Below are positions 1 to 64,000 of a DNA stretch of 64,000 bases, piece after piece. How positions within the stretch are numbered: the stretch's first letter is position 1; each line of letters begins with the position of its first letter. Origin of the DNA: a bacterium (GTDB lineage: Bacteria; Myxococcota; UBA727; JAUIJE01); the NCBI GenBank assembly GCA_030431455.1, contig JAUIJE010000010.1, positions 62,001 through 126,000 on the forward strand, read 5' to 3'. Made by a program: the position numbers and the translations under genes. A model generated the notes under the pieces. It searched no databases. It had not been told where the DNA came from and saw only the letters and a program-made list of their open reading frames with translations.

Positions 1-303
1 TACGCGCTCGAACACAACCGGCCCAAGCTCGTCGACGACCACCGCCGGGCCGCGGCGCTGGCCGAGGCCCTGGCCGAGCTGCCCGGCCTGTCCCTGGCGC
101 CGCCGGAGACCAACCTTGTGTTTTTCCGCCTTTCGGCCGGCGGGGAGCTCGACGCGGGGGCGTTCTGCCGGCGGCTGCTCGACGAGCACAGCGTGCGCAT
201 GGCCCCGACCATCGACGGCCGGGTGCGGGCCTGTTTCCACCTCGACGTCGACGACCAAGGCCTCGCCCGGGCCATCGCCGGGGTGCGCGCGATCCTCGGC
301 TGA
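1..303 (+). CDS. ltaE: Low-specificity L-threonine aldolase, C-terminal part (5' end outside window)
   Basis: Only the last 100 residues are present. They read in frame from base 1 to a TGA. Segments such as RPKLVDDHRRA, PPETNLVFF and the closing HLDVDDQGLARAI match the C-terminal small domain of PLP-dependent fold-type I threonine aldolases, where the ETN segment lies near the active site. The family cleaves L-threonine or L-allo-threonine to glycine and acetaldehyde in the cytoplasm. The PLP lysine and most of the catalytic domain lie upstream of the window, so activity cannot be judged. A related beta-eliminating lyase is the main alternative. Confidence 0.75.
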   Translation, partial: YALEHNRPKLVDDHRRAAALAEALAELPGLSLAPPETNLVFFRLSAGGELDAGAFCRRLLDEHSVRMAPTIDGRVRACFHLDVDDQGLARAIAGVRAILG

Positions 304-371
304 CCGGGCCCCGCGGCGGCAAGTATCCGGACCCGCTGGGAAATCCGCGTTTTTTTGGGTAAGCGTGGGAC

Positions 372-854
372 ATGGGCCGCCCCATCTCCGGTGAATATCG
401 CCTCGGTCGCCAACTCCTGTTCGGCGTGCCGGACCCCTCTGGGCTCGACTTGCACTTCGAGCTCGAGCCATCGCGGGTGGTCTGCACCTTCGACCCCAGC
501 CGCCACCAACCCAAGCGCCTGCGGGTGGTGCCGTCGGGTTTGATCCAGGCGGTGTGCGACGACCTCGCCCACGCCACCATCGCCGCCCTCAAAAAACGCC
601 TGGGCGTCATCCGCGAAAGCCGGGTGCGGTTTTTGCGCCCCCTGTACGCCCAAGAGTCATACCGGGCCGGGGCGACCCTCGCCGCCGACGCCGACGAGGG
701 TGTGCTCCGCATCGCGGTGGAGTTCAAAAACGGCAAGGGCGCGGTGGTGATCGACGGCGAGGTCCAGGTGTTCTTGCTCTCGGCCGAGCAGGTGCGCCGG
801 ATGTCGCCGGACGGCATGATCCCCCTGCCCCTGCAACGGTTCTTTCCCGGATGA
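372..854 (+). CDS. Hotdog-fold (PaaI/acyl-CoA thioesterase-like) protein
   Basis: A 160-residue protein starting at ATG 372. The N-terminal half has the central-helix region of a hotdog fold (GLIQAVCDDLAHATIAALKK), and the C-terminal half has the strand pattern RVRFLRPLYAQESYRAGATL followed by a strand rich in V and E. This resembles PaaI/YbgC-type thioesterases acting on acyl-CoA substrates. The usual HGG active-site segment is replaced by PSGLIQAV, so hydrolase activity is uncertain and a binding or regulatory hotdog protein is possible. Its TGA overlaps the ATG of the large regulator downstream (ATGA), so the two are probably co-translated. Confidence 0.6.
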   Translation: MGRPISGEYRLGRQLLFGVPDPSGLDLHFELEPSRVVCTFDPSRHQPKRLRVVPSGLIQAVCDDLAHATIAALKKRLGVIRESRVRFLRPLYAQESYRAGATLAADADEGVLRIAVEFKNGKGAVVIDGEVQVFLLSAEQVRRMSPDGMIPLPLQRFFPG

Positions 855-3800
855 GCGAGGCCGCGTCCCCACGTCCCGGCCGCGCTTTTGTGGAAAGCGA
901 AGAGGTCCAGGTCGTGCTCTCCCTGCACGACGACCGGGTCAAGCGCGGCGGGGGGCTGGTCTTGCTCGAAGGGCCCCGCGGGGTGGGCAAGGGGTCGATC
1001 CTCGCGCAGGTGCGTTCGGACCTCGCCGCCCGCGGCCGGCTGGTGCTGTTCGGTCGGGCCGAGCGGACCGGGACCCGGGCCTACGCCGCCCTCGTCGAGC
1101 CGGTGGCCCAGGCCATGGCCTTTCTCGAGAGCCGGGGCTTGGCCGAGTCGTTCCTCGAGACGCACACCCACGCGCTCTCGGTGCTGCTTCCGCGCCTGGC
1201 CCCCGGGGGCCCCCCGGCGCGGGCCCGGGACAAGGTCGGTTTTTTCGAATCGTTGCGCGCGTTTTTCATCGACCTCGCCCACCACACCCCGCTCACGATT
1301 CTGCTCCTCGACCTGCACTATGGCGACGAGGACACCCGCGACCTCGTCCGCTTCTTGTGCCAGCACCTGTTCGCCCCCGAGCGCACCGTGGGCGCGGCCG
1401 ACGACGGCTTCAACGGCGTGCTCATCGCCGCCAGCCGCACCGACGACGAGGACGGGGCGCTTTTGGTGCAGTCTTTGGCCAAGAGCCCCGACGTGGCCCG
1501 GCACGAGATCGGCGGCCTCAACAAAGAGACCTTGCTGCGGTATCTCAAAGACCATCCCGCGGTGGACCGCCTGCTGCACTCCAGCAAAGGCCGCCCCGAC
1601 GACGTCGATGAACTGCTCAGCGCCATTCCCGAAAATGCAGAAGCATTGTTCGCGGTCCGGCTCGAGCAGCAGACCCCCCTGGCCCGGCGCATCCTTCAAG
1701 CCCTGGCCACCGTGGGCACCCCCGCCACCGTCGATCTGCTCGCGGACATCCTCGAGGAAGGCGCGGCCCAAGTGGCCAATGCCCTGTCCACCTTGGTGCG
1801 GGACCGCATCCTGGTCCGGCGGCTCAAGACCGGCGAGCTGCTGTTCGCCTTCCGCCGCACCCACGACCTGGAGACGGTGGTGCGCAACGCCGACCCCACC
1901 GACAAAAAGACCCTGCACCACCGGGTGGCCGAGGCCCTCTCCGCCCGCGACCCCGACAGCGAACGGCAGCGCATCGCTTTGCACTATTTGCGGGGCCACA
2001 CCCCCGCCGCGGGCACGCCCCACGCCCTCGAGGCCTGCGCCGAACTTTTGATGACCTTTTCTTACGGCGCGGCCGCGGCCCTGGCCGAGCGCGCCCTGCC
2101 CTACGCCGAGGGCGAAGACCGGTTCGTCCTCCTCGGCCACCTCGTCGGGGCCCGCCGGCTCAAGGGCGACCTCCGGGGCGCCCAAGAGGCGGCCGAGGAC
2201 TGGATCGCGGCCTGCCCCCCGGGGGAAAAAGCCCGGGTGTTGCGCGAGGTGGGCGATCTGTTCGACAAGGCCGGCGACCGCAAAGACGCCCTCCGCGTCC
2301 TCGAGCAGGCCCTCCTGGTCGCGCAGCAAGACCAGGTCGAGTCCCGCGACGGCATCCCCGAGTCCGCCCTCATCCTCTCCACCATGGGCCGGGCCCTGTA
2401 CGCCGACGGCGACCTCGCCCGCACCGCCCAACTCGCCGACGACGCGCTGGCCCAGACCCCCGACACCGCGCCCCCCGCCTTCCTCTGGGAGCTCAAGAAT
2501 CTTCGCGCCAAGGTCGCCTACCTGCACGGCGACCTCCCCAAAGCCGAACAAATGTTCCTGCGCAACCTCGACTTTGCCGACCACGAGGCGCTCAAGGAGC
2601 AGGCCACCCAGTCGCGCATCAACGTCGGCCTGTGTCGCCTCCACAGCGGCAACGTGGCCGAGGCCCTCGACGTGATGCGCGCGGCCCTCGTCGACGCCCG
2701 CGCCACCGGCAACATCCGCATCCAGGCCGGCGCGTTGGTCAATCTCGCCGTGTGCGAACAACGCATCTGCCGCTGGGGCGACGCCGTCACTCATTTCTTG
2801 AGCGCGCTCAGCCTCTTTTCCCGCCTCGGCAACCGCAAAGAGGTCCGCCGCACCGCCTGGAACCTCGCCAACCTGTTCTGTGCCCTCGGCGACCGCGACC
2901 GCGCCCGCCTGTACCTCGACCAGAGCCGGCGCATCTCGGAGGCCGACGACTCCGATCGCGGCCGCGCCTTCGTGTGCTTCACCGAAGGCGACCTCGCCCT
3001 CGACGACGGCCAGGTGGGCGCAGCGATCTCCAGCTACGAGAAGGCCCGCGCCCTGTTCGCCAGCCTCAACGAGAAAAAGCGCGTCGGCGAGATGACGATC
3101 AAGTCCGCGTGGGCGTCCATCGAGCTGCGCGACCTCGCCACCGCCAAGGCCCGGCTCGCCGACCTCGATGACTTTTCCGACGACGAGATGTTCACCGCGC
3201 GCAAAAACGCCCTCGCCGGGGCCCTCCTCGCCCTCGGGGAAAGCCCGGCCCCCGCCCAGACCCCGGCCGAGGGCCTCGGCCTTCTCGCCCAGGCGGTCGA
3301 CACCTTCGAGCGGGCCCACGCCAACGAAGACCTCCTGCGCGCCCTGCTGTTCATCGCCGCCCGCTATGCCGAGATGGGCGATGAGCGCAGCGCGGTCAGC
3401 GCCCGCGACCGGGCTCGTCACGTCGTCGACGAAATCTCCTCCCACTTGACCGGCGACCTCGCCGAACAGTTCACCAACCACCCCCTGACCCTCAAGCTCC
3501 GCCAAAGCGACGTCGCCCCCCACCCCGCCCCCGAGGAGCCCAGCGCGGTCGACGACGACCTCGCCATCCGCCGCGGCCCCGACCGGCGCACCGACGAATG
3601 GAACGAACGCTACGGCCGCCTCATCGGCCACTCCCCGGCCCTGCTCCGGGTGTTCGAGCGGCTCGATCGCATCACCCGCAGCCACCAACCCACCGTGCTC
3701 GTGCGGGGCGAGAGCGGCACCGGCAAGGAGCTCGTCGCTGCGGCTATCCACCATTTGGGCGAGCGCAAAGAGGGCCCCTTCATCCGGGTCAACTGTGCCG

Positions 3801-4663
3801 CGTTGGTCGAGACCCTGTTGCTGTCCGAGCTGTTCGGCCACGAAAAGGGCAGCTTCACCGGGGCCTTCGCCCGCAAGATCGGCCGCTTCGAGCTCGCCCG
3901 CGGCGGCACCATCTTCCTCGACGAAATCGGCGACATCTCGCCCAAGACCCAGGTCTCGCTGTTGCGCGTCCTGCAAGAGCGCAGCTTCGAACGCGTCGGG
4001 GGCGGCACCACGATCAAGACCGACGCCGCGGTCATCTGCGCCACCCACCGCGACCTCGAGCAGATGGTGGCCGAAGGCACCTTCCGCGAGGACCTCTACT
4101 ACCGCCTGCGCGGGGTGGTCATCGAGGTCCCGCCCCTGCGCGAGCGGCCGCAGGACATCGCCCCCCTCGTCCACCACTTCTTGTCCCTGGCCCACGACGA
4201 GCTCGGCCGCGCCCCCACCAACCTCACCCCCGAGGCCGAGCGCGTGCTCACGCGTTACGCGTGGCCGGGCAACATCCGCGAGCTGCAGAACGTCGTGCGC
4301 AGCGTGGCGCTGTTCTGCGAAGACGACACCGTCGACGTCGCCCACCTCCGCGAGTTCCCCGAGCTGTTCGAGGGGCGCCCGGTGGTGATCAAGGGCGGTG
4401 ACCGCGCCGATCACACCCCGGCCACGGCCTCTGCGGCAGTGCTCGATAAGGTGCGCGAGCAGGCCAGCGCCGAGGGCATGGCCCTGGGCGATCTCAAGCG
4501 CAAACTCGAGTTTGAGGCCATCGCCGACGCCGTCCGCCAGACCGGGGGCAACATCACCCGGGCGGCGAAGTTGCTCAAAATGAAGCGCCCCCGACTGTCC
4601 CAAATCGTGAACAGTGATCCGGAGCTCAAGCGGATCAAAGACGCCAGCCGCGCCACCCGCTGA
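851..4663 (+). CDS. AAA/TPR/sigma-54-dependent transcriptional activator with Fis-type HTH
   Basis: A 1270-residue regulator. Start ATG 851 is chosen because it overlaps the previous stop; the frame stays open further upstream only as a shadow. Order of domains: an N-terminal ATPase with Walker A GPRGVGKGS near residue 40 and a hydrophobic Walker B-like LTILLLDL; about 500 residues of helical TPR-like repeats (residues ~380-870); a sigma-54 interaction AAA+ domain (~920-1150) with Walker A GESGTGKE near 953, GSFTGA near 1000 (the sigma-54 loop, usually GAFTGA), Walker B FLDEIGD and the sensor segment WPGNIRELQN; and a C-terminal Fis-type helix-turn-helix (GGNITRAAKLLKM). There is no receiver, GAF or FHA domain, so input probably comes through the STAND/MalT-like ATPase-TPR part. 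Target genes are unknown; the lipoprotein gene just downstream is a candidate. Confidence 0.85.
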   Translation: MSEAASPRPGRAFVESEEVQVVLSLHDDRVKRGGGLVLLEGPRGVGKGSILAQVRSDLAARGRLVLFGRAERTGTRAYAALVEPVAQAMAFLESRGLAESFLETHTHALSVLLPRLAPGGPPARARDKVGFFESLRAFFIDLAHHTPLTILLLDLHYGDEDTRDLVRFLCQHLFAPERTVGAADDGFNGVLIAASRTDDEDGALLVQSLAKSPDVARHEIGGLNKETLLRYLKDHPAVDRLLHSSKGRPDDVDELLSAIPENAEALFAVRLEQQTPLARRILQALATVGTPATVDLLADILEEGAAQVANALSTLVRDRILVRRLKTGELLFAFRRTHDLETVVRNADPTDKKTLHHRVAEALSARDPDSERQRIALHYLRGHTPAAGTPHALEACAELLMTFSYGAAAALAERALPYAEGEDRFVLLGHLVGARRLKGDLRGAQEAAEDWIAACPPGEKARVLREVGDLFDKAGDRKDALRVLEQALLVAQQDQVESRDGIPESALILSTMGRALYADGDLARTAQLADDALAQTPDTAPPAFLWELKNLRAKVAYLHGDLPKAEQMFLRNLDFADHEALKEQATQSRINVGLCRLHSGNVAEALDVMRAALVDARATGNIRIQAGALVNLAVCEQRICRWGDAVTHFLSALSLFSRLGNRKEVRRTAWNLANLFCALGDRDRARLYLDQSRRISEADDSDRGRAFVCFTEGDLALDDGQVGAAISSYEKARALFASLNEKKRVGEMTIKSAWASIELRDLATAKARLADLDDFSDDEMFTARKNALAGALLALGESPAPAQTPAEGLGLLAQAVDTFERAHANEDLLRALLFIAARYAEMGDERSAVSARDRARHVVDEISSHLTGDLAEQFTNHPLTLKLRQSDVAPHPAPEEPSAVDDDLAIRRGPDRRTDEWNERYGRLIGHSPALLRVFERLDRITRSHQPTVLVRGESGTGKELVAAAIHHLGERKEGPFIRVNCAALVETLLLSELFGHEKGSFTGAFARKIGRFELARGGTIFLDEIGDISPKTQVSLLRVLQERSFERVGGGTTIKTDAAVICATHRDLEQMVAEGTFREDLYYRLRGVVIEVPPLRERPQDIAPLVHHFLSLAHDELGRAPTNLTPEAERVLTRYAWPGNIRELQNVVRSVALFCEDDTVDVAHLREFPELFEGRPVVIKGGDRADHTPATASAAVLDKVREQASAEGMALGDLKRKLEFEAIADAVRQTGGNITRAAKLLKMKRPRLSQIVNSDPELKRIKDASRATR

Positions 4664-4737
4664 GCGAACCCTCAAAAAACCGTCATTTTTTCAAGGCAGT
4701 AGGACGGCCCGGCGGCACCCCCAGCGCCCCCTGGGGC

Positions 4738-4753
4738 TGGTATGTTCCTTGTA
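4738..4753 (+). promoter_or_regulatory. Weak candidate -24/-12 (sigma-54) promoter
   Basis: The 16 bases resemble the sigma-54 consensus TGGCAC-N5-TTGCA. They have TGG at 4738-4740 and TTGTA at 4749-4753, with the correct 10-base gap between the GG and the -12 pair. The invariant GC of the -12 element is GT here, which usually weakens such promoters strongly. Its place downstream of a sigma-54 activator gene and about 100 bases upstream of the lipoprotein start is the only extra support. Confidence 0.2.
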
Positions 4754-4856
4754 GGTATCCAGGTGTAGGAGGCGGGGAGTGATCATCTCCTGATCGCCCT
4801 TTGTTTCTTCGACGGCCGCTTGCTAACGCGGTAAATTGAGAGGGTACGGAAGAGCC

Positions 4857-6164
4857 ATGCTGCGCAACACGACAACACCTTTGACGCGATGGGTCCTGGC
4901 GATGACCGCCGGCGTCGCGCTGTTGTCCGCGTGTGGCCCCGACCAAGCCGGCCAGGCTTGGCCGGAAGAGTTCGGCCCCCTCACCGAGGTTCGGCCCGAG
5001 GTCGTGCTCGACGGCGTCGGCGACGTCACCCAGGTGCTCGGGCACCGCGTGTTGTTCGACGAGGTGGAGCTGCAGGCGCAGTCGGTGTCGCTCAGCGGTC
5101 CGCGCGCGCGCGACCTGCTCGCCGACGACGCCCTGATGTTCTCGATGCGCGCCGGCGACACCGCCGGCACCGCCGCCACCGACGCGCGTTGGTGGGACCT
5201 CACCGGGGCGGGGGGCGAGACCCTGTCGTTCCGGTTCGGCGACGATGAGGAAGGCTTCTCCGTCCGCGTGCACGGCTTCATCGCCCGCACCGCTCTCGAC
5301 CATGACGCGCTCGACGGCGTAGACGGCAGCGCCACCCTCACCGGCTCGTCCGTGGCCAGCGGCGACCCCGACGGCATCCCCATGACCGCCGGCGGCGACC
5401 CCGACGGCATCCCCATGAGCGGCGGCGAAGACGACGACGATGACGCGGACGACGACGAGAGCGGCGACCCCGACGGCATCCCCATGAAGTCATCCGGCGA
5501 CCCCGACGGCATCCCCATGGACGCGTCCGGCGACCCCGACGGCATCCCCATGAAGTCCTCGGGCGACCCCGACGGCATTCCCATGGACGGCACCGCCGGC
5601 GACGACGGAGGCCGTGAGCCCACCGTCGACTTCATCGACCCCGAAGACGAGACCTCCGGCGACCCCGATGGCATTCCCATGGACGACGGCGAAGATGACG
5701 ACGGGGACGACGAGAGCGGCGACCCCGATGGCATCCCCATGGACGGCAAGACCGGCCACGGCGAAGTCGGCAACGTCGACGTGGGCCCCAACGTGGACGG
5801 CACCAAAGGCGGCGCCAAAGGCCACGACGCGCCCGGCGACTACGGCAACCAGATGCTGCAGGACCAACAGCGCGGGGGCGAGCAAGACTTGGTGCCCTTC
5901 GTCATCGTCATCCCCGAATCGTTCCTCGTCGAGGCGACGCTCCCCTACGAGCTGCCCAGCGACGAAGCGCTGCCCCTCGCGCTCCGGGTCGACGCCCGCC
6001 TGTTGCTCACCGACAGCGTGCTCGAGCGCATGCGCGACCTGTACGACGGCGAGAACACCGTGGTGACCACCTCGTCCGACTCGATGGCCTTCGCCCTCGA
6101 CACCGACGACGAGGAGGCCGAGAAGATCGACCTCACCGGTCGCGAGCCCCGCCCCGAGCACTGA
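4857..6164 (+). CDS. Lipoprotein with eight GDPDGIPM octapeptide repeats
   Basis: A 435-residue predicted outer-envelope lipoprotein. ATG 4857 gives a signal peptide with lipobox LLSAC (Cys near residue 25) and sits behind a purine-rich AGAGGG stretch; a TTG 21 bases upstream would put charged residues in front and is rejected. Residues ~30-165 form a predicted beta-rich domain that I do not recognise. Residues 169-295 hold eight copies of GDPDGIPM separated by Ser/Lys or strongly Asp/Glu-rich spacers. The rest is a second beta-rich domain (VPFVIVIPESFLVEATLPY) and an acidic tail. The repeat has the DxDG core seen in calcium-binding loops, but calcium binding is only an inference. It stands alone between the sigma-54 regulator and a convergent gene. 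Function unknown. Confidence 0.8.
   Translation: MLRNTTTPLTRWVLAMTAGVALLSACGPDQAGQAWPEEFGPLTEVRPEVVLDGVGDVTQVLGHRVLFDEVELQAQSVSLSGPRARDLLADDALMFSMRAGDTAGTAATDARWWDLTGAGGETLSFRFGDDEEGFSVRVHGFIARTALDHDALDGVDGSATLTGSSVASGDPDGIPMTAGGDPDGIPMSGGEDDDDDADDDESGDPDGIPMKSSGDPDGIPMDASGDPDGIPMKSSGDPDGIPMDGTAGDDGGREPTVDFIDPEDETSGDPDGIPMDDGEDDDGDDESGDPDGIPMDGKTGHGEVGNVDVGPNVDGTKGGAKGHDAPGDYGNQMLQDQQRGGEQDLVPFVIVIPESFLVEATLPYELPSDEALPLALRVDARLLLTDSVLERMRDLYDGENTVVTTSSDSMAFALDTDDEEAEKIDLTGREPRPEH
5361..5741 (+). repeat. GDPDGIPM coding repeat array (8 copies)
   Basis: Eight 24-base units each encode GDPDGIPM, in four groups separated by acidic or Ser-rich spacers of unequal length. Copies differ at silent positions (GAC/GAT for the second Asp, ATC/ATT for Ile) while the peptide is invariant. 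That pattern indicates selection on the protein sequence and not recent slippage. Confidence 0.9.
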
Positions 6165-6254
6165 TCCCCGCACGAACGCGGTGATGTCCGCGCGGCCAGA
6201 CCGCGGGCGCGGCTTAGCCTTGACCGGGCGCGCCGGGCGACGGTGGGGTGCCCC

Positions 6255-6623
6255 TTAAGGCCGGTCGTCGACGGGGGCGTAGAGGGCCAGGCCGAAGGCC
6301 GAGAACATCACCGCGCTGACCACCAGATGCCGCACCGGGGGCGCGTCGATGCCCGCGGTGACGAAGGGGATAGCGGTGAGCACGAGCAAGGGCAGCTGGC
6401 TCAGCACCCCGGCCAGGGGCCTTCGCGGGAAAAAGGCCGCGAACGCCACCGCCCCCAGCAGCGGGGCCAACAGATACAAAAAGCCCGCGCCGGTGGTGCG
6501 CACGTGGGCGTGCAACGCCAGCACGTAGGGCGCCCAGGCGGACGCGGCGATCACCACCCGCAGCGGGCGGTACCGCAGACGGGCCGCGATGAACGCGCGG
6601 AGCGTGGTCAGTTCACTTCCCAC
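6255..6623 (-). CDS. Small multi-pass membrane protein overlapping korB
   Basis: A 122-residue hydrophobic protein with about four predicted membrane segments (around VVIAASAWAPYVLAL, FLYLLAPLLGAVAFAAFF, LPLLVLTAIPFV and LVVSAVMFSAFGLALY) and Arg-rich turns. The start is a GTG at 6623 that overlaps the last 16 bases of korB, so translation is probably coupled. It closes the kor operon. I do not recognise the family. A role near the oxidoreductase or in ion or metabolite movement would be a guess. The main doubt is whether it is a real gene; the coherent membrane pattern and the overlap favour that it is. Confidence 0.5.
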   Translation of the reverse strand: MGSELTTLRAFIAARLRYRPLRVVIAASAWAPYVLALHAHVRTTGAGFLYLLAPLLGAVAFAAFFPRRPLAGVLSQLPLLVLTAIPFVTAGIDAPPVRHLVVSAVMFSAFGLALYAPVDDRP

Positions 6624-7639
6624 ACGTCGCCGGAGAAGAGCAGCTTTTTCAGGTCGGGGGCCCCGCGTTTTTCCAGGGCGACCTTGCCTTGCTCGATGAC
6701 CTGGGCGTCGTAGGCCGGCCGCTCGCTTTGGCGGAACAGCCCGATGGGCACGGGGAACTGAGGATGGTCCATGTGCGCAAGCAAGTGGCCGAGCACGCCG
6801 CTGGCGTCGTTCTCGTCGTGCACCATGATGTCTTCGGCCCGGGCGGGTTCTTTTTCGAGGTCCACGATCACCGGGCTCATGGTGGTCTTGTCGAGGGCGA
6901 TGCCCTTCTTGCCGTCCGCGAACAGCCAGGGCTTGCCGTGCTCGAGGTAGAGGGCGTGCTCGACTTTTTGTTTCTTGTCGGTCACGTACTCAAATGCATT
7001 GTCATTGAAGACGACGCAATTTTGGTAGATTTCGATGAAGGACGTGCCCTTGTGGGCGTGGGCCTTCTCCAGCACGTCGAGCATGTGCTTGGCGTCGCGG
7101 TCGATGGTGCGGGCGTAGAAGCTCGCCCCCGCGCCCAGCGCGAAGGCCGCGGGGTTGACCGGGTAGTCGAGCGACCCGAGGGGCGTGGACTTGGTGATCT
7201 TGCCCTGTTCACTCGCGGGCGAGTACTGGCCCTTGGTCAGGCCGTAGATGCGGTTGTTGAACAACAGCACGGTGACGTCGAGGTTGCGCCGCAACAGGTG
7301 CAGCATGTGATTGCCGCCGATGGACAGCGCGTCCCCGTCGCCGGTCACGATGAAGACGTGCAGGTCGGGGTTGGCCAGCTTCAGGCCCGTGGCCACCGCC
7401 GGGGCCCGACCGTGGATGGAGTGCATCCCGTAGGTCTCCATGTAGTACGGGAACCGGGCTGCGCAGCCGATGCCCGAGATGAACACGATGTTCTCTTTGG
7501 GCACGCCCAGGCTGGGCAGGAACTTCTGGATGTTGGCCAGGATGGCGTAGTCGCCGCACCCGGGACACCAACGCACGTCGTTGGGGGTCTGGAAGTCCTT
7601 GCGGGTCAGCTTCACCAAGTCAGGGGGATCAAGTGGCAT
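6608..7639 (-). CDS. korB: 2-oxoacid:ferredoxin oxidoreductase, beta subunit (thiamine-PP binding)
   Basis: A 343-residue beta subunit. CPGCGDY near residue 25 and GIGCAARF near 56 carry cysteines of the single 4Fe-4S cluster. GDGDALSIGGNH followed by a downstream NNRIYGLTKGQ is the thiamine-diphosphate and Mg2+ site. The enzyme oxidatively decarboxylates a 2-oxoacid to the acyl-CoA and passes electrons to ferredoxin. Length and the pairing with a fused gamma-alpha subunit match the two-subunit KorAB (2-oxoglutarate) type of aerobes and microaerobes, which replaces or supplements the lipoamide complex in the TCA cycle. Substrate (2-oxoglutarate versus pyruvate) is inferred from architecture. 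A GGAG ribosome site precedes the ATG, 42 bases after korA. Confidence 0.9.
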   Translation of the reverse strand: MPLDPPDLVKLTRKDFQTPNDVRWCPGCGDYAILANIQKFLPSLGVPKENIVFISGIGCAARFPYYMETYGMHSIHGRAPAVATGLKLANPDLHVFIVTGDGDALSIGGNHMLHLLRRNLDVTVLLFNNRIYGLTKGQYSPASEQGKITKSTPLGSLDYPVNPAAFALGAGASFYARTIDRDAKHMLDVLEKAHAHKGTSFIEIYQNCVVFNDNAFEYVTDKKQKVEHALYLEHGKPWLFADGKKGIALDKTTMSPVIVDLEKEPARAEDIMVHDENDASGVLGHLLAHMDHPQFPVPIGLFRQSERPAYDAQVIEQGKVALEKRGAPDLKKLLFSGDVWEVN

Positions 7640-7681
7640 TGTGAGTCTCCGCGTCCGCGGTGCTTGGAATCAGATTCGGGG

Positions 7682-9523
7682 TCAGGCTTTGAGGGCGGCC
7701 TCGATGGCGTCTTGGACCTCTTGCACCAAGAACGGCTGGCCTTGGACCTTGGTGAAGCTCTGGGCGTCGACGAGGTACTCGGCGCGCAACAACCGCCACA
7801 GCTGGCCTTTGTTGAGCTCGCACACCAGGACCTTCTTGTACCGGCCGAGCACGTCGCCGAGGTCTTTGGGGAAGGGGTTGAGCCAGCGCAGATGCACTTG
7901 GCCGACCTTGTGTCCGCCGGCGCGGGCCTTTTCGACCCCCACGTGGATGCTGCCGTAGGTGCCGCCCCAGCCCACCACCAAGATGTCGCCGTCCTCGTCG
8001 CCCTCGACGTAGGTGGGCGGGATGTCTTGCTGCACCCGGGCGACCTTCTCGGCCCGGATGTCGCACATCTTCTGGTGGTTGATCGGGTCGTAGCTGACCT
8101 CGCCGGTGAGGAAGTCCTTCTCCAGGCCCCCCACCCGGTGCTCGAGGCCGGGGGTGCCGGGCTTGACCCAGGCGCGCGCCAATGTGGCTTCATCCCGGGC
8201 ATAGACCTGGTAGCCCTCTTTTTCCGTGCGGAAACTCACCGGGATGTCCGGGATGGTGTCCGGCTCGGGGATTTTCCAGGGCTCGGCCCCGTTGGCGATG
8301 TAGCCGTCGCTCATCAGCACCACCGGGGTCATGTACTTCACCGCCACCTTCACCGCCTCGATGGCGGCGTAGAAGCAGTCGGCGGGCGACTTGGCCGCGA
8401 TCACCGGGACCGGCGCGTCGCCGTTGCGGCCGTACATGCACTGCAACAGGTCGGACTGTTCGGTCTTGGTGGGCAGCCCGGTGGAGGGGCCGCCGCGCTG
8501 GACGTTGACCACCACCATGGGGATCTCGAGGATGTGGGCCAGGCCCAGGGCTTCGCCCTTGAGGGCCAACCCGGGCCCCGACGTCGAGCACACCCCGATG
8601 GCGCCGCCGTAGCTCGCCCCGATGGAGGCGGCGATGGCCGCGATCTCGTCCTCGGCCTGGAACGTCACCACGCCGTAGTTCCGGTACTTGGCGAGGTTGT
8701 GCAGGATGTCGGACGCGGGGGTGATGGGGTAGCTCCCGAGCACCAGCGGCACGCCCGCTTTCTGGGACGCGGTGACCAGGCCGGTGACCAGGGCGACGTT
8801 GCCCATGATGTTCCGGTAGACGCCCGGCTCCATCTTGGCCTTCTCGACCTTGTAGGTCTCGCCGAACATCTCGGTGGTGTCGCCGTAGTGGTACCCGGCC
8901 TTGAACGCCTTGATGTTCGCCTCGGCGAACTGCGGCTTCTTCGCAAACTTCTGCTGAATCCACTCCACCTGGCGCTCGGTGTCGCGGTTGTACAGCCAGT
9001 AGAGCACGCCAAGGGCCCAGAAGTTCTTTGAGCGGGCGATCTCTTTGGTGGATAGCCCCATGCCGTCGAGGGCGAGGGCCACCTGCTTTTCCATCGCGAC
9101 CTTGAACACCCGGTGGCGTTCGTTGAGCGCGTCATCGTCGAGGGGGGACTCCGCGTAGTCGACCTTCTTCAAGTTCGCGCTGGTGAACGCATCTTCATTG
9201 GCGAGCACGATGCCGCCGGGCTTGAGGTCGCCGATGTTCTTTTTGAACGCGGCCGGGTTCATCGCCACCAGGACGTCCGGGGCATCGCCGGGGGTGTAAA
9301 TGGCCGAACTCGCGAAGTGCAGCTGGAAGCCCGAGACCCCCGCCAGCGTGCCCGCGGGCGCGCGGATCTCGGCCGGGAAGTCCGGGAAGGTGGCCACGTC
9401 GTTGCCGGCCAGGGCCGCCGACCGGGTGAACTCGGTGCCGGTCAGCTGCATGCCATCGCCGGAGTCGCCCGCCAGGCGAATCACGACCTTTTCACGAATC
9501 TGCGGCGCTTCTGCCCCCGCCAT
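7682..9523 (-). CDS. korA: 2-oxoacid:ferredoxin oxidoreductase, fused gamma-alpha subunit
   Basis: A 613-residue fusion. Residues ~1-190 are the gamma domain (VIRLAGDSGDGMQLTG near the start). The remainder is the alpha pyrimidine-binding domain, with SYPITPASDIL, AEDEIAAI and VCSTSGPGLALKGEALG and, further on, RGGPSTGLPTKTEQSDL. It forms the CoA- and thiamine-binding half of the enzyme with KorB. The ATG is preceded by AGGAGG at good spacing. Gene order korA-korB-membrane protein is a single minus-strand operon, divergent from a 2Fe-2S ferredoxin gene 112 bases away, which may be an electron acceptor partner (inference). Confidence 0.9.
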   Translation of the reverse strand: MAGAEAPQIREKVVIRLAGDSGDGMQLTGTEFTRSAALAGNDVATFPDFPAEIRAPAGTLAGVSGFQLHFASSAIYTPGDAPDVLVAMNPAAFKKNIGDLKPGGIVLANEDAFTSANLKKVDYAESPLDDDALNERHRVFKVAMEKQVALALDGMGLSTKEIARSKNFWALGVLYWLYNRDTERQVEWIQQKFAKKPQFAEANIKAFKAGYHYGDTTEMFGETYKVEKAKMEPGVYRNIMGNVALVTGLVTASQKAGVPLVLGSYPITPASDILHNLAKYRNYGVVTFQAEDEIAAIAASIGASYGGAIGVCSTSGPGLALKGEALGLAHILEIPMVVVNVQRGGPSTGLPTKTEQSDLLQCMYGRNGDAPVPVIAAKSPADCFYAAIEAVKVAVKYMTPVVLMSDGYIANGAEPWKIPEPDTIPDIPVSFRTEKEGYQVYARDEATLARAWVKPGTPGLEHRVGGLEKDFLTGEVSYDPINHQKMCDIRAEKVARVQQDIPPTYVEGDEDGDILVVGWGGTYGSIHVGVEKARAGGHKVGQVHLRWLNPFPKDLGDVLGRYKKVLVCELNKGQLWRLLRAEYLVDAQSFTKVQGQPFLVQEVQDAIEAALKA

Positions 9524-9635
9524 GCGTCACCTCCTGCCCGTCGCGATCGCGGCCGGGCGCCATGTCCCGCGGCTTGGCCCCGGGCAGCGGCAGACCGTAG
9601 TCTTGTAAAAACACCCCGTAAACTCGAAAAGGGGC

Positions 9636-10094
9636 TTGTCGCTGCCCAAATCCCGCTCCTCCCTGCCCGTGTTCGACGTGTTCGTGTGCCGCGGTCGCAT
9701 GTGCTCCTCGAAGGGCTCCGACCTGCTCTACGTCGCCCTGGGCCGGGTCCAGGAAGAGCGGCCCGAAGCGCGGCTGCGGCTGCGCCGAGGCGGGTGTTAT
9801 GGCCTGTGCGACCTGTCGCCCAACGTCGTGGTCCGGCGCTACGACGACGAGACCGCGCGCCCCGATGCCGATGACGACCTGCTGAGCCTGACCGAGGCGG
9901 ACAACGAGACCGCCTATTGCACCATCACCCTCGAGGACGTGCACGCCTTGGTCCGCAGCCATCTCGAGGACGACACCCCCTATGCCCCGGCCGGGCGTGA
10001 CGTGCGCGAGGCCGAACACCCGCCCAAAAATGAGGTCGAGGCCCGCCTGCGCCGTCTGCGCCAACGGCGCCGGGCCCGTTGCAAGGCCGGCTGA
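9636..10094 (+). CDS. Thioredoxin-like 2Fe-2S ferredoxin
   Basis: About 152 residues. The N-terminal core FVCRGRMCSSKG and the later GGCYGLCDLSPNVVV give the C-x(4)-C ... C-x(3)-C cysteine set of thioredoxin-fold 2Fe-2S ferredoxins, as in the NuoE/HoxE-like small proteins. A basic tail (RLRRLRQRRRARCKAG) follows. It is probably an electron carrier; the divergent korAB operon is a plausible partner. The start is uncertain. TTG 9636 lies only one base after the AAGGGG ribosome-binding stretch, while CTG 9642 is seven bases after it and GTG 9669 has no such stretch. The exact N-terminus does not touch the cluster residues. Confidence 0.75.
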   Translation: MSLPKSRSSLPVFDVFVCRGRMCSSKGSDLLYVALGRVQEERPEARLRLRRGGCYGLCDLSPNVVVRRYDDETARPDADDDLLSLTEADNETAYCTITLEDVHALVRSHLEDDTPYAPAGRDVREAEHPPKNEVEARLRRLRQRRRARCKAG

Positions 10095-10144
10095 GACCCC
10101 CGCTGCACCTGGACAGCCCCGCGATGTGGGCCTACAACCGAAGC

Positions 10145-10615
10145 ATGACCGTCGCGTTTTCTTGCCTCTGCGTCCCCGTCGCCCTCGAGAAGGGCCAGGA
10201 CGATCTCACCCGCCCCGCGATCGACGCCGCCGCGGCGATGGCCAAGACCTTCGGCGCCAAGCTGCACATCGTGTCCGCGGTGCCCGCGCGCGGGCTGCTC
10301 GACCTCGACGGGCTCGACGACGAGTACCACGAGACCATGAGCGGCATGCGCGACGCCGAGCTGCGCATCTCGCGCGGCCTGATGAAGCAGCTCGCCGCCG
10401 AGTACGCGAAGAAGGGCATTACCTGCACCGCCGAGGTCGTGGCCAAGAGCACCCACATCGCGGACCAGGTGGTCGAGGCGGCCACCGCCGCGGGGGCCGA
10501 TCTCATCGTCATCCCCACCCACAGCAAAAAGGGTGTCACCCGCCTCATCCTCGGCAGCGTGGCCGAGCGCGTGGCCCGCACCGCCCCGCAGTCGGTGATG
10601 CTCCTCCGGCTCTGA
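10145..10615 (+). CDS. Universal stress protein (UspA family)
   Basis: A 156-residue single Usp domain. ATG 10145 gives the normal N-terminal strand TVAFSCLCVPV; an in-frame ATG at 10124 would add seven residues and cannot be excluded. The C-terminal ADLIVIPTHSKKG and LGSVAERVARTAPQSVMLL match the ATP-binding segment of the family (G-x2-G-x9-G/S type, here degenerate). Such proteins bind ATP or remain nucleotide-free and modulate stress survival by protein contacts. It follows the 2Fe-2S gene by 50 bases, and the pair ends at a strong hairpin. Confidence 0.85.
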   Translation: MTVAFSCLCVPVALEKGQDDLTRPAIDAAAAMAKTFGAKLHIVSAVPARGLLDLDGLDDEYHETMSGMRDAELRISRGLMKQLAAEYAKKGITCTAEVVAKSTHIADQVVEAATAAGADLIVIPTHSKKGVTRLILGSVAERVARTAPQSVMLLRL

Positions 10616-10687
10616 CCGCGACCCGGCCGGCCCCTTTTCGCCGTTCGCTCTCCACAAAAACACCCCCGGCTCGATCGGTGCCAAAAA

Positions 10688-10713
10688 GAAAAGCGCCCGA
10701 GTGGGCGCTTTTC
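10688..10713. terminator. Bidirectional intrinsic terminator-like hairpin
   Basis: A perfect 11-bp stem, GAAAAGCGCCC (10688-10698) with GGGCGCTTTTC (10703-10713), and a 4-base loop. The A-rich and T-rich arms provide a U tract on either strand. It lies between the convergent ends of the universal stress gene (+) and the multihaem lipoprotein gene (-). Confidence 0.85.
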
Positions 10714-10734
10714 TCGTCGGGGTGTCTCCCTCCG

Positions 10735-12909
10735 CTATTGCGGGCCGGGCGCGCCCCCCGCGATCCAGCTCTGCAGCAACGTGTACTCGTTGTAGTAGTT
10801 GCCGATCAGGCGCTTGTTGCCCGAGTGGATTTGGTCGACGTAGAGGTAGTTGTTCCCCGCGAACGGCTTGTAGATGATCGAGCTCGCGGCGATGTAGTAG
10901 TTGTTGTCGACCCGGGCCCGGACCTGGTCGTACAACGCTTGCGGGTTGGCCGCGTCGTACTCGAGGTTGAGGTTGCCGTCGTTATCATTGGCATTGTGGC
11001 AACCGGTGCAGCCCATTTGGTTGAACAGCGGGTAGATTTCCGCGAACGTCGGGACCACGTCGGGCGGCGGCGCCGCGCCTTCTTGAATCCAGCCGCCGAT
11101 GTACTTCGCGTAGTTGTCGAGACGGTCGGGCACGTCTTTGGGCCCGGAGTGAATCACGTCTTGGTAGTAGTAGTTGGGCTTGGTGTAGAGGTAGCTCTGC
11201 TCGGCGTCGCCCGCGTAGACCACCTGGCCGTTGTTCACCGCGTCGGTCACCGACTGGTAAATCTGGTACGGGGTGCCCTCGAGGACGAGGCCCGACTCCG
11301 CGATTTGTTGGCTGTGGCAACGATTGCACTCGAGGTTGAAGAACCGGTAAATCTGGTCCTCGAGGTAGACGTTCTCGGCGTACTCATAGTCGACGACCAG
11401 CGGCTCGAGCTGGGGCGCGCGGTACTCCAGCCAACGCTTGATGGTCTGGTAGTCGGGGTCGTCGGTGGTGACGAACACCTCGGTGCCGTGGGTCTCGTAG
11501 TTGCGGTTGGCGTCGTTGGCGCACTTGGCGGGGTTGTCGCCGCAGTACGGGTTGTTCAACAGCGAGCTGTACTCGGGGTAGTCGATGTTGATGAGCGCGT
11601 TTTGCTCGATGTACTGCTGCACCTGGTACGCGGGCTGCTGCAGGTTGAGGCCACCGTCTGGGTTCGCCGCGTCGTGACAGGTGGTGCAGTTGCGGTTCTG
11701 GAAGATGGGGTACACGTCGGCGAGGAAGTCCGGCGGCACGTTCGGGTCCGGCGGCGGGTACACGCCGTAGGGCGCGCCCGACTCGATCCACTGGAGCACC
11801 TGGAGGTAGTCCGGGTCGTAGGTGTCGGGGAACGACGCGTTCGGGTGGTCGGGCGGATCTTCGTACAGCGGCTTGGTCAGCAGGTACGACTGGTCCGGGT
11901 ATTGGACGTTGACCACCTGCGGGCGGTTGGTGAGGTTGTAGTAGACCTCTTCGGGGTACTCGTTGAAGAACAGCCCGGTCCCGTACGCAGCGGCATTGGG
12001 ATCGTCCGCGTGGCAACCCGCGCAGGCGAACTTCGCGAAGATCGGCATGATTTGCGTCGGGAAGTCGATGACGTTGTCCGGGTCCGGTTCCGGCTCAGGG
12101 CCGCCGCCCGCTTGCACGGTGAGGGTGGCCACGGTGAGGCCGTTGGTGAAGACCTGGATGTTCTTCGGGGACGCGTAGTACTCGCCGTCGGCGGTGAGTT
12201 GTACGATCGCGCCGTTGGTGACGGTCTGCAGACCGGTGTCGCACACGTTGAAGAAGATGAAGCGACCGGAGGTCGACGTGTAGTTGGCATTGGGATCGGC
12301 GGTGTTGTCGGGCCCGAGGTAGTAGGGGCCTTCATAATCCTTGCCGGTCAAACCCACGGTCACGTTGGACTGCGGGTTGTTCGCGACCTTGGCGGTCGCG
12401 AGCACGACGCCGCAGCCCGGGTACTGGGTCTTGCCGAACGCCGTGGCCATGGCGTCGATGTCGGTCTGGTTCACGATGTACAGGTTCTGTTCGTACGACG
12501 GGGCCGGCGCGCCCATGTTCACGTAGTCATACGTGTAGGCGTAGCCGGACTTGTACGTTTGGACCCAGAAGACGCTGCCCACCGGGACGGTGATTTCGAA
12601 CGACCCCGCCCCGTCGCTCGTACCCGACACCGGGGGTGTGATCCCCTGGGTCGCGACCGCCACACCGTCAACCGGTGCCGCGGTCAGGTAATTTTTCACC
12701 TGTCCGGTGAATGCCGACGTCCCGTTGGGGACAACCCCTGGGTCCACATATTGACGCGCGGGGAAGTCCCGCAGGTCGCGTTGGTTATCCAGGTTCTCGT
12801 AGTCGATCACCGCCCCCCCGGGGCACCCCGCCAAAGCGAGCGTGGTCCCGAGGACCGCGGTGGTGATCGACGTCCGGACGACATTCAAATTTCTGGTCGG
12901 CAGCATCAT
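10735..12909 (-). CDS. Tetrahaem c-type cytochrome-like lipoprotein
   Basis: A 724-residue lipoprotein with lipobox LALAGC near residue 29. Residues ~60-300 contain a carboxypeptidase-regulatory-like beta-sandwich (GQVKNYLTAAPVDGVAVA) and a second beta-rich part ending in a PEPEPDPD hinge. Four repeats follow, each with one CXXCH haem site (CAGCH ~295, CTTCH ~406, CNRCH ~528, CTGCH ~633), a 'YPxF' lead-in and a closing LQxWIxxGAP-like segment. This is the cytochrome-like repeat found in Planctomycetes and Myxococcota secreted proteins. It is probably surface or periplasmic and involved in electron transfer. Start could be either of two adjacent ATGs; the second (12906) is better spaced (7 bases) from GGAGG. 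Tyr and Asn are unusually frequent and GC is lower than in the neighbours. Confidence 0.8.
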   Translation of the reverse strand: MMLPTRNLNVVRTSITTAVLGTTLALAGCPGGAVIDYENLDNQRDLRDFPARQYVDPGVVPNGTSAFTGQVKNYLTAAPVDGVAVATQGITPPVSGTSDGAGSFEITVPVGSVFWVQTYKSGYAYTYDYVNMGAPAPSYEQNLYIVNQTDIDAMATAFGKTQYPGCGVVLATAKVANNPQSNVTVGLTGKDYEGPYYLGPDNTADPNANYTSTSGRFIFFNVCDTGLQTVTNGAIVQLTADGEYYASPKNIQVFTNGLTVATLTVQAGGGPEPEPDPDNVIDFPTQIMPIFAKFACAGCHADDPNAAAYGTGLFFNEYPEEVYYNLTNRPQVVNVQYPDQSYLLTKPLYEDPPDHPNASFPDTYDPDYLQVLQWIESGAPYGVYPPPDPNVPPDFLADVYPIFQNRNCTTCHDAANPDGGLNLQQPAYQVQQYIEQNALINIDYPEYSSLLNNPYCGDNPAKCANDANRNYETHGTEVFVTTDDPDYQTIKRWLEYRAPQLEPLVVDYEYAENVYLEDQIYRFFNLECNRCHSQQIAESGLVLEGTPYQIYQSVTDAVNNGQVVYAGDAEQSYLYTKPNYYYQDVIHSGPKDVPDRLDNYAKYIGGWIQEGAAPPPDVVPTFAEIYPLFNQMGCTGCHNANDNDGNLNLEYDAANPQALYDQVRARVDNNYYIAASSIIYKPFAGNNYLYVDQIHSGNKRLIGNYYNEYTLLQSWIAGGAPGPQ

Positions 12910-13135
12910 CAGGCCTCCAGCGAAAAGCGCCGGTTCCTCCCCCCGGCTCTCCTTCTCGCGCAGCGAAGTGTAACACGCCGTGCGGCGACCACACTTTTCT
13001 CTCGCAGGCGGGCGAGAGTGCGCAAACAGGAGTATTCAAGACGCGATCCAGGTCGTTCGCTCGCTAACCCATTGAAATCATTCGCCCCGCGATCGCCCAA
13101 AACCGCGATCGGAGGGGTTTGCCCCCCCCGATGTG

Positions 13136-13155
13136 GTGGGGGCTAAGCCCCCCAC
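13136..13155. repeat. GC-rich hairpin upstream of rhomboid gene
   Basis: GTGGGGGC (13136-13143) pairs with GCCCCCCAC (13147-13155) across a 3-base TAA loop with one extra C bulged. There is no T tract. It lies about 75 bases upstream of the rhomboid start, so it would be in the leader of that mRNA. Role unknown; it could be a leader structure or a remnant terminator. Confidence 0.35.
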
Positions 13156-13219
13156 TGTCCACGCCGCGCCAGCGCAAGCGCCTCCTTTTTGCTATCGAAC
13201 GGGGCGCGGCACGGTCCGC

Positions 13220-13225
13220 AGGAGG
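13220..13225 (+). promoter_or_regulatory. Ribosome binding site that selects a TTG start
   Basis: A perfect AGGAGG lies 5 bases before TTG 13231 and 17 bases before the first in-frame ATG (13243). The spacing supports TTG as the start of the rhomboid gene. Confidence 0.65.
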
Positions 13226-13230
13226 TTGGT

Positions 13231-14709
13231 TTGAGCGAACCCATGGTGAACGAGGACGCGGCGCTGCCGTTTCGGCCCCTCGCCACCTGGGCGATCATCG
13301 CGATCAACTGCGCCGTCTTTCTGTCGATGGTCGCGCAGGGGGCCCCCCTGCTCCTGCCCGACCCGAGCCTGCTCGTCGACATGGGCGGGCTGACCGCCGA
13401 GCGCGCGTGGAACGGCGAGGTCTGGCGCATCGCGTCCGCCATGTTTGTGCATGGCGCGGTCTGGCATCTCGGGCTCAACATGTGGGTGCTGTTCGCGGTC
13501 GGCGGCCTCCTCGAGCGCGTGCTCGGCCGGCCCCGGTATGTGCTGCTGTACCTGCTGTCCGGGGGCTTCGGCTTTGCCATGAGCATGCTGACGCACCCCG
13601 GCCTCACCGTGGGCGCGTCGGGGGCGATCTTTGGCGTCACCGGGGGCCTGTTCGCCCTCGCCGCCATCTCGCGCGGCCAGCGCATCTCGCGGGTGCTGCT
13701 GTCGTCGCTGACGCCGTTTGTGATCGGCACGTTGGTGATCGGCTTTCTTGTGTCCTTCGTCGACAACAGCGCGCACGTGGGCGGCTTTGCCCTCGGCTTC
13801 TTGCTCGCCTACGGGCTGCTCGGCGACCACCCCGAACGGTTCGCGGAGCCGGGCACCATCGTCACCCGGCCGCGCTTCGCCGGGCTCAGCCTCGCCGCCG
13901 CGCTGGTGCTGTCGCTCGGTTTGATCTCGTTGTCGCTCAAGCCGGTGTTCTCGCCGAGCTACCAGGTGACCATGGGCTACTCCGCGCTGCACCGCGGGTC
14001 CGCGGACAAGGCCCGGGCCCGCGCGGACCAGGCCGCGAAGCTCGCGCCCCAGGATGGGGCGGTGCTGGTGCTGCTCGGGCGGATGGCCGAGCTCGACGAC
14101 GACGCGCGCAGCGCGCGGCGGTTCTACCGACAGGCGTTGATGGCGTTCGACGCCGACGACGGGGAAGAGGCGTTGGTCAAAGCGCTGCTCGCCATCGGGG
14201 GCGCGGGCACCGACCCCTTCGATTTTGACGTGCCCACCACCCTCGGGCTGTGCGAAGCCGCGCTCGACCGCAAAGGCGACAAGCCCAACGCCAACCTGCT
14301 CAACAACTGCGCCTGGACCATGGTCAAAGACGATCCCGCCGCGGGCGACCCCGCCCGGGCGTTGGTGCTCGCGCGGCGGGCGGTGTCCTTGGTGCTCGGG
14401 GGCTCCGATGCCGCGAGCCGGTTGTCCGACGGGCAGAAGGTCGCGGCGGCCGCGTATCTGCATACCCTGGCCACGTGTTACGCGCGCATGGGCGACCTCA
14501 CCGAGGCGGTGGCGATCCTCGATCGCATCTCCGCCGAAGGACTGGACGACCGGCCCGCGTTCCGGTCCGACCGCGACCGGTTCGAGCGCCGGCGCCTCCG
14601 CGAGCGCCGCAACCTCACCCCCCCCACCGACACCGACCCCGACGCCGCCGACAAGCTGGAGGGCCCCCCGCGCCCTGTGGCGCCGGCCTCACCCGATGCC
14701 GGGGAATGA
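13231..14709 (+). CDS. Rhomboid-family intramembrane serine protease with C-terminal TPR domain
   Basis: 492 residues from TTG 13231, chosen because of the AGGAGG five bases upstream. The first ~210 residues form the rhomboid membrane core. They include HLGLNMWVL, the nucleophile motif GASGAIFGV (Ser near 130) and the catalytic His of SAHVGGFALGF (near 182), so the Ser-His dyad is intact. After a last membrane segment (LAAALVLSLGLISLSL) come about 250 residues of helical TPR-like repeats, with alanine-rich helices and ARMGDLTEAVAIL, ending in a Pro/Asp-rich tail. Rhomboids cleave transmembrane helices inside the inner membrane. The TPR part, on the side of the C-terminus, may recruit substrates or partners (inference). 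Confidence 0.88.
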   Translation: MSEPMVNEDAALPFRPLATWAIIAINCAVFLSMVAQGAPLLLPDPSLLVDMGGLTAERAWNGEVWRIASAMFVHGAVWHLGLNMWVLFAVGGLLERVLGRPRYVLLYLLSGGFGFAMSMLTHPGLTVGASGAIFGVTGGLFALAAISRGQRISRVLLSSLTPFVIGTLVIGFLVSFVDNSAHVGGFALGFLLAYGLLGDHPERFAEPGTIVTRPRFAGLSLAAALVLSLGLISLSLKPVFSPSYQVTMGYSALHRGSADKARARADQAAKLAPQDGAVLVLLGRMAELDDDARSARRFYRQALMAFDADDGEEALVKALLAIGGAGTDPFDFDVPTTLGLCEAALDRKGDKPNANLLNNCAWTMVKDDPAAGDPARALVLARRAVSLVLGGSDAASRLSDGQKVAAAAYLHTLATCYARMGDLTEAVAILDRISAEGLDDRPAFRSDRDRFERRRLRERRNLTPPTDTDPDAADKLEGPPRPVAPASPDAGE

Positions 14710-14788
14710 GCGCGCCGCCCGCGCGGGTGTGCAAAATGCGTCCACGCTTTTTGGCCCGGGGGCGAGATCTGCCATGCTGGACTGACAA

Positions 14789-15409
14789 ATGGCGCAGAAC
14801 ACCGAAACCGAAGAGCTCCTGGACGACATCGACGATCGTCTCGAGCGCCTGCGCCAGCAGTTCCAGCTCTACTTCCAAGGTCTGGACAAGCGGCCGCCCA
14901 CCGACGAGCGGGACCGGCTCAAGACGCTCATCCTGCGGTCCCGCGGCGAATCTCGACGGTGGAGCACCAAGGATCGGTTCCGCATCTCGACGCTTCACCA
15001 GAAATTCCTGTCGTACAACCGCATGTGGTCCCGCACGCTCAAAGAGATCGAGGACGGGACCTACTTCCGGCACCGCAACAAGCTGAAGCGGAAAAAGGCC
15101 CAAGAAGAAACCGCGCCCCCCGGCTCGCCCGCCCCGATCGATCTGCCCACCGCCCCCCCGCGGGCCGCGGCCGCGGGGGCCGCCGGGGGTCCCGGCAGTC
15201 TGTCCGACGACCGCATGCGCCGGCTGTACAACGTCTACATGCAGGCCAAAAAGCGCACCGGCGAGAAGACCAACCTCTCGTACGACTCGCTCAAAAAGCA
15301 GCTGCAAAAGCAGATCCCCGCGATCAAGAAGCGCCACAAGTGCCGGGACGTCGACTTCAAGGTCGTGCTCAAAAACGGCAAGGCGATGCTCAAAGCCGTC
15401 CCCAAATAG
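14789..15409 (+). CDS. MXAN_5187-type C-terminal domain protein
   Basis: 206 residues. The N-terminal helical part (residues ~5-105) has LDDIDDRLERLRQQFQLYF and the basic FRISTLHQKFLSYNRMWSR, then a Lys-rich stretch. A Pro/Ala linker leads to a second small domain with LYNVYMQAKKRTGEKTNLSYDSL and VDFKVVLKNGKAMLKAV. This two-part layout matches the conserved Myxococcota domain named after MXAN_5187, whose function is not established. There is no signal peptide or membrane segment, so it is cytoplasmic. It ends 34 bases before the convergent end of a response-regulator kinase. Confidence 0.65.
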   Translation: MAQNTETEELLDDIDDRLERLRQQFQLYFQGLDKRPPTDERDRLKTLILRSRGESRRWSTKDRFRISTLHQKFLSYNRMWSRTLKEIEDGTYFRHRNKLKRKKAQEETAPPGSPAPIDLPTAPPRAAAAGAAGGPGSLSDDRMRRLYNVYMQAKKRTGEKTNLSYDSLKKQLQKQIPAIKKRHKCRDVDFKVVLKNGKAMLKAVPK

Positions 15410-15443
15410 GGAAGAGCGGCACACCACCCATTGTCACTGCACG

Positions 15444-16622
15444 CTACGGCGTGGCCATGCTGTCCAAGAGCTTGGCCACCACCAGAAGATCGCTCGGCCG
15501 GCGACGCGGGTCGGGGTCCATCAGCTCCGCCACGACCTCGTCGAGGGTGGGGGGCACGTCCGGGGCCACCGACATCAATCGCGGCGAGGCGTGGCTCTTT
15601 TCCCGCATCAGGCGCTCGGTCGCGCTGCGGGACGAAAACGGCGGCACCCCGGCCACGAGTTCGAACAGCAGGCAGCCCAATGAATAGGTATCAGAGGCCA
15701 CGGTCTCCTCGCCGATGAACCGCTCGGGGGCCATGTACACCGGCGTGCCCACCACCACCCCGTGCATGGTGGTGTGCTCGGCCTCGACGCGCCGGGCGAC
15801 GCCAAAGTCGAACAGCTTGGTCTTTCCGTCGGGGGTGCGCAGCACGTTCGCGGGCTTGATGTCGCGGTGCACGCACCCGCGCTCGTGCAGGTAGGCCAAC
15901 GCCAGGCACAGGTCTCGGCCCACCGCGGCGATGGTGGGCACGTCCAGCCGCTGGCCCTTGAGGTTGTCCCCCTCGAGAAACTCGAGCACGAGGAAGAACG
16001 CGTCCAACGCCTCGCCCGCGCCGTAGCACTTCACGATGTGGGGGTGGTCCAGCTGGCTCAACACCCGGGCCTCGTCGAACAGGCGCGCCACCACCGCCTC
16101 GTCCCGGCCGAACTGGTTGTGCAGGACCTTGAGGGCCACCTTGACCCCAGACCCGGTGTCCTCGGCCTCGAACACGGTGCCCATCGCCCCCTCGCCGAGC
16201 CGGCGCACGAGGCGGTATTGGCCGAGCAAACGGTCCGAGCGGGTGCGCAGCAAGATGTTGGCTTCGACCCGATCGAACAGCTCGGACAGGGACGGGGGCT
16301 TGGTGAGGTAATCGCTCGCCCCCACGCGGAAGGCCCGGATGATGTCCTCGCGCCCGGTGCGTCCGGTCAACATGATCACCGGGAGCTCAGCGTCGCTTTT
16401 GACCTCGCGCAGCTTGGCCAGCGCGTCCATCCCGCTGGTCCCCGGCATCATGTGGTCGAGGAGGATGAGGTCGCACTTGGTCTCGGCCACGTCTTTGATG
16501 AGGTCGTTGGCGTGCGCGCGTTCGAGCACGGTGAAGCCTTGGCGCTCAAGGCTTCGCCGCAACAAACGCCGGATGGCGTCGTCGTCGTCGACGACCAGGA
16601 CTGTGCCCTTTTCTGAGCCCAA
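15444..16622 (-). CDS. Response regulator receiver-Ser/Thr protein kinase fusion
   Basis: 392 residues. The start is set at TTG 16622 behind GGAGG (spacing 4); no ATG is available before the conserved receiver strand VLVVDDDD. Residues ~5-120 are a receiver domain with the acidic pair DDD, phospho-acceptor Asp in [10 protein letters not shown], Thr in VIMLTGR and Lys in YLTKPPS. Residues ~140-390 are a Hanks-type kinase with GEGAMG loop, VALK lysine, HRDIKPANV catalytic loop (~245) and DFG in KLFDFGVA. There is no membrane segment. A sensor histidine kinase would be expected to phosphorylate the receiver and gate the kinase, joining two-component and Ser/Thr signalling. No histidine kinase gene is adjacent, so the partner is an orphan elsewhere. 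Confidence 0.85.
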
Positions 16623-16626
16623 TGTG

Positions 16627-16631
16627 CCTCC
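16627..16631 (-). promoter_or_regulatory. Ribosome binding site supporting a TTG start
   Basis: GGAGG on the minus strand lies 4 bases before TTG 16622. It is the only ribosome-binding-like sequence near the conserved beginning of the receiver domain, where no ATG or GTG exists. Confidence 0.5.
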
Positions 16632-16769
16632 GCCCCCCCTTGGGATGTCGGCCGAACAAGTGCTTTTGATCCTGACCGTCCGACGGCGATGACGCAAATT
16701 GTCTCGACCTGTCGCGCGCGTCCGCGACCGAACCCGATGCCGTTTTTTGTCACTGTCTCAGTCGGTGTC

Positions 16770-17495
16770 TCAATCTTCGACGCCGGGCACCGCCGAGAGC
16801 GCATCGTCGGCGAACCATGCCTCCACCCCGTTGTCGAGACGCAGCCGCACGTGGCCGGCGGAATGCTCCTGCGCAATGCCGTAGAGCCCTTCGTGGGCTT
16901 CAAACGCGACCGCGGCGTCGTCGGTGGGGGCCTTTTTGGCGTCGGTGGACGCGGCGGTGACGACGTACATCGGGCGCTGCTCGATCGCCCGCCGGCTCAG
17001 GCACAACCCGCTGACCAACAGCACCACCACCGCCGCGCCGATCACCACCCGGGGCCCGGCGTGTTTGCGCACCAGCGCGGACAGCAGCAACGCCAACACC
17101 AGCCCCAACCAACTCAGCAGCCAGATCACATCCAGGGTCTGGGGCGGTACCGCTTGCCCCAAAACCTCGTACCAGGGCTTACCCGGCCCCACACCCGCGA
17201 GCTGGTCCGCCCGCGACGACGAGGCCACCGCGAGATTAAACGCCGCGTCCTCGTCGCTGGGGTCGAGCCGGGTGGCGGCGAGCAGGTGCACCACCGCGGG
17301 GCCGAGCCGGCCCTCCTCGAGCAACAGCGTGCCGAGGTTGTAGTGCAGGCCGGCGTGTTGGGGCGCGTCCCGCAATGCTTCTTGATGTGCCTCGATGGCG
17401 GCCTCGGCCTGGCCCCGGGTCGCGAGCAGCTCGGCCTCCGCCCAAGGCCCCGCGGCGGGACCAGCCCACAACATGAACACCAGGGCCGCGGTCAT
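16770..17495 (-). CDS. batE: BatE-like protein (TPR plus SH3-like, inner membrane)
   Basis: 241 residues; last gene of the bat operon. A short hydrophobic N-terminus is followed by TPR helices (AGLHYNLGTLLLEEGRLGPAVVHLLAA), then two membrane helices (IWLLSWLGLVLALLLSALV and VVIGAAVVVLLVSGLCL) and a C-terminal SH3-like region ending in VRLRLDNGVEAWFADDALSAV. This matches BatE, part of the Bacteroides-type aerotolerance system linked to periplasmic stress protection. It overlaps the batD stop by 4 bases (ATGA). Biochemical role in the family is not settled. Confidence 0.75.
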   Translation of the reverse strand: MTAALVFMLWAGPAAGPWAEAELLATRGQAEAAIEAHQEALRDAPQHAGLHYNLGTLLLEEGRLGPAVVHLLAATRLDPSDEDAAFNLAVASSSRADQLAGVGPGKPWYEVLGQAVPPQTLDVIWLLSWLGLVLALLLSALVRKHAGPRVVIGAAVVVLLVSGLCLSRRAIEQRPMYVVTAASTDAKKAPTDDAAVAFEAHEGLYGIAQEHSAGHVRLRLDNGVEAWFADDALSAVPGVED

Positions 17496-19177
17496 GGCGC
17501 CCCCCCATCGAGGGCGGTGAGCAAGGCCCCGCCTTCTTCGAACAGCGCCCGCCGGTCGGTGCCCGATGGGGGCGCGTAGCGGGCGGCCTCGACCTTTTGG
17601 AAAAAGCCCACCACCCGGTCGGCGAGATCGTCGGCGCAGCCCGCGTCGCGCAGAAACGGGCCCAGGCGGGCCTCATCGAGCGCGGCCACCGACCCCCCGT
17701 AGGCGGCGCCGAGGGCATCGAGCACCACCGCGCGCACCTCGCGCAGGTCCTTTTGGGCATAGGCGGCGTCAAATCGTTGACGCCGGCTGCGCTCGGCCTT
17801 GTCGCGCCGGGGCCGGGCCCGGCGGCGCAGCCAGATGTGCAAAGCCACCGCCAGACCGGTGAGCGCGAACAAGCCCAGCCAAATGTCATTGCGCCGATAC
17901 AGCGGCCCTTGGCCCCCCGCGGGGGTGAGACCGGTGTGCACCGGCCGGGGGTTCTGGGTCAGAACCCGGGGGCCGGCGGCCGTGGTCCCGGCGGTCCCGC
18001 CCGCGGGGGCCTCGGCCACGTCGACGATGATGCGGGCGGTGCGGTCGACCTCGTAGGTCTGGGCGTTGGGGTTGTAATAGTGAAACTCGAGGGGGGGCAC
18101 GATGAGGCGGCCGGCGCGCACCGGTTGCACGAGGATCTCCGCCACCTTCTCGCCGAAGAGTGTGTCGTTCTGCACGTTCTTGGATTCGGTCTGGGTGGGG
18201 GGGAACAGCCGCGCGCCCTCGAGGGTGGTGGGCAGCTCGGGCAGCTCCACCCGGGCGGGGTTGCCCCGACCGCGCACGCGGATGGTGAGGGTCACCGCTT
18301 GCCCCACGTGGGTGCGGCGGGGGCTGACCTGGGCGTCGAGGCGCCACATGCCGATGTTGCCGGCGTTGAAATCCAGGGGCTTGTTCTTGGCCGGCAGCGC
18401 ATCGACCTCGAGGGGAACGGGGTCGCTGCGCAACACATAGGTCTTGCCCCGGCGCCAGAACCCGTCGGTGACCTGTACGGTGGCGCGCACCTCACCGACC
18501 TCGGCGCGGCCGTCGCGGAGGGCGAACAACGCGGCCTTGTGCAATGTGTACGAGTAGAAACGTTTGTTGCCCACGGTGCGCTCGGTGAGGCGGGCGCGCC
18601 CGGTGTCGAACTTTTCGACCCAGAACCCGTCGAGCTTGGGGAGGTCGATTTTCTGCACCTCCACCGGACGCTCCGCGTACACGTCGACGGTCATGGTCAC
18701 CTGCTCGCCCACCACCACGTGGTCTTTGGACAGCTGCACGTCGAGGAAGTAGGGCGCGTTTTTGCCGGGGGTCTTGCGCGCGGGGGCGCGGCTGACCTCG
18801 ATCACGATGGGGGGAGCGGTGGACACCTGGGTGCCGACCTTGGCCGACGCCGCGCCGATTTTGTGGCGGCCGGCCGAGGTCGCGGTGAGCAAAAATGTAT
18901 AGGTGGTGGTGGCGGTGACATTGCGTTGCCCCCCGCCGAACGACATCTGTTGCTGCTGGCTTTTGCTCTGTCGCTCGACAGAGAAGTCGGACACATCCGG
19001 GAGGTTGAGGGTGTCGACCTGGCCCCCGCCGCGCACGGTGACGATGACGTCGAGCTGAAAGGTCTCGTCCACCGCCACCTGTTGCGCGTTGACCTGCATG
19101 GAGATGTCCACCGCGTCCGCGGCCTGCGCGGTGGCCGGGGCCCACAGGGCGAGCAGAAAAAGCGCGCGGCCGATCAC
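17492..19177 (-). CDS. batD: BatD oxygen-tolerance protein
   Basis: 561 residues with an N-terminal signal peptide (cleavage after ATAQA), then tandem immunoglobulin-like beta domains. The first strands VDISMQVNAQQVAVDETFQL and the SDFSVERQSKSQQ segment are typical of BatD. One membrane helix (DIWLGLFALTGLAVALHIWL) precedes a cytoplasmic basic helical tail. It would act in the periplasm anchored to the inner membrane, with the VWA proteins BatA and BatB. It overlaps batC by 4 bases upstream and batE downstream. Confidence 0.85.
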   Translation of the reverse strand: MIGRALFLLALWAPATAQAADAVDISMQVNAQQVAVDETFQLDVIVTVRGGGQVDTLNLPDVSDFSVERQSKSQQQQMSFGGGQRNVTATTTYTFLLTATSAGRHKIGAASAKVGTQVSTAPPIVIEVSRAPARKTPGKNAPYFLDVQLSKDHVVVGEQVTMTVDVYAERPVEVQKIDLPKLDGFWVEKFDTGRARLTERTVGNKRFYSYTLHKAALFALRDGRAEVGEVRATVQVTDGFWRRGKTYVLRSDPVPLEVDALPAKNKPLDFNAGNIGMWRLDAQVSPRRTHVGQAVTLTIRVRGRGNPARVELPELPTTLEGARLFPPTQTESKNVQNDTLFGEKVAEILVQPVRAGRLIVPPLEFHYYNPNAQTYEVDRTARIIVDVAEAPAGGTAGTTAAGPRVLTQNPRPVHTGLTPAGGQGPLYRRNDIWLGLFALTGLAVALHIWLRRRARPRRDKAERSRRQRFDAAYAQKDLREVRAVVLDALGAAYGGSVAALDEARLGPFLRDAGCADDLADRVVGFFQKVEAARYAPPSGTDRRALFEEGGALLTALDGGAP

Positions 19178-20214
19178 CAGGTCTTCTCCAGGGGGGCCAA
19201 GCGCTGGTGCTGCGAGCGCATTTGGTACGGCAACAGCGGCCGCTCATTTTTGCGCAGCGCGTCCAGCAGACGCTTGGCCTCCTCCTTGTCGAGGTCGCGC
19301 TTGTCCTGGGGCTGCCCCTGCGGCTGGCCGGGGCGGGGGTCTTTGTCCGCGGGGGCCTTCTCATCGCCCGCGCCGCCGCCGGCCTGGTCTTGCTTTTTGT
19401 CCTGCGGGTCCTCGTCTTGGCCTTGCTGCGATCGCTCGTCTTTTTCTTGATCCGGCTTTTTCTGGTCCTCGTCGCCGCCTTTGCCTTGCTCGTCAGCGGG
19501 ATTCTTCTTGTCGTCCTGCGCCCCATCGGACTGGTCCTTGTCGCCTTGTCCGTCGTCCTGCTCGCCTTGCTCGCCCTGCTCGCCTTCGTCTTGGGGGTCT
19601 TGCTCTTGCTGGTCGCCCTGGTCGCCCTTTTGTTGTTCGCCCTCTTCGCCCTCTTTGTCCTTGTCGTCTTTGTCGCCCTGGCCGCCACCGGATTGCTGCG
19701 GTGGTTGTTGCTGCATCAACCGCAAGGCGCTGAGCAGGTTGTTGCGCGCAGGCCCGTTCTGCGGGTTGGCCACCAACGCCCGCCGGTAGGCCGAGATCGC
19801 CCCCTCGATGTCCTGGGCCGCCACCTTGGTGTTGCCCAATCCCAAGGCCGCGTCCGACCGCACCTTGGGGTCGGACGACAGCTCATAGGCCTGATTGAAG
19901 CTGTCCGCCGCCGCCGACAACAATGTCTGTGCAGGGTCCTCGTCGCCCTCCGCCGCCGGGGCCTGTCCTTGGGCCTCCTGGATCGCCTGGGCTTTTTCCA
20001 GCTGGGCGTTGCCCACGTTGTACTGCACGATGGCCCGGTGCTCTTTGTTCTCGGTCTGGGCCCGCTCGAACGACGAGGTCGCGCCGTCGTAGTCCCCGGA
20101 CCGCATCTGCTCCACGCCCTCGACGAGGTGTGGTTCGCTCCGCTCGAAGCGGAGCACCTGGGCCGCGGCCGGCGAGGCGACCACGAGCAATACCAAAGCG
20201 GTGCCACGCCACAT
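19174..20214 (-). CDS. batC: BatC-like TPR protein with long acidic/Gln-rich tail
   Basis: 346 residues. The ATG at 20214 overlaps the batB stop by one base (TGATG). A signal peptide (LVLLVVASPAAAQ) is followed by TPR helices (RAIVQYNVGNAQLEKAQAI, DAALGLGNTKVAAQDIEGAI, ALVANPQNGPARNNLLSAL). A region of about 140 residues made almost only of Gln, Asp, Glu, Lys and Gly then precedes a conserved C-terminal helix (DKEEAKRLLDALRKNERPLL). The last helix is typical for this family. The low-complexity region probably forms a flexible charged spacer between the TPR part and the C-terminal helix. The opposite strand here shows a long hydrophobic reading frame, which is only the complement of this acidic tail. 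Confidence 0.8.
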   Translation of the reverse strand: MWRGTALVLLVVASPAAAQVLRFERSEPHLVEGVEQMRSGDYDGATSSFERAQTENKEHRAIVQYNVGNAQLEKAQAIQEAQGQAPAAEGDEDPAQTLLSAAADSFNQAYELSSDPKVRSDAALGLGNTKVAAQDIEGAISAYRRALVANPQNGPARNNLLSALRLMQQQPPQQSGGGQGDKDDKDKEGEEGEQQKGDQGDQQEQDPQDEGEQGEQGEQDDGQGDKDQSDGAQDDKKNPADEQGKGGDEDQKKPDQEKDERSQQGQDEDPQDKKQDQAGGGAGDEKAPADKDPRPGQPQGQPQDKRDLDKEEAKRLLDALRKNERPLLPYQMRSQHQRLAPLEKTW

Positions 20215-21254
20215 CACGACAGCGGTCCCCCAGGGGCTTGGGCCTCTTTTCGCATCGTAGCGACCGCGAACAGAAGCAGCGACAAGAGCACGGCAAAGAA
20301 TGACCGATCCACATAGGTGGTGTGGACCCGCGCCTCGAGGTCGCGTTTTTCGAGCACGTCCACCGCGGTCTTGACCTGGGCGGTGCCGAGGGTGGGGTCT
20401 TGGGTCCCGTCGATGAACGTGCCGCCGGTCAACCGCGCCACCTCCGAGAGCACCTCCGGCGACATCCGGGTCATCACCGTCTTGCCTTTGCGATCCTGGA
20501 GGTAGTCGGTGACGTTGCCCTGCTCGTCGAGGAGCGGAATGGGCTCGCCGAGGCCGCTGCCCACCCCGATCAAGAACAACTGCACGCCGAGCTGCTGGAG
20601 CTTGGCCGCCGGGGCCTCGAGGCCCCCTTCGTGGTCCTCGCCGTCGGTGATCACCACCAGCACCCGGCCCGCGGTCCCCTCCAGGCCCTGGCCTTCGGCC
20701 TCGCCCGCGAACACCTCGGCCGCGACCCGCAATCCTTCCGCGAGCTGGGTGCCCCCCTGGGGCACCACCTCGGGGGTCAAGGCGGCGATGAACGCCCGCA
20801 CCGCTTCCGCGTCGGTGGTCAAGGGACATTGCACGAACGCGGAGCCCGCGAACGCCACCAAGCCGATGCGGTTTTCGCCCAGCTCCCCCAAGAACAAGCC
20901 GAGCTCGGCCTTGGCCCGCTCCAACCGGTCCGGCAACACATCCCGGGCCCGCATCGACCGGGACACGTCGATGGCGAACACCACGTCGAGGCCGCGGCGC
21001 GGCAGGACTTCCGTCGACGAACCGAACTGCGGACCCGCCAAGCCCAGGATCAAACAGGTCAACGCCCCGAGCCAGAGGCCGCGGGTCACCCAAAACCGCC
21101 GGGGCGAAAAGCCCGCCACCAACGCCCACACCAACCGGTGCTCCCCCAGCGATGCGATCTTGCGACGACGCCGGGCGAGCTCAAACGCGAACAGCCCGTA
21201 CAGCACCGGGACGAGGACCAGGCCAAACAGGGCCCACGGGGACGCAAACTTCAT
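20214..21254 (-). CDS. batB: BatB: von Willebrand factor A domain membrane protein
   Basis: 346 residues. Two N-terminal membrane helices (LFGLVLVPVLYGLFAF and LWLGALTCLILGLAGP) are followed by a VWA domain with an intact MIDAS: DVSRS in the first strand, a downstream Thr and ITDGEDHEG. A C-terminal membrane helix (FFAVLLSLLLFAVATM) closes it. This is the layout of BatA/BatB inner-membrane proteins exposing a VWA domain to the periplasm. It overlaps batA by 4 bases. Confidence 0.85.
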   Translation of the reverse strand: MKFASPWALFGLVLVPVLYGLFAFELARRRRKIASLGEHRLVWALVAGFSPRRFWVTRGLWLGALTCLILGLAGPQFGSSTEVLPRRGLDVVFAIDVSRSMRARDVLPDRLERAKAELGLFLGELGENRIGLVAFAGSAFVQCPLTTDAEAVRAFIAALTPEVVPQGGTQLAEGLRVAAEVFAGEAEGQGLEGTAGRVLVVITDGEDHEGGLEAPAAKLQQLGVQLFLIGVGSGLGEPIPLLDEQGNVTDYLQDRKGKTVMTRMSPEVLSEVARLTGGTFIDGTQDPTLGTAQVKTAVDVLEKRDLEARVHTTYVDRSFFAVLLSLLLFAVATMRKEAQAPGGPLS

Positions 21255-22306
21255 GGCGCCACCTGGGCTTTGCTCACCCGCAGGCCGAACGCGACGAACA
21301 ACGCGAGCAAGGCCGCCAACAATGCCAAGGGATACAGGTCGATCTTCTTGCGCACCAACGGACCCGCTTCGAGCACGGTCTTGTCCATCTGGTTGAGGAT
21401 GGTCTGAAAGGACGTCTCGAGGCTGTCCGCGTCGGTGGCGGTGTAGAAGCTGCCCCCGGTGGTGTTGGCCATGCGCTTGAGCAACGCGGGGTTGGTGGGG
21501 ATTTCGACGTAGGCGTAGCGGGTCTGCCCCAGGATGTCGGGGGTCTGCTGGGGGAACGGCACCCGGCCGCCGCGGCCGACGAGGATGGGGAAGATGCGGA
21601 TGTCGAACTCGGCCGCGAGCTCGGCCGCTTTGTCCGGCGACAGCGCGCCGGCGTTGTTGTCCCCGTCGGTGACGAGGATGATCACCCGGCTTTTGGCCTT
21701 GCTGTCCCGCAACCGGTTGGTGGCCACCGCCACCGCGTCCCCGATGGCGGTGCCCTCGACCAGCACCCCGGTGCGTACACCGGCCAAAAACTCGCGCAAC
21801 AGACCCGTGTCGTGGGTGAGCGGCGCCTGGGTGAAGGCCTCGCCCGCGAACACCACCAGGCCGATGCGGTCGCGCTCCCGCTCGAACAGCTGCTCGTCGA
21901 TGGTGCGCTTGGCCACGGTGAGCCGGTCTTTGGGCTTGAAGTCTGCGGCGCGCATCGAGCCGGACACGTCGAGCACCGCCACAATGTCAATGCCCTCTTC
22001 GTGGTGCGGGTCCGGGGCCCCGAGCAACTGGGGCCGGGCCAGCGCCAACACCAGCAACAGCGCCACCAGGGCCATCAGGCCGTCGACGAGCCAGAGCCAC
22101 AAGCGGGGCCGGCCGGTGGGCAACGACGCGAACAGATGGGCCCGGGAGTGGGTCAACCGGGTGCGGGCGCGATCGCGCGACAACCACCGGGTCACGACGA
22201 GGGCGAGCACCGCCAGCAGCCCGAGCAGGCCCCACGGCTCGGCCAACGCCAGGCCGTCGTGGCCGGCGGTGGTCACCGCGCGCCAGGCTGCGGACAGGCC
22301 GTTCAT
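21251..22306 (-). CDS. batA: BatA: von Willebrand factor A domain membrane protein
   Basis: 351 residues from ATG 22306, which overlaps the preceding stop (ATGA). It is organised like BatB: N-terminal helices (LLGLLAVLALVVTRWL, LVDGLMALVALLLVLALA), then a VWA domain with DVSGSM and VTDGDNNAG forming the metal-dependent adhesion site, and a C-terminal helix (LYPLALLAALLALFVAF). The MIDAS is complete. It presumably works with BatB as a periplasmic VWA pair controlled by the MoxR ATPase upstream. Confidence 0.87.
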   Translation of the reverse strand: MNGLSAAWRAVTTAGHDGLALAEPWGLLGLLAVLALVVTRWLSRDRARTRLTHSRAHLFASLPTGRPRLWLWLVDGLMALVALLLVLALARPQLLGAPDPHHEEGIDIVAVLDVSGSMRAADFKPKDRLTVAKRTIDEQLFERERDRIGLVVFAGEAFTQAPLTHDTGLLREFLAGVRTGVLVEGTAIGDAVAVATNRLRDSKAKSRVIILVTDGDNNAGALSPDKAAELAAEFDIRIFPILVGRGGRVPFPQQTPDILGQTRYAYVEIPTNPALLKRMANTTGGSFYTATDADSLETSFQTILNQMDKTVLEAGPLVRKKIDLYPLALLAALLALFVAFGLRVSKAQVAP

Positions 22307-23313
22307 TCCTGGGCCTCCTGTTTGGTGGCCTCGATGAGGGCGCGAACCTGTCCCGCCATCTGGTGGGCCGCGGCCACCGAGGCCTCGGCCCGGGCAAACT
22401 TGATGAGGTCGGCGGTGGACAAGATGCCCTCGATGAGGGTCACGTCGAGACCGGGCGCGGACACGCTGAGGAGGTTTTCGCACAGCTCCCGGGTGGTCTC
22501 CGCCTCGGCCCGGACCTCGAACCGGTCCTCGAGATAGCTGCGCAGCACCTCGTCCATGAGCCGGGGCACAAACACGCTGACCTCCCCGCGCTGCAGCAAA
22601 CCCTCGGCGAGCAAGGCCTCGAGCCGCGCGAGGGCGAGCTCGTGGGCGGGGGGCCGCTCCTCGACCACCGGGGCCGCCGCCGCCCCCGACGCGAACCACA
22701 CGTCGTAGCTGCGGCGCCGCAGGGCGAGATAGCTGAGCAGGGCCACAATGCCACTGATCAATGCGCTGAACAGCACCATGCGCGGCCGCGGGTCGTCGAC
22801 GGTGTACAGGTGGTGGGTGCGGCCCTTGGCGAACGCGGGGGGCGTGGGCTCCTGGCCCTCGGCGGCGGCCTTTTTCTGCGCCTCCTCATCGGGGGCCTGG
22901 ACGGGCACGTCCACCGCCGGGATCTCCAGCACCCGGCCCTCGGGGTCGGTGAGCACCAGCGCCGGGGTCTTCAGGTCCTCGAGCCCCAGGGCGATAAACG
23001 GCACCCGCAGGGTCTCCACCATCGGGTCGCCGGGCTTGGGCGGGGGGGTGACGGATCGGCGGGCCGGCCCAATGTTCTTGAGTTCGTCCGTGCCGGGGAT
23101 GACGCCGGGCAACCGCAGCCGCTGCCCTTGGCGGCGGGTGAGCTCGATGACGAGGTCGAAGGGGGTCGCGAACGGCGCGGGGTTGGGCTCGATGCGCACC
23201 GTGAACGGGATGCTCAGCTCTTCGCCATCGTCCCCCGCGGGCCCGGCGTCCGCGGCCACAGACGGCCACGCCACACACAGCCACAGCGCCGGCAAAAGTC
23301 CCCGCACGCTCAT
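22303..23313 (-). CDS. Bat-operon inner-membrane protein (DUF4381/BatD-like position)
   Basis: 336 residues. A signal peptide (LWLCVAWPSVAADA) is followed by a beta-sandwich domain (IPFTVRIEPNPAPFATPFDL, VPFIALGLEDLKTPALVL), a Lys/Ala linker, one membrane helix (MVLFSALISGIVALLSYLAL) and a cytoplasmic helical domain of about 110 residues. The layout is that of small BatD-like/DUF4381 proteins found between the DUF58 and VWA genes of MoxR operons. It overlaps both the DUF58 gene and batA by 4 bases. Exact family name is uncertain. Confidence 0.6.
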   Translation of the reverse strand: MSVRGLLPALWLCVAWPSVAADAGPAGDDGEELSIPFTVRIEPNPAPFATPFDLVIELTRRQGQRLRLPGVIPGTDELKNIGPARRSVTPPPKPGDPMVETLRVPFIALGLEDLKTPALVLTDPEGRVLEIPAVDVPVQAPDEEAQKKAAAEGQEPTPPAFAKGRTHHLYTVDDPRPRMVLFSALISGIVALLSYLALRRRSYDVWFASGAAAAPVVEERPPAHELALARLEALLAEGLLQRGEVSVFVPRLMDEVLRSYLEDRFEVRAEAETTRELCENLLSVSAPGLDVTLIEGILSTADLIKFARAEASVAAAHQMAGQVRALIEATKQEAQE

Positions 23314-24242
23314 GCCGCCCTCTTGGCCCGTCGTCGCAAAAACCGCACCAAGGCCACGGACACGTCGTCGGCGCTGGACAGGTGCAGGTGCTCGACCCCG
23401 AGCCGGCGCAGGCGGGCCCGGATGGTCTGCTTGTCGGTGCGCACCGCCGATGCATAAGCATCGCGCACGGCCTTCTTGCCGGTGTCGACCACGTGCACCG
23501 CCCCGGTCTCGGGGTCCTCGAGCCGAAGCAGCCCCACGTCGGGGAGCGCGAGCTCGAGCCGGTCCTCGAGCTCGATAACCATCAGGTCGTGGCGCTTTTG
23601 CAGCACCTTGAGGGGGCGCTCCCAGGCCCCGCCGTCGCCCACCGCCTGCTCCCCGGGGGCGGGGATGAGGTCGGTGACAAACGCCACGATGGCCCGTTGC
23701 CGGGACAGGTGGGTCACGGTGGCGAGGGCCTGGGCCACGTCGGTGCCGCGGGAGGTGGGCTCCACCGCGAGGATCTCGCGCAGGATGCGGAGCACGTGGC
23801 CCCGCCCTTTGCGCGGCCGGATCAACCGCTCGATGCGGTCGGAGAACAGCAACAGCCCCACCTTGTCATTGTTGCGCAACGCGGAGAACGCGAGCACGGC
23901 CGCGACCTCGGCCGCGCGCTGGCGCTTGGTCGCGCCTTCGGTGCCAAAATCGAGCGAACCGGACACGTCCACGGCGATGAGCAGGGTCAGTTCGCGCTCC
24001 TCGATGTACTGCTTGACGAACAGCTCGCCGGTCCGTGCAGTGACATTCCAGTCGATGTGGCGGGGGTCGTCGCCGGGCACGTAGGCCCGGGACTCGTCAA
24101 AGGCCATGCCCCGCCCCTTGAAGCGCGAGTGGTACGCGCCCTGGGCGTGGGCGTTGACCGCTTTTTTGGAGCGAAGCTCGACCTGGCGCACGCGCCGGAT
24201 CAGCGCGCGCAACTCGTCAGGATCGAACCGCCGCCCCGTCAT
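23310..24242 (-). CDS. DUF58 protein of the MoxR-Bat operon
   Basis: 310 residues from ATG 24242. The family signature FKGRGMAFDESRAYVPGDDPRHIDWNVTAR is clearly present in the first third (about residues 44-73), followed by a degenerate VWA fold (LLIAVDVSGSLDFGT, IVAFVTDLIPAP). DUF58 proteins are regular neighbours of MoxR ATPases and VWA proteins and are thought to be adaptors in their assembly or folding role. It starts 2 bases after the moxR stop, so it is co-transcribed. Confidence 0.88.
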   Translation of the reverse strand: MTGRRFDPDELRALIRRVRQVELRSKKAVNAHAQGAYHSRFKGRGMAFDESRAYVPGDDPRHIDWNVTARTGELFVKQYIEERELTLLIAVDVSGSLDFGTEGATKRQRAAEVAAVLAFSALRNNDKVGLLLFSDRIERLIRPRKGRGHVLRILREILAVEPTSRGTDVAQALATVTHLSRQRAIVAFVTDLIPAPGEQAVGDGGAWERPLKVLQKRHDLMVIELEDRLELALPDVGLLRLEDPETGAVHVVDTGKKAVRDAYASAVRTDKQTIRARLRRLGVEHLHLSSADDVSVALVRFLRRRAKRAA

Positions 24243-24244
24243 CG

Positions 24245-25258
24245 CTAGGGCACCGGCACCGCTTCGAAGATGCGGGACACGATGTCGTCGCTCTTGATCT
24301 CTTCGGCCTCGGCTTCGAACGTCAGGTGTACGCGGTGCCGCAACACGTCCGGGCCCACCGCTTTGACGTCGTCGGGGGTGACAAAGCCGCGGTGCCGCAA
24401 AAAGGCGTGGGCCCGGGCCGCTTGGTTGAGCGCGATGGACGCCCGGGGCGAGGCGCCGTAGGCGATGAGGGGGGCGAGGTCTTTGAGGCCCGCGGGCTCG
24501 GGCTCGCGGGTGGCGAACACCAAATCCAAGATGTAGCGCTTGACCTTCTCGTCGACGTAGAGGGCCTTGACCGCGTCCTGGGCCGCGAGCAGTTGGGCCC
24601 GCTGGATGACCCCGTGCACCGGCGCGTCGAACCCTTCGGTCATGCGGTCCATGATCACCCGCTCCTCGGCCCGGGTGGGGTAGCCGACGACGACCTTGAG
24701 CATGAAGCGGTCGACCTGGGCCTCGGGGAGCGGGTAGGTGCCCTCTTGCTCCACCGGGTTCTGGGTGGCCATCACAAAAAAGGGCGCGGGCAGATCGAAG
24801 GTCTCGGTGCCGATGGTCACGCGGCGCTCCTGCATCGCCTCGAGCAGGGCGGCCTGGACCTTGGCCGGGGCGCGGTTGACCTCGTCGGCGAGCACGAGGT
24901 TGGCGAAGATGGGGCCTTTGCGCGGCTCGAACACCCGCTTGTCCGGGTCCCAAATCGACGTGCCGGTGAGGTCGGCGGGGAGCAGGTCGGGGGTGAACTG
25001 CACCCGGCTGTCGACGAGGTCGAGGGCCTTGGCCAACGTGGTCAAGGTCAGGGTCTTGGCCAACCCCGGCACCCCCTCGAGCAACACGTGGCCCTGGGTG
25101 AGCAGACCGATGAGGATGCGCTCGACCATCAGGCGTTGGCCGACCACGACCTTGCCCACTTCACGCAACACCTCGTCCACAAACGCGCTCTGCTGCTGCA
25201 CCCGCGCCGAAATCTCTTGGATGTCGGGGGCGGCGCGCACGGCTTGGGGTTCGGTCAT
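24245..25258 (-). CDS. moxR: MoxR-family AAA+ ATPase
   Basis: 337 residues. Walker A GVPGLAKT, Walker B LVLADEVNRAP, the sensor ATQNPVEQEGTYPLPEAQ and the arginine-containing EAQVDRFMLKV are all present, as in MoxR ATPases. It is first in an eight-gene minus-strand operon (moxR, DUF58, BatD-like, batA, batB, batC, batD, batE) and would supply the ATP-driven chaperone step for the VWA proteins. A purine-rich AAGGAG ribosome site precedes the ATG. Confidence 0.92.
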   Translation of the reverse strand: MTEPQAVRAAPDIQEISARVQQQSAFVDEVLREVGKVVVGQRLMVERILIGLLTQGHVLLEGVPGLAKTLTLTTLAKALDLVDSRVQFTPDLLPADLTGTSIWDPDKRVFEPRKGPIFANLVLADEVNRAPAKVQAALLEAMQERRVTIGTETFDLPAPFFVMATQNPVEQEGTYPLPEAQVDRFMLKVVVGYPTRAEERVIMDRMTEGFDAPVHGVIQRAQLLAAQDAVKALYVDEKVKRYILDLVFATREPEPAGLKDLAPLIAYGASPRASIALNQAARAHAFLRHRGFVTPDDVKAVGPDVLRHRVHLTFEAEAEEIKSDDIVSRIFEAVPVP

Positions 25259-25438
25259 GGACGCTCCTTTGCGACGCGGGCAGCGGTGCCCGTCCGCGGT
25301 GGTTGTTCAGGCGGTTGTCGTCGTCAAGGGGCGTCTTTCCGAAGGCAGGATTGGTTCGTTGTCCTCGCGGGAACAATTGCGTAGCGTCCCGCATTCCCGG
25401 CCCGCGGATCGCGGACCCGGTTGAGGAGACGACGACCG

Positions 25439-26161
25439 ATGGCCCTGTTTGGACTTCTGGGCGGCGACAAGCCCACCGAAAAAAACATCGACAAGCAGGT
25501 GCAGAAGGTCAAGGAGCGCTACGCCCAGCCCGAGTTCCGGCGCGCGGCCATGGACCGGCTGCTCGAGTGGGGCACGCCCGAGGCCTTGGCCGGGGTGATG
25601 CAGCGGTTCTCGGTGGTGGTGCAAAGCCCGCACTGGGACGAAGAGGAAAAGCGCTGGCTGGTCGACGAGCTCGCGGAGCGGGGGGACGCGGCCCGCCAGG
25701 CGATCACCCAGTACCTCAAGACCCAGAACAACATCGCGTTCGCGGCCAAGGCGTTGCGGAAGCTGTGCGACGAGCAGGGCTACGTGCAAGAGCTGGTCGC
25801 GGCCCTTCAGGCCCGCGACCCCGAGGACTACCGCAGCGTGCAGGCCAAGCAGGAGCTGGTCGCGGCCATCGGGGCCACCGGCGACACCGAGGCGCTGGGG
25901 GCGGTGGTCACGTTCCTCGATGACCACGGCGACGACGTGCAGTGCACCGCCATCGACGTGGTCGAGAAAAACCACGTCGAGCAGGGCTACCCCCGCTTGG
26001 TCAAGATGATCACCGAGGACTTCCACTCCGCGCGGGTGGTGCGCCACGCCGCAGGGGCGGTGAGCCGGCTCGGCCTGGGCATCGACCCGGAAAAGCCCCT
26101 GTCCCCCGAGGTCACCGAAGACTTCGTGGTCAAGGACGGCAAACTCGCGCTCAACCGTTGA
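25439..26161 (+). CDS. HEAT-repeat protein
   Basis: 240 residues from ATG 25439. After a short hydrophobic start (ALFGLLGG) the protein is a run of paired helices, with repeats of the type REFRRAAMDRLLEWGTPEAL, WLVDELAERGDAARQAITQYL and SVQAKQELVAAIGATGDTEALGAVVTFL. This fits a HEAT/armadillo solenoid, usually a protein-binding scaffold. There are no catalytic motifs. It is 7 bases upstream of the SDR gene, so probably in the same operon, and divergent from moxR over 180 bases. Confidence 0.75.
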   Translation: MALFGLLGGDKPTEKNIDKQVQKVKERYAQPEFRRAAMDRLLEWGTPEALAGVMQRFSVVVQSPHWDEEEKRWLVDELAERGDAARQAITQYLKTQNNIAFAAKALRKLCDEQGYVQELVAALQARDPEDYRSVQAKQELVAAIGATGDTEALGAVVTFLDDHGDDVQCTAIDVVEKNHVEQGYPRLVKMITEDFHSARVVRHAAGAVSRLGLGIDPEKPLSPEVTEDFVVKDGKLALNR

Positions 26162-26168
26162 GCCCTCG

Positions 26169-27131
26169 ATGAAGGTCTTCGTCACCGGGGCGTCTGGGTT
26201 TGTGGGGGGCGCCGCCGTCCGGCACCTCGTCGCCCAGGGCCACGAGGTCACGGCGATGTCCCGCCGCGCGCCCACCGACGACAAGATCCGGGCCGCGGGC
26301 GCCACCCCGGTGCGCTGCGACCTCGAGAATGTCACTGCAGAGCACCTGGGCGGGGCCGAGGCGGTGCTGCACTGCGCGGCCTTCGTCGAGCCCTGGGGCG
26401 AAAAGGACGCGTGGCACCGCATCAACGTCGGGGGCACCGCCCGCATGTTGGAAGCCGCGGCCGCCGCCGGGGTCCGGCGTTTTATCCACATCGGCACCGA
26501 GGCGGCGATCGTACACGGCCAACACATCGACGGCGCCGACGAGACCTACCCCCTCGCCCCCGGCTCGCCCTACCCGTACTGCGCGACCAAGGCCCAGGCC
26601 GAGCGTCTGGTGCGCGAAGCCCGCTCGGCCCAACTGTTCACGATCATTCTGCGGCCCCGCTTCATCTGGGGGCCGGGCGACACCACCTTGCTCCCGGTGC
26701 TCGTCGAGATGGCCAAGACCGGCCAATGGCGTTTCATCGACGGCGGCCGGGTCCGGACCTCGACCACCCACATCGACAACCTCGTGCACGCGATCGAGCT
26801 CGCGCTCACCGAAGGCAAGTCCGGCGAAGCCTACTTCATCCTCGACGACGGTGAGGTCACCATGCGCGACATGCTCACCGCCATGGCCGGCTCCCAGGGC
26901 ATCGCGCTGCCCGACCGCAGCGTCCCGTCGTGGGTCGCGGACGGCGCCGCGTGGGTGCTGGAAGGCATTTGGCGAACCTTCGGCGTCCGCCGCGCCCCGC
27001 CTCTGACCCGGCACGCGGCGATGGTGATGGCCCGCGACTGCGTGCTGGTGGGGGACAAGGCCAAGGCCGACCTCGGCTACACCCCCGTGATCAGCCGCGA
27101 ACAGGGCCTCGCCGCCCTCGCCGACGCCTGA
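26169..27131 (+). CDS. NAD(P)-dependent epimerase/sterol-dehydrogenase-like extended SDR
   Basis: 320 residues. The N-terminal Rossmann motif TGASGFVGG binds NAD(P), and the catalytic pair is in YPYCATKAQAE (Tyr-x3-Lys). VLHCAAFVEPWG and LRPRFIWGPGD are typical of the 3-beta-hydroxysteroid dehydrogenase/dihydroflavonol reductase branch of extended SDRs. Substrate cannot be deduced; sterol, sugar-nucleotide and ketone substrates are all known in this branch. It ends just before a strong hairpin terminator. Confidence 0.85.
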   Translation: MKVFVTGASGFVGGAAVRHLVAQGHEVTAMSRRAPTDDKIRAAGATPVRCDLENVTAEHLGGAEAVLHCAAFVEPWGEKDAWHRINVGGTARMLEAAAAAGVRRFIHIGTEAAIVHGQHIDGADETYPLAPGSPYPYCATKAQAERLVREARSAQLFTIILRPRFIWGPGDTTLLPVLVEMAKTGQWRFIDGGRVRTSTTHIDNLVHAIELALTEGKSGEAYFILDDGEVTMRDMLTAMAGSQGIALPDRSVPSWVADGAAWVLEGIWRTFGVRRAPPLTRHAAMVMARDCVLVGDKAKADLGYTPVISREQGLAALADA

Positions 27132-27141
27132 GGAGAACAAA

Positions 27142-27168
27142 AAAAGCCCGGGTCGAGCCCGGGCTTTT
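27142..27168. terminator. Bidirectional intrinsic terminator-like hairpin
   Basis: AAAAGCCCGGG (27142-27152) pairs with CCCGGGCTTTT (27158-27168) over a 5-base loop. The T run after the stem (and the A run before it) gives a U tract in both directions. It lies between the convergent ends of the SDR gene and the protease gene. Confidence 0.85.
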
Positions 27169-27184
27169 CTGGGGTCACGGACCG

Positions 27185-28807
27185 CTATTCACAGTCTTCG
27201 TAGGGCACGTCCCCGGTGGGCGCGTCCTCGAAGGTCACCGCCATGTCCACCACCTGCGAACCGCCCATCCCGGTGTTGCGGAACGTCAGGTAGGTGGTGC
27301 CGCCCCCGGCGGGAACGCACGCCCCGCCGATCTCGATCGCCTGGTGGAAGGCGTTGTCCATCGGGGGCGCGTCGACGAGGGTGCTGCCGAGAATGCCACC
27401 GGTGAAGCCGTTCATTTCGATCGCGGCCCCGGGCTTGACCGCGAGCCCGAGCGCGGACGGCGCGCCCCCGAACAGCCCCCCGCCCTGAAGCGTCCAGGAC
27501 AGCCGCGCGACCTGGCCATCGGGGACATCGAGGCTCCATTGGTGATAGCCGGGCACCCCGTTGGGCAGGCTGAGCCCTTGCTGGTTGCCCTCCACCGCGT
27601 GGGGCACGCCCTCGGCGGTGTTGGCGAACACGACGTCCTCCCAGGGCTTGACCCGTTCGCACCCGATCATGCCGCGGTCGGTGAGCATGTCTTTGACCAT
27701 GGTGGCCTCGGCCGCGGACAAACGGTCGTCCGCTTCCGCCGCGAGCAGTTGGCCAAACTGTGACAAGCCAGTGGACAGCCCCGCGCTCAACAGCGCGCCG
27801 AACACCAACGGGTCGGCGATGTCCGCGCCCAGCATCTCGCGGATGGTCCAGAGCGCGGCGCCGACGATCTTGCCGTCCGCGTGAACCTCGGTGGTGAGGT
27901 CCGCGGGGCAGGTCTTGACGTCGGTGAGGTCCCGGGCGTAGTCCCCGAGGGCATAGGCACCGACGAGGCTGTTCTCGAGCATGCTCGCGGCGAAGTAGTC
28001 GGCCACCGCCTCGTTGATCGCGCCCCCGGTGTTGTTGAGCCCGTAGGTGTCAAGGAACGCGCCCTGCAAACGGGACGTGCCCACCACCGCGTGGGTGTAC
28101 TCGTGGTAGATGACGCTGGCGTCGTACGAGAAGTCGACCCCATCGCCCTGACCGAACATGATCGCCCCGTAGTCCCGCTCGGGCAGCCCGAAGGAAGCAA
28201 ATGTCTCTGCAGGCATGAACGCGGCGTTGGCGAAGGACTGCCAGGTGCCGGCGAAGTTGATGGTGATGTTGACCACCGCGTCGAGGGGGAAGTCGAGATC
28301 GGTGAACCCGTGGGTCTTGTTGAAGTAGTCATGCACCATGTTGACGTGGTGGTACATCTGCAGCTCCGCGAAGGGGTCCTCCCCCGAGTCCCCGTCGGGG
28401 GGCGTCACGTGCAAGTAGTTGCCCTCCTCGTCGGGGGTCACGGTCTGCTCTTCCACGCACAGCGTGGCGAAGCCCAGCACCTGCTCGCCGCCGTCCTTGT
28501 TGGTGCAGTTCTTGGCGTTGACGAACGCCCCGGTGAGGGTGCCGTCCTCGGTGGTGGGGGCGGCGATGGTCACCTGGGTGCGGTCGGGGTCCGCGGCCGG
28601 ATCGGTGGCGTAGATCGCGGCCTGGAGGGTCACCGGCTCGGGCTCGGGTTGCACCTCCGGTTCGGCCTCGGGCTGCTGCTCGGGCTCGACCTCGGGTTCG
28701 ACCCGGGGGTCGACGGTGGGGTCCTCGGGCGACGGGCCGCAGGCGGAGACCCAGGCCCCGGCGACAATGGTGAAGAGCGACAAGATGATGGATTGGCGTG
28801 ACGTCAT
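27185..28807 (-). CDS. Fungalysin-like (M36-type) zinc metalloprotease lipoprotein
   Basis: 540 residues. Signal peptide with lipobox VSAC, then a Pro/Glu-rich tether. A beta-rich domain precedes the catalytic part. IYHEYTHAVVG (~235) supplies the zinc-binding HExxH, and GGAINEAVADYFAAS about 27 residues later the third ligand Glu, as in fungalysin/thermolysin gluzincins. MYHHVNMVHDYF upstream is also characteristic of the M36 peptidase domain. A C-terminal beta-sandwich of about 130 residues follows, perhaps a P-domain-like module. It would be a surface-anchored or periplasmic protease. The usual N-terminal FTP propeptide is absent here; a candidate is encoded by the separate gene just upstream, 10 bases away. 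Confidence 0.82.
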   Translation of the reverse strand: MTSRQSIILSLFTIVAGAWVSACGPSPEDPTVDPRVEPEVEPEQQPEAEPEVQPEPEPVTLQAAIYATDPAADPDRTQVTIAAPTTEDGTLTGAFVNAKNCTNKDGGEQVLGFATLCVEEQTVTPDEEGNYLHVTPPDGDSGEDPFAELQMYHHVNMVHDYFNKTHGFTDLDFPLDAVVNITINFAGTWQSFANAAFMPAETFASFGLPERDYGAIMFGQGDGVDFSYDASVIYHEYTHAVVGTSRLQGAFLDTYGLNNTGGAINEAVADYFAASMLENSLVGAYALGDYARDLTDVKTCPADLTTEVHADGKIVGAALWTIREMLGADIADPLVFGALLSAGLSTGLSQFGQLLAAEADDRLSAAEATMVKDMLTDRGMIGCERVKPWEDVVFANTAEGVPHAVEGNQQGLSLPNGVPGYHQWSLDVPDGQVARLSWTLQGGGLFGGAPSALGLAVKPGAAIEMNGFTGGILGSTLVDAPPMDNAFHQAIEIGGACVPAGGGTTYLTFRNTGMGGSQVVDMAVTFEDAPTGDVPYEDCE

Positions 28808-28817
28808 GGGGTGCTCC

Positions 28818-29495
28818 TCAGTGCTGCACCGCCGACCGCTGGCCGACGACCTTGCCGTGGTGGAGGTCGACGAGGACCTCGACGACGTTCATCTCTTGGG
28901 GGTGCGGGACCACGTGGACCACCGCGGCCTCGAAGGCCCCGCCGGGGCCGGCCACGATCACGGTCTCGATGTGGGCGACATCGGCGGCCCGGGCCTCGGG
29001 GGAGAAGCGGCCGAGCACCAGGCTCCGCGCGTCCGCGGGGGCGATGTCGGCGCCTCGCACCGCGTGCACTGGCACAATGTTGTTGGACACGCGGGTGACG
29101 TGGCCGGCGGTGTCCAACGTCAGGGTCACCCCCCGGCGCAGCACCCGGCGGCCGTCCACCCGGTGGGCGAAGTGCACGATGGTGCGATCCGCGGCGCGGT
29201 TTTCTTCGGCGAACACCAAGTCCGCGGGAGCGATGCCGAACAGGTCGGCGTGGTGGGCGATGAAGTGCTCGCCCCGGGCCTGGGCCGATGTCCCTTCGGT
29301 GGGGACCTGCAGGCCGGTGACGAGGGCGGGCCCCACGATGCCGGTTTGCCAATGGGATTGGGTGGCGGGGAACTGGGCGCGCAGCTGCTCCACGTGGGCG
29401 CGGGCTTGTCGCGCGGCCACGTCGGCGTCGGCCCGGGTCGCGGGCGCGGCGAGCGTCCCGACCAGCGCCACGGCGAGGAAGGTGATTCTCGACAT
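28818..29495 (-). CDS. Secreted FTP-like propeptide protein (candidate trans chaperone/inhibitor)
   Basis: 225 residues with a signal peptide ending at ATRADA. The body resembles the fungalysin/thermolysin propeptide (FTP) and PepSY region: ARGEHFIAHHADLFGI, TIVHFAHRVDGRRVLRRGVTLTLDTAGHVTRVSNN, then a second half with DARSLVLGRFSP and a closing VVEVLVDLHHGKVV. In M36 and M4 proteases these modules lie at the N-terminus of the enzyme, fold it and keep it inactive. Here no catalytic domain is attached, and the protease gene begins 10 bases downstream. I infer co-translated expression with the domain acting in trans. Family call rests on local motifs only. Confidence 0.6.
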   Translation of the reverse strand: MSRITFLAVALVGTLAAPATRADADVAARQARAHVEQLRAQFPATQSHWQTGIVGPALVTGLQVPTEGTSAQARGEHFIAHHADLFGIAPADLVFAEENRAADRTIVHFAHRVDGRRVLRRGVTLTLDTAGHVTRVSNNIVPVHAVRGADIAPADARSLVLGRFSPEARAADVAHIETVIVAGPGGAFEAAVVHVVPHPQEMNVVEVLVDLHHGKVVGQRSAVQH

Positions 29496-29888
29496 AGGTG
29501 ACTCCTGTGGGGTAGGTGGACACCATGTCGGTGGGAATCGCAGTTGTCAGGCGAAGATCAGCAACGGTTGGCCCGTTTTTTTTCATGATGTAGTCACATT
29601 CGGTTTGCTGTGGGCCTGCGCCCACAATGTGTGCGCAGGGAAATGTATTTTCTTATTCGAGGGTTGGCGGGCACGGCCCACCGGCGGGGCACGACGGGCC
29701 CGCGGAGCCGGCGAAAACCACGTCTCGGCCGGTTCAGGTTTGGCGCGGCCCCCGGCCCGCGTCCTGGGCGCCGGCCATCGTCCCGCCCCGCCCCCGGGCG
29801 CCAACTGCTCGCGTTTGGCCCTGTGCGGTCGACACACCCGCCGATCGTGACCTTGTGCGGGGGCGGGCCGTCCCCATAGGCTTTTGCC
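29496..29888. other. Intergenic region (393 bases) between divergent genes
   Basis: No gene is supported. It contains a weak hairpin plus T8 tract (29563-29583) reading on the plus strand and a 7-bp inverted repeat (29609-29626). An AT-rich patch at about 29640-29660 (aaatgtattttctta) may hold a promoter for either lipoprotein-encoding side. Confidence 0.5.
29609..29626. repeat. Inverted repeat TGTGGGC-N4-GCCCACA
   Basis: A perfect 7-bp inverted repeat with a 4-base spacer, about 110 bases upstream of the propeptide gene start (minus) and 260 bases upstream of the 965-residue lipoprotein gene (plus). It could be an operator or a leader hairpin. No supporting promoter elements could be fixed. 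Confidence 0.35.
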
Positions 29889-32786
29889 GTGCCCCACACA
29901 TGCAAGTTGTTGTTGTTGGTCGGGTGCCTGGTGGGGACCGCTTGTCAGCTGGCGCCCCCGGTGACCGGCCGTCCCTGTGACAGTGACACCGATTGTCAGG
30001 AGGGCGCAGAGACCGCGCACTTCTGTCAACGCGAGACGTTGCCCCACGTGTGCCTGCCCGGCGACGGACCAGGCGTGCCCGCGCTGCCCAACCGGGCCCC
30101 GCTGGTGCAGACCGCGCTCGTGGTCACGTCCCTGGGGTCCACGCTGGTGGGCCAGCGCCTGGTGGCGCTCGACCCCGATGGGGACACCGTCACCTTTGCA
30201 CAACCATTGGGGGGCAGCACCCCGGTGGGTCTGCTCACCGTTGACGAGGACGGGACCTACCGGTTCGAACCGAGCGCGGTGGGGCGCAGCGCGGCCTTGG
30301 TCGAGGTCACCGACGGCCGGGACACCCCCGGCGCGGTGGCCCTCGACGTGCTCATTGTGGTGCTCGACCCCGCGGGCGACCTGTCGGTGTGGACCGGGAC
30401 CAACTCCTCGGCCTACGAGGAGGAGGGCAACTGGAGCGAGGGTGTGCCCGACGCCACGGTGAGCGCGTTCGTGCCCGGCGCGGCCAACCCCCTCGTGGCG
30501 GAGGGCGCGGTGGCGGACATGCTCAACCTCTACACCGCCCCGTCGACAAGCTCGGCGCTCGGGCAATTACATTTGCACGGGACCGAAGCGCTGGCCGCGG
30601 GTCTGTTCGACGCCGACGTCACCGTCCAACAGAACGCCACCCTGGGGGGGTCATTCGGCAGCCTCCGCCTGCTGGCCGGGGCCACGCTGGAGAGCCCGCT
30701 CGACACCCAAGGCGACCTCGTGCTCGCCGGCCCGCAACCTCTGGTGGTGGGGCCGCACCTGCTCACGGTGCGGGGGGACCTGCTCCAAGAAGCGGGGCAA
30801 GCCGGTCTGTTGATGAACGACCCCCAGGGCGCGGTCCTCGTCGAGGACAATGTCACGCTGCGCGCGGGCCCCGCCGCGGCGATGAGCGCCGGCCAGCTGT
30901 GGTTGGAAGGCGACCTCACCATCCTCGGCGCCGGGCTCAGCCCCGGCCCCGGGCTCAGCCTCGCGTTCACCGAGGAAGGCGACCTGCAGACGGTCTCGGT
31001 GTCGTCGCCCAAGCAGTCGGCCCTGCCCTCGACCACGGTCGAGCCGGGCGCGAATGTGCTGTTTGCCGAGGACACCTTTGTCGCTGGCGACCTCAGCGTC
31101 GCGGGCACGCTGTCGGTGACCGAGGACCGGTTGGTCCTGGTCGATCAGACGTTGGTCATTCGTCCGTCGTTCAAGACCGGGCCCGGACCGCACGGCACGC
31201 TGCGCGCGGCCGCCTGCGACGTCGCCGCCTATGTGCGGGTGCCGGCCTGGATCGAGTGCGACGCCAACATCGAGCGGGACACGCTGGGCGGGGACGGAGA
31301 CGGAGACGGAGACGGTGACGGGGACGGTGATGGAGATGGGGATGGGGATGGGGATGGAGACGGTGACGGTGACGGCGATGGGGATGGGGATGGGGATGGA
31401 GACGGTGACGGTGACGGCGATGGCGATGGCGACATGGACGGCGGCGTGCCCGACGCCGATCCGGGGGTGGACGGTGGCTTGCCCGACGTCGACCCCCGAC
31501 CGGACGCCGGCTTGCCCGATGTCGACCCCGGGCTGGACGCGGGCCTGCCCGACGTGTTGGTGCCGGTCGTCGATGGCGGGCTGGACGATGGCGGCATCAT
31601 CATCGGCGCCCCCCCGGCGTGCGCGGCCATCGCCGCGCGGACCACGGGGTTGCTGGACAATCTCATTGTGACCCACCTGCCCGATGCGACCTACGGCGAC
31701 GGAACGGTCTCAGACACGTTCGGCTTCGACGCGAGCATCACCGGGTTCGTGGCCCAGGACCACCAGGCGCCCCAGGGCCGATTGACGCTGGGCAGCGACG
31801 GCAACTTCACGTTTGTGCCCGGCGACGTGTCCGCGAGCCCGATGCTCTGGGGGGTGCAGGTGCAGACCCCAGCCGGGGTACGCGACGAGTGTTTGGTGAT
31901 CTACATCGTCGACGTCACGGGCATGAACGTCAAAGTCAACGACGGGCCGTGGGGCAATGGCAGTGCATGGTCCGGCGGCGCGCCGCCCACCACCGAGCCG
32001 GTGTTCATCCTCCCCGACCAAGGGGCGCACTTTCTGCCCACCATGCTGTCCCTCACCCAGGTGTACGTCCAAACCGGGGCGCAGGTGACGGTGGGAGGCG
32101 ACGGCATGAACGAGTTCAACAACTCCTCCGCCCAGAACCTCTACGCGGGCGGCACGATGACCGGGGGCCCGCTCTACATCACCTCCACCGTGGGGGGCCG
32201 CGCGCCTGACATCAGCTGTTCGGGGGCCGCCGCGCTGGTCGCCCACACCAGCGTCGGGGTGCTCGACCAAGGCATGTCGATGGGGTGCAGCATCGACCTC
32301 AACGAGTTTCGGCTCGCGTCCAAGACCCCCGGCGGCTTCAACTACGCATTTACATTGGTGATGAACGAACCCACCGCCTACCTGAGCCTCAACGGGGGGC
32401 TGGAGGTGTACGACGCCTCGACCATGACCGACGGCACCCTCGCCGTCGGTGGCAACCTCGCGTTGTACGACTACGGCTTCGGCGGCGGGGGCAACGTCAC
32501 CAGCGCCGTGGTGTTGGCCGGGACCGGGGGCCAGACGTTGTACTCCGACTTTGCGCTGTTCGACGTGGTGACCACCCCGGCGGGCAGCCTCACCATCAAC
32601 GCCGCCTTGTCGGTCAACGGGGAATACCGCTCGGCGCGGCCCACCACCGTCAACTCGACCCTCACCGTGAACAACCTGACGCTGCTGCCAGGGTCGGATT
32701 TCAGCAACCCGGGCAACGTTGTCTACAACGGCACCTGCGACGACACCGCCGCCCTCCCCGGCGAACAGACCTGCGCCGACTTCTAG
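29889..32786 (+). CDS. Large lipoprotein with duplicated beta domains and a (Gly-Asp)24 linker
   Basis: 965 residues from GTG 29889. Lipobox LVGTAC anchors a Cys near residue 19, followed by a short Cys-containing region (DSDTDCQEG ... FCQRETLPHVCLPG). Residues ~70-165 form an Ig/cadherin-like beta domain (RLVALDPDGDTVTFAQPLGG, LLTVDEDGTYRFEPS). Residues ~165-450 form a predicted beta-helix (WTGTNSSAYEEEGNWSEGVP start). A (Gly-Asp)24 tract and Asp/Pro repeats follow (~467-575). The second half repeats the order: an Ig-like domain (QGRLTLGSDGNFTFVPG) and then another beta-helix-like region (VNDGPWGNGSAWSGGAPP). It is presumably displayed outside the cell. No enzymatic motif is seen. Confidence 0.75.
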   Translation: MPHTCKLLLLVGCLVGTACQLAPPVTGRPCDSDTDCQEGAETAHFCQRETLPHVCLPGDGPGVPALPNRAPLVQTALVVTSLGSTLVGQRLVALDPDGDTVTFAQPLGGSTPVGLLTVDEDGTYRFEPSAVGRSAALVEVTDGRDTPGAVALDVLIVVLDPAGDLSVWTGTNSSAYEEEGNWSEGVPDATVSAFVPGAANPLVAEGAVADMLNLYTAPSTSSALGQLHLHGTEALAAGLFDADVTVQQNATLGGSFGSLRLLAGATLESPLDTQGDLVLAGPQPLVVGPHLLTVRGDLLQEAGQAGLLMNDPQGAVLVEDNVTLRAGPAAAMSAGQLWLEGDLTILGAGLSPGPGLSLAFTEEGDLQTVSVSSPKQSALPSTTVEPGANVLFAEDTFVAGDLSVAGTLSVTEDRLVLVDQTLVIRPSFKTGPGPHGTLRAAACDVAAYVRVPAWIECDANIERDTLGGDGDGDGDGDGDGDGDGDGDGDGDGDGDGDGDGDGDGDGDGDGDGDGDMDGGVPDADPGVDGGLPDVDPRPDAGLPDVDPGLDAGLPDVLVPVVDGGLDDGGIIIGAPPACAAIAARTTGLLDNLIVTHLPDATYGDGTVSDTFGFDASITGFVAQDHQAPQGRLTLGSDGNFTFVPGDVSASPMLWGVQVQTPAGVRDECLVIYIVDVTGMNVKVNDGPWGNGSAWSGGAPPTTEPVFILPDQGAHFLPTMLSLTQVYVQTGAQVTVGGDGMNEFNNSSAQNLYAGGTMTGGPLYITSTVGGRAPDISCSGAAALVAHTSVGVLDQGMSMGCSIDLNEFRLASKTPGGFNYAFTLVMNEPTAYLSLNGGLEVYDASTMTDGTLAVGGNLALYDYGFGGGGNVTSAVVLAGTGGQTLYSDFALFDVVTTPAGSLTINAALSVNGEYRSARPTTVNSTLTVNNLTLLPGSDFSNPGNVVYNGTCDDTAALPGEQTCADF
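31290..31433 (+). repeat. (Gly-Asp)24 coding tract
   Basis: Twenty-four consecutive Gly-Asp dipeptides encoded by GGN-GAY hexamers with mixed third positions. It joins the two halves of the 965-residue lipoprotein and is likely an extended acidic linker. Confidence 0.95.
31338..31421 (+). repeat. Exact 42-base tandem duplication inside the Gly-Asp tract
   Basis: The seven-dipeptide unit coded by GGGGAT x3, GGAGAC, GGTGAC x2, GGCGAT occurs twice in perfect tandem (31338-31379 and 31380-31421). Synonymous codon use is copied exactly, which indicates a recent slippage or duplication event and implies that tract length varies. Confidence 0.92.
31441..31560 (+). repeat. Asp/Pro-rich imperfect repeats following the Gly-Asp tract
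   Basis: Three to four imperfect copies of a unit close to PDVDPxxDAGLPDVD follow the (Gly-Asp) tract directly. Examples are PDADPGVDGGLPDVDP, RPDAGLPDVDP and GLDAGLPDV. They extend the acidic linker before the second set of folded domains. Confidence 0.8.
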
Positions 32787-32875
32787 AGCACGTCGAGCAC
32801 GTCTGAAAATCACCTTCGGCGCCTTCGAGCCGGGCCCTCTTCGCGGCGCACCTCGTCGAAGGGCTTCTGTGCACC

Positions 32876-34612
32876 TCAGGGGGCGCGGCAGGCTTTGGCG
32901 CAGTGTCGGATCGGCGCTTCGTTCTTCTTGAGCTCGGCCGGGGTCTTGCCCGCCATCAACGGCCGCAGCCGCTGCGCACATTTTTCCTGACAGCGCAGCA
33001 ACAACGCGACGTCCTCGGCCAGTGAATAGCGCCGGGGCGCGGTCTTCACCGGGTCCCGGGCCGGCTCCTCCCGCGGGGTGTCCGACCCTTGCGGTGTCGC
33101 CGACGAAGACCCCGCCGAGGTCGTGCGCGGCTTGGGCTTTCCCTTCGGCTTTTCCTTGGTCTTGGGCTTGGGCCGGGGCCCGGGCTTGTGCGCCTCCGAC
33201 CGGGTGTCGGGGCCGGGCCCTGCCGCGTCTGGGGGGCCGTCTGGGGCCGCGACCGCGGCGCGGCCCGCTTCGACGACGACCGGCGCCGAACGCCCCCCCG
33301 CATCCAGCCGCGCCACCGGCGGGGGCTCGGCCGGAGCGCCCCCGAGATCGAAGAGCCGGCCGCCCACCACCACCGCGGCCACGGTGAGCACAAACAGTGC
33401 CACTGCACCGAACATCCACTGCATCGTGCGGGGCCCGGTCACCGCCCGGGCCGCGGCCCGGGACAACGTCGACGAACCCTCCGCCCCGGCCACCGCCCCG
33501 TCGTCGGCTGAGCTCGGGCCCGCGCCGGGGCCCATCACCCGGGAGGCGCTGATGGTGGCCTGGGGATCAGGCCGGTTCGAACTGCGCACCTTCGCGGTGG
33601 GCACCGACGGGGCCGCGCGCGCCCCCGACGCGCTGATTTCGCCCAGGCGGCTCAGCCGTTTGCGCTCCTCGGTGATCCGGGTCTCGAACACCTCCTGGAC
33701 CAGGGCCTTCAACTGCTTGCGCCCCACCCCGGGGAAGTACGCGGTGCGCACCTCGTCGAGGGCATCGCGCATGGCCCCGCAACTTGCCCAGCGATCGTCG
33801 ACTCTGCGCTCCACCGCCTTGCGGATGATGGCGGCCAAGGGGGCGTCGAGGGCGTCGACGTCGCCGGGGAGGTGGCCCTGGCCGGCGCGCATCCAGATTT
33901 CGCGGGTGGTCGCGTTGCCGTAGTAGCGCTGGTTGGTGAGCAGCTCGTACAGCATCACCCCCACCGCGAACTGGTCACACCGCCCGTCGACCGCGTCCCC
34001 CCGTGCTTGCTCGGGCGACATGTACGCGACCTTGCCCATCACCACTTCGCTGCTGGTGTTCTCCTCTTTGAGCGCGCTTTGGGCCAACCCAAAATCGATG
34101 AGCTTGACGTCGCCCTGGAAGCTGAGCATCACGTTCTGGGGGCTGACGTCCCGGTGCACGATGTGCATCTGTGCGCCGGTGAGCGGATGCTCCAATGTGT
34201 GTGCATAATGCAGCGCGTCCAACACCTCGCTCACGATGTGAAGCGCCACCCCCCGGGCCAGACGCACGCCGACCTTGGTCATCTCACGCTCGAGTTCGCG
34301 CAAGGTGACCCCCGAGATGAACTCCATGGCCAGGTAGTAGGTGGTGCCCACCTGCCCGGCGTCGAACACCTGGCTGACCCCCGAATGGTGCAACTGGGTC
34401 ACGACCCGGGCTTCGTCCAAAAAGCGCCCGGTGTACTCGGCGTCGTCGGCCAACTCCCCGCGCAGGGTCTTGACCACACACAGCCGCTCCGCCCCGCGCA
34501 AGCCACTGCGCTGGGCGAGGAAAACCTCCCCCATGCCCCCCCGACCAAAGCTCGCCAGCAGCGTGTAGGCGCCGAACACACGGGGGAACGCAGGGGATGG
34601 ATCGAGACGCAT
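32876..34612 (-). CDS. Myxobacterial-type membrane Ser/Thr protein kinase
   Basis: 578 residues. The Hanks-type kinase domain (~15-285) has GRGGMGEVF loop, the VVK lysine, HRDVSPQNVML (the HRDVSPQN variant is frequent in Myxococcota kinases) and DFG in LIDFGLA. A Ser/Pro/Ala-rich linker leads to one membrane helix near residues 397-420 (MFGAVALFVLTVAAVVV). The extracytoplasmic part has a Pro/Lys-rich stretch (GPRPKPKTKEKPKGKPKPR) and a C-terminal domain with four cysteines (RCQEKCAQRL ... HCAKACRAP), possibly disulfide-bonded. It is a transmembrane signalling kinase with unknown input. It is divergent from the PEGA protein gene over 43 bases. Confidence 0.87.
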   Translation of the reverse strand: MRLDPSPAFPRVFGAYTLLASFGRGGMGEVFLAQRSGLRGAERLCVVKTLRGELADDAEYTGRFLDEARVVTQLHHSGVSQVFDAGQVGTTYYLAMEFISGVTLRELEREMTKVGVRLARGVALHIVSEVLDALHYAHTLEHPLTGAQMHIVHRDVSPQNVMLSFQGDVKLIDFGLAQSALKEENTSSEVVMGKVAYMSPEQARGDAVDGRCDQFAVGVMLYELLTNQRYYGNATTREIWMRAGQGHLPGDVDALDAPLAAIIRKAVERRVDDRWASCGAMRDALDEVRTAYFPGVGRKQLKALVQEVFETRITEERKRLSRLGEISASGARAAPSVPTAKVRSSNRPDPQATISASRVMGPGAGPSSADDGAVAGAEGSSTLSRAAARAVTGPRTMQWMFGAVALFVLTVAAVVVGGRLFDLGGAPAEPPPVARLDAGGRSAPVVVEAGRAAVAAPDGPPDAAGPGPDTRSEAHKPGPRPKPKTKEKPKGKPKPRTTSAGSSSATPQGSDTPREEPARDPVKTAPRRYSLAEDVALLLRCQEKCAQRLRPLMAGKTPAELKKNEAPIRHCAKACRAP

Positions 34613-34655
34613 GGGTGCTTGCCTAACTCGCCGTCAACGCTGTTAGCATAGCGCC

Positions 34656-36011
34656 GTGCCGATGTCGGTCGTCGTGTTGTTGTCGTTGTGGGTCACCGCC
34701 ACCCCCGGACGGGTGGACCTTCCTGCCGAGACCGCCCCGGGGGTGTCCTCCGTCGACCAACCCACGCGGCTGGCCAAAAAGAAGAAACGACGTCGGTCCC
34801 GCAAACGATCTTCCAAAAAGTCGAAAAAGAAGTCGTCGTCGCCGGCCCCTGCACAGGCCGCGCCCGAGGGCACCGGCGAACCGGGTCCCGCGGCCACGGT
34901 GACGCCCCCCGACGAGGTCAAATCGGCCGCGCCGTTCGCGCCGGTGGCGCCTTCGCCCCCCCCGCCGCAGCCCCCACCCCCCGAGCGGCGCATCGCGGTG
35001 TTTCCGGTGCGGGTCAGCGAGCTGCAGCTCAATGATGTGCAGCGGCTCAACCAAGTCATTCGCGACGCCACCGCCAGCGACGAGAGTCTGCGCGTACAGA
35101 ACGAAAAGCTCACCACCAGCCTGCTCGAGTCCTCGCAGGATCTGGGCGTCGAATGCGACGTCAACGCGGTGGAGTGTGCCATCGGGCTGGGCGAGATCGC
35201 CGACGTCGAGCTCGTGGTGCTGGGGGCGGCCGGCGGGTTGGACCAGGGCATCGGTCTTGACCTGCGGCTCGTCGACGTCACCCAGAAAAAAGTGCGGCGG
35301 CGGGTGGGCGCCTTGCTGCAAGGCGACCGCGACACCCAAAACCGCGCCACCGCCGAGGTGGTGCAGCAGCTGTTCGCCGCCGACCTGGACCTCGCCCAGG
35401 TCGACCTCACGTCGACCCCCGAAGGCGCGAGCGTGACCGTCGACGGCATCCCCCGGGGGGTGACCCCGCTCCCCGGCCCCCTCGACGGGCTGTGGCCCGG
35501 CCCCCACGTCGTCGAGGTCAGTCTCAAAGGGCACCTCCCCGACCGCCGCACAATGAACCTGGATCCGGGCGCCACCCACGCGGTGGCGGTGGCGTTGGTG
35601 GTCGACCCCAACGCCGAGGTCGAGGTGCTCGTCGAGCGGGAGGCGTCGGTGGTGGAGATCGCGGTGCCCTGGGCCATCGCCGGCGGGGGCGCGTTGGTGG
35701 CGGCCGCGGGGGCGGCGTCGGCGGGCGCGGGCTTGGTGCCCCTGGGCTTTTTCCAGTCCGAGGTCGCCGCCGTCACCGGGCTCGACCAGACCGGTGAGAA
35801 CTACCCCAGCGAAGTCGCGGTGGGGTGGCAGCGGGCCGACACCTGGGCCGGCCACTGGAACACCTGGGGCTTTCCCCTCGTCGTCACCGGCGCGGTGGCG
35901 GGCACGGTGGGCCTGTTGGTGGCCGCCGCCGGCGGGGTGTGGGGCACGTCGGTGTTGTTGTTCGGCGGGGGAGACGAGGTCGACCCCGGCGACGCGTCGG
36001 CGGTCGAGTAG
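34656..36011 (+). CDS. PEGA-domain protein with basic low-complexity N-terminal region
   Basis: 451 residues (GTG 34656; an ATG two codons later is equally possible). A short hydrophobic start is followed by a Lys/Arg/Ser-rich stretch (KKKKRRRSRKRSSKKSKKK) and a Pro-rich linker. A folded alpha/beta domain (IAVFPVRVSELQLNDVQRLN to about residue 240) then leads to a PEGA domain (~245-315) with VDLTSTPEGASVTVDGIPRG. Two C-terminal membrane helices follow (AIAGGGALVAAAGAASAGAG, VVTGAVAGTVGLLVAAAGG). PEGA domains often bind cell-surface components. The alpha/beta domain resembles the TolB-like sensor seen beside myxobacterial kinases, and the divergent kinase gene is its likely partner (inference). 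Confidence 0.75.
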   Translation: MPMSVVVLLSLWVTATPGRVDLPAETAPGVSSVDQPTRLAKKKKRRRSRKRSSKKSKKKSSSPAPAQAAPEGTGEPGPAATVTPPDEVKSAAPFAPVAPSPPPPQPPPPERRIAVFPVRVSELQLNDVQRLNQVIRDATASDESLRVQNEKLTTSLLESSQDLGVECDVNAVECAIGLGEIADVELVVLGAAGGLDQGIGLDLRLVDVTQKKVRRRVGALLQGDRDTQNRATAEVVQQLFAADLDLAQVDLTSTPEGASVTVDGIPRGVTPLPGPLDGLWPGPHVVEVSLKGHLPDRRTMNLDPGATHAVAVALVVDPNAEVEVLVEREASVVEIAVPWAIAGGGALVAAAGAASAGAGLVPLGFFQSEVAAVTGLDQTGENYPSEVAVGWQRADTWAGHWNTWGFPLVVTGAVAGTVGLLVAAAGGVWGTSVLLFGGGDEVDPGDASAVE

Positions 36012-36029
36012 CGCACCCGCCCGCCGCGG

Positions 36030-36845
36030 TTATTCGAGCAGCTCGATGATGTGGTCGATGCGCATCAAGAAGTCTTGCGCGTGGTGCAACATGCTGCCGA
36101 GGATCATGTCGATGGACAGGAAGAACAGGATGCAGCCGGCGATGACCTTCGCGGGCATGGCCATGAAGTAAGCGTTGATTTGCGGCGCGACTTTGTTCAT
36201 CAGGCCGAAGCTGATTTCGGTGATGAGACAAACAATGCCGACGGGCATGCACAGCAACACCCCCATGATGATCACATCGCCGCTGATGCGGATCATGGTC
36301 TCGACAAATGCCCAGTAGCCCGCCTGTAAGCCCGGCCATGCGTTGATGGGCACGGCGAGAAAACTCTCGAACAGGCTCTCGATAAAAATCGTGTGCAGGT
36401 CGAGCGACAAGAACAACGCGAGCAGCATTTGGTAGTTGAGCGTGCCGAACGCCGACGACCGCTCGGTGATCTCGGGGACCGCGACCTGAATCTGGTTGGC
36501 CCCGCGCAACATGTCCACCAGCTGCCCTGCCATCTCCACGGTGTAGAAGATCTCCGCGCACACAAAACCGATGGCAAGACCGACGAACACCTCCTTGAGC
36601 ATCATGAGCACAAAGTAGATGGGGGTGATGGGCACGTCCCCGGTCGCCCCCAGCACCACCGTCGGCCACAGAATCATGGACAGCGTGACCCCGATGCCCA
36701 TCTTCACCTGAGACGGGGCGTTCTTGCCGCCGAGGAACGGCACCAGGATCACAATGCTCATGACCCGCGCCATGATCAACGCGAACACCACGATGTTGCG
36801 CGTGGTGTCGATCTGCTGATTGAGAGCGGCGAGGAACTCAGCCAT
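36030..36845 (-). CDS. fliR: Type III export apparatus protein FliR/SctT
   Basis: 271 residues with six to seven hydrophobic segments. The motif-like RVMSIVILVPFLGGKNAPSQ at the start, MLKEVFVGLAIGFVC, FGTLNYQMLLALFLSLD and the end ISFGLMNKVAPQINAYFMAMP are typical of the FliR/SctT family. With FliP and FliQ it forms the export gate of the flagellar or injectisome type III machine in the inner membrane. It is last of four genes, 39 bases after fliQ. Whether the machine is flagellar or not is discussed under fliO. Confidence 0.85.
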   Translation of the reverse strand: MAEFLAALNQQIDTTRNIVVFALIMARVMSIVILVPFLGGKNAPSQVKMGIGVTLSMILWPTVVLGATGDVPITPIYFVLMMLKEVFVGLAIGFVCAEIFYTVEMAGQLVDMLRGANQIQVAVPEITERSSAFGTLNYQMLLALFLSLDLHTIFIESLFESFLAVPINAWPGLQAGYWAFVETMIRISGDVIIMGVLLCMPVGIVCLITEISFGLMNKVAPQINAYFMAMPAKVIAGCILFFLSIDMILGSMLHHAQDFLMRIDHIIELLE

Positions 36846-36884
36846 GGCGACGGTCCGGCCCGGGTCGGGGGCGGGACAAAACGG

Positions 36885-37157
36885 TCAGTTGACCACCTCG
36901 TGAATGCCGTTGAGACAGCGGGCCGCGAAACGAATCATGGTCGCTCCCGTCCAGGGGGCGGTGGCGGCGAGCACCACGAACACCGCGATCATCTTCGGCA
37001 CAAACGACAGGGTCTGTTCTTGAATCTGCGTGGTGGCGGAGAAGATCGCGATGGCCAAGCCGATGAACATCGAGGCCAGGATGGTGGGCATCGAGATGAC
37101 GATGGTCAGCAGGATCGCCTCGTTGGTGATTTGCACAATGTAGTCTTGAATGCTCAT
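36885..37157 (-). CDS. fliQ: Type III export apparatus protein FliQ/SctS
   Basis: 90 residues with two membrane helices. ATG 37157 is used because AGGAGG lies 7 bases upstream; the frame is open further but adds an unlikely basic N-terminus. IVQITNEAILLTIVISMPTILASMFIGLAIAIFSATTQIQEQTLSFVPK is the family pattern, where the helix pair is connected by a Gln-rich turn. It is 10 bases downstream of fliP. Confidence 0.88.
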   Translation of the reverse strand: MSIQDYIVQITNEAILLTIVISMPTILASMFIGLAIAIFSATTQIQEQTLSFVPKMIAVFVVLAATAPWTGATMIRFAARCLNGIHEVVN

Positions 37158-37167
37158 TGGGCGCCTC

Positions 37168-38061
37168 CTACTGATAGCCGAGCACAAGTCCACGTGTGAT
37201 CAGGTACCACCCGTCGACGAGGACAAAGAGCAAGATTTTGAACGGTAGACTGATGGTGGTCGGACTGAGCATCTGCATGCCCAGCGCCATCAATATGTTG
37301 GAGACCACCATGTCGATGACGAGGAATGGCACGAAGATGATGAAGCCTATCTGGAAGGCCTTGGTTAACTCCGTGATCACGAACGCGGGGGTGAGGATGA
37401 CCATGTCATCCCGTCGCAACGACTCCCGGTCCTCCGGCGCACGCATGCGGTAGGCCACCCGGTAGAACATGTTGATGTTCTTGGGGTCGGCGTGCTTGGT
37501 GAGGAACGCCTTCATCGGGCCCTTGGAGAGCTGCACCGCCTCGAGGATGAGGTCGGCGTTCTCTCGCTCGAGCAGGGCGTTCTCGACGGCCAGGAGCTTG
37601 TCGATCCGGTTGAGGATCTGCAGCCCCACCGGCTGCATCACGTACACGGTGAGGATGATGGCCAGGCCGGTGATCACGGTGGTGGGCGGGGCTTGTTGGG
37701 TGCCCATCGCCTGCCGGGTGATGGAGAGCACCACCGCGATCTTCACGAATGACGTGACCATCATGCCCACGAACGGGACCAATGCCAATGCGGCCATCGC
37801 GCTCATGAGAATCAACGGGCGGTTGGCCACGCTGTTCTTGCCGAGGATGTCGACGCCCTCGAGCACCTTGGCCTTTTTGGCCAACGCCACCTCGGGGACC
37901 AGCACGCAGAACGCGAACACCAAGGTGATGGCCAGCACCGACGTGGCCGCGGTGACGAGCTGGCTTCGCCGGTGAAAGTTGGTCAGGCGCTCTTCTTTTT
38001 TTCCGAGCTTTCGGCGCAGGCCGAGGCGGACGAGCAAGTCATGGATGCGGGGGTTGCGCAT
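37168..38061 (-). CDS. fliP: Type III export apparatus protein FliP/SctR
   Basis: 297 residues. About 70 extra residues, basic and with one hydrophobic segment (VLAITLVFAFCVLVPEVALA), precede the conserved core. The core has FVGMMVTSFVKIAVVLSITRQAMGTQQAPPT (the SFVKIxVVLxxxRxxLGxQQxPP signature of FliP), ILTVYVMQPVG and the C-terminal AFQIGFIIFVPFLVIDMVVSNILMALGM. It is a core pore subunit of the export gate. It is 5 bases downstream of the fliO-like gene. Confidence 0.9.
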   Translation of the reverse strand: MRNPRIHDLLVRLGLRRKLGKKEERLTNFHRRSQLVTAATSVLAITLVFAFCVLVPEVALAKKAKVLEGVDILGKNSVANRPLILMSAMAALALVPFVGMMVTSFVKIAVVLSITRQAMGTQQAPPTTVITGLAIILTVYVMQPVGLQILNRIDKLLAVENALLERENADLILEAVQLSKGPMKAFLTKHADPKNINMFYRVAYRMRAPEDRESLRRDDMVILTPAFVITELTKAFQIGFIIFVPFLVIDMVVSNILMALGMQMLSPTTISLPFKILLFVLVDGWYLITRGLVLGYQ

Positions 38062-38066
38062 GAGCG

Positions 38067-38729
38067 TCAGCCCTCCTTTTGCAGTTCGGCGATGGTCTTG
38101 GTGGCGTCGGTGCTGGACACCTCGGAGGGCTCGTCGGGCGCAGGATCGACGTGGCGGGCGAACCCGCGGCTGACCGGGGCGGGGGAGGCGTTGCCGCTGG
38201 CTTGAATCCGGAACGGCTTGCGCTCAGCCTCGGCCTCGCCCAGGCGATCGATGACGTGGACGCCCCCCTCGGAGGCGGCGAGCAACAGGTCGCGTCCGTC
38301 GACGTTGACCACGTACAACGCCCGGCGCTGCTCGAGCGTGACGCGCTCGACCACGCGCACCCGTTTGCCTTGTTGGGAGCGCTGGATGAGCTTGCCCACG
38401 CCTTTGTTGAGGGTGAGGTAGAGCACCAACAACACGATGCCCAACATCAGGATCATCTTGAGGAAGGTGCCGATGAGCTCTCCGGTGGAGACCACCGAGA
38501 GGTTCTCGGGGTCGTCGAGCATCGGGTCGTACGGGGGAATGTCGTCGATGGGGGGCGGCGGGGTCTTGGCCACGTCCGGCGCCGGGTCGGTCACCTCGGC
38601 CGCGGCCGGGGTGGCGGCTTCGACCGGGGCCTCGGCCCCAAGCGGGTCCGAAGCCGGCTCGGCGTGGGCCCCCCCCGCGAACAAGGCCGTGCCCAGGAGG
38701 GCCGAAACAAACATCTGCGGTCGGTTCAT
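38067..38729 (-). CDS. fliO: FliO-like protein
   Basis: 220 residues. Signal peptide (FVSALLGTALFAGGAHA), then a Pro/Ala/Asp-rich spacer of about 65 residues and one membrane helix (FLKMILMLGIVLLVLYLTL). A cytoplasmic small beta domain, RVRVVERVTLEQRRALYVVNVDGRDLLLAASEGGVHVI, closes it and is the FliO C-terminal pattern. FliO helps assemble the FliP ring in flagellar systems and is usually absent from injectisomes, so this favours a flagellar-type origin. The spacer is longer than usual. First gene of fliO-fliP-fliQ-fliR. Confidence 0.75.
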   Translation of the reverse strand: MNRPQMFVSALLGTALFAGGAHAEPASDPLGAEAPVEAATPAAAEVTDPAPDVAKTPPPPIDDIPPYDPMLDDPENLSVVSTGELIGTFLKMILMLGIVLLVLYLTLNKGVGKLIQRSQQGKRVRVVERVTLEQRRALYVVNVDGRDLLLAASEGGVHVIDRLGEAEAERKPFRIQASGNASPAPVSRGFARHVDPAPDEPSEVSSTDATKTIAELQKEG

Positions 38730-38765
38730 ACGCGTCTCGTCGGGTCCGTCGTGGACCGGCCGAGG

Positions 38766-40445
38766 TTAGCGGAAATCGTCGCCGCGGGTCATCCGCGCGG
38801 TGGGGCTTTTGGCGACATCGAGCAGGCTCGAGAGTCCCCGGGCCACCTCGTTGAGGGGAATTTCCCGCTGTAGCACGCGCCCCGGGCCGGCCAGGAGGAC
38901 AAACCGGGGGGTGCGGGTTTGGTTCTTTTTGTCGACGCACACCGCGCTGAGAATGTCCGCGGACAGCGCGGGCTTGATGCTGGGAAGATCCAGCCGGTCG
39001 AGGACTGCGCACGCGCGATCGCAAAAACTGCGCGGCAGGCCGCAGCGCCGCACGCTCTGGTCGAGGGCAAAGCGGAGCCCGAGCGCCACCGCTTCTCCGT
39101 GCAGGATGTTGCGGTACCGCATGGCCTTCTCGATCGCGTGGCCCAGGGTGTGACCGAGGTTGAGCGCCCGCCGCACCCCGAGGTCGGTGGGGTCGCACGC
39201 CACCACCGCGCTTTTGAACCGCACCGACCGGCTCACCAACGTCCGCAGCCCCCCGCCGGGGAGCTGCCCGGCCAGGAGCGCAGACAACGCCGGGTCGTCG
39301 CCCAAGCCCTCGCCGGTGATCGGGGTGCGCGGATCGAGGAGCGTGTGCTTGAACGCCTCGACCGCCCCCGCGCGCAGCTGCCGCGCGGGCAGCGTCTCGA
39401 GGACCTCGAGGCACATCCACACGCCCTCGGGGGGGTGGAACGCGCCGAGGAGGTTTTTGCCCAAGGCGTGGTCGCTCGCGGTCTTGCCCCCGATGGCCGC
39501 GTCGCACATCGCCAACAACGTGGTGGGCACCGCCACCCAGGGCGTGCCCCGCCGGGCCAACGCGCAGGCGAACCCGACCATGTCGAGCAGGGCGCCGCCC
39601 CCCACCGCCACGGTGGGGGCGTCTTTGCTGTGGGCGAGCACGATGTCGGCGATCTCCATGACCTGGGCCATGGTTTTTTCGGGGCCGACCTCGATGGGGA
39701 TCGCCTTTTGCCCACAAAGACCGGGGTGGGCCCGGCGCACGTTGGCGTCGACAAACACCGGGCCCTGGCTCTCGCCGAGCTTCGCCCGCAGGTCGCGCCG
39801 GGGCAAAAATGAATAGCGCGGATCCAATGAATAGGCACGGGGCGGCAACACAAACGTCGCCTCCGTGAGGTAGCCGGACACGAGGTTGGACACCTCACCC
39901 ACGGTGCGGCGGCTGGTGTCGAAGGTGGCGTCGGCGAGGTCGTGCCGTTCTGACGCCCGGGGCCGCTCCAAGGCTTCGTAGATGTCGATCAAGGGCCCCG
40001 CCCCGTCGAGCAACGGCCGCTGGTGGGCATCGGCCTTGAGCCGGGCCACCGCCACGCGCGGTTCGACATCGAGGAGGACAGTGGCCACCGACGACAAGAG
40101 CTTCTGCACCGCCAACGTGGTCGTGCCCCCCGCCCCCAACGCGATGATCGCCGGCCCCGTCCGGTGCAGCAAGCGGGACAGCGCCACCGCCTCGAGTGCC
40201 CGAAAGCCGGCCTCGCCCTGCTCCGCGAACAACTCGCGCACGGTCTTGCCCTCCTGCTCCTCGATGTGGGCGTCCACGTCGATGAAGGGCAAACCCAGCC
40301 GCTCGGCGACGGTGGCGCCGACGACCGTCTTGCCCGCGCCGGGCGGACCGAGCAAAACCACCGGAGTCAGAATCAGAACACGCTCCTCGGCAAATACCGA
40401 CCGGGACCCTATGTTGTCGGACTCAGGATCGAAGGTCGAGGTCAA
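38766..40445 (-). CDS. aroKB: Shikimate kinase-3-dehydroquinate synthase fusion (AroK-AroB)
   Basis: Up to 559 residues. Residues ~28-190 are shikimate kinase: Walker A GPPGAGKT, DVDAHIEEQEGKTVRELF, GAGGTTT, and the lid RPLLDGAGP. Residues ~215-540 are 3-dehydroquinate synthase with GGGALLDMVGFACAL, PTTLLAMCDAAIGGKT, NLGHTLGHAIE and the HGEAVALGLRFA zinc-site region. The fusion joins steps 2 and 5 of the shikimate pathway. The N-terminus is uncertain: TTG 40445 leaves only 2 bases to the divergent aroA start, and no good ribosome site precedes it. A GTG giving MVLLGPPGAGKT is a shorter alternative. Confidence 0.88.
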   Translation of the reverse strand: MTSTFDPESDNIGSRSVFAEERVLILTPVVLLGPPGAGKTVVGATVAERLGLPFIDVDAHIEEQEGKTVRELFAEQGEAGFRALEAVALSRLLHRTGPAIIALGAGGTTTLAVQKLLSSVATVLLDVEPRVAVARLKADAHQRPLLDGAGPLIDIYEALERPRASERHDLADATFDTSRRTVGEVSNLVSGYLTEATFVLPPRAYSLDPRYSFLPRRDLRAKLGESQGPVFVDANVRRAHPGLCGQKAIPIEVGPEKTMAQVMEIADIVLAHSKDAPTVAVGGGALLDMVGFACALARRGTPWVAVPTTLLAMCDAAIGGKTASDHALGKNLLGAFHPPEGVWMCLEVLETLPARQLRAGAVEAFKHTLLDPRTPITGEGLGDDPALSALLAGQLPGGGLRTLVSRSVRFKSAVVACDPTDLGVRRALNLGHTLGHAIEKAMRYRNILHGEAVALGLRFALDQSVRRCGLPRSFCDRACAVLDRLDLPSIKPALSADILSAVCVDKKNQTRTPRFVLLAGPGRVLQREIPLNEVARGLSSLLDVAKSPTARMTRGDDFR

Positions 40446-40447
40446 TC

Positions 40448-41725
40448 GTGCGCCACCGCGTTCACATCCAGCCCCCGCGTCACCCCGGCCGGGTCGTGGC
40501 CCGGTTGCCCGGGGACAAATCGATCAGCCACCGCGCGGTGTTGTTCGCCGCGGTGGCGCAGGGGACAAGCCGCATCCACGGCGCGCTCGACACCGGCGAC
40601 GTCGGCCACAGCGTCGCGGTGGCCCGCGCCCTCGGGGCGCGCGTGACCCGCGACGGGGCGCACCTCGTCGTCGTGGGGACAGACAAAAACGCACCCGTGG
40701 ACGTCGACTGCGGGCGCTCGGGCACCACCTTGCGGTTGACCACGGGCCTGCTGGTCGGGCGCGCGACCCCGGGCCGGCTGCGCGCCGACCCCCAGCTTCT
40801 CGCCCGCCCCATGGATCGGGTGGTCGAGCCGTTGCGCGTGCTCGGCGGTGCCCTCGACTGGCGCGCGGACGGCATGCACCTCGACGCGCACCGCGGCCTT
40901 CGGCCCGCGACGATCGCGCCTTCGGTGGCCAGCGCCCAAGTCAAAGGCGCGGTGTTGCTCGCCGGGGTGCTCGGGGGGGTGCCCGTCACCGTCGACGAAT
41001 GCGCGCCCACCCGCGACCACACCGAACGGCTGTTGCGCGCGATGGGGGTCGATGTCGTGCGCACCGATCGCCGGGTGCGCGCCGTCGCCCCGGGCCCGTT
41101 GCGCGCGGTCGACGTCGACGTGCCGGGGGATCCCTCGTCGGCGGCCGCCCTCGCCACCGCGGCCGCGTTGCTCGACGGGGCCACGGTGGAGATGCCCGGG
41201 GTGTGCCTCAACCCCGGGCGCACCGGCTTTTTTGACGTGCTCAAACGCATGGGGGCGGCGGTGACCCGGCGCGGCCTCGTCACCGACATCGAGCCACGCG
41301 CGGACATCGTCGTCGAGGGCGGCCCGCGATTGCGCGCCACCGACGTCGGGCCCGATGAGATTCCCGCGTTGGTCGACGAGGTCATGCTGGTGGGGCTGCT
41401 CGCGACCCAGGCCGACGGCGTCACCCGCCTGCGCGGCCTTTCCGAGCTGCGGGTCAAAGAGAGCGACCGGGTGGCGGAGATGGCCCGGGTGCTCCGCGCG
41501 TTTGGGGCGACGATCGACGTCGCCGGCGACGACGTGACGATCTCGGGCCAGACCCCGCTGCGCGCGACCACGGTGAACGCCGGCCGCGACCACCGGGTGG
41601 CGATGCTGGCGTCCCTCGCCGCCCTTTGCGGCGACGGCCGGAGCACCATAGAGGGGGCGGACTACATCGCGGACAGCTTTCCCCGGTTCGGGGAAGTGCT
41701 CGCCGCGTGGGGGGCATTGTGCTGA
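40448..41725 (+). CDS. aroA: 3-phosphoshikimate 1-carboxyvinyltransferase (EPSP synthase)
   Basis: 425 residues. The PEP/shikimate site motifs are present: LPGDKSISHRAVLFAAV near the start, NPGRTGFFDVL, the DEIPALVDEVML catalytic Asp region and LRGLSELRVKESDR. It catalyses shikimate-3-phosphate plus PEP to EPSP, pathway step 6. The GTG start at 40448 abuts the divergent AroK-AroB gene, so the two may share a short promoter region within their coding ends. It overlaps aroC by 7 bases. Confidence 0.93.
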   Translation: MRHRVHIQPPRHPGRVVARLPGDKSISHRAVLFAAVAQGTSRIHGALDTGDVGHSVAVARALGARVTRDGAHLVVVGTDKNAPVDVDCGRSGTTLRLTTGLLVGRATPGRLRADPQLLARPMDRVVEPLRVLGGALDWRADGMHLDAHRGLRPATIAPSVASAQVKGAVLLAGVLGGVPVTVDECAPTRDHTERLLRAMGVDVVRTDRRVRAVAPGPLRAVDVDVPGDPSSAAALATAAALLDGATVEMPGVCLNPGRTGFFDVLKRMGAAVTRRGLVTDIEPRADIVVEGGPRLRATDVGPDEIPALVDEVMLVGLLATQADGVTRLRGLSELRVKESDRVAEMARVLRAFGATIDVAGDDVTISGQTPLRATTVNAGRDHRVAMLASLAALCGDGRSTIEGADYIADSFPRFGEVLAAWGALC

Positions 41726-42918
41726 ATCGACTGCGCATCACCACCGCGGGGCAAAGTCACGGTCCGATGATGACCGCGGTGATCGAGGGGTTGCCCGCGG
41801 GTCTGTCCCTCCGCGGGGCGGACTTTGTTGGGCCCCTCGCTCGTCGACAAAAACGCCTCGGGGCGGGCGGGCGCCAAGGCATTGAACGCGACGCGGTGGA
41901 CATCACCGCGGGGGTGCTGGCGGGCAGAACCACGGGTGCGCCGCTGTGCCTGGTGGTGGCGAACCGCGACCACGCCAACTGGCAAAACAAAGACATTGCG
42001 CCGATGACGGTGCCGCGACCGGGGCACACGGATCTGGTGGGCGCGCTCAAGTACCAAAGCGATGACCTGCGGCATTCCTCCGAGCGGAGCTCGGCGCGCG
42101 AGACGGTGTTGCGGGTGGCGGTGGGGGTGGTGGCCCAAAAGGTCCTGGACGCGGTCGGCATCCGCACCGGGGCGTTTGTGCGACAGATCGGGGATGTGAC
42201 CCTCACCGTGGATGACGATCTCGACGCAACGGCATTGGAAGCGATGGGGGCGGCAGCGGACGCCGCCGACACCAGCTGTCCCGATGAGCCCACCGCCGAG
42301 CGGATGCGGGACGCGGTGGCCCAGGTGATGCGGGACAAGGACACCCTCGGCGGGGTGATCGAGGGCTTCGCCACCGGGCTGCCCGCGGGGCTTGGCAGCT
42401 ACGCGCGGTGGGGGGACAAGCTCGATGCCCGGCTGGGGGCGCTCCTGCTGTCCATCCCGTCGGTGAAAGCAGTGGCATTTGGGGCGGGCGCGTCGGTGGC
42501 GCGGATGCGCGGGACCGCGGCCCAAGACGCCATCCGGCGGAACGGGGATGCCCTGGTGCGCGACACCAACCGCGCGGGGGGCCTCGAGGGCGGCGTCACC
42601 AACGGGCAACCGCTCCGCGCCCGGGTCGCGCTCAAGCCCATCGCCTCGACGTTGACCCCCCAGGCCTCGGTGGATGTGGTGAGCGGACAAGCCGTGCAGA
42701 CACATTACGAGCGCAGCGATTTTTGTACCTTGCCCCGCGCCGCGGTGGTGGTGGAGGCGATGCTCGCCATTGGGCTGTGCGACGCGGTGCTCGAGCGCGC
42801 CGGGGGGGACCACCTCGAGCAGGTGGTGGCGGCGGCGGCAAGCTGGCCGGCGCCCCGGCTGTCTTCGCTGCGGGTCACGGGGGCGCCAAAGCGCCTGTTC
42901 GATTCTGGAGCAGATTGA
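41719..42918 (+). CDS. aroC: Chorismate synthase
   Basis: 399 residues from GTG 41719, overlapping the aroA stop. Family signatures: ITTAGQSHGPMMTAVIEGLP, RHSSERSSARETVLRVAVG and SDFCTLPRAAVVVEAMLAIGL. It removes phosphate from EPSP to give chorismate, with reduced FMN as cofactor. It ends the short aroA-aroC operon. The product feeds the menaquinone genes that follow. Confidence 0.93.
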   Translation: MLNRLRITTAGQSHGPMMTAVIEGLPAGLSLRGADFVGPLARRQKRLGAGGRQGIERDAVDITAGVLAGRTTGAPLCLVVANRDHANWQNKDIAPMTVPRPGHTDLVGALKYQSDDLRHSSERSSARETVLRVAVGVVAQKVLDAVGIRTGAFVRQIGDVTLTVDDDLDATALEAMGAAADAADTSCPDEPTAERMRDAVAQVMRDKDTLGGVIEGFATGLPAGLGSYARWGDKLDARLGALLLSIPSVKAVAFGAGASVARMRGTAAQDAIRRNGDALVRDTNRAGGLEGGVTNGQPLRARVALKPIASTLTPQASVDVVSGQAVQTHYERSDFCTLPRAAVVVEAMLAIGLCDAVLERAGGDHLEQVVAAAASWPAPRLSSLRVTGAPKRLFDSGAD

Positions 42919-43276
42919 AAAAAGCTGTGGTTTTGGGGGTTTGCGGGATCGATCCCGAGGGCCCACCCCCACCTTCACGCCGCGGCCCCGGCCGGACAAA
43001 CCGACCCCGCCCCCCGCCGCGTCGCGGGTGGCCGCAAAGCAAAAGCATGCCCGTGCCCCACCCTCCGGCGCGGGGGTGCCCGGGACCCTCTACAGGATGT
43101 CCGGGACCCGGCCCGCCGGGTTGCGGCGCTGCTCGGATTCCCATTCTGATTCAGTCACTTACAGCAGATCTGGGCGCTCCGTCGGCCCCCCGGGCGCGGC
43201 GCCAGATCGGCCCCGCGGCGGTTGCAGTTTAAGACCTTTTAAACTACATCGACTGCATGGACCCAGGAGCCAGGCC
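42919..43276. other. Intergenic region upstream of the DAHP synthase-men operon (358 bases)
   Basis: Mostly GC-rich with no supported gene; one reading frame crossing it is a Pro/Arg-rich artefact. The last 60 bases are AT-richer and contain an inverted repeat (43226-43245). The ribosome site AGGAG is at 43265-43269, before ATG 43277. This is where the promoter of the DAHP synthase-men operon should lie. Confidence 0.5.
43226..43245. promoter_or_regulatory. Inverted repeat AGTTTAA-N6-TTAAACT, candidate operator of the DAHP synthase-men operon
   Basis: A perfect 7-bp inverted repeat with a 6-base spacer, 31 bases before the DAHP synthase start and in the only AT-rich patch of the gap. The spacing resembles a TyrR-box layout (half-sites separated by 6), but the half-site sequence differs from TGTAAA. 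A TTGCAG 4 bases upstream could be a -35 element with weak -10 candidates overlapping the right arm. A dimeric repressor site covering the promoter is an inference. Confidence 0.45.
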
Positions 43277-44278
43277 ATGCTGATCGTCGCCCCCTCACCC
43301 GAGGCGGCCCGCGCCCTGGCCGAGCGCCTCGGCCCGCGCGCCCAGGCCTTCGACCGCGCCGACCCCCCGCTGGTGGCGGTGCCCGGACCGGTGGACGCCG
43401 ACATCGCGGCCGGGCACCAGGTGCTGGCCGACCACGCCCACCCATTGAGCACCTTCGCCCTTCACCCGCAGCCCCACACCGTGCGGCTCGGGTCGGTGAC
43501 CGTCGGCCAGGACTTCGCGTTCATCGGCGGCCCCTGCAGCGTGGAGAGCGAGGACCAGATTCTGCGCGCCGCGCGCGGGGTGCAGGCCGCGGGGGCGCAC
43601 GCGGTGCGGGGGGGCGCGTTCAAGCCCCGCACCGGGCCCTACGCATTCCAGGGACATGGTGAAGTGGCATTGGAATGGCTGAGCGCGACCCGGCGGCACA
43701 CCGGCCTGCCCGTGGTCACCGAGGTGCTCACCCCCGAGGACGTGGAGCTCGTGGCCGAGCACGCCGATGCCCTGCAGGTCGGCACCCGCTCGATGCAAAA
43801 CACCGCGCTGCTCAAAGCCCTCGGCGACATCCGGCGCCCGGTGATCCTCAAGCGCGGGTTCGGCAACCGCGTCGAAGAACTCCTCAGCGCCGCCGAGTAC
43901 ATCCTCGCCCGCGGCAACCCCGACGTCATCCTGTGCGAGCGCGGCGTGCGCACCGGCCACGGCGCCACCCGGTTCTGCCTCGATGTCTCGGCCGTGGCGT
44001 GGCTCAAGGTCGAGTCCCGCTTGCCCGTCCTCGTCGACCCGTCGCACGCGGCCGGCCGGCGCGACCTCGTCGAGCCCTTGGCCTTGGCCGCGGCCGCGGC
44101 GGGGGCCGACGGTCTGTTGATCGAGACCCACCCCCACCCCGACCAGGCCTGGAGCGACGCCGAGCAAGCCATCGACCTCGACGCGTTCGCCCGCTTGGTG
44201 GACAAGACCCGGCGGGTGCTCGACGCCCTCGGCCGGGCGTCAGGGCCCCAACGGGCCGCGGGGGGGACCGCCTCATGA
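43277..44278 (+). CDS. aroF: 3-deoxy-D-arabino-heptulosonate 7-phosphate synthase (DAHP synthase, I-beta type)
   Basis: 333 residues from ATG 43277 behind AGGAG. A small N-terminal ferredoxin-like or regulatory segment (MLIVAPSPEAARALAERLG, ~70 residues) precedes the barrel with FIGGPCSVESEDQIL, RGGAFKPRTGPYAFQGHG, VILKRGFGNRVEELLSAAEYI and VDPSHAAGRRDLVEPLALAA. This is the short I-beta class (KDO8P-like), with PEP, Mn2+ and Cys ligand as in the family. It commits carbon to the shikimate pathway. Its TGA overlaps the menG ATG, so it heads the menaquinone operon. Feedback regulation through the N-terminal domain is possible. Confidence 0.9.
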   Translation: MLIVAPSPEAARALAERLGPRAQAFDRADPPLVAVPGPVDADIAAGHQVLADHAHPLSTFALHPQPHTVRLGSVTVGQDFAFIGGPCSVESEDQILRAARGVQAAGAHAVRGGAFKPRTGPYAFQGHGEVALEWLSATRRHTGLPVVTEVLTPEDVELVAEHADALQVGTRSMQNTALLKALGDIRRPVILKRGFGNRVEELLSAAEYILARGNPDVILCERGVRTGHGATRFCLDVSAVAWLKVESRLPVLVDPSHAAGRRDLVEPLALAAAAAGADGLLIETHPHPDQAWSDAEQAIDLDAFARLVDKTRRVLDALGRASGPQRAAGGTAS

Positions 44279-44979
44279 AAGCGCAAGACCTCGTCGAGGA
44301 CCGCGGGGACGTGTCCCGGGCGCTGTTCGATCGCATCGCGCCCCGCTACGACCTCACCAACCGCGTGTTGAGCTTTGGGCAAGACGAGCGCTGGCGCCGG
44401 CGACTGGTCAAGGCCCTCCCCGCGCGCGCCGGCTTGCGGGTGCTCGACGTCGCGACCGGGACCGGCGACCTCGCGTTCGCGATGTCGCGCGACCCGCGGG
44501 TGGACGAGGTGGTGGGCGTCGACCTGTCCGAACAGATGCTGGCCGTGGCGCGCGACAAGGCCCCGGACAACGCGCGCATCACGTTCGCCACCGGCGACGC
44601 CATGGACCTCGGGTACACGGCCGCGTTCGACGCCGTGACCATCGCGTTCGGCATTCGCAATGTCTCTTCCCCCATCGTGGCCCTGCGGTCGATGAAGCAG
44701 GCGCTGCGCCCCGCGGGCCGCGTGCTGGTGCTCGAGTTCGGTGAGGTGTACGCCCCGGTGCGTCCGCTCTACAACCTCTACCGCCGCCACATCCTGCCCG
44801 TGGTCGGCGGGGCCCTGACCCGCGAACGCGAAGCTTACCGGTACCTCGACGAGACCATCGCCCAGTTCCCCAGCGGCGAGGCGTTTGCAGAAAAACTCAC
44901 CGAGGCCGGTTTCGTCGACCCCCGCGTGGTCGACCTCGCCCTCGGCGGGGTGCGCCTGTACGTCGGGGACGTCGCGTGA
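44275..44979 (+). CDS. menG: Demethylmenaquinone/UbiE-type C-methyltransferase
   Basis: 234 residues from the overlapping ATG 44275. SAM-binding motif I is LDVATGTGDLAFAMS and a later segment is FDAVTIAFGIRNVSS, both characteristic of UbiE/MenG. LFDRIAPRYDLTNRVLSFGQDERWR at the start is also a family mark. It methylates demethylmenaquinone in the last step. Ubiquinone genes are absent, and the neighbours favour the menaquinone role. Confidence 0.9.
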   Translation: MKAQDLVEDRGDVSRALFDRIAPRYDLTNRVLSFGQDERWRRRLVKALPARAGLRVLDVATGTGDLAFAMSRDPRVDEVVGVDLSEQMLAVARDKAPDNARITFATGDAMDLGYTAAFDAVTIAFGIRNVSSPIVALRSMKQALRPAGRVLVLEFGEVYAPVRPLYNLYRRHILPVVGGALTREREAYRYLDETIAQFPSGEAFAEKLTEAGFVDPRVVDLALGGVRLYVGDVA

Positions 44980-46052
44980 ACGCCCTCGCCTCGGCCTTCG
45001 AGGCCGCGCGCGGTCCCCGGGTGTACTTCGGGGATCGGGGCGGCCCCGGCATGGTCGGGATCGGCGTGTCCCGCTTGGTGCGCAAAGACCCGTGTACCGT
45101 GGGCGAGGCGTTGCGCCCCCCCGACGAGGGCCCCTGGGTGTTCGCGGTGCGCTTCGACCCCGAACAACCCCCCGGGCCGGCCTGGGCCCCCTTCGGCGCG
45201 GCGTTGTGGTGGCGCCCGGCGCGCTGGCTCCGCGACGACGGCGCGCGCCGCTTTGCCCCCCGGGGGGCCCACATTGAGATTCCCGCAAACATCGAACCGT
45301 ACGCCTCGGGTCAGTGGGACCGCGCGTTCGACGCCGCGGGGTCTGCGATCCAAGCCGGAGAGCTCGGCAAGGTGGTGCTCGCCCGCCCCGTGGATCGGCC
45401 CCGGCCCGCCCAGCCGGTGGCGGCGGGCTTGCACACCGAAGACCCCGCGTTCGCGTTTGCCCTGTGCCTCGACGACGATTACGGCTTTGCCGGGGTCAGC
45501 CCCGAGCTTTTGTTGCGCCAAGGCCCAGAGGGCACCGAGACCGAGGCCCTCGCCGGCACCCGGGCCCGGGGCGCGCCCGATGTGCCCCCCACCGAAAAGG
45601 AACGGCGCGAGCACGCGTTTGTCGTCGACGCCATCGCGCGCGATTGTGCCCCCCACCGGGTGCAGGTGGGGGCCCCGGCCTGGCACGCCCACGGCGACGT
45701 GCGGCTGCTGCGCAGTCCCATCCACATCGCGGGGAGGCCGGACCCCTGGGAGCTGGCCGCGCGGTTGATGCCCACCCCCGCGGTGTGCGGCACCCCCCGG
45801 GCCGCGGCCCGCGCCTTTTTGCGCACCCACGAAGGGTTCGACCGCGGCCTGTACGCCGGGGTGGTCGGCGTCGTCGACGACGACGGCGTGGTCATGACCG
45901 TGGCGCTGCGTTCGATGTTGTGGCGGCGCGACCAGGTCCGGCTGTTTGTGGGCGGGGGCTTGGTCGCGGGCAGCGACCGCGAGGCCGAGCGGGCCGAGCT
46001 CTCGATCAAAGCCGCGCACTGGACGCGCTGGTGCGCCGGGGGCGGGGCATGA
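44976..46052 (+). CDS. menF: Isochorismate synthase
   Basis: 358 residues, shorter than the usual ~430 because the N-terminal segment is reduced. The chorismate-utilising core has KVVLARP, FAGVSPELLLRQ, ALAGTRARG, TEKERREHAFVVDAI, VCGTPRAAARAFL and YAGVVGVVDDDGVV. It isomerises chorismate to isochorismate, the first committed step. The Lys of KVVLAR and Glu of PEL are the catalytic residues of the family and are present. It overlaps menG by 4 bases. Confidence 0.87.
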   Translation: MNALASAFEAARGPRVYFGDRGGPGMVGIGVSRLVRKDPCTVGEALRPPDEGPWVFAVRFDPEQPPGPAWAPFGAALWWRPARWLRDDGARRFAPRGAHIEIPANIEPYASGQWDRAFDAAGSAIQAGELGKVVLARPVDRPRPAQPVAAGLHTEDPAFAFALCLDDDYGFAGVSPELLLRQGPEGTETEALAGTRARGAPDVPPTEKERREHAFVVDAIARDCAPHRVQVGAPAWHAHGDVRLLRSPIHIAGRPDPWELAARLMPTPAVCGTPRAAARAFLRTHEGFDRGLYAGVVGVVDDDGVVMTVALRSMLWRRDQVRLFVGGGLVAGSDREAERAELSIKAAHWTRWCAGGGA

Positions 46053-47593
46053 ACGCGACCTTGGCCGCGACCCTGGTCGACGTGCTCGAGTGCGCGCACA
46101 CCGCGCTGGTGGTGGTCTGCCCCGGGTCGCGTTCGACCCCGTTGGTTTTGGCCTTGGCCCGCTCCGGGCTCTCGGTGCGGGTCGCCCACGACGAGCGCAG
46201 CGCCGCGTTCATCGCGTTGGGGGCGGCGCGGGCCAGCGAACGACCCGCCGCGGTGTTGACCACCTCGGGGAGCGCCATCGGGCACCTGTACCCCGCGGTG
46301 CTCGAGGCCGAGGCCGAGCGGCTGCCCCTGGTGCTGCTCACCGCCGACCGGCCCGCGGCCTTGATCGGGAGCGCGGCCAACCAGACCCTCGACCAACGCA
46401 ATGCCTATGGACGGCACGTCGGGCACGCGTTCGACCTCGACGCGGTGGACAGGTCCGTGCGCGCCCGGCTCGACGAGGCCTTCGCGGGGTTGCGGGGGCC
46501 GCTGCACATCAACGCGCGGTTCGCAAAGCCGCTCGAGGGCGCGCCCGCGGCGCCGGTCGGGCCACGGTCCCGGGTCCGCGCCCCGGTGGTGGCGCCCGAC
46601 CTCACCCCGGCGCGGGCCCTCTTGGCCAACGCCCGGCGGGGGCTGCTCGTGGTCGGCCGGCTCACCGCCCAGGATGACATCGACGCCGCCCGGGACATCG
46701 CCGAGACCCTGGCCTGGCCGGTGGTGACCTCGGCCCTGTCCGGCCTGCGGTGCCGCACCCTGCGCGCCCCCGTACTCGACGACGTCGACGGCGCCCTCGG
46801 CTCGGCCCGGGTGAAGGAGGCCTTGCGACCGGACCTGGTGCTGCACCTCGGCGGCCCCACCGTGAGCGCCCGCCTCTCGGCGCACCTGGCCGATGTGCCC
46901 CACGTGCTCGTCGGGGGCCGGCCCGCGGACGACCCACCCGCCACCGTGCTGCCCGGGGCCGTCTCCAGCTATGCCCCGTTGATCACCGGCGCCGGCGCCG
47001 GCCCGAGCGCCCTTTTGCCCCTGGCCGAGCGCATCGCCGGCGTCACCCCGGCGGTCCCGCGGCCTGACGACGCCCAAGCCGCGGTCCACGTCGTCGAGCA
47101 GGCCAGCGCGCCGGTGTTCGTGGGCAACAGCGGCCCCATCCGCGATGTCGACCGCTTCGCCCCCCGCCGCGCCGATGGGCCCCGCTTGTTTGCCCACCGC
47201 GGCCTGTCCGGCATCGATGGCGGACTGTCCGCCACCGGGGGTCTCGCCGCGGTGTACGGACGGGCCCACGCGCTGCTCGGCGACGTCGCCTATCTCCACG
47301 ACGCGGGGGCGTGGAGCAGCCTGGCGGACCTCGACCTCGACGTCACCGTCATCGACAACCGGGGCGGCGCCCTGTTCGAGCGGTTGCCCATCGCCGAGCA
47401 CGCCGACCCGGCGGTGTTTGAACGGTACTTTTTGACCCCCCACGCGGTGGACCTCGCCGCCGTGGCCCGGGCCTACGGCCGCACCGTGCGCGTGGTGCAC
47501 GTCGACCGGGCCGCCGCCCACGCCGCCCGCCAACGCTACGACCACGAGCTCGTGCGCGCCCTCGACGACGCTTTGGCGCGGAGGGTGGCATGA
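46049..47593 (+). CDS. menD: 2-succinyl-5-enolpyruvyl-6-hydroxy-3-cyclohexene-1-carboxylate synthase (SEPHCHC synthase)
   Basis: 514 residues with a thiamine-diphosphate enzyme layout: CPGSRSTPLVLAL and HDERSAAFIALGAARAS (Glu that activates thiamine), TTSGSAIGHLYPAV, TADRP, and DLDVTVIDNRGGALFERLPI in the thiamine-binding part. It condenses isochorismate with 2-oxoglutarate-derived succinic semialdehyde. 2-oxoglutarate is also the inferred substrate of KorAB in this window. It overlaps menF by 4 bases and menA by 4 bases. Confidence 0.9.
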   Translation: MNATLAATLVDVLECAHTALVVVCPGSRSTPLVLALARSGLSVRVAHDERSAAFIALGAARASERPAAVLTTSGSAIGHLYPAVLEAEAERLPLVLLTADRPAALIGSAANQTLDQRNAYGRHVGHAFDLDAVDRSVRARLDEAFAGLRGPLHINARFAKPLEGAPAAPVGPRSRVRAPVVAPDLTPARALLANARRGLLVVGRLTAQDDIDAARDIAETLAWPVVTSALSGLRCRTLRAPVLDDVDGALGSARVKEALRPDLVLHLGGPTVSARLSAHLADVPHVLVGGRPADDPPATVLPGAVSSYAPLITGAGAGPSALLPLAERIAGVTPAVPRPDDAQAAVHVVEQASAPVFVGNSGPIRDVDRFAPRRADGPRLFAHRGLSGIDGGLSATGGLAAVYGRAHALLGDVAYLHDAGAWSSLADLDLDVTVIDNRGGALFERLPIAEHADPAVFERYFLTPHAVDLAAVARAYGRTVRVVHVDRAAAHAARQRYDHELVRALDDALARRVA

Positions 47594-48450
47594 ACGTCTG
47601 GCTCGAGGCGTCCCGCCCCCGCACCCTCGGCGCCGCGCTCGCCCCGGTGGTGATGGGCGCGGCCATCGCCCACACCGAGGGCGGCATCCACCCGGGGGCG
47701 CTCGCCGCCGCCGCCGTCGGCGCGATGTTGATCCAAATCGGCACCAACTTCGCGAACGACGCGTTCGATTTCCTCAAAGGCGCGGACACCGCCGAGCGCG
47801 TGGGCCCGGCCCGCGCCACCGCCCAAGGCAAGGTCTCGGCCCGGGCGATGTTGGTGGCCACCGCGGTGGTGTTCGGCCTCGCCACCCTCGTGGGCGTGTA
47901 CCTCGCGATCCGCGGGGGTTGGCCCATCGTCGTCATCGGGCTGTGCAGCATCGCCTCGGGGGTGCTGTACACCGGAGGACCCCGCCCCCTCGCGTACGTC
48001 GGGCTCGGCGACGTGTTCGTGCTCGTGTTCTTCGGGCCGGTGGCGGTGGCCGGGACCGTCTATGTGCAAACATTGGCGTGGTCCCCCGCCGCGGTTGTCG
48101 CCGGCCTCGCCCCCGGCGCGCTCGCCACCGCGATCTTGGCGGTCAACAACCTGCGCGACCGCCACACCGACGCCCCCGCGGGCAAACGCACGTTGGCGGT
48201 GCGCTTTGGCCCCACCTTCGCCCGGCTCGAGTGGGCCGCGTGCGCGGCGGTGGCCGGGGCCGTGCCCCTCGTGCTCATCACCACCCGGCCGGGGGGCCTG
48301 CTCGCGCTGCTCACCGCGCCCCTCGCGCTCGTCGTGGGCCGCGGCGTCTGGCGCCACGACGGGGCCGCGCTCAATCCCTACCTCGGCCGCACCGCGGGCT
48401 TGCTCACCGCCTACTGTGTGCTGTTCGCCCTGGGGTGGGCGTGGCCGTGA
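47590..48450 (+). CDS. menA: 1,4-dihydroxy-2-naphthoate polyprenyltransferase
   Basis: 286 residues with eight to nine membrane helices. The first prenyl-diphosphate/Mg2+ site is IGTNFANDAFDFLKGAD, and the second is LAVNNLRDRHTDAPAGKRTLAVRFG, typical of MenA of the UbiA superfamily. It attaches the polyprenyl tail to DHNA in the inner membrane. It is flanked by 4-base overlaps on both sides. Confidence 0.9.
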   Translation: MNVWLEASRPRTLGAALAPVVMGAAIAHTEGGIHPGALAAAAVGAMLIQIGTNFANDAFDFLKGADTAERVGPARATAQGKVSARAMLVATAVVFGLATLVGVYLAIRGGWPIVVIGLCSIASGVLYTGGPRPLAYVGLGDVFVLVFFGPVAVAGTVYVQTLAWSPAAVVAGLAPGALATAILAVNNLRDRHTDAPAGKRTLAVRFGPTFARLEWAACAAVAGAVPLVLITTRPGGLLALLTAPLALVVGRGVWRHDGAALNPYLGRTAGLLTAYCVLFALGWAWP

Positions 48451-49280
48451 AACGATTCGCCTACGCCCTGCCCCTGTCGCCCCCCGTGCTCGGCCACGCC
48501 ACCCGACGCGGGCTGATCCTCGAACGCGACGACGGGTGGCGCGCAGACTTTGCCCCCTGGCCATTGGCCCAAAGCCTCGACGAGGTCCTGCACCGCTGGG
48601 ACCAAAATGGGCCCGAGCGACAATGGGCCGAACAACACTTTGTGCCCCCCGCCCCCGGGCGCGCCGTCTCTGCAGCGACATTGTTGTGGCCCGGGCGCGA
48701 GCAGGGCGCGGGCGACGAGGGGACGGTGACCGCGCCGGTGACCGGCCACCCCGCGGTCAAGCTCAAGGTCCGCCCCGGCGACCTCGAGATGGTGCGCGCC
48801 CTGCGCGCGCGGGTCGACGGGCGTTTTCGCCTCGATGGCAAACGCACCCTGGCCCCCGACGAGGCCCGCGCCCTCGCCGACGTGGCCAGCCCCCTCGAGT
48901 TTTTTGAAGAACCGTGCCCGGGCATCGACAACCTCACGGCCCTGTGCACGGCGGGCGTGCCGGTGGCCCTCGACGAGACCGTGCGCGAGGTGGACCCCGA
49001 CGACGCCCCCCGCCTTCTCGGTCGCGCGCCCTTCGCCGCGGTGGTGCTCAAGGCCACGCTGCTCGGCCCCGCCCGCACCGCGGCGTGGGTCGAGGCCGCG
49101 CGCGCGGCGGGGGTCAAGACCATCATCAGCTCGGTGTTCGAGACCGGCATCGGCCGGCAGCCGTTGCACGACCTCGCCCACCTCGTCGGGCCGGACCACG
49201 TGCACGGCCTGGGCACGGGGGCGTTTTTTGCCCAAGACCTGATGCCGGATACGCCGCTGCGCGGCCTGGAGCGGTTGTGA
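48447..49280 (+). CDS. menC: o-Succinylbenzoate synthase
   Basis: 277 residues from GTG 48447 (GTGA overlap with menA). It is an enolase-superfamily barrel with an AVKLKVRPGD segment (KxK lysine pair), EFFEEPC (metal Glu), VALDETV (metal Asp) and VVLKATLLG (second Lys). The usual D-x-N metal segment reads RLDGKRTL, i.e. Asn is replaced by Lys, while the Asp is kept. It dehydrates SHCHC to o-succinylbenzoate. Position in the men operon supports the function despite the changed residue. Confidence 0.85.
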   Translation: MKRFAYALPLSPPVLGHATRRGLILERDDGWRADFAPWPLAQSLDEVLHRWDQNGPERQWAEQHFVPPAPGRAVSAATLLWPGREQGAGDEGTVTAPVTGHPAVKLKVRPGDLEMVRALRARVDGRFRLDGKRTLAPDEARALADVASPLEFFEEPCPGIDNLTALCTAGVPVALDETVREVDPDDAPRLLGRAPFAAVVLKATLLGPARTAAWVEAARAAGVKTIISSVFETGIGRQPLHDLAHLVGPDHVHGLGTGAFFAQDLMPDTPLRGLERL

Positions 49281-50500
49281 CCCGGTCGGGGCCCGCGCTG
49301 GTCACGCCCGGCGCGACCTGGTCCTGGCCCGCCCTGCTCCACCGCGCCCAGTCCTTGCCCCCGGCGCGGTTGCGGGTGGTCGTCGACGACGATGTGCCCG
49401 CGGCGGTGACGGCGCTGCTCGCGGCCATGCTCGGCCGGGGCCCGGTGTGCCTGCTCTCGCACCGGTGGCCCGCGGCGCGTCGACAAGACGCGGCCGCGCT
49501 GGTCGCGGGCGCGCCCTGGCCGGAGGGCGCAGCCACGGTGCTGTTCACCTCGGGGAGCACGGGCGCGCCCAAAGCCATTGTGCACACGGTGGAAAACCAC
49601 CTGCACGCCGCGGCCGGGGCCTGCGCCAGGGTGCCCTTTGGTCCCGGTCACCGATGGCTCCTGTCCCTTCCTCTCAGTCACATTGGGGGCGCGGGCATCG
49701 TGATGCGCGCGCTGGTCGGCGGGGGCACGTTGGCCGCGCCCGGCCCCGGTCGGTCTTGGCTCGACGGGGTCCGCGCCGCGCGGCCGACGCACCTGTCCTT
49801 GGTCGCGGCCCAGCTCCGCACGCTGCTCGACGAGGGGTGGCCCGTCCCCGGACCCGTGCTCGTCGGGGGCGGGCCGGTGCCGGGCGCGTTGCTCGACGAG
49901 GCCGCGGCCCAAGGTCTCGATGCGCGGCCCACCTGGGGCATGACCGAGACCTGCGCGCAGGTGTGCACCGGCTGGGCCGGGGACGTGGTGGGCGCCGGCC
50001 CCCCGTTGCCCGGGCGCGAGGTGCGCGTGCGCGGCGGCCGGCTCATGGTGCGCGGGCCGATGCTCGCCCCGGTGCGCGTCGGCCCGGACGGCGCCGAGGC
50101 GGTGGCCGACGCGCAGGGGTGGTTCGACACCGGCGATCTCGGGCACATCGACGCGCAAGGACGCGTACACATCACCGGGCGCGCGGACGCACGCTTCGTC
50201 TCCGGGGGCGAGAACATCTCGCCCGAAGAAGTCGAACGGGTGCTGCTGCAACGGGTCGCGCGGGCCTGCGTGGTCGACGTGCCCGACGTGCGGTGGGGGG
50301 CCCGGCCGGTGGCGTTTGTGTCGCCCTACGTGCCCCGCGAGGCGTGGACCGCGCGCTTTGCCGAACAGCTCCCGCGGTATATGTGGCCCGACGAGGTCTG
50401 GCCCTTCCCCGACGGGCAAGACAGCCTCAAGCCCGATCGGCGGGCGCTGCGGACATGGGCGGTTCGTGCCCGGGAGGAGGCCCAGCGTGTTTCGGCATGA
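49277..50500 (+). CDS. menE: o-Succinylbenzoate-CoA ligase
   Basis: 407 residues from GTG 49277, overlapping menC. It is an adenylate-forming enzyme with VLFTSGSTGAPKAIVHT (P-loop), PTWGMTETCAQV, GWFDTGDLGHID, GGENISPEEVE and a C-terminal Lys in DSLKPDRRALR. It is shorter than the ~450-residue relatives because the N-terminal segment is reduced. It activates o-succinylbenzoate to its CoA thioester, the substrate of MenB (not in this window). Confidence 0.88.
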   Translation: MTRSGPALVTPGATWSWPALLHRAQSLPPARLRVVVDDDVPAAVTALLAAMLGRGPVCLLSHRWPAARRQDAAALVAGAPWPEGAATVLFTSGSTGAPKAIVHTVENHLHAAAGACARVPFGPGHRWLLSLPLSHIGGAGIVMRALVGGGTLAAPGPGRSWLDGVRAARPTHLSLVAAQLRTLLDEGWPVPGPVLVGGGPVPGALLDEAAAQGLDARPTWGMTETCAQVCTGWAGDVVGAGPPLPGREVRVRGGRLMVRGPMLAPVRVGPDGAEAVADAQGWFDTGDLGHIDAQGRVHITGRADARFVSGGENISPEEVERVLLQRVARACVVDVPDVRWGARPVAFVSPYVPREAWTARFAEQLPRYMWPDEVWPFPDGQDSLKPDRRALRTWAVRAREEAQRVSA

Positions 50501-50933
50501 CACCACCGTGCGCCTGCGCCACACCGACGCCGCCGGCGTGATCTATTTCGCCGAGCAGCTCGTGCTCTGTCACGAAGCCTACGAGGCGTTTTTGGCCCGA
50601 AGCGGCCACCCCCTCGGCGGACTCTTGGGGGCCGGCGACATTGGGCTGCCCATCGTACACGCCCAGGTCGACCTCACCGCCCCGGTGTTCGTCAGCGACC
50701 CGCTGCGCATCGACGTGTTTGCTGAGCGCGTGGGCACCACGTCGTTCACCCTGGGCTACCAGCTCGCCCGGGATGGCACCCCGGTGGGCGCGGCCCGCAC
50801 CGTCCACGTGGCCATCGACGCGCGGACCCGGGCCAAGACCGACCTGCCCGGCCCCCTGCGCGCGTTGATCATGACCCTGCGCGCCCCCGATGCGGGACCG
50901 CAAGCCGCGCCCCGGGACGATCGCCAGACCTGA
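50487..50933 (+). CDS. Hotdog thioesterase, probable DHNA-CoA hydrolase
   Basis: 148 residues from GTG 50487 behind GGGAGGAGG, overlapping menE by 14 bases. It is a 4-hydroxybenzoyl-CoA thioesterase/YbgC-type hotdog: RLRHTDAAGVIYFAEQLVLCHEAYEAFL has the catalytic Asp of the HTDAAGVIYF segment. As the last gene of a men operon it is most likely the DHNA-CoA thioesterase that follows MenB, as reported for cyanobacterial and plant enzymes of this family. Substrate is inferred from context. Confidence 0.78.
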   Translation: MFRHDTTVRLRHTDAAGVIYFAEQLVLCHEAYEAFLARSGHPLGGLLGAGDIGLPIVHAQVDLTAPVFVSDPLRIDVFAERVGTTSFTLGYQLARDGTPVGAARTVHVAIDARTRAKTDLPGPLRALIMTLRAPDAGPQAAPRDDRQT

Positions 50934-50992
50934 TGCCGTGCGCGCGCCCGGGCCACGACGAGCACCCGGCATTCTTGATTGTGAGACGTGCC

Positions 50993-52702
50993 CTAGTATC
51001 CGCGGGCGGTGCCTTCGCCGCGGGGATCCGCGGCGCCCTCGAGGCTGCCGTCCGCGCGCCGCACCACCGCCGAGGCGTTGCCCCAGCCCCGGGTGCTCTC
51101 CACCGTGTGCCCCCGGCGCTCTAGTTCTTCGATTGTGGAAGCGTCGAACCCGAGCGCCTCGAGCCGTACTTTGTCCGGGGTCCATTGGTGGTGCAGGCGG
51201 GGCGCGGCCACCGCTTCGGCCGCGTTCATGCCGTAGTCGATGATGTGCATCGAGACCTGCAGCGACGTGGTGATGATGGTGCTCCCGCCGGGCGACCCGG
51301 TGGCGAACACAAACACGCCGTCTTTTTCGACGATGGTGGGCGACATCGATGACAACGGGATCTTGGCCGGGGCGATGGCGTTGGCCTCCGCCCCGATGAG
51401 CCCGTAGGCGTTGGGCACCCCGGGGGCAGCGGAAAAATCATCCATCTCGTCGTTGAGCAGGATGCCGGTGCCGGGCACCACCACCCCCGAGCCAAACCCG
51501 TAGTTCACCGTGAAGGTCAACGACACGACGTTGCCGTCGGCGTCGGCGCAGGTGAGGTGGCTGGTGTCGTGCGACTCCTTGGCCAGCGTGGCGAGGGTGG
51601 CTTCGTCCGCGGCTTTGACCTCGGTCGAGGGGCGCGCCTTTTTCATGTCGATCTCGGCCCGGCGCTTGTCCGCGTAGGCGCGCGAGGTGAGCTCCTTGAC
51701 CGGCACCTTGGTGAACGCGGGATCGCCGAGGTGGGTGGCCCGGTCCGCGTAGGCAATGCGCATGGATTCGATCAACAAATGCAAGGCATCCGGATGGTGC
51801 CAGCCGAGGGCGGACAGGTCGGTGGGCTCGACGAGGTTGAGGATCTGCACGATGTGGACGCCCCCCGCCGACGGGGGCGGCATCGAACACACGTCATACC
51901 CGCGGTAGGGGCCACACACCGCCTCGCGCCAGGTGGGCTGGTAGGCGAGCAGGTCCTGGGCCGTGACCAGGCCGCCGTTCTTTTCCATATCCGCCACGAT
52001 CGCCTGGGCGATCTCCCCCCGGTAAAAATCGTTCGGGTCTTTTTGGATCCGGCGCAGGGTGCGCGCGAGGTCACGTTGAATGAACAGCTCACCCGCCGCG
52101 TAGGGGTGCTCGCCGTCGCGGGTGAACACCTTCCGCGACGCCGGGTGCTGCATCAGCAGCTCCCGCCGCCAGGCGAAAAACTTCGCGTACAACTCCGAGA
52201 CCAAAAACCCATCCTGGGCCAACCGGATCGCGGGCTCGACCACGTCCTTCCACGGGAGCCGCCCATGCTTTTTGTGAAGAGCGTACAGGCCCGACACCGT
52301 GCCCGGCACCCCCACCGACAGGTAGCCGTCCACCGACGCCCCCGGGCGGACCTGCCCTTGGTCGTCGAGGTACATGTCGCGGCTCGCGGCCAGCGGCGCG
52401 CGTTCGCGGAAATCGAGGGCGCTGATGTCGCCGGACTTGCCCTCCCGCACGAGGGCAAACCCGCCCCCTCCGATGCCGGCGGAGTACGGCAAGGTCACCG
52501 ACACCGCGAACGCGGTGGCCACCGCCGCGTCCACCGCGTTGCCCCCCCGCCGAAGCACCGCGATGCCGGCGTCGGTGGCTTCGCCGTGGGCGCTCGCCAC
52601 CATCGCCTTGTTGCCCACCGCCGGCCGAGGGAACGCGGCCTCCGCCGGGTTGGTCCCCAGCGCGCACGCCACCACAATCCAACTGCACCAAAACTTCTTC
52701 AT
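50993..52702 (-). CDS. ggt: Gamma-glutamyltransferase (periplasmic)
   Basis: 569 residues from ATG 52702, overlapping the rpe stop. A signal peptide (SWIVVACALGTNPAEA) is followed by VASAHGEATDAGIAVLRRGGNAVDAAVATA. The autocleavage/nucleophile Thr lies in SHDTSHLTCADADGN near residue 379. Substrate-pocket segments LNDEMDDFSAAPG and SSMSPTIVEKDG follow, as do the glycine pair of GSPGGSTI. The enzyme transfers or hydrolyses gamma-glutamyl groups, e.g. from glutathione, in the periplasm. All residues needed for self-processing are present. It is last in the rsmB-rpe-ggt operon. Confidence 0.9.
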   Translation of the reverse strand: MKKFWCSWIVVACALGTNPAEAAFPRPAVGNKAMVASAHGEATDAGIAVLRRGGNAVDAAVATAFAVSVTLPYSAGIGGGGFALVREGKSGDISALDFRERAPLAASRDMYLDDQGQVRPGASVDGYLSVGVPGTVSGLYALHKKHGRLPWKDVVEPAIRLAQDGFLVSELYAKFFAWRRELLMQHPASRKVFTRDGEHPYAAGELFIQRDLARTLRRIQKDPNDFYRGEIAQAIVADMEKNGGLVTAQDLLAYQPTWREAVCGPYRGYDVCSMPPPSAGGVHIVQILNLVEPTDLSALGWHHPDALHLLIESMRIAYADRATHLGDPAFTKVPVKELTSRAYADKRRAEIDMKKARPSTEVKAADEATLATLAKESHDTSHLTCADADGNVVSLTFTVNYGFGSGVVVPGTGILLNDEMDDFSAAPGVPNAYGLIGAEANAIAPAKIPLSSMSPTIVEKDGVFVFATGSPGGSTIITTSLQVSMHIIDYGMNAAEAVAAPRLHHQWTPDKVRLEALGFDASTIEELERRGHTVESTRGWGNASAVVRRADGSLEGAADPRGEGTARGY

Positions 52703-53367
52703 GCCCGTCCACCCGCCTCGCGGATCGCCGCGATCGCGGCCGCGTAATCGTCCTTGCCAAACACTGCGCTCCCCGCCACCAGCACGTCCGCGCCGGCCGC
52801 GCACACCCGGCCCGCGGTCTTGTCGCTCACCCCGCCGTCGACCTCCACGTGGGCCGAGCCGTTGCCGGCCTCGTCGAGCAGGGCCCGGATTCGCCGGATC
52901 TTCGGCACCACCGCGTCGATGAACGATTGCCCCCCGAACCCCGGGTTGACGCTCATCACCAACACCAAGTCGAGGTCGCCGGCCACGTAGCGCAATGTCT
53001 CTTCACTGGTGGCGGGGTTGAGCGACACCCCCGCCTTCATGCCCCGGGCTTTGATCTGCTGCACCACCCGGTGCAGGTGCACCGCCGCCTCCGCGTGCAC
53101 CGTCAACACGTCGGCCCCCGCGTCCGCGAAGGCATCCACCCATCGCTCGGGCTCGACGATCATCAGGTGCACGTCCACGACCTTCTGGGTCGCCCGCCGC
53201 ACCGCCTTGACCACCGGCGGCCCGATGGTGAGGTTGGGGACATACCGGCCGTCCATGACGTCGACGTGGATCCAATCCGCCCCCGCCTCGTCCACCGCGG
53301 CGATGTCCGCGGCGAGCCGCCCAAAGTCCGCGGACAAAATCGAGGGGGCGATCAACGGCTGACTCAT
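52699..53367 (-). CDS. rpe: Ribulose-phosphate 3-epimerase
   Basis: 222 residues, a TIM barrel with APSILSADFGRLAADIAAVD, DWIHVDVMDGRYVPNLTIGPPVV, DVHLMIVEPERWVDAF, VLVMSVNPGFGGQSFI and HVEVDGGVSDKTA. The two catalytic Asp residues (DVMDG and DGG) and the metal-binding His are present. It interconverts ribulose 5-phosphate and xylulose 5-phosphate in the pentose phosphate pathway. It overlaps rsmB upstream and ggt downstream by 4 bases. Confidence 0.94.
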   Translation of the reverse strand: MSQPLIAPSILSADFGRLAADIAAVDEAGADWIHVDVMDGRYVPNLTIGPPVVKAVRRATQKVVDVHLMIVEPERWVDAFADAGADVLTVHAEAAVHLHRVVQQIKARGMKAGVSLNPATSEETLRYVAGDLDLVLVMSVNPGFGGQSFIDAVVPKIRRIRALLDEAGNGSAHVEVDGGVSDKTAGRVCAAGADVLVAGSAVFGKDDYAAAIAAIREAGGRA

Positions 53368-54659
53368 GCAGAACCTCGTCGGAAACGGACAGCAAAGAAC
53401 CCGTCGGCGTCGTGCCGGTGCGGGCGCAGCTGCAGCTGGCCGGCGTCATCTTGTGCGTCTTTGGGCAAGCCTGGCAACACCGCCTCGGCGCGCTCGCGGA
53501 CAAAACCCGCCGTGCGGTCGACGAACGCCGCCGCGACCGCCGCTCCCTCCGCGGGAAGGGGGCTGCAGACCGCGTACACCAAGGTGCCCCCGGGCTTGAC
53601 CCGGGCCGCGGCCGCGTCGAGCAAGCGGCGTTGCACGTCGAGCAAACGCTCGTCGGCCCCGCTGCGGCGCAGCTTGATCTCCGGCCGCCGGCGGGTGGTG
53701 CCAAAGCCGGTGCAGGGGGCGTCGACAAGCACCACGTCGAAGCGTTGGCCCTCGAGCAGGCCGGGCTGGGCCCCGTCGCCCACGATGACCTCCACGGGGT
53801 CGTCGGGCCCGAAGTGGTCTTTGATGCGCGCCGCCCGCCGCTTGTTGACATCGACCGCCACCACCCGGCCGGTGGGCCCCACCGCCGCGGCCAAGCCGCG
53901 CGTCTTGGTCCCGGGCGCCGCGCACAGGTCGAGCACGGCTTGGCCGGCCTCGGCGGCGCAGAGGTTGACCACCGCCCGCGAGCCCGGGTCTTGCACCTGG
54001 GCCCGCCCCGCGGCCAACGCCCGATCGACCTCCTCGTCGAAGTGCTCGGCCAGGTAGGCCCCGGCGACGAACGTGTGGGGGGCCAGGCTCTGCGGTACCG
54101 CAGACGCCGGCCCCAGCCAGGTCAAGGCCCGGCGCGGCCGGGCGTTGAGCGCGGCCACCGCGTCGAGGCGCGCGGCCCCGGCGAGACCGGCGGTGACCGC
54201 GTCGACCAGCGGCCGGGGCACGCCGAAGGCCGCGGCCAACGCGTCGGGGTCGGCGTCGGCGGGCAACATCGCGTGGGGGGGCGAGCCGAGGTTGCGCAAC
54301 ACCGCGTTGGCCAGCCCCGCGAGACCGCGCCGGTCTTGCTTCACCGCCTCGACCGCCTCGTGCACGGCGGCGTGGGCGGGGATGCGCTCGTCGAGGTGGT
54401 GCAACTGGTACGCGGCGACCACCAGGTGCGACAGGAGCTTGCGGTCGAGCTTCTTGCCCGGCTTGTCCAGCGCGCGCCGAATCGACGACGTCAGCGGCGT
54501 CCACCACCGCAAGGTGCCGTACACCAGCTCCGCGGCGAGCCGCCGGTCGGCGCCGGTCAGACCGGAGCCGCGCAGGGCCTGGTCGAGGGCGTCCTTGGCG
54601 AATCGATCGGTGTGGGTGACCTCGTCGACCACCGCCGCGGCCAAGGTGCGCGGGGTCAT
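53364..54659 (-). CDS. rsmB: 16S rRNA (cytosine-C5)-methyltransferase RsmB
   Basis: 431 residues. An N-terminal NusB-like helical domain (residues ~1-140, RRLAAELVYGTLRWWTPL) is followed by the SAM-binding methyltransferase: VLDLCAAPGTKTRGLA, VVAVDVNKRRAARIK, VLVDAPCTGFGTTRRRPEIK (conserved PC) and VYAVCSPLPAEG (catalytic Cys). This is the RsmB (C967) layout. It is co-transcribed with rpe and ggt, which is a common neighbourhood. Confidence 0.92.
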   Translation of the reverse strand: MTPRTLAAAVVDEVTHTDRFAKDALDQALRGSGLTGADRRLAAELVYGTLRWWTPLTSSIRRALDKPGKKLDRKLLSHLVVAAYQLHHLDERIPAHAAVHEAVEAVKQDRRGLAGLANAVLRNLGSPPHAMLPADADPDALAAAFGVPRPLVDAVTAGLAGAARLDAVAALNARPRRALTWLGPASAVPQSLAPHTFVAGAYLAEHFDEEVDRALAAGRAQVQDPGSRAVVNLCAAEAGQAVLDLCAAPGTKTRGLAAAVGPTGRVVAVDVNKRRAARIKDHFGPDDPVEVIVGDGAQPGLLEGQRFDVVLVDAPCTGFGTTRRRPEIKLRRSGADERLLDVQRRLLDAAAARVKPGGTLVYAVCSPLPAEGAAVAAAFVDRTAGFVRERAEAVLPGLPKDAQDDAGQLQLRPHRHDADGFFAVRFRRGSA

Positions 54660-55456
54660 GGCCGGACCGGGGCCGCGGCGGGGGCGGCGCGCTCAACACA
54701 AAATGCCACTGTACGCGCGATGACCAGGTCGCGGTCTTCGTCGAGCCCGAGGATGTGCCGCGAATGGGGGAGCCGGTGCCGCTCGATGTAGGGGCTCTGC
54801 GCGCGGCGGGCGACGCGGCCGCTCGACCGAGGGTCAATGGTGCGATCGTGCGCGCCGTGAAACACCAACAGGGGACAGCGGAGCTGGGACAACACCGCCC
54901 CGGCCGCGAGGCGGACCTGTTCGAACGCGGCCACGCCGTCGACGGGCAGCTCGTTGTACGCGTCGTTGAGGGCGCGACCGTCCTCCGCGAACATGTCGCC
55001 CCCCCGCTCGGCTTTGGGCACCGACGACAACACCTGGCCGAGGCCGGCCCGGGCCAAGGCCGCGCCGAACCGCCCGCTCTCGTGCAGGAAGATCGCGGGG
55101 GCGAGCAACACCAACCCCGCGATGTCGTCGCTGCGCGCGGCCGCGAGCAGGATCGCGAGCGCCGCCCCCATGCTGCTGCCCACGACGAAGCGGGGCCGGT
55201 CGGTGGGCAACGCCGCGAACGCTTCGTCGACGTGGGCTTGCCAGCCGTCGGCGGTGACGTGGTTGAGCGCGTCGGGGTGGGTCCCGTGCCCGGGCAGCAG
55301 CACCGCCCGGGCCCCGATCCCCGCGGCGCTCAATGCCTCCGCGACGCCTTGCACCTCGAAGGGGGTCGCGGTGAAGCCGTGTACACACAGCGCGGTGCCG
55401 CGCGCGCCGGGAAGCGTGAGGGGGCCGGGCCGGGGTGGGGCTAGAGGACGGGGCAT
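54656..55456 (-). CDS. Alpha/beta hydrolase (carboxylesterase/monoacylglycerol lipase-like)
   Basis: 266 residues. CVHGFTATPFEVQGVAEAL and LPGHGTHPDAL are the oxyanion-side segments. VGSSMGAALAILL holds the nucleophile Ser elbow (G-x-S-x-G), GAHDRTIDP the Asp and LPHSRHILG the His. The pattern fits Est30-type carboxylesterases or monoacylglycerol lipases. It overlaps rsmB by 4 bases and is first in this operon. It could be mistaken for MenH, which is missing from the men operon, but the motif pattern favours an esterase. Confidence 0.82.
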   Translation of the reverse strand: MPRPLAPPRPGPLTLPGARGTALCVHGFTATPFEVQGVAEALSAAGIGARAVLLPGHGTHPDALNHVTADGWQAHVDEAFAALPTDRPRFVVGSSMGAALAILLAAARSDDIAGLVLLAPAIFLHESGRFGAALARAGLGQVLSSVPKAERGGDMFAEDGRALNDAYNELPVDGVAAFEQVRLAAGAVLSQLRCPLLVFHGAHDRTIDPRSSGRVARRAQSPYIERHRLPHSRHILGLDEDRDLVIARTVAFCVERAAPAAAPVRP

Positions 55457-55518
55457 GACGTGTCATACCCTGTCGCGGGGCAGAACCCCAAGCGCGGAAG
55501 GCCGCGCCCGGAGGACGC

Positions 55519-57075
55519 ATGGCGCTGACCCGCTGGATGACGACGACCGCCCTGGTCGGGGCCCTGCTCTGCGGTACCGCATCTGCGCAATCCACGCGCC
55601 TGTCGGAGCTCAGCCACCGGGGCCGGGAGAGCAAAGCCCGGCGCGACCTGCGCCGGCTCAAGAGTTATGTGTTGGCCAAAAACCGCCTCCAGCGGGCCCT
55701 GCAACAGGCGGCCCCGATTCTGGGCAAATCCGGCGAAGACCTGCTCTCCCCCGACGAGCGCCGCCGCCTGCTCGACCTCTTTGCCCAAGTCGTCGAGTAC
55801 AGCGTGGGGCTCGAGAGCATCGCCAAGTATCACATGGACTTCGTCAAGCTCTCCCCCACCAAAGAGCTCCGCCAACACGCGCGACATTTCCTGCTCGCCT
55901 ACGCCGCCATGTTGTTGCATTTGGACCTGGCGTTGGGATTTGTGGACAGCACCCTGGGCAAGCCCCACTTTGAGCGCCTGCTCGACGAGGCCGACCCCGT
56001 CACCGGGCTGCCCGCGGGCACCTTCGCCCGGCTGAAGTACAGCGCGGTTCACGTCGAGGACGCGAGCTTGGCGGTGGCCTTGCACCAGGTTCACAAAGCC
56101 CTGGGCCAGACCGCCTACCCGCGGCTGGACAACGACCGGTTGCTTTTTTACTGCGGCAACATCGTCGACATCACCTACCCCAAGGTGCGCGGCCGGTTGA
56201 TGAAGCACGGGGCCCGGATGTTCATGGGCAACGGCATCGACATCGTCGTCGACAAGGGTTACTCGACGTGGTTCCCGGTCCAAGCCGAGGTGGCCGAGTG
56301 GCTCGGCGACACCAAGGTCGTGCGGCCCGATGCGTTCTTGATCCAGCCCGACCAAATCGAGGCCGCGGTCAAACGCACCCGGCCCGGTGACATCCTGTTC
56401 GAGCGCCGCAACTGGTACCTGTCCAACGTGGGGCTGCCCGGCTTCTGGCCGCACGCCGCGCTCTACCTCGGCAGTCCGGCCGAGCTCGCGGCGTACTTTG
56501 ACGACGACGACCAGGTCACGGCCGCCTTCGGCCAACCATTCTCCCGGTACCTCAAGAGCCAGCACCCCACCGCGTGGGCGTCGTACGACTCCACCGACGA
56601 AGCCGGCCACGCGTTCCGCGTGATTGAAGCGATGAGCGAAGGCGTGCTGTTCACCACCGCCGAACACAGCCTGCATTGTGACTACGCGGCCGCGGTCCGG
56701 CCGAAGCTGTCCAAGGTCGACATCGCGCGCGCCATCGACCGCGCCTTTGGCTACCATTTTCGGCCCTACGACTTTGACTTCGACTTCTACACCGACACGT
56801 CCCTGGTCTGCTCGGAGGTCGTGTACAAGGCCTACGAGCCGAGCCCCGCCCTCGCCGGGTTGCGGTTCGACCTCGAGGACATGCTCGGTCGCAAGACGTT
56901 GGCCCCCAACACCATGGTGCGCTTGTTCGATCGACAGCTCGGCACCGAGCAAGAACAGATGAGCTTCGTGTGGTTCCTCGACGGGTTCGAGCACGACCGG
57001 CGCGCACAGTTCGCCGACGTCAACGCCTTCCGGCGCACCCACGAACGCATCAAGTGGGACATCGCCCAACGCTGA
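55519..57075 (+). CDS. Periplasmic YiiX/NlpC-P60-like cysteine hydrolase with helical N-terminal domain
   Basis: 518 residues. A signal peptide (LVGALLCGTASAQ) is followed by a long helical region (residues ~30-270) rich in Arg and Leu. The C-terminal third is a permuted NlpC/P60 fold of the YiiX type: RPGDILFERRNWYLSNVGLPGFWPHAALYLG has the His near 311, and TDTSLVCSEVVYKAY has the Cys near 431. Such enzymes cut amide bonds in peptidoglycan or proteins, but the role here is unknown. The gene stands alone between two minus-strand operons. Confidence 0.8.
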   Translation: MALTRWMTTTALVGALLCGTASAQSTRLSELSHRGRESKARRDLRRLKSYVLAKNRLQRALQQAAPILGKSGEDLLSPDERRRLLDLFAQVVEYSVGLESIAKYHMDFVKLSPTKELRQHARHFLLAYAAMLLHLDLALGFVDSTLGKPHFERLLDEADPVTGLPAGTFARLKYSAVHVEDASLAVALHQVHKALGQTAYPRLDNDRLLFYCGNIVDITYPKVRGRLMKHGARMFMGNGIDIVVDKGYSTWFPVQAEVAEWLGDTKVVRPDAFLIQPDQIEAAVKRTRPGDILFERRNWYLSNVGLPGFWPHAALYLGSPAELAAYFDDDDQVTAAFGQPFSRYLKSQHPTAWASYDSTDEAGHAFRVIEAMSEGVLFTTAEHSLHCDYAAAVRPKLSKVDIARAIDRAFGYHFRPYDFDFDFYTDTSLVCSEVVYKAYEPSPALAGLRFDLEDMLGRKTLAPNTMVRLFDRQLGTEQEQMSFVWFLDGFEHDRRAQFADVNAFRRTHERIKWDIAQR

Positions 57076-57081
57076 GTGGAA

Positions 57082-59100
57082 TCAGGGGGTGTTCTCGAGC
57101 CGGACCAAGCGCCCCAGCGCGTCCTTGGCCGCGCGCCCAGCGTCGGAGTCCGGCGACAAGAGCCACACACACCGGAACGCCACCACCGCCTCGGACTGGC
57201 GCGCGGGGTCGGTGCCCACCAACCGCCCAAACCAGAACAATGCCTCTGCATTCTGGGGATCGAGGTCCAGCGCCGCCTTGACGTGGGTCAAGGCGGTGGC
57301 GGTGCGTTTTTGGGCCGCGGCCTCGCCCGCCTGCTCGACGAGCTTTTGGGCCCGGGCCGCGGTGGCCTCGTCCGGCGCCGGCCGGTCACACATCGCGGGC
57401 TTGGGCCCGTCGGCGAGGATGTGATCGAGCCGCACCGCGGGCACCTCGATGGGGGGTTCGCGGTCCCCGACGAGGAGCGAGGCGAACAGGGCCACCACCA
57501 ACGCCGCCACCACCGCGACCCCCGGCACCGCGAGGTACAGCCAGTTGTCGCGCAACCGTTCGGCCAGGCTCGGCCCCGTGCGCGGGGGGCGCACCTTCTT
57601 TGGTTTGGGCGGCTTTTGGGTGGGGGCCGGCGGGGGCGCTTTGGCCACCGGGCCCGGGGCCACGGGGTGCTCGTCGGAGTGGGCCATCGGCGCGGCCTGG
57701 CCGGTGACGTCGTCGAAGGCGGGGATCTGGGAGGTCTGGTCCTCGCCCCAGGCTTCGTCGACGAGCGCCCCGGGGGTGTCCTCGGCCAGCGGCGACGGGG
57801 CGTCGTCGTCGACGATGGGGGTCGCGCGCGGCTGGGTGTTGCGCAGGTTGAACATCACCGTGGGCTCGGACCGGGCCACCGGCAGGTCGGCCGAGACGGG
57901 CGCGGTGGGGGCGGGAGCCGGGGTGAGGGTGGCGTTGTCTTGCTCCATCTGGCGCAGGTTGAACATCACCGTCGACTCGGCCTGGGCCACCGGCAGCGCG
58001 GCGGGTTTGGGCTTTGATTTTTTGTGTTGGCCGGATTGTTCGACCTCGTTGAGCAACGCTTGGGCGACGTCCTCGACCCCCGACGTGCCCCGGCCCACGA
58101 GGTCATCGCCGGTCTGGGTGGGCGCGGGGTCGGGATCGGCGGTGGCGGACAACGATCCGAAGGGGTTGGAGGTCATCTCCGCCGGGACCGCGGTGGGCCG
58201 TTTCCCCGCCTGCACGCTCGGGGCGATGGGGATGCGGGTGGCGTGATCGGCCAAGGCCTCGGCGAACTTGCGCCCGTCGACGAAGCGCCGCGCCGGGTCC
58301 CGCTCCAGGGCCCGGCCGATGGTCTTGCGCAGGGCGGTGGGGATGCTCTTTTCGGCCAGGACTTTGTCCCGGGGCGCGTTGGTGCCTGCCTCCGCTAACA
58401 ATGAAGCTGCATCGACCTGTTCACGCAAGGGGCGGTTGGTGCAGATGATAAAAAACAGCGCCGCCAACGCGAACACGTCGGTGGCGGGGGTGATCTCTTC
58501 GCCGAGGATCTGTTCGGGGGCGAGGTAGTTGGGGGTGCCGATGAGCTGGTCGCGGCGGGTGATCTGGGTGCTGCCCTCGATTTTGCAGATTCCGAAATCG
58601 CCGATCAGGGCGCGGCCGTCCTTGGTGAGGAAAATGTTCGCGGGCTTGACGTCGCGGTGCACGATGCCGCGCGCGTGGGCCACGCTCAGGCCCTCGGCGA
58701 CCTGCATCACCACCGCCGCGGCCGCGCCGGGGTCGAGGGCGCCCAGCTCCCGCACCAGCTGGGCCAGGGTGACGCCGTCGACGAACTGCATCGTGTAGAA
58801 CAGCAGCCACCCGAGCTCGGGGTCGTCGGCCTCGCCCGCGTCGTACACATGCACGACGTTGTCGTGGCTGACCTGGGCCAGGGCCTTGACCTCCCGGATG
58901 AACCGTTGGCGACGCTGGTTGCGCGACTGGCTGCCCGAGCCGAGGCCGGCCACCGACGTGGTCTTGAGCGCCACCAAGCGGCCGAGGTTCTCGTCCTGGG
59001 CCAGGTACACCACGCCCATGCCCCCGCGGCCCAGCTCACGCTGGATGCGATACCGGCCGAGCTTCTTGCCGGCCTGGGCGGTGGGCTGTCGTTTGGCCAT
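57082..59100 (-). CDS. Ser/Thr protein kinase with periplasmic TPR-like domain
   Basis: 672 residues. The kinase domain (~18-285) has GRGGMGVVYLA, VALK, HRDVKPANI and DFG in IGDFGICKI, plus the activation-segment GTPNYLAPEQIL. A Pro/Ala/Asp-rich juxtamembrane region contains two copies of a short motif ending TVMFNLR. One membrane helix (LYLAVPGVAVVAALVVALFASLLVG) leads to a C-terminal TPR-like part (TALTHVKAALDLDPQNAEALFWFG). It would sense an extracytoplasmic signal. The gene is minus-strand, 6 bases past the stop of the YiiX-like gene. Confidence 0.88.
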   Translation of the reverse strand: MAKRQPTAQAGKKLGRYRIQRELGRGGMGVVYLAQDENLGRLVALKTTSVAGLGSGSQSRNQRRQRFIREVKALAQVSHDNVVHVYDAGEADDPELGWLLFYTMQFVDGVTLAQLVRELGALDPGAAAAVVMQVAEGLSVAHARGIVHRDVKPANIFLTKDGRALIGDFGICKIEGSTQITRRDQLIGTPNYLAPEQILGEEITPATDVFALAALFFIICTNRPLREQVDAASLLAEAGTNAPRDKVLAEKSIPTALRKTIGRALERDPARRFVDGRKFAEALADHATRIPIAPSVQAGKRPTAVPAEMTSNPFGSLSATADPDPAPTQTGDDLVGRGTSGVEDVAQALLNEVEQSGQHKKSKPKPAALPVAQAESTVMFNLRQMEQDNATLTPAPAPTAPVSADLPVARSEPTVMFNLRNTQPRATPIVDDDAPSPLAEDTPGALVDEAWGEDQTSQIPAFDDVTGQAAPMAHSDEHPVAPGPVAKAPPPAPTQKPPKPKKVRPPRTGPSLAERLRDNWLYLAVPGVAVVAALVVALFASLLVGDREPPIEVPAVRLDHILADGPKPAMCDRPAPDEATAARAQKLVEQAGEAAAQKRTATALTHVKAALDLDPQNAEALFWFGRLVGTDPARQSEAVVAFRCVWLLSPDSDAGRAAKDALGRLVRLENTP

Positions 59101-59199
59101 CGAAAACGCCTCGGAGCGCCATGCTCGCCCACGGGGCGCCAGGGCGCAACGTTCTGGACGGGGGGTTCAAACCTGCACAGGCGGGGGCTATGAGGCGGT

Positions 59200-59490
59200 A
59201 TGAGCACCGAAAAGGACCCGCCCAAGAAGGGTCAACTCCAGCTGTCCATCGACGACCAGGTGGCCCAAGGCCAGTACGCGAACATGACCTTGGTCAACCA
59301 CACCGAAACCGAGTTCATCCTCGATTTTGTGTTTGTGCAGCCGATGGACCCGCGGGCGAAGGTGCGCGCGCGCATCGTGTCGAGCCCCAGACACGCCAAG
59401 CGGTTCTTGAGCGCGTTGGCCGACAACGTGGCGCGCTACGAGGCCCGCTTCGGCGCCATCGACACGGACAAGCACGACCCTGTGCATTAG
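59200..59490 (+). CDS. DUF3467 small protein
   Basis: 96 residues with QLQLSIDDQVAQGQYANMTLVNHTETEFILDFVFVQP and RARIVSSPRHAKRFLSAL, the complete pattern of DUF3467. The family is widespread and cytoplasmic, with no assigned function. It starts 99 bases after the divergent kinase gene and ends before two hairpins. Confidence 0.88.
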   Translation: MSTEKDPPKKGQLQLSIDDQVAQGQYANMTLVNHTETEFILDFVFVQPMDPRAKVRARIVSSPRHAKRFLSALADNVARYEARFGAIDTDKHDPVH

Positions 59491-59532
59491 GGTGTACCCC
59501 TAATACAGTCCCATTGCGCCGATAGCGGCGCA
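59486..59532. terminator. Two successive hairpins between convergent genes
   Basis: First hairpin ATTAGGG (59486-59492) with CCCTAAT (59498-59504), loop of 5; it spans the TAG stop of the DUF3467 gene. Second hairpin TGCGCCG (59515-59521) with CGGCGCA (59526-59532), loop of 4. Neither has a T tract, so intrinsic termination is not assured, but the position between converging genes fits transcript ends. Confidence 0.5.
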
Positions 59533-59541
59533 CGTCTTGAC

Positions 59542-59877
59542 TCAGGGCCGGCGGTCGTCGTGCAGCGGGCGGGTGACCATGCTGCGCAAGATGCCCACCG
59601 CGAGGAGGGCGGCGGTGATCATGGCCCCGACGGTGGCCACGCCGTTGAACGCGGGGGCGTCGCTGCCCACCGCGGACAGGCTCGCGCCGGCGGTGAACAC
59701 GCCCATGACCGCAGCCGAGGCGAGGAAAAAGAACGAGGGGGTGCGCCGCCCGGGGGGCAGCTTGTCGTCGGGCACGTCGTCGGTGGGGACCACGCTCAGC
59801 GACGGAGGTTCGGCCGCGGGGTCGCCGGGGACGGGGCGCGGTGTGGGCCGGGTGGAGGCCTTCATTTGGGCTTTCAT
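59542..59877 (-). CDS. Small membrane protein with Pro-rich N-terminus
   Basis: 111 residues from ATG 59877, which follows an AGGAG at good spacing; an earlier in-frame start is rejected for lack of such a site. A Pro/Ser-rich cytoplasmic stretch (PTPRPVPGDPAAEPPS) leads to two membrane helices (FFFLASAAVMGVFTAGASL and VATVGAMITAALLAVGILRSM). Family not recognised. Confidence 0.6.
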   Translation of the reverse strand: MKAQMKASTRPTPRPVPGDPAAEPPSLSVVPTDDVPDDKLPPGRRTPSFFFLASAAVMGVFTAGASLSAVGSDAPAFNGVATVGAMITAALLAVGILRSMVTRPLHDDRRP

Positions 59878-60095
59878 GGAATCTCCTTTCGCAGCGGCAC
59901 AAGCCGCGCGTGATGTGGTTGCCCACAAGAGATTCATGCATCGTGCCAACCGGAGATCGCCCGCCGCGCCGGCCCGCGGTGGGACAATCTGACCCAGCCG
60001 GGAAAATTTTGACGTCCAGATCTGTGGCCAGCGTCGACGAACCTGGACGCGATCGTCGTAAACGACCCGCCGGCGACCACGTCACAAGTCGCGCA

Positions 60096-61982
60096 TTAGG
60101 GAGCAGCGTACCGCGCGGGCACGTCTTGGGGCTTGGTCAGCTGCACGCGCCAGTGGGGGGCAGACCCGTAGATGTACCGTTGCTCGTCGGTGGTCCAGGC
60201 GTACACCGGGGCGCCGTCCTCGTCGAACGCCACCCGCGCGGTGTTGAACACCCGGCGCGACAGCGCCTCGGGACCTGAGAACATCGCGTCCTCAAACACC
60301 GCTTCGGTGCGCCATGCCGCATCATTGCGCTGGGTGAGGTGCCACACCGTGGCCCAGCGGTACAAGCCGCCTTGCACCCCGGACACGGTCTCGTTCACCA
60401 ACAGCAGCGACCGCACCACGTCGGCCCCGTCTTGCTGGTAGCTCAGCCACGGCCACACGTCGCGGTCGGGACCGTCGGCGCCGCAGTAGGGCACGGTCGC
60501 CACCACCGAGAATGTCTCTGGATCGATGCGAATGACCTCGGGGTGCCGCACGAGCTCCAACATCCCGTCCGCCGGGTGTACCCCCAGCGCGAACCCATCC
60601 AGGTCGCTTCCCCCCGCGGGCCCGGTCATGCCGCTCACGGGGTGCAGCGTGACGTCGCCGGCGCCGTCCAGCGACGTGCTCACGAACGCGTTGACCGTGC
60701 GGTCGGGGTGCCGCCACACCAACCGATCGCCGAGCAGCACGAGGTTCTGGTCTGACCGGCGCAGGCCCTCCATGGCCTCGTCCTGATGGGCCAGGGGCGT
60801 CCAGGTGCCGTCTTTGCCCAAGCGGTGCACGTACACATCCACCCACGAGGGGTGCTCCTCGACAAACAACGCCGCCGCGTCCCCGTCGGGGAGCATCACC
60901 AGACCGCTCCCGTGGTCGTGCGCGTCGGCGATGAACACCAGGTCGTCCCAGGTCGCCCCCGGGCTGCGCACCCGGTGGGTGAACGCCGCCCCGACCATGC
61001 CCTGGTACAGGTCGCCGGTGATCACATCGAACAGCAAGTACTCGTGCTCGTCGTTGTAGACCGCCCGGGCGTTGCTGTACTGGTGGCCGGTCTGGCCCGG
61101 CACCACCGCTGCCCCCGGGTCATCCAACGTCCCCAGCGCGCTCACCGTGATGGTGCCGTCCTCCTCCTGTCCGGACACCACCAACCGGGGCGGGCCCGAT
61201 CCATCCGGCGGCAAGAACGTCACCGCGTCGGACATTTTTGTGTCGCCCTCGACCCACGGCGTGCAAGCGCCGTCGGCGAACACATCGGCCCAGTGGGGGC
61301 GGAGCACGTCCTCTTCCCAATCGAGCGCGGTGGGGCAGCGGATCATCACCTCAAACTCCAACACCGATCGGCCCACCGCGGTCTGTTCGGCGACGACCTT
61401 GAAGCGCCGCCGCGTCCCGAGCACGCTGCCCACCGACACCGGCCGCAGCAGGTCCGCCTTCTCCCACGACAGATCGAAGTGGTACGCACCCCCGATGAGG
61501 TCGAAGTCCCCGTAGTCGGTGCCCACCTCGTCGGTGAGGCTGACCACCAGGTCCTCCTGCGCCCCGGTGAGGGGAACAATGTCCGCGCGCAACAACAGGG
61601 GATAGCCAACCATCCAGTCCGCTTGGTAGGCGTCGTCCACGAGCGCGGCCCCCTGGTCGACGTCCAGCGAAATGAACACGATGTTCTCCGGGTTGGGCAC
61701 ACACGCACCGGAGACACACTCCCCGTCCCAGCACGGGTGGCACGCCCCACAGCTGGACGCGCCGGCGCAGCCCCGGTCCGCTTCCTCACACATCCACATC
61801 GGGCCCAGCGAACCCGGCGCGCCCGGCCCGTCACCGTCGCCGTCCCCGTCGCCGTCCCCGTCCCCGTCGCCGTCGCCGTCACCGTCACCGTCGCCGGGAC
61901 TGCCCCCGGTGCACCCCGCGGACAGGCTGAGCGCCACGCACAAGGCCAAGCCACAATGAAACTGCAGAGTCGTCCGGACCAT
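60096..61982 (-). CDS. Lipoprotein with (Gly-Asp)11 tether and beta-propeller-like domain
   Basis: 628 residues from ATG 61982 behind GGGAGGTGG. Lipobox LSAGC near residue 24 is followed by TGGSPG and eleven Gly-Asp pairs, i.e. the tether comes almost directly after the lipid anchor. A Cys-rich segment follows (CEEADRGCAGASSCGACHPCWDGECVSGACVP). Then come a beta-sandwich region with ENIVFISLDVDQGAALV and a long set of blade-like strands (LVVSGQEEDGTITVSAL, SGLVMLPDGDAAALFVEE, DLDGFALGVHPADGMLELV) that suggest a beta-propeller. No catalytic motif is seen. It resembles secreted Myxococcota lipoproteins of unknown function. Confidence 0.72.
   Translation of the reverse strand: MVRTTLQFHCGLALCVALSLSAGCTGGSPGDGDGDGDGDGDGDGDGDGDGDGPGAPGSLGPMWMCEEADRGCAGASSCGACHPCWDGECVSGACVPNPENIVFISLDVDQGAALVDDAYQADWMVGYPLLLRADIVPLTGAQEDLVVSLTDEVGTDYGDFDLIGGAYHFDLSWEKADLLRPVSVGSVLGTRRRFKVVAEQTAVGRSVLEFEVMIRCPTALDWEEDVLRPHWADVFADGACTPWVEGDTKMSDAVTFLPPDGSGPPRLVVSGQEEDGTITVSALGTLDDPGAAVVPGQTGHQYSNARAVYNDEHEYLLFDVITGDLYQGMVGAAFTHRVRSPGATWDDLVFIADAHDHGSGLVMLPDGDAAALFVEEHPSWVDVYVHRLGKDGTWTPLAHQDEAMEGLRRSDQNLVLLGDRLVWRHPDRTVNAFVSTSLDGAGDVTLHPVSGMTGPAGGSDLDGFALGVHPADGMLELVRHPEVIRIDPETFSVVATVPYCGADGPDRDVWPWLSYQQDGADVVRSLLLVNETVSGVQGGLYRWATVWHLTQRNDAAWRTEAVFEDAMFSGPEALSRRVFNTARVAFDEDGAPVYAWTTDEQRYIYGSAPHWRVQLTKPQDVPARYAAP
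61830..61895 (-). repeat. (Gly-Asp)11 coding tract
   Basis: Eleven Gly-Asp dipeptides in mixed GGN-GAC codons, immediately behind the lipobox Cys. It parallels the (Gly-Asp)24 tract at 31290-31433 in a different lipoprotein. Confidence 0.93.
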
Positions 61983-62077
61983 GGTCCACCTCCCGGGACC
62001 AGGGTACGGGAGGCTCAGGTGCGCAGAAGGGGGGCCGGGGCCCGGGAATCGCACACCGTGCGGCACCGCACGCGCGC

Positions 62078-63247
62078 TCAGTCGGGCTTGGCCTGCACCC
62101 GATAGGTCCCGGTGGGCTTTTCCAACGCCGCGAGCAGAGAGTTGCCGATCACGGTGCGCGCGTTCTCCAAAAACTCGCTCTCGAGACGAAACGCCCGGAC
62201 CTCAGCGAACAACCGTTCCCAGGGAGCGGCGGGCTTGAGCCCCCGCACCCCAATGAGATTGGACACGGTGCGGCACGCGCCCTCGGCCGCTTCCTGGGCG
62301 AGCTGGCGCGCCACCGCGGTGGCGAGAATCTCGCGCGCCGAGGTCGTGTCGCGCTTGTACGCGGTCTGCAAAATCACCGCGCGGGCCGCTTCGATGCGGG
62401 CCAACGCGTCGGCCAGCTCCCACTGGGCGCCCTGCTGGTCGCCGACCCGGCGACCGCCCATGCCCTTGGAAATGAGGTCGCGGGTCCCCCGCCGCAGCGC
62501 CTGGGTGGCGATGCCGACGCAGGCCGCCGCGGTGGGCAACCGGAACATGTCGAGGGTGGCTTGGGCGATGACAAGCCCCTGCCCCTCCCCGCCGAGGCGG
62601 GCGTCTTCGTCCACCTCGACGTTGTCGAGGAACACCTTGCCCAGCGGGAGGCTCGACACAAAGGTCTGGGAGCTGACCTCCACCGCGCTGGCCTCGACGA
62701 CAAACAGGGTGAACCGGGCGCGCCCGTCTTGGTTCTGCCGGGCCAACACCACAAACCGATCCGCCACCGGCGCGAGCGGGACCATGGCCTTGGAGCCGCG
62801 CAGGACGTAGCCATCGTCGGTGCGCTCCGCCTCGGTGATGCCGCGCTTGCCGTCGAGGAGCGCGAGCCCCACCAGGCTTTGGCCCGACGCGAGCTGGGGC
62901 AAGTAGATGGCCCGCTGGTCCTCGTTGCCGGACAGCGCGATGGGGTACATGCCCTGGCTCTGCGCGCCGTAGGCGGCGTCGGCGAGCCCGCTGATTTGAC
63001 CGAGCTGGTCGCGGATGAGCACCAGGGCGCGCAGGTCGGGGCGCGGGGTATCGCCCTCGAGGGCGCGGCCGAGCGCGGAGTCGAACAACGAGTCCTGCCC
63101 GAGCAGCGCGACGTACTCCACCGCGGCGTTGACCGGGTCCTCGATTTCGCTCCCCCCGAGGGGGAGCAGACGATTCTGGCACAAGGTGGTCACGCGTTCG
63201 GACAGCGCGCGGTGCTCATCTGTGAACAGCGGCAGATCGACGGACAC
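62078..63247 (-). CDS. Acyl-CoA dehydrogenase-family protein
   Basis: 389 residues from GTG 63247, chosen because GGAGG lies 5 bases upstream; an ATG eight codons earlier lacks such a site. YPIALSGNEDQRAIYLPQLASGQ, LVGLALLDGKRGITEAERTDDGYVLRGSKAMV and FLDNVEVDEDARLGGEGQGL are the N-terminal and middle domains of acyl-CoA dehydrogenases. The C-terminal helical domain (RVGDQQGAQWELADALARIEAARAV) is present. The usual RD-x3-ExGTxEI end is replaced by RLESEFLENARTVIG, so the position of the catalytic Glu is uncertain and the protein may be a divergent FAD enzyme. It is divergent from the NFACT-like gene. Confidence 0.8.
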   Translation of the reverse strand: MSVDLPLFTDEHRALSERVTTLCQNRLLPLGGSEIEDPVNAAVEYVALLGQDSLFDSALGRALEGDTPRPDLRALVLIRDQLGQISGLADAAYGAQSQGMYPIALSGNEDQRAIYLPQLASGQSLVGLALLDGKRGITEAERTDDGYVLRGSKAMVPLAPVADRFVVLARQNQDGRARFTLFVVEASAVEVSSQTFVSSLPLGKVFLDNVEVDEDARLGGEGQGLVIAQATLDMFRLPTAAACVGIATQALRRGTRDLISKGMGGRRVGDQQGAQWELADALARIEAARAVILQTAYKRDTTSAREILATAVARQLAQEAAEGACRTVSNLIGVRGLKPAAPWERLFAEVRAFRLESEFLENARTVIGNSLLAALEKPTGTYRVQAKPD

Positions 63248-63252
63248 AATCC

Positions 63253-63257
63253 CCTCC
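63253..63257 (-). promoter_or_regulatory. Ribosome binding site supporting a GTG start
   Basis: GGAGG on the minus strand 5 bases before GTG 63247 selects the shorter acyl-CoA dehydrogenase start over the upstream ATG. Confidence 0.6.
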
Positions 63258-63269
63258 AGTCGTGGAAGC

Positions 63270-64000
63270 ATGCCCCAAAACGTGGGAAAAGCGCGAGAGG
63301 AATACACCGCCAACGCCCTGGGTGCTCAGATGTGTGACGCCGACACCGCCGACGAAGGCCAAATCCAGCGCGCTGACGTCGATTCCACCGGGCGTGTGTG
63401 CCTCACGCTGTACCGGGATAAAACGCGCCGGTTCTTGGTCCTCGACCCCGCCACGCGCCGGCTGAGCTGGCCGGCACAAAGGCCCGACAAGGACGGCGCG
63501 CCCCCCGCCCGGCAGAAGATTCTCCGCGAGCACCTCCAGCCCGGGCGCCTCCGCGCCATCCGCGACGAAGAGGGCATCACCGTGCTCGACGTCGAGCGGC
63601 CCGGCGGGGCCCGGCGCGAACTTGTGTTCGAAGCCCACGCCCCGCGGGCCCGGGTCGTGCTTTGCACCCTCAAAGGGGACAAGCGCAAGGTGGTCGAGGT
63701 GTTCGGCGACCGCCGCCCCGACGACGGCCGCGACCTCAAAAAGGGGCGGGTCTACACGCGGCCCGCCCCGGCTGCGCCTGCGGTGGCCGCGCCGGACGCG
63801 CCCCCCGACGACATCGCCGCCGCGCCCGCGGCCACCCGCCGCGATCCCCTCGCCGCCGCCCTCGCCACCGAGGTGCGACGGATCGCGCGCCTGATCAAAA
63901 ACCGCCGGCGCGACGCGGCCAAACACGAGGGCCCCGAGCGGCTGTACCGCCGGGGCGAACTGCTCAAGGCCCATCTCCACGACGTGTCCCGCGGCATGGA
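63270..64000 (+). CDS. NFACT (RqcH/FbpA-like) family protein, N-terminal part (cut by window end)
   Basis: An open frame from ATG 63270 to the window edge (243 residues), not closed by a stop. RVCLTLYRDKTRRFLVLDPATRRLSWPAQRP and ILREHLQPGRLRAIRDEEGITVLDV fit the NFACT-N beta domain, and IARLIKNRRRDAAKHEGPERLYRRGELLKAHLHDV matches the helical YxxxGELLxA region. A Pro/Ala-rich insert separates the two. Bacterial members help rescue stalled ribosomes by tailing nascent chains with alanine, or bind fibronectin in some firmicutes. The start lacks a clear ribosome site, and ATG 63330 is an alternative. The RNA-binding C-terminal part lies outside. Confidence 0.7.
   Translation, partial: MPQNVGKAREEYTANALGAQMCDADTADEGQIQRADVDSTGRVCLTLYRDKTRRFLVLDPATRRLSWPAQRPDKDGAPPARQKILREHLQPGRLRAIRDEEGITVLDVERPGGARRELVFEAHAPRARVVLCTLKGDKRKVVEVFGDRRPDDGRDLKKGRVYTRPAPAAPAVAAPDAPPDDIAAAPAATRRDPLAAALATEVRRIARLIKNRRRDAAKHEGPERLYRRGELLKAHLHDVSRGM

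Follow-up and report, generated by a model that had tools for sequence, protein, structure and literature searches.

A conserved repeat array in an exported myxococcotal lipoprotein encoded beside a sigma-54 activator

The window, a 64,000-nucleotide stretch of DNA from a member of the Myxococcota, carries a lipoprotein gene in which the octapeptide GDPDGIPM is repeated eight times, and this array is real and conserved. Computation showed the array itself, its conservation, the pairing of its gene with that of a regulator, and an enrichment of promoter-like sites. On balance, and with modest confidence, we favor the reading that the array consists of multiplied copies of a short linear motif, carried by the exported lipoprotein partner of a sigma-54 activator. 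A regulator with a co-encoded exported partner and a repeated linear motif are both known kinds of arrangement; a literature search returned no description of the motif or of these peptides. By the results below, the odd repeat of one gene becomes a testable unit that extends across the phylum: a regulator, its exported partner and a short conserved motif.

The carrier gene lies at 4857–6164 on the plus strand, begins with the ATG at 4857 and encodes 435 amino acids, as judged from the open reading frame and its orthologues. Its first part (4857–4934, plus strand) specifies a lipoprotein signal peptide, read from the sequence, with the lipobox LLSAC and a predicted lipidated Cys26 that is conserved among orthologues. 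The array occupies 5361–5741 (plus strand) in a region predicted to be disordered; variable spacers, either acidic or of Ser/Lys, lie between the eight GDPDGIPM copies, which all start in frame, at 5361, 5394, 5463, 5496, 5529, 5562, 5658 and 5718. None of them is mismatched, compared with a chance expectation of 0.06 matches at up to three mismatches, which confirms the eight copies reported by the first-pass annotation, and a search of the 7.7-Mb genome showed that the GDPDGIPM-encoding pattern is confined to the array. That annotation had also relied on silent codon variation among the copies as evidence for selection. Such variation is present but modest: five of the eight copies are identical in DNA, and because only the codons for the second Asp and for Ile vary, the window alone provides weaker evidence than was first thought. 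Convergent with the lipoprotein gene, on the minus strand (6608–9523), is a gene pair for a 2-oxoacid:ferredoxin oxidoreductase (TPP_enzyme_C; POR_N/POR).

The lipoprotein, previously described as an orphan, has orthologues in six other Myxococcota genomes. A protein search identified orthologues in two genomes of the same order, and profile searches brought the total to six, four of them in the same order (G003, G006, G008 and G010) and two in other families of the phylum (G017 and G025). A first contig scan of a genome collection gave no match; a second gave four orthologues and one Chloroflexi contig, and the named contig records matched were Myxococcales and Deltaproteobacteria MAGs. The Chloroflexi MAG contig (L030, 329–1888) was rejected, as it encodes an unrelated secreted-type protein with a DPDGTP-rich linker before a C-terminal hydrophobic segment, which is a convergence in a low-complexity linker. 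The N-domain profile gave weak matches, as did the full profile in G191, and we discounted these as noise.

The position of the array is the same in all six orthologues. It consists of five copies of GDPDGNPA or GDPDGTPA in G006, ten of VDPDGT[PA]A in G008, six of ADPDGAPA in G003, six of VDPDGTPA in G010, three of VDPDGEPA in G017 and two of VPDTAPA in G025, so that the DPDGxP arrays of orthologues range from 3 to 10 copies. The proposed invariance of the octapeptide is therefore true within the window gene, but relatives keep DPDGxP and change the first, x and last residues; copies are near-uniform within a gene and differ at these three positions between species. In G003 (locus L020, 8503–9780), the repeat is a 17-residue unit, DADPDGAPADGVGGDVG, which is present in near-perfect copies at the protein level and is the longest and most regular unit observed in the family. 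The G010 orthologue (locus L021, 8994–10201) has its repeat region and its C-terminal part in different frames, reflecting a frameshift in either the gene or the assembly, which comprises 1,270 contigs.

Comparison of copy against copy yielded pN and pS values of 0 and 0.161 in the window, 0.022 and 0.554 in G006, 0.018 and 0.232 in G008, 0 and 0.181 in G003, 0 and 0.450 in G010, and 0 and 0.095 in G017, where the selection of copies by motif pattern lowers pN. These pS values show that the silent sites of the copies have diverged well beyond the protein sites. Selection on the peptide is supported by the contrast across the six species (pN 0–0.02 versus pS 0.10–0.55) and by a related pentapeptide that forms the most conserved part of syntenic short lipoproteins, but the earlier claim of selection on the exact octapeptide is not, because the I and M positions vary between species. 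The same values bear on the alternative that the array is a flexible acidic spacer, grown by replication slippage and lacking a specific partner, whose uniformity reflects recent homogenization. We consider this alternative unlikely: five of the eight window copies share the same DNA, G003 has its near-perfect 17-residue repeats, DPDGTP arose convergently in the Chloroflexi linker and single DPDGxP motifs are common across these genomes, all as a spacer would allow, whereas pN stays near 0 while pS reaches 0.55 (G006) and 0.45 (G010), and short lipoproteins retain PQDPIP although their remaining tail has diverged.

Beta domains had been noted on both sides of the array. Beta-rich parts do flank it, the first predicted at 4983–5354 (residues ~43–166) and the second, from structure prediction, at 5889–6071 (residues ~345–405), both on the plus strand, but they appear to be a single predicted MbnP-like fold that is interrupted by the array. 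The structure model of the window protein has a mean pLDDT of 42 and is usable for coarse secondary structure only. For the G025 orthologue, whose insert is short, the model has a mean pLDDT of 58, a modest confidence that makes it usable in the core; its pLDDT is about 59–86 at residues 31–160, 63–76 at residues 231–290, and below 50 across the array region (166–230). With this modest model as query, six MbnP chains lead the Foldseek list (E 1.2e-3 to 7.2e-3). MbnP from Methylosinus trichosporium (PDB 7l6g) resembles most of the folded part of the orthologue model, and VIA comparison with this model gave a Z of 8.8 and an rmsd of 4.3 over 184 residues with 18% identity, at low TM-scores. In the model, the array seems to be inserted in a loop of a single MbnP-like fold to which both beta parts belong. 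We do not claim membership of MbnP, from which the lipoprotein differs in the array inserted in its fold, the low TM-scores and the missing sequence-family match: no Pfam or NCBIfam family scored above noise for any of the seven lipoprotein members, and a PDB sequence search with the lipoprotein gave no match.

Calcium-dependent folding, suggested earlier from the DxDG in the unit, was not supported. Each unit contains two Asp and one Gly, the spacers are rich in Asp/Glu, and thrombospondin type 3 repeats, EF-hands and dockerins likewise have Asp-x-Asp-Gly within the repeat. In contrast to these repeats, the array unit has only D1 and D3 and is devoid of the remaining ligand positions, which is not enough to complete an EF-hand or TSP3 loop; searches with EF-hand, dockerin and TSP3 profiles gave no match to the lipoprotein, the motif in its phylum-wide form (QDPIP) has no second Asp-Gly, and the region is predicted to be disordered. 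A repeat that binds calcium and folds on binding is thus very improbable.

The gene preceding that of the lipoprotein in the window (851–4663, plus strand) encodes a regulator consisting of an AAA_16 ATPase, a MalT-like TPR region, a sigma-54 activator domain with the sequence GSFTGA, and a Fis-type HTH. Its open frame begins with a GTG at 554, and the ATG at 851 is the probable start. The activator domain matches PF00158 (E 8e-66), and the protein combines the hallmarks of sigma-54 activators, namely an AAA+ sigma-54 interaction domain, a GAFTGA loop and a Fis HTH. Many Myxococcota have regulator orthologues of the same architecture whose tail is similar to KMKR[PS]RLSQIV; the G[AS]FTGA loop is present in every orthologue checked and HTH_8 in several, TPR_12 is found in the regulators and TPR_MalT in three of four, and the length is 1,236–1,315 aa (about 1,270 aa). 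An AAA_16 ATPase at the N-terminus with a MalT-like TPR region behind it is also found in STAND ATPases that have a MalT-like TPR sensor, such as MalT; however, the output of the regulator consists of a sigma-54 activator domain and a Fis HTH, not of the LuxR-type HTH that is the output domain of MalT.

The array lipoprotein is encoded by the next gene after the regulator in the window, G006, G017 and G025. In most genomes checked the regulator precedes a lipoprotein gene, and the two often overlap or nearly do so; in other families, the gene after the regulator usually encodes a short lipoprotein without the folded part. The regulator is unlinked from the lipoprotein in G003 and G010, was not found in G008 by the regulator orthologue search, and is present in G191 with no lipoprotein downstream.

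DP[IVA]P or DPDGxP was found in 27 of the 31 lipoproteins downstream of the regulator, compared with 0.96 motif carriers on average, and at most 6, in 2000 rounds of residue shuffling of the mature parts, under a motif definition set after part of the data had been seen. The motif as defined is absent from the lipoproteins of G183, G034, G019 and G025, of which the last has VPDTAP twice. These proteins occur in short (81–126 aa) and long (275–435 aa) forms, and an alignment of 22 short lipoproteins contains, at ≥80% consensus, little beyond the lipobox CG and PQDPIP. The short forms hold the motif without the MbnP-like fold, which suggests that the motif, rather than the fold, is the constant element. 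An independent search of 195 genomes for the LPQDP[I/V]P DNA pattern gave 19 single matches. By coordinates, 14 of them are located immediately downstream of the regulator; one more (G103) comes after the LSQIV tail of the regulator, and the remaining four (G047, G071, G145 and G147) were rejected as lying in unrelated frames. A single DPDGxP motif is uninformative, because the pattern is too common in these genomes. From synteny, position and composition, and not from an alignable ancestor, we infer that DPDGxP and QDPIP are the same motif.

Some of the downstream lipoproteins depart from these forms. In G181 (L074), the gene of the short lipoprotein is interrupted by an in-frame stop downstream of the lipobox, and in G183 (L084) the reading frame diverges from the usual sequence shortly ahead of the motif; either case may reflect decay of the gene or an error in the assembly. 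The G019 lipoprotein (L085, 4872–5810) has a different array, three copies of HPTPSPD, where others have that of DPDGxP, and carries ADPDGIRP close to its N-terminus.

A sigma-54 (−24/−12)-like promoter, TGGTATGTTCCTTGTA, was detected by −24/−12 scoring at 4738–4753 (plus strand), upstream of the lipoprotein gene. Sites upstream of this gene score 14.1–14.5 of 16.5 in all five genomes of the order that were scanned (window, G006, G003, G008 and G010), and a score of 14 is reached by 0.5% of random segments in the window and by 2% at the other loci, the sites themselves included; the scheme was set after part of the data had been seen and adjusted after the first scan, so that the promoter figures are indicative. 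Lower scores were obtained upstream of the regulator (10.8 in G003, 11.8 in G006 and 13.7 in the window). In families with overlapping or nearly overlapping genes, it is the regulator that has good sites upstream, such as TGGCACGCCGGTTGCT in G134, and operon upstream regions reach 14 in 10 of 24 genomes, most of them genomes with overlapping genes, compared with a background of 4.8%. Judged from the sequence, the lipoprotein would be under sigma-54 control in both gene layouts, and the neighboring activator presumably acts at these promoter-like sites. Such sites precede the lipoprotein gene, or the operon when the genes overlap, so that the dedicated sigma-54 regulator encoded beside the exported lipoprotein probably switches the lipoprotein gene on.

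In the mechanism that we propose, the eightfold GDPDGIPM would be the order-specific, multiplied form of a conserved motif with the core D-P-[I/V]-P or D-P-D-G-x-P, located in a disordered segment of an exported lipoprotein whose genetic partner is the AAA_16/TPR sigma-54 activator. The activator would drive the lipoprotein gene through the −24/−12 promoter; the product would be exported and lipidated, and its motif would be recognized by a putative binding partner, with extra copies providing higher valency or dose. The motif would thus serve as a docking site, and its partner may reside in the cell envelope. Array length and the residues outside the core would drift between species and be homogenized within the gene by concerted evolution, while the core would be held by selection. 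Myxococcota include social and predatory members and possess numerous sigma-54 regulators whose inputs are unknown; should the motif serve this widespread activator as its input or its main output, it would open a regulatory circuit in the phylum.

A different role, as a processed signal, is attractive because a small exported protein encoded beside a TPR receptor is what the published RRNPP signature requires (PMC10075063). The lipoprotein would then be a multi-copy precursor, similar to that of alpha-factor: the unit would be excised from it and, after uptake, would bind to the TPR domain of the neighboring regulator, and the regulator would in turn activate the sigma-54 promoter of the precursor. 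As in the Rap-Phr, PlcR-PapR and NprR-NprX pairs, a TPR regulator directly adjoins the gene of a small exported protein and the promoter-like sites suggest feedback; in addition, the unit is identical within a gene and species-specific at defined positions. Among the five published criteria, TPRs are present, adjacency is observed with the exceptions of G003, G010 and G191, and the lipobox indicates export. However, these criteria specify a receptor of 250–500 aa and a propeptide of 10–100 aa, with the genes directly adjacent and the exported product matured to a short peptide that the receptor binds (PMC10075063), whereas the receptor here, with its AAA_16, sigma-54 and Fis domains, has at least two and a half times that length, and the short lipoproteins are borderline in length and the long ones exceed the range. 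The precursor would moreover be a lipoprotein. Its units are not flanked by dibasic or other obvious processing sites, no system for uptake was identified, and QDPIP is almost constant throughout a whole taxonomic family, as a species-specific signal would not be. Published RRNPP systems come from Firmicutes and their mobile elements, whereas the present pairing is in a Gram-negative phylum. We regard this RRNPP-like logic as quite unlikely. Slightly more doubtful is a full peptide-signaling circuit in Gram-negative Myxococcota, in which the large AAA_16/TPR sigma-54 activator would respond to a peptide released from the exported lipoprotein that is its partner, with eight signal copies per precursor in the window lineage. 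Where the regulator is unlinked from the lipoprotein, in G003 (L057) and G010 (L060), the next gene after it is one that we take to encode CTP synthase.
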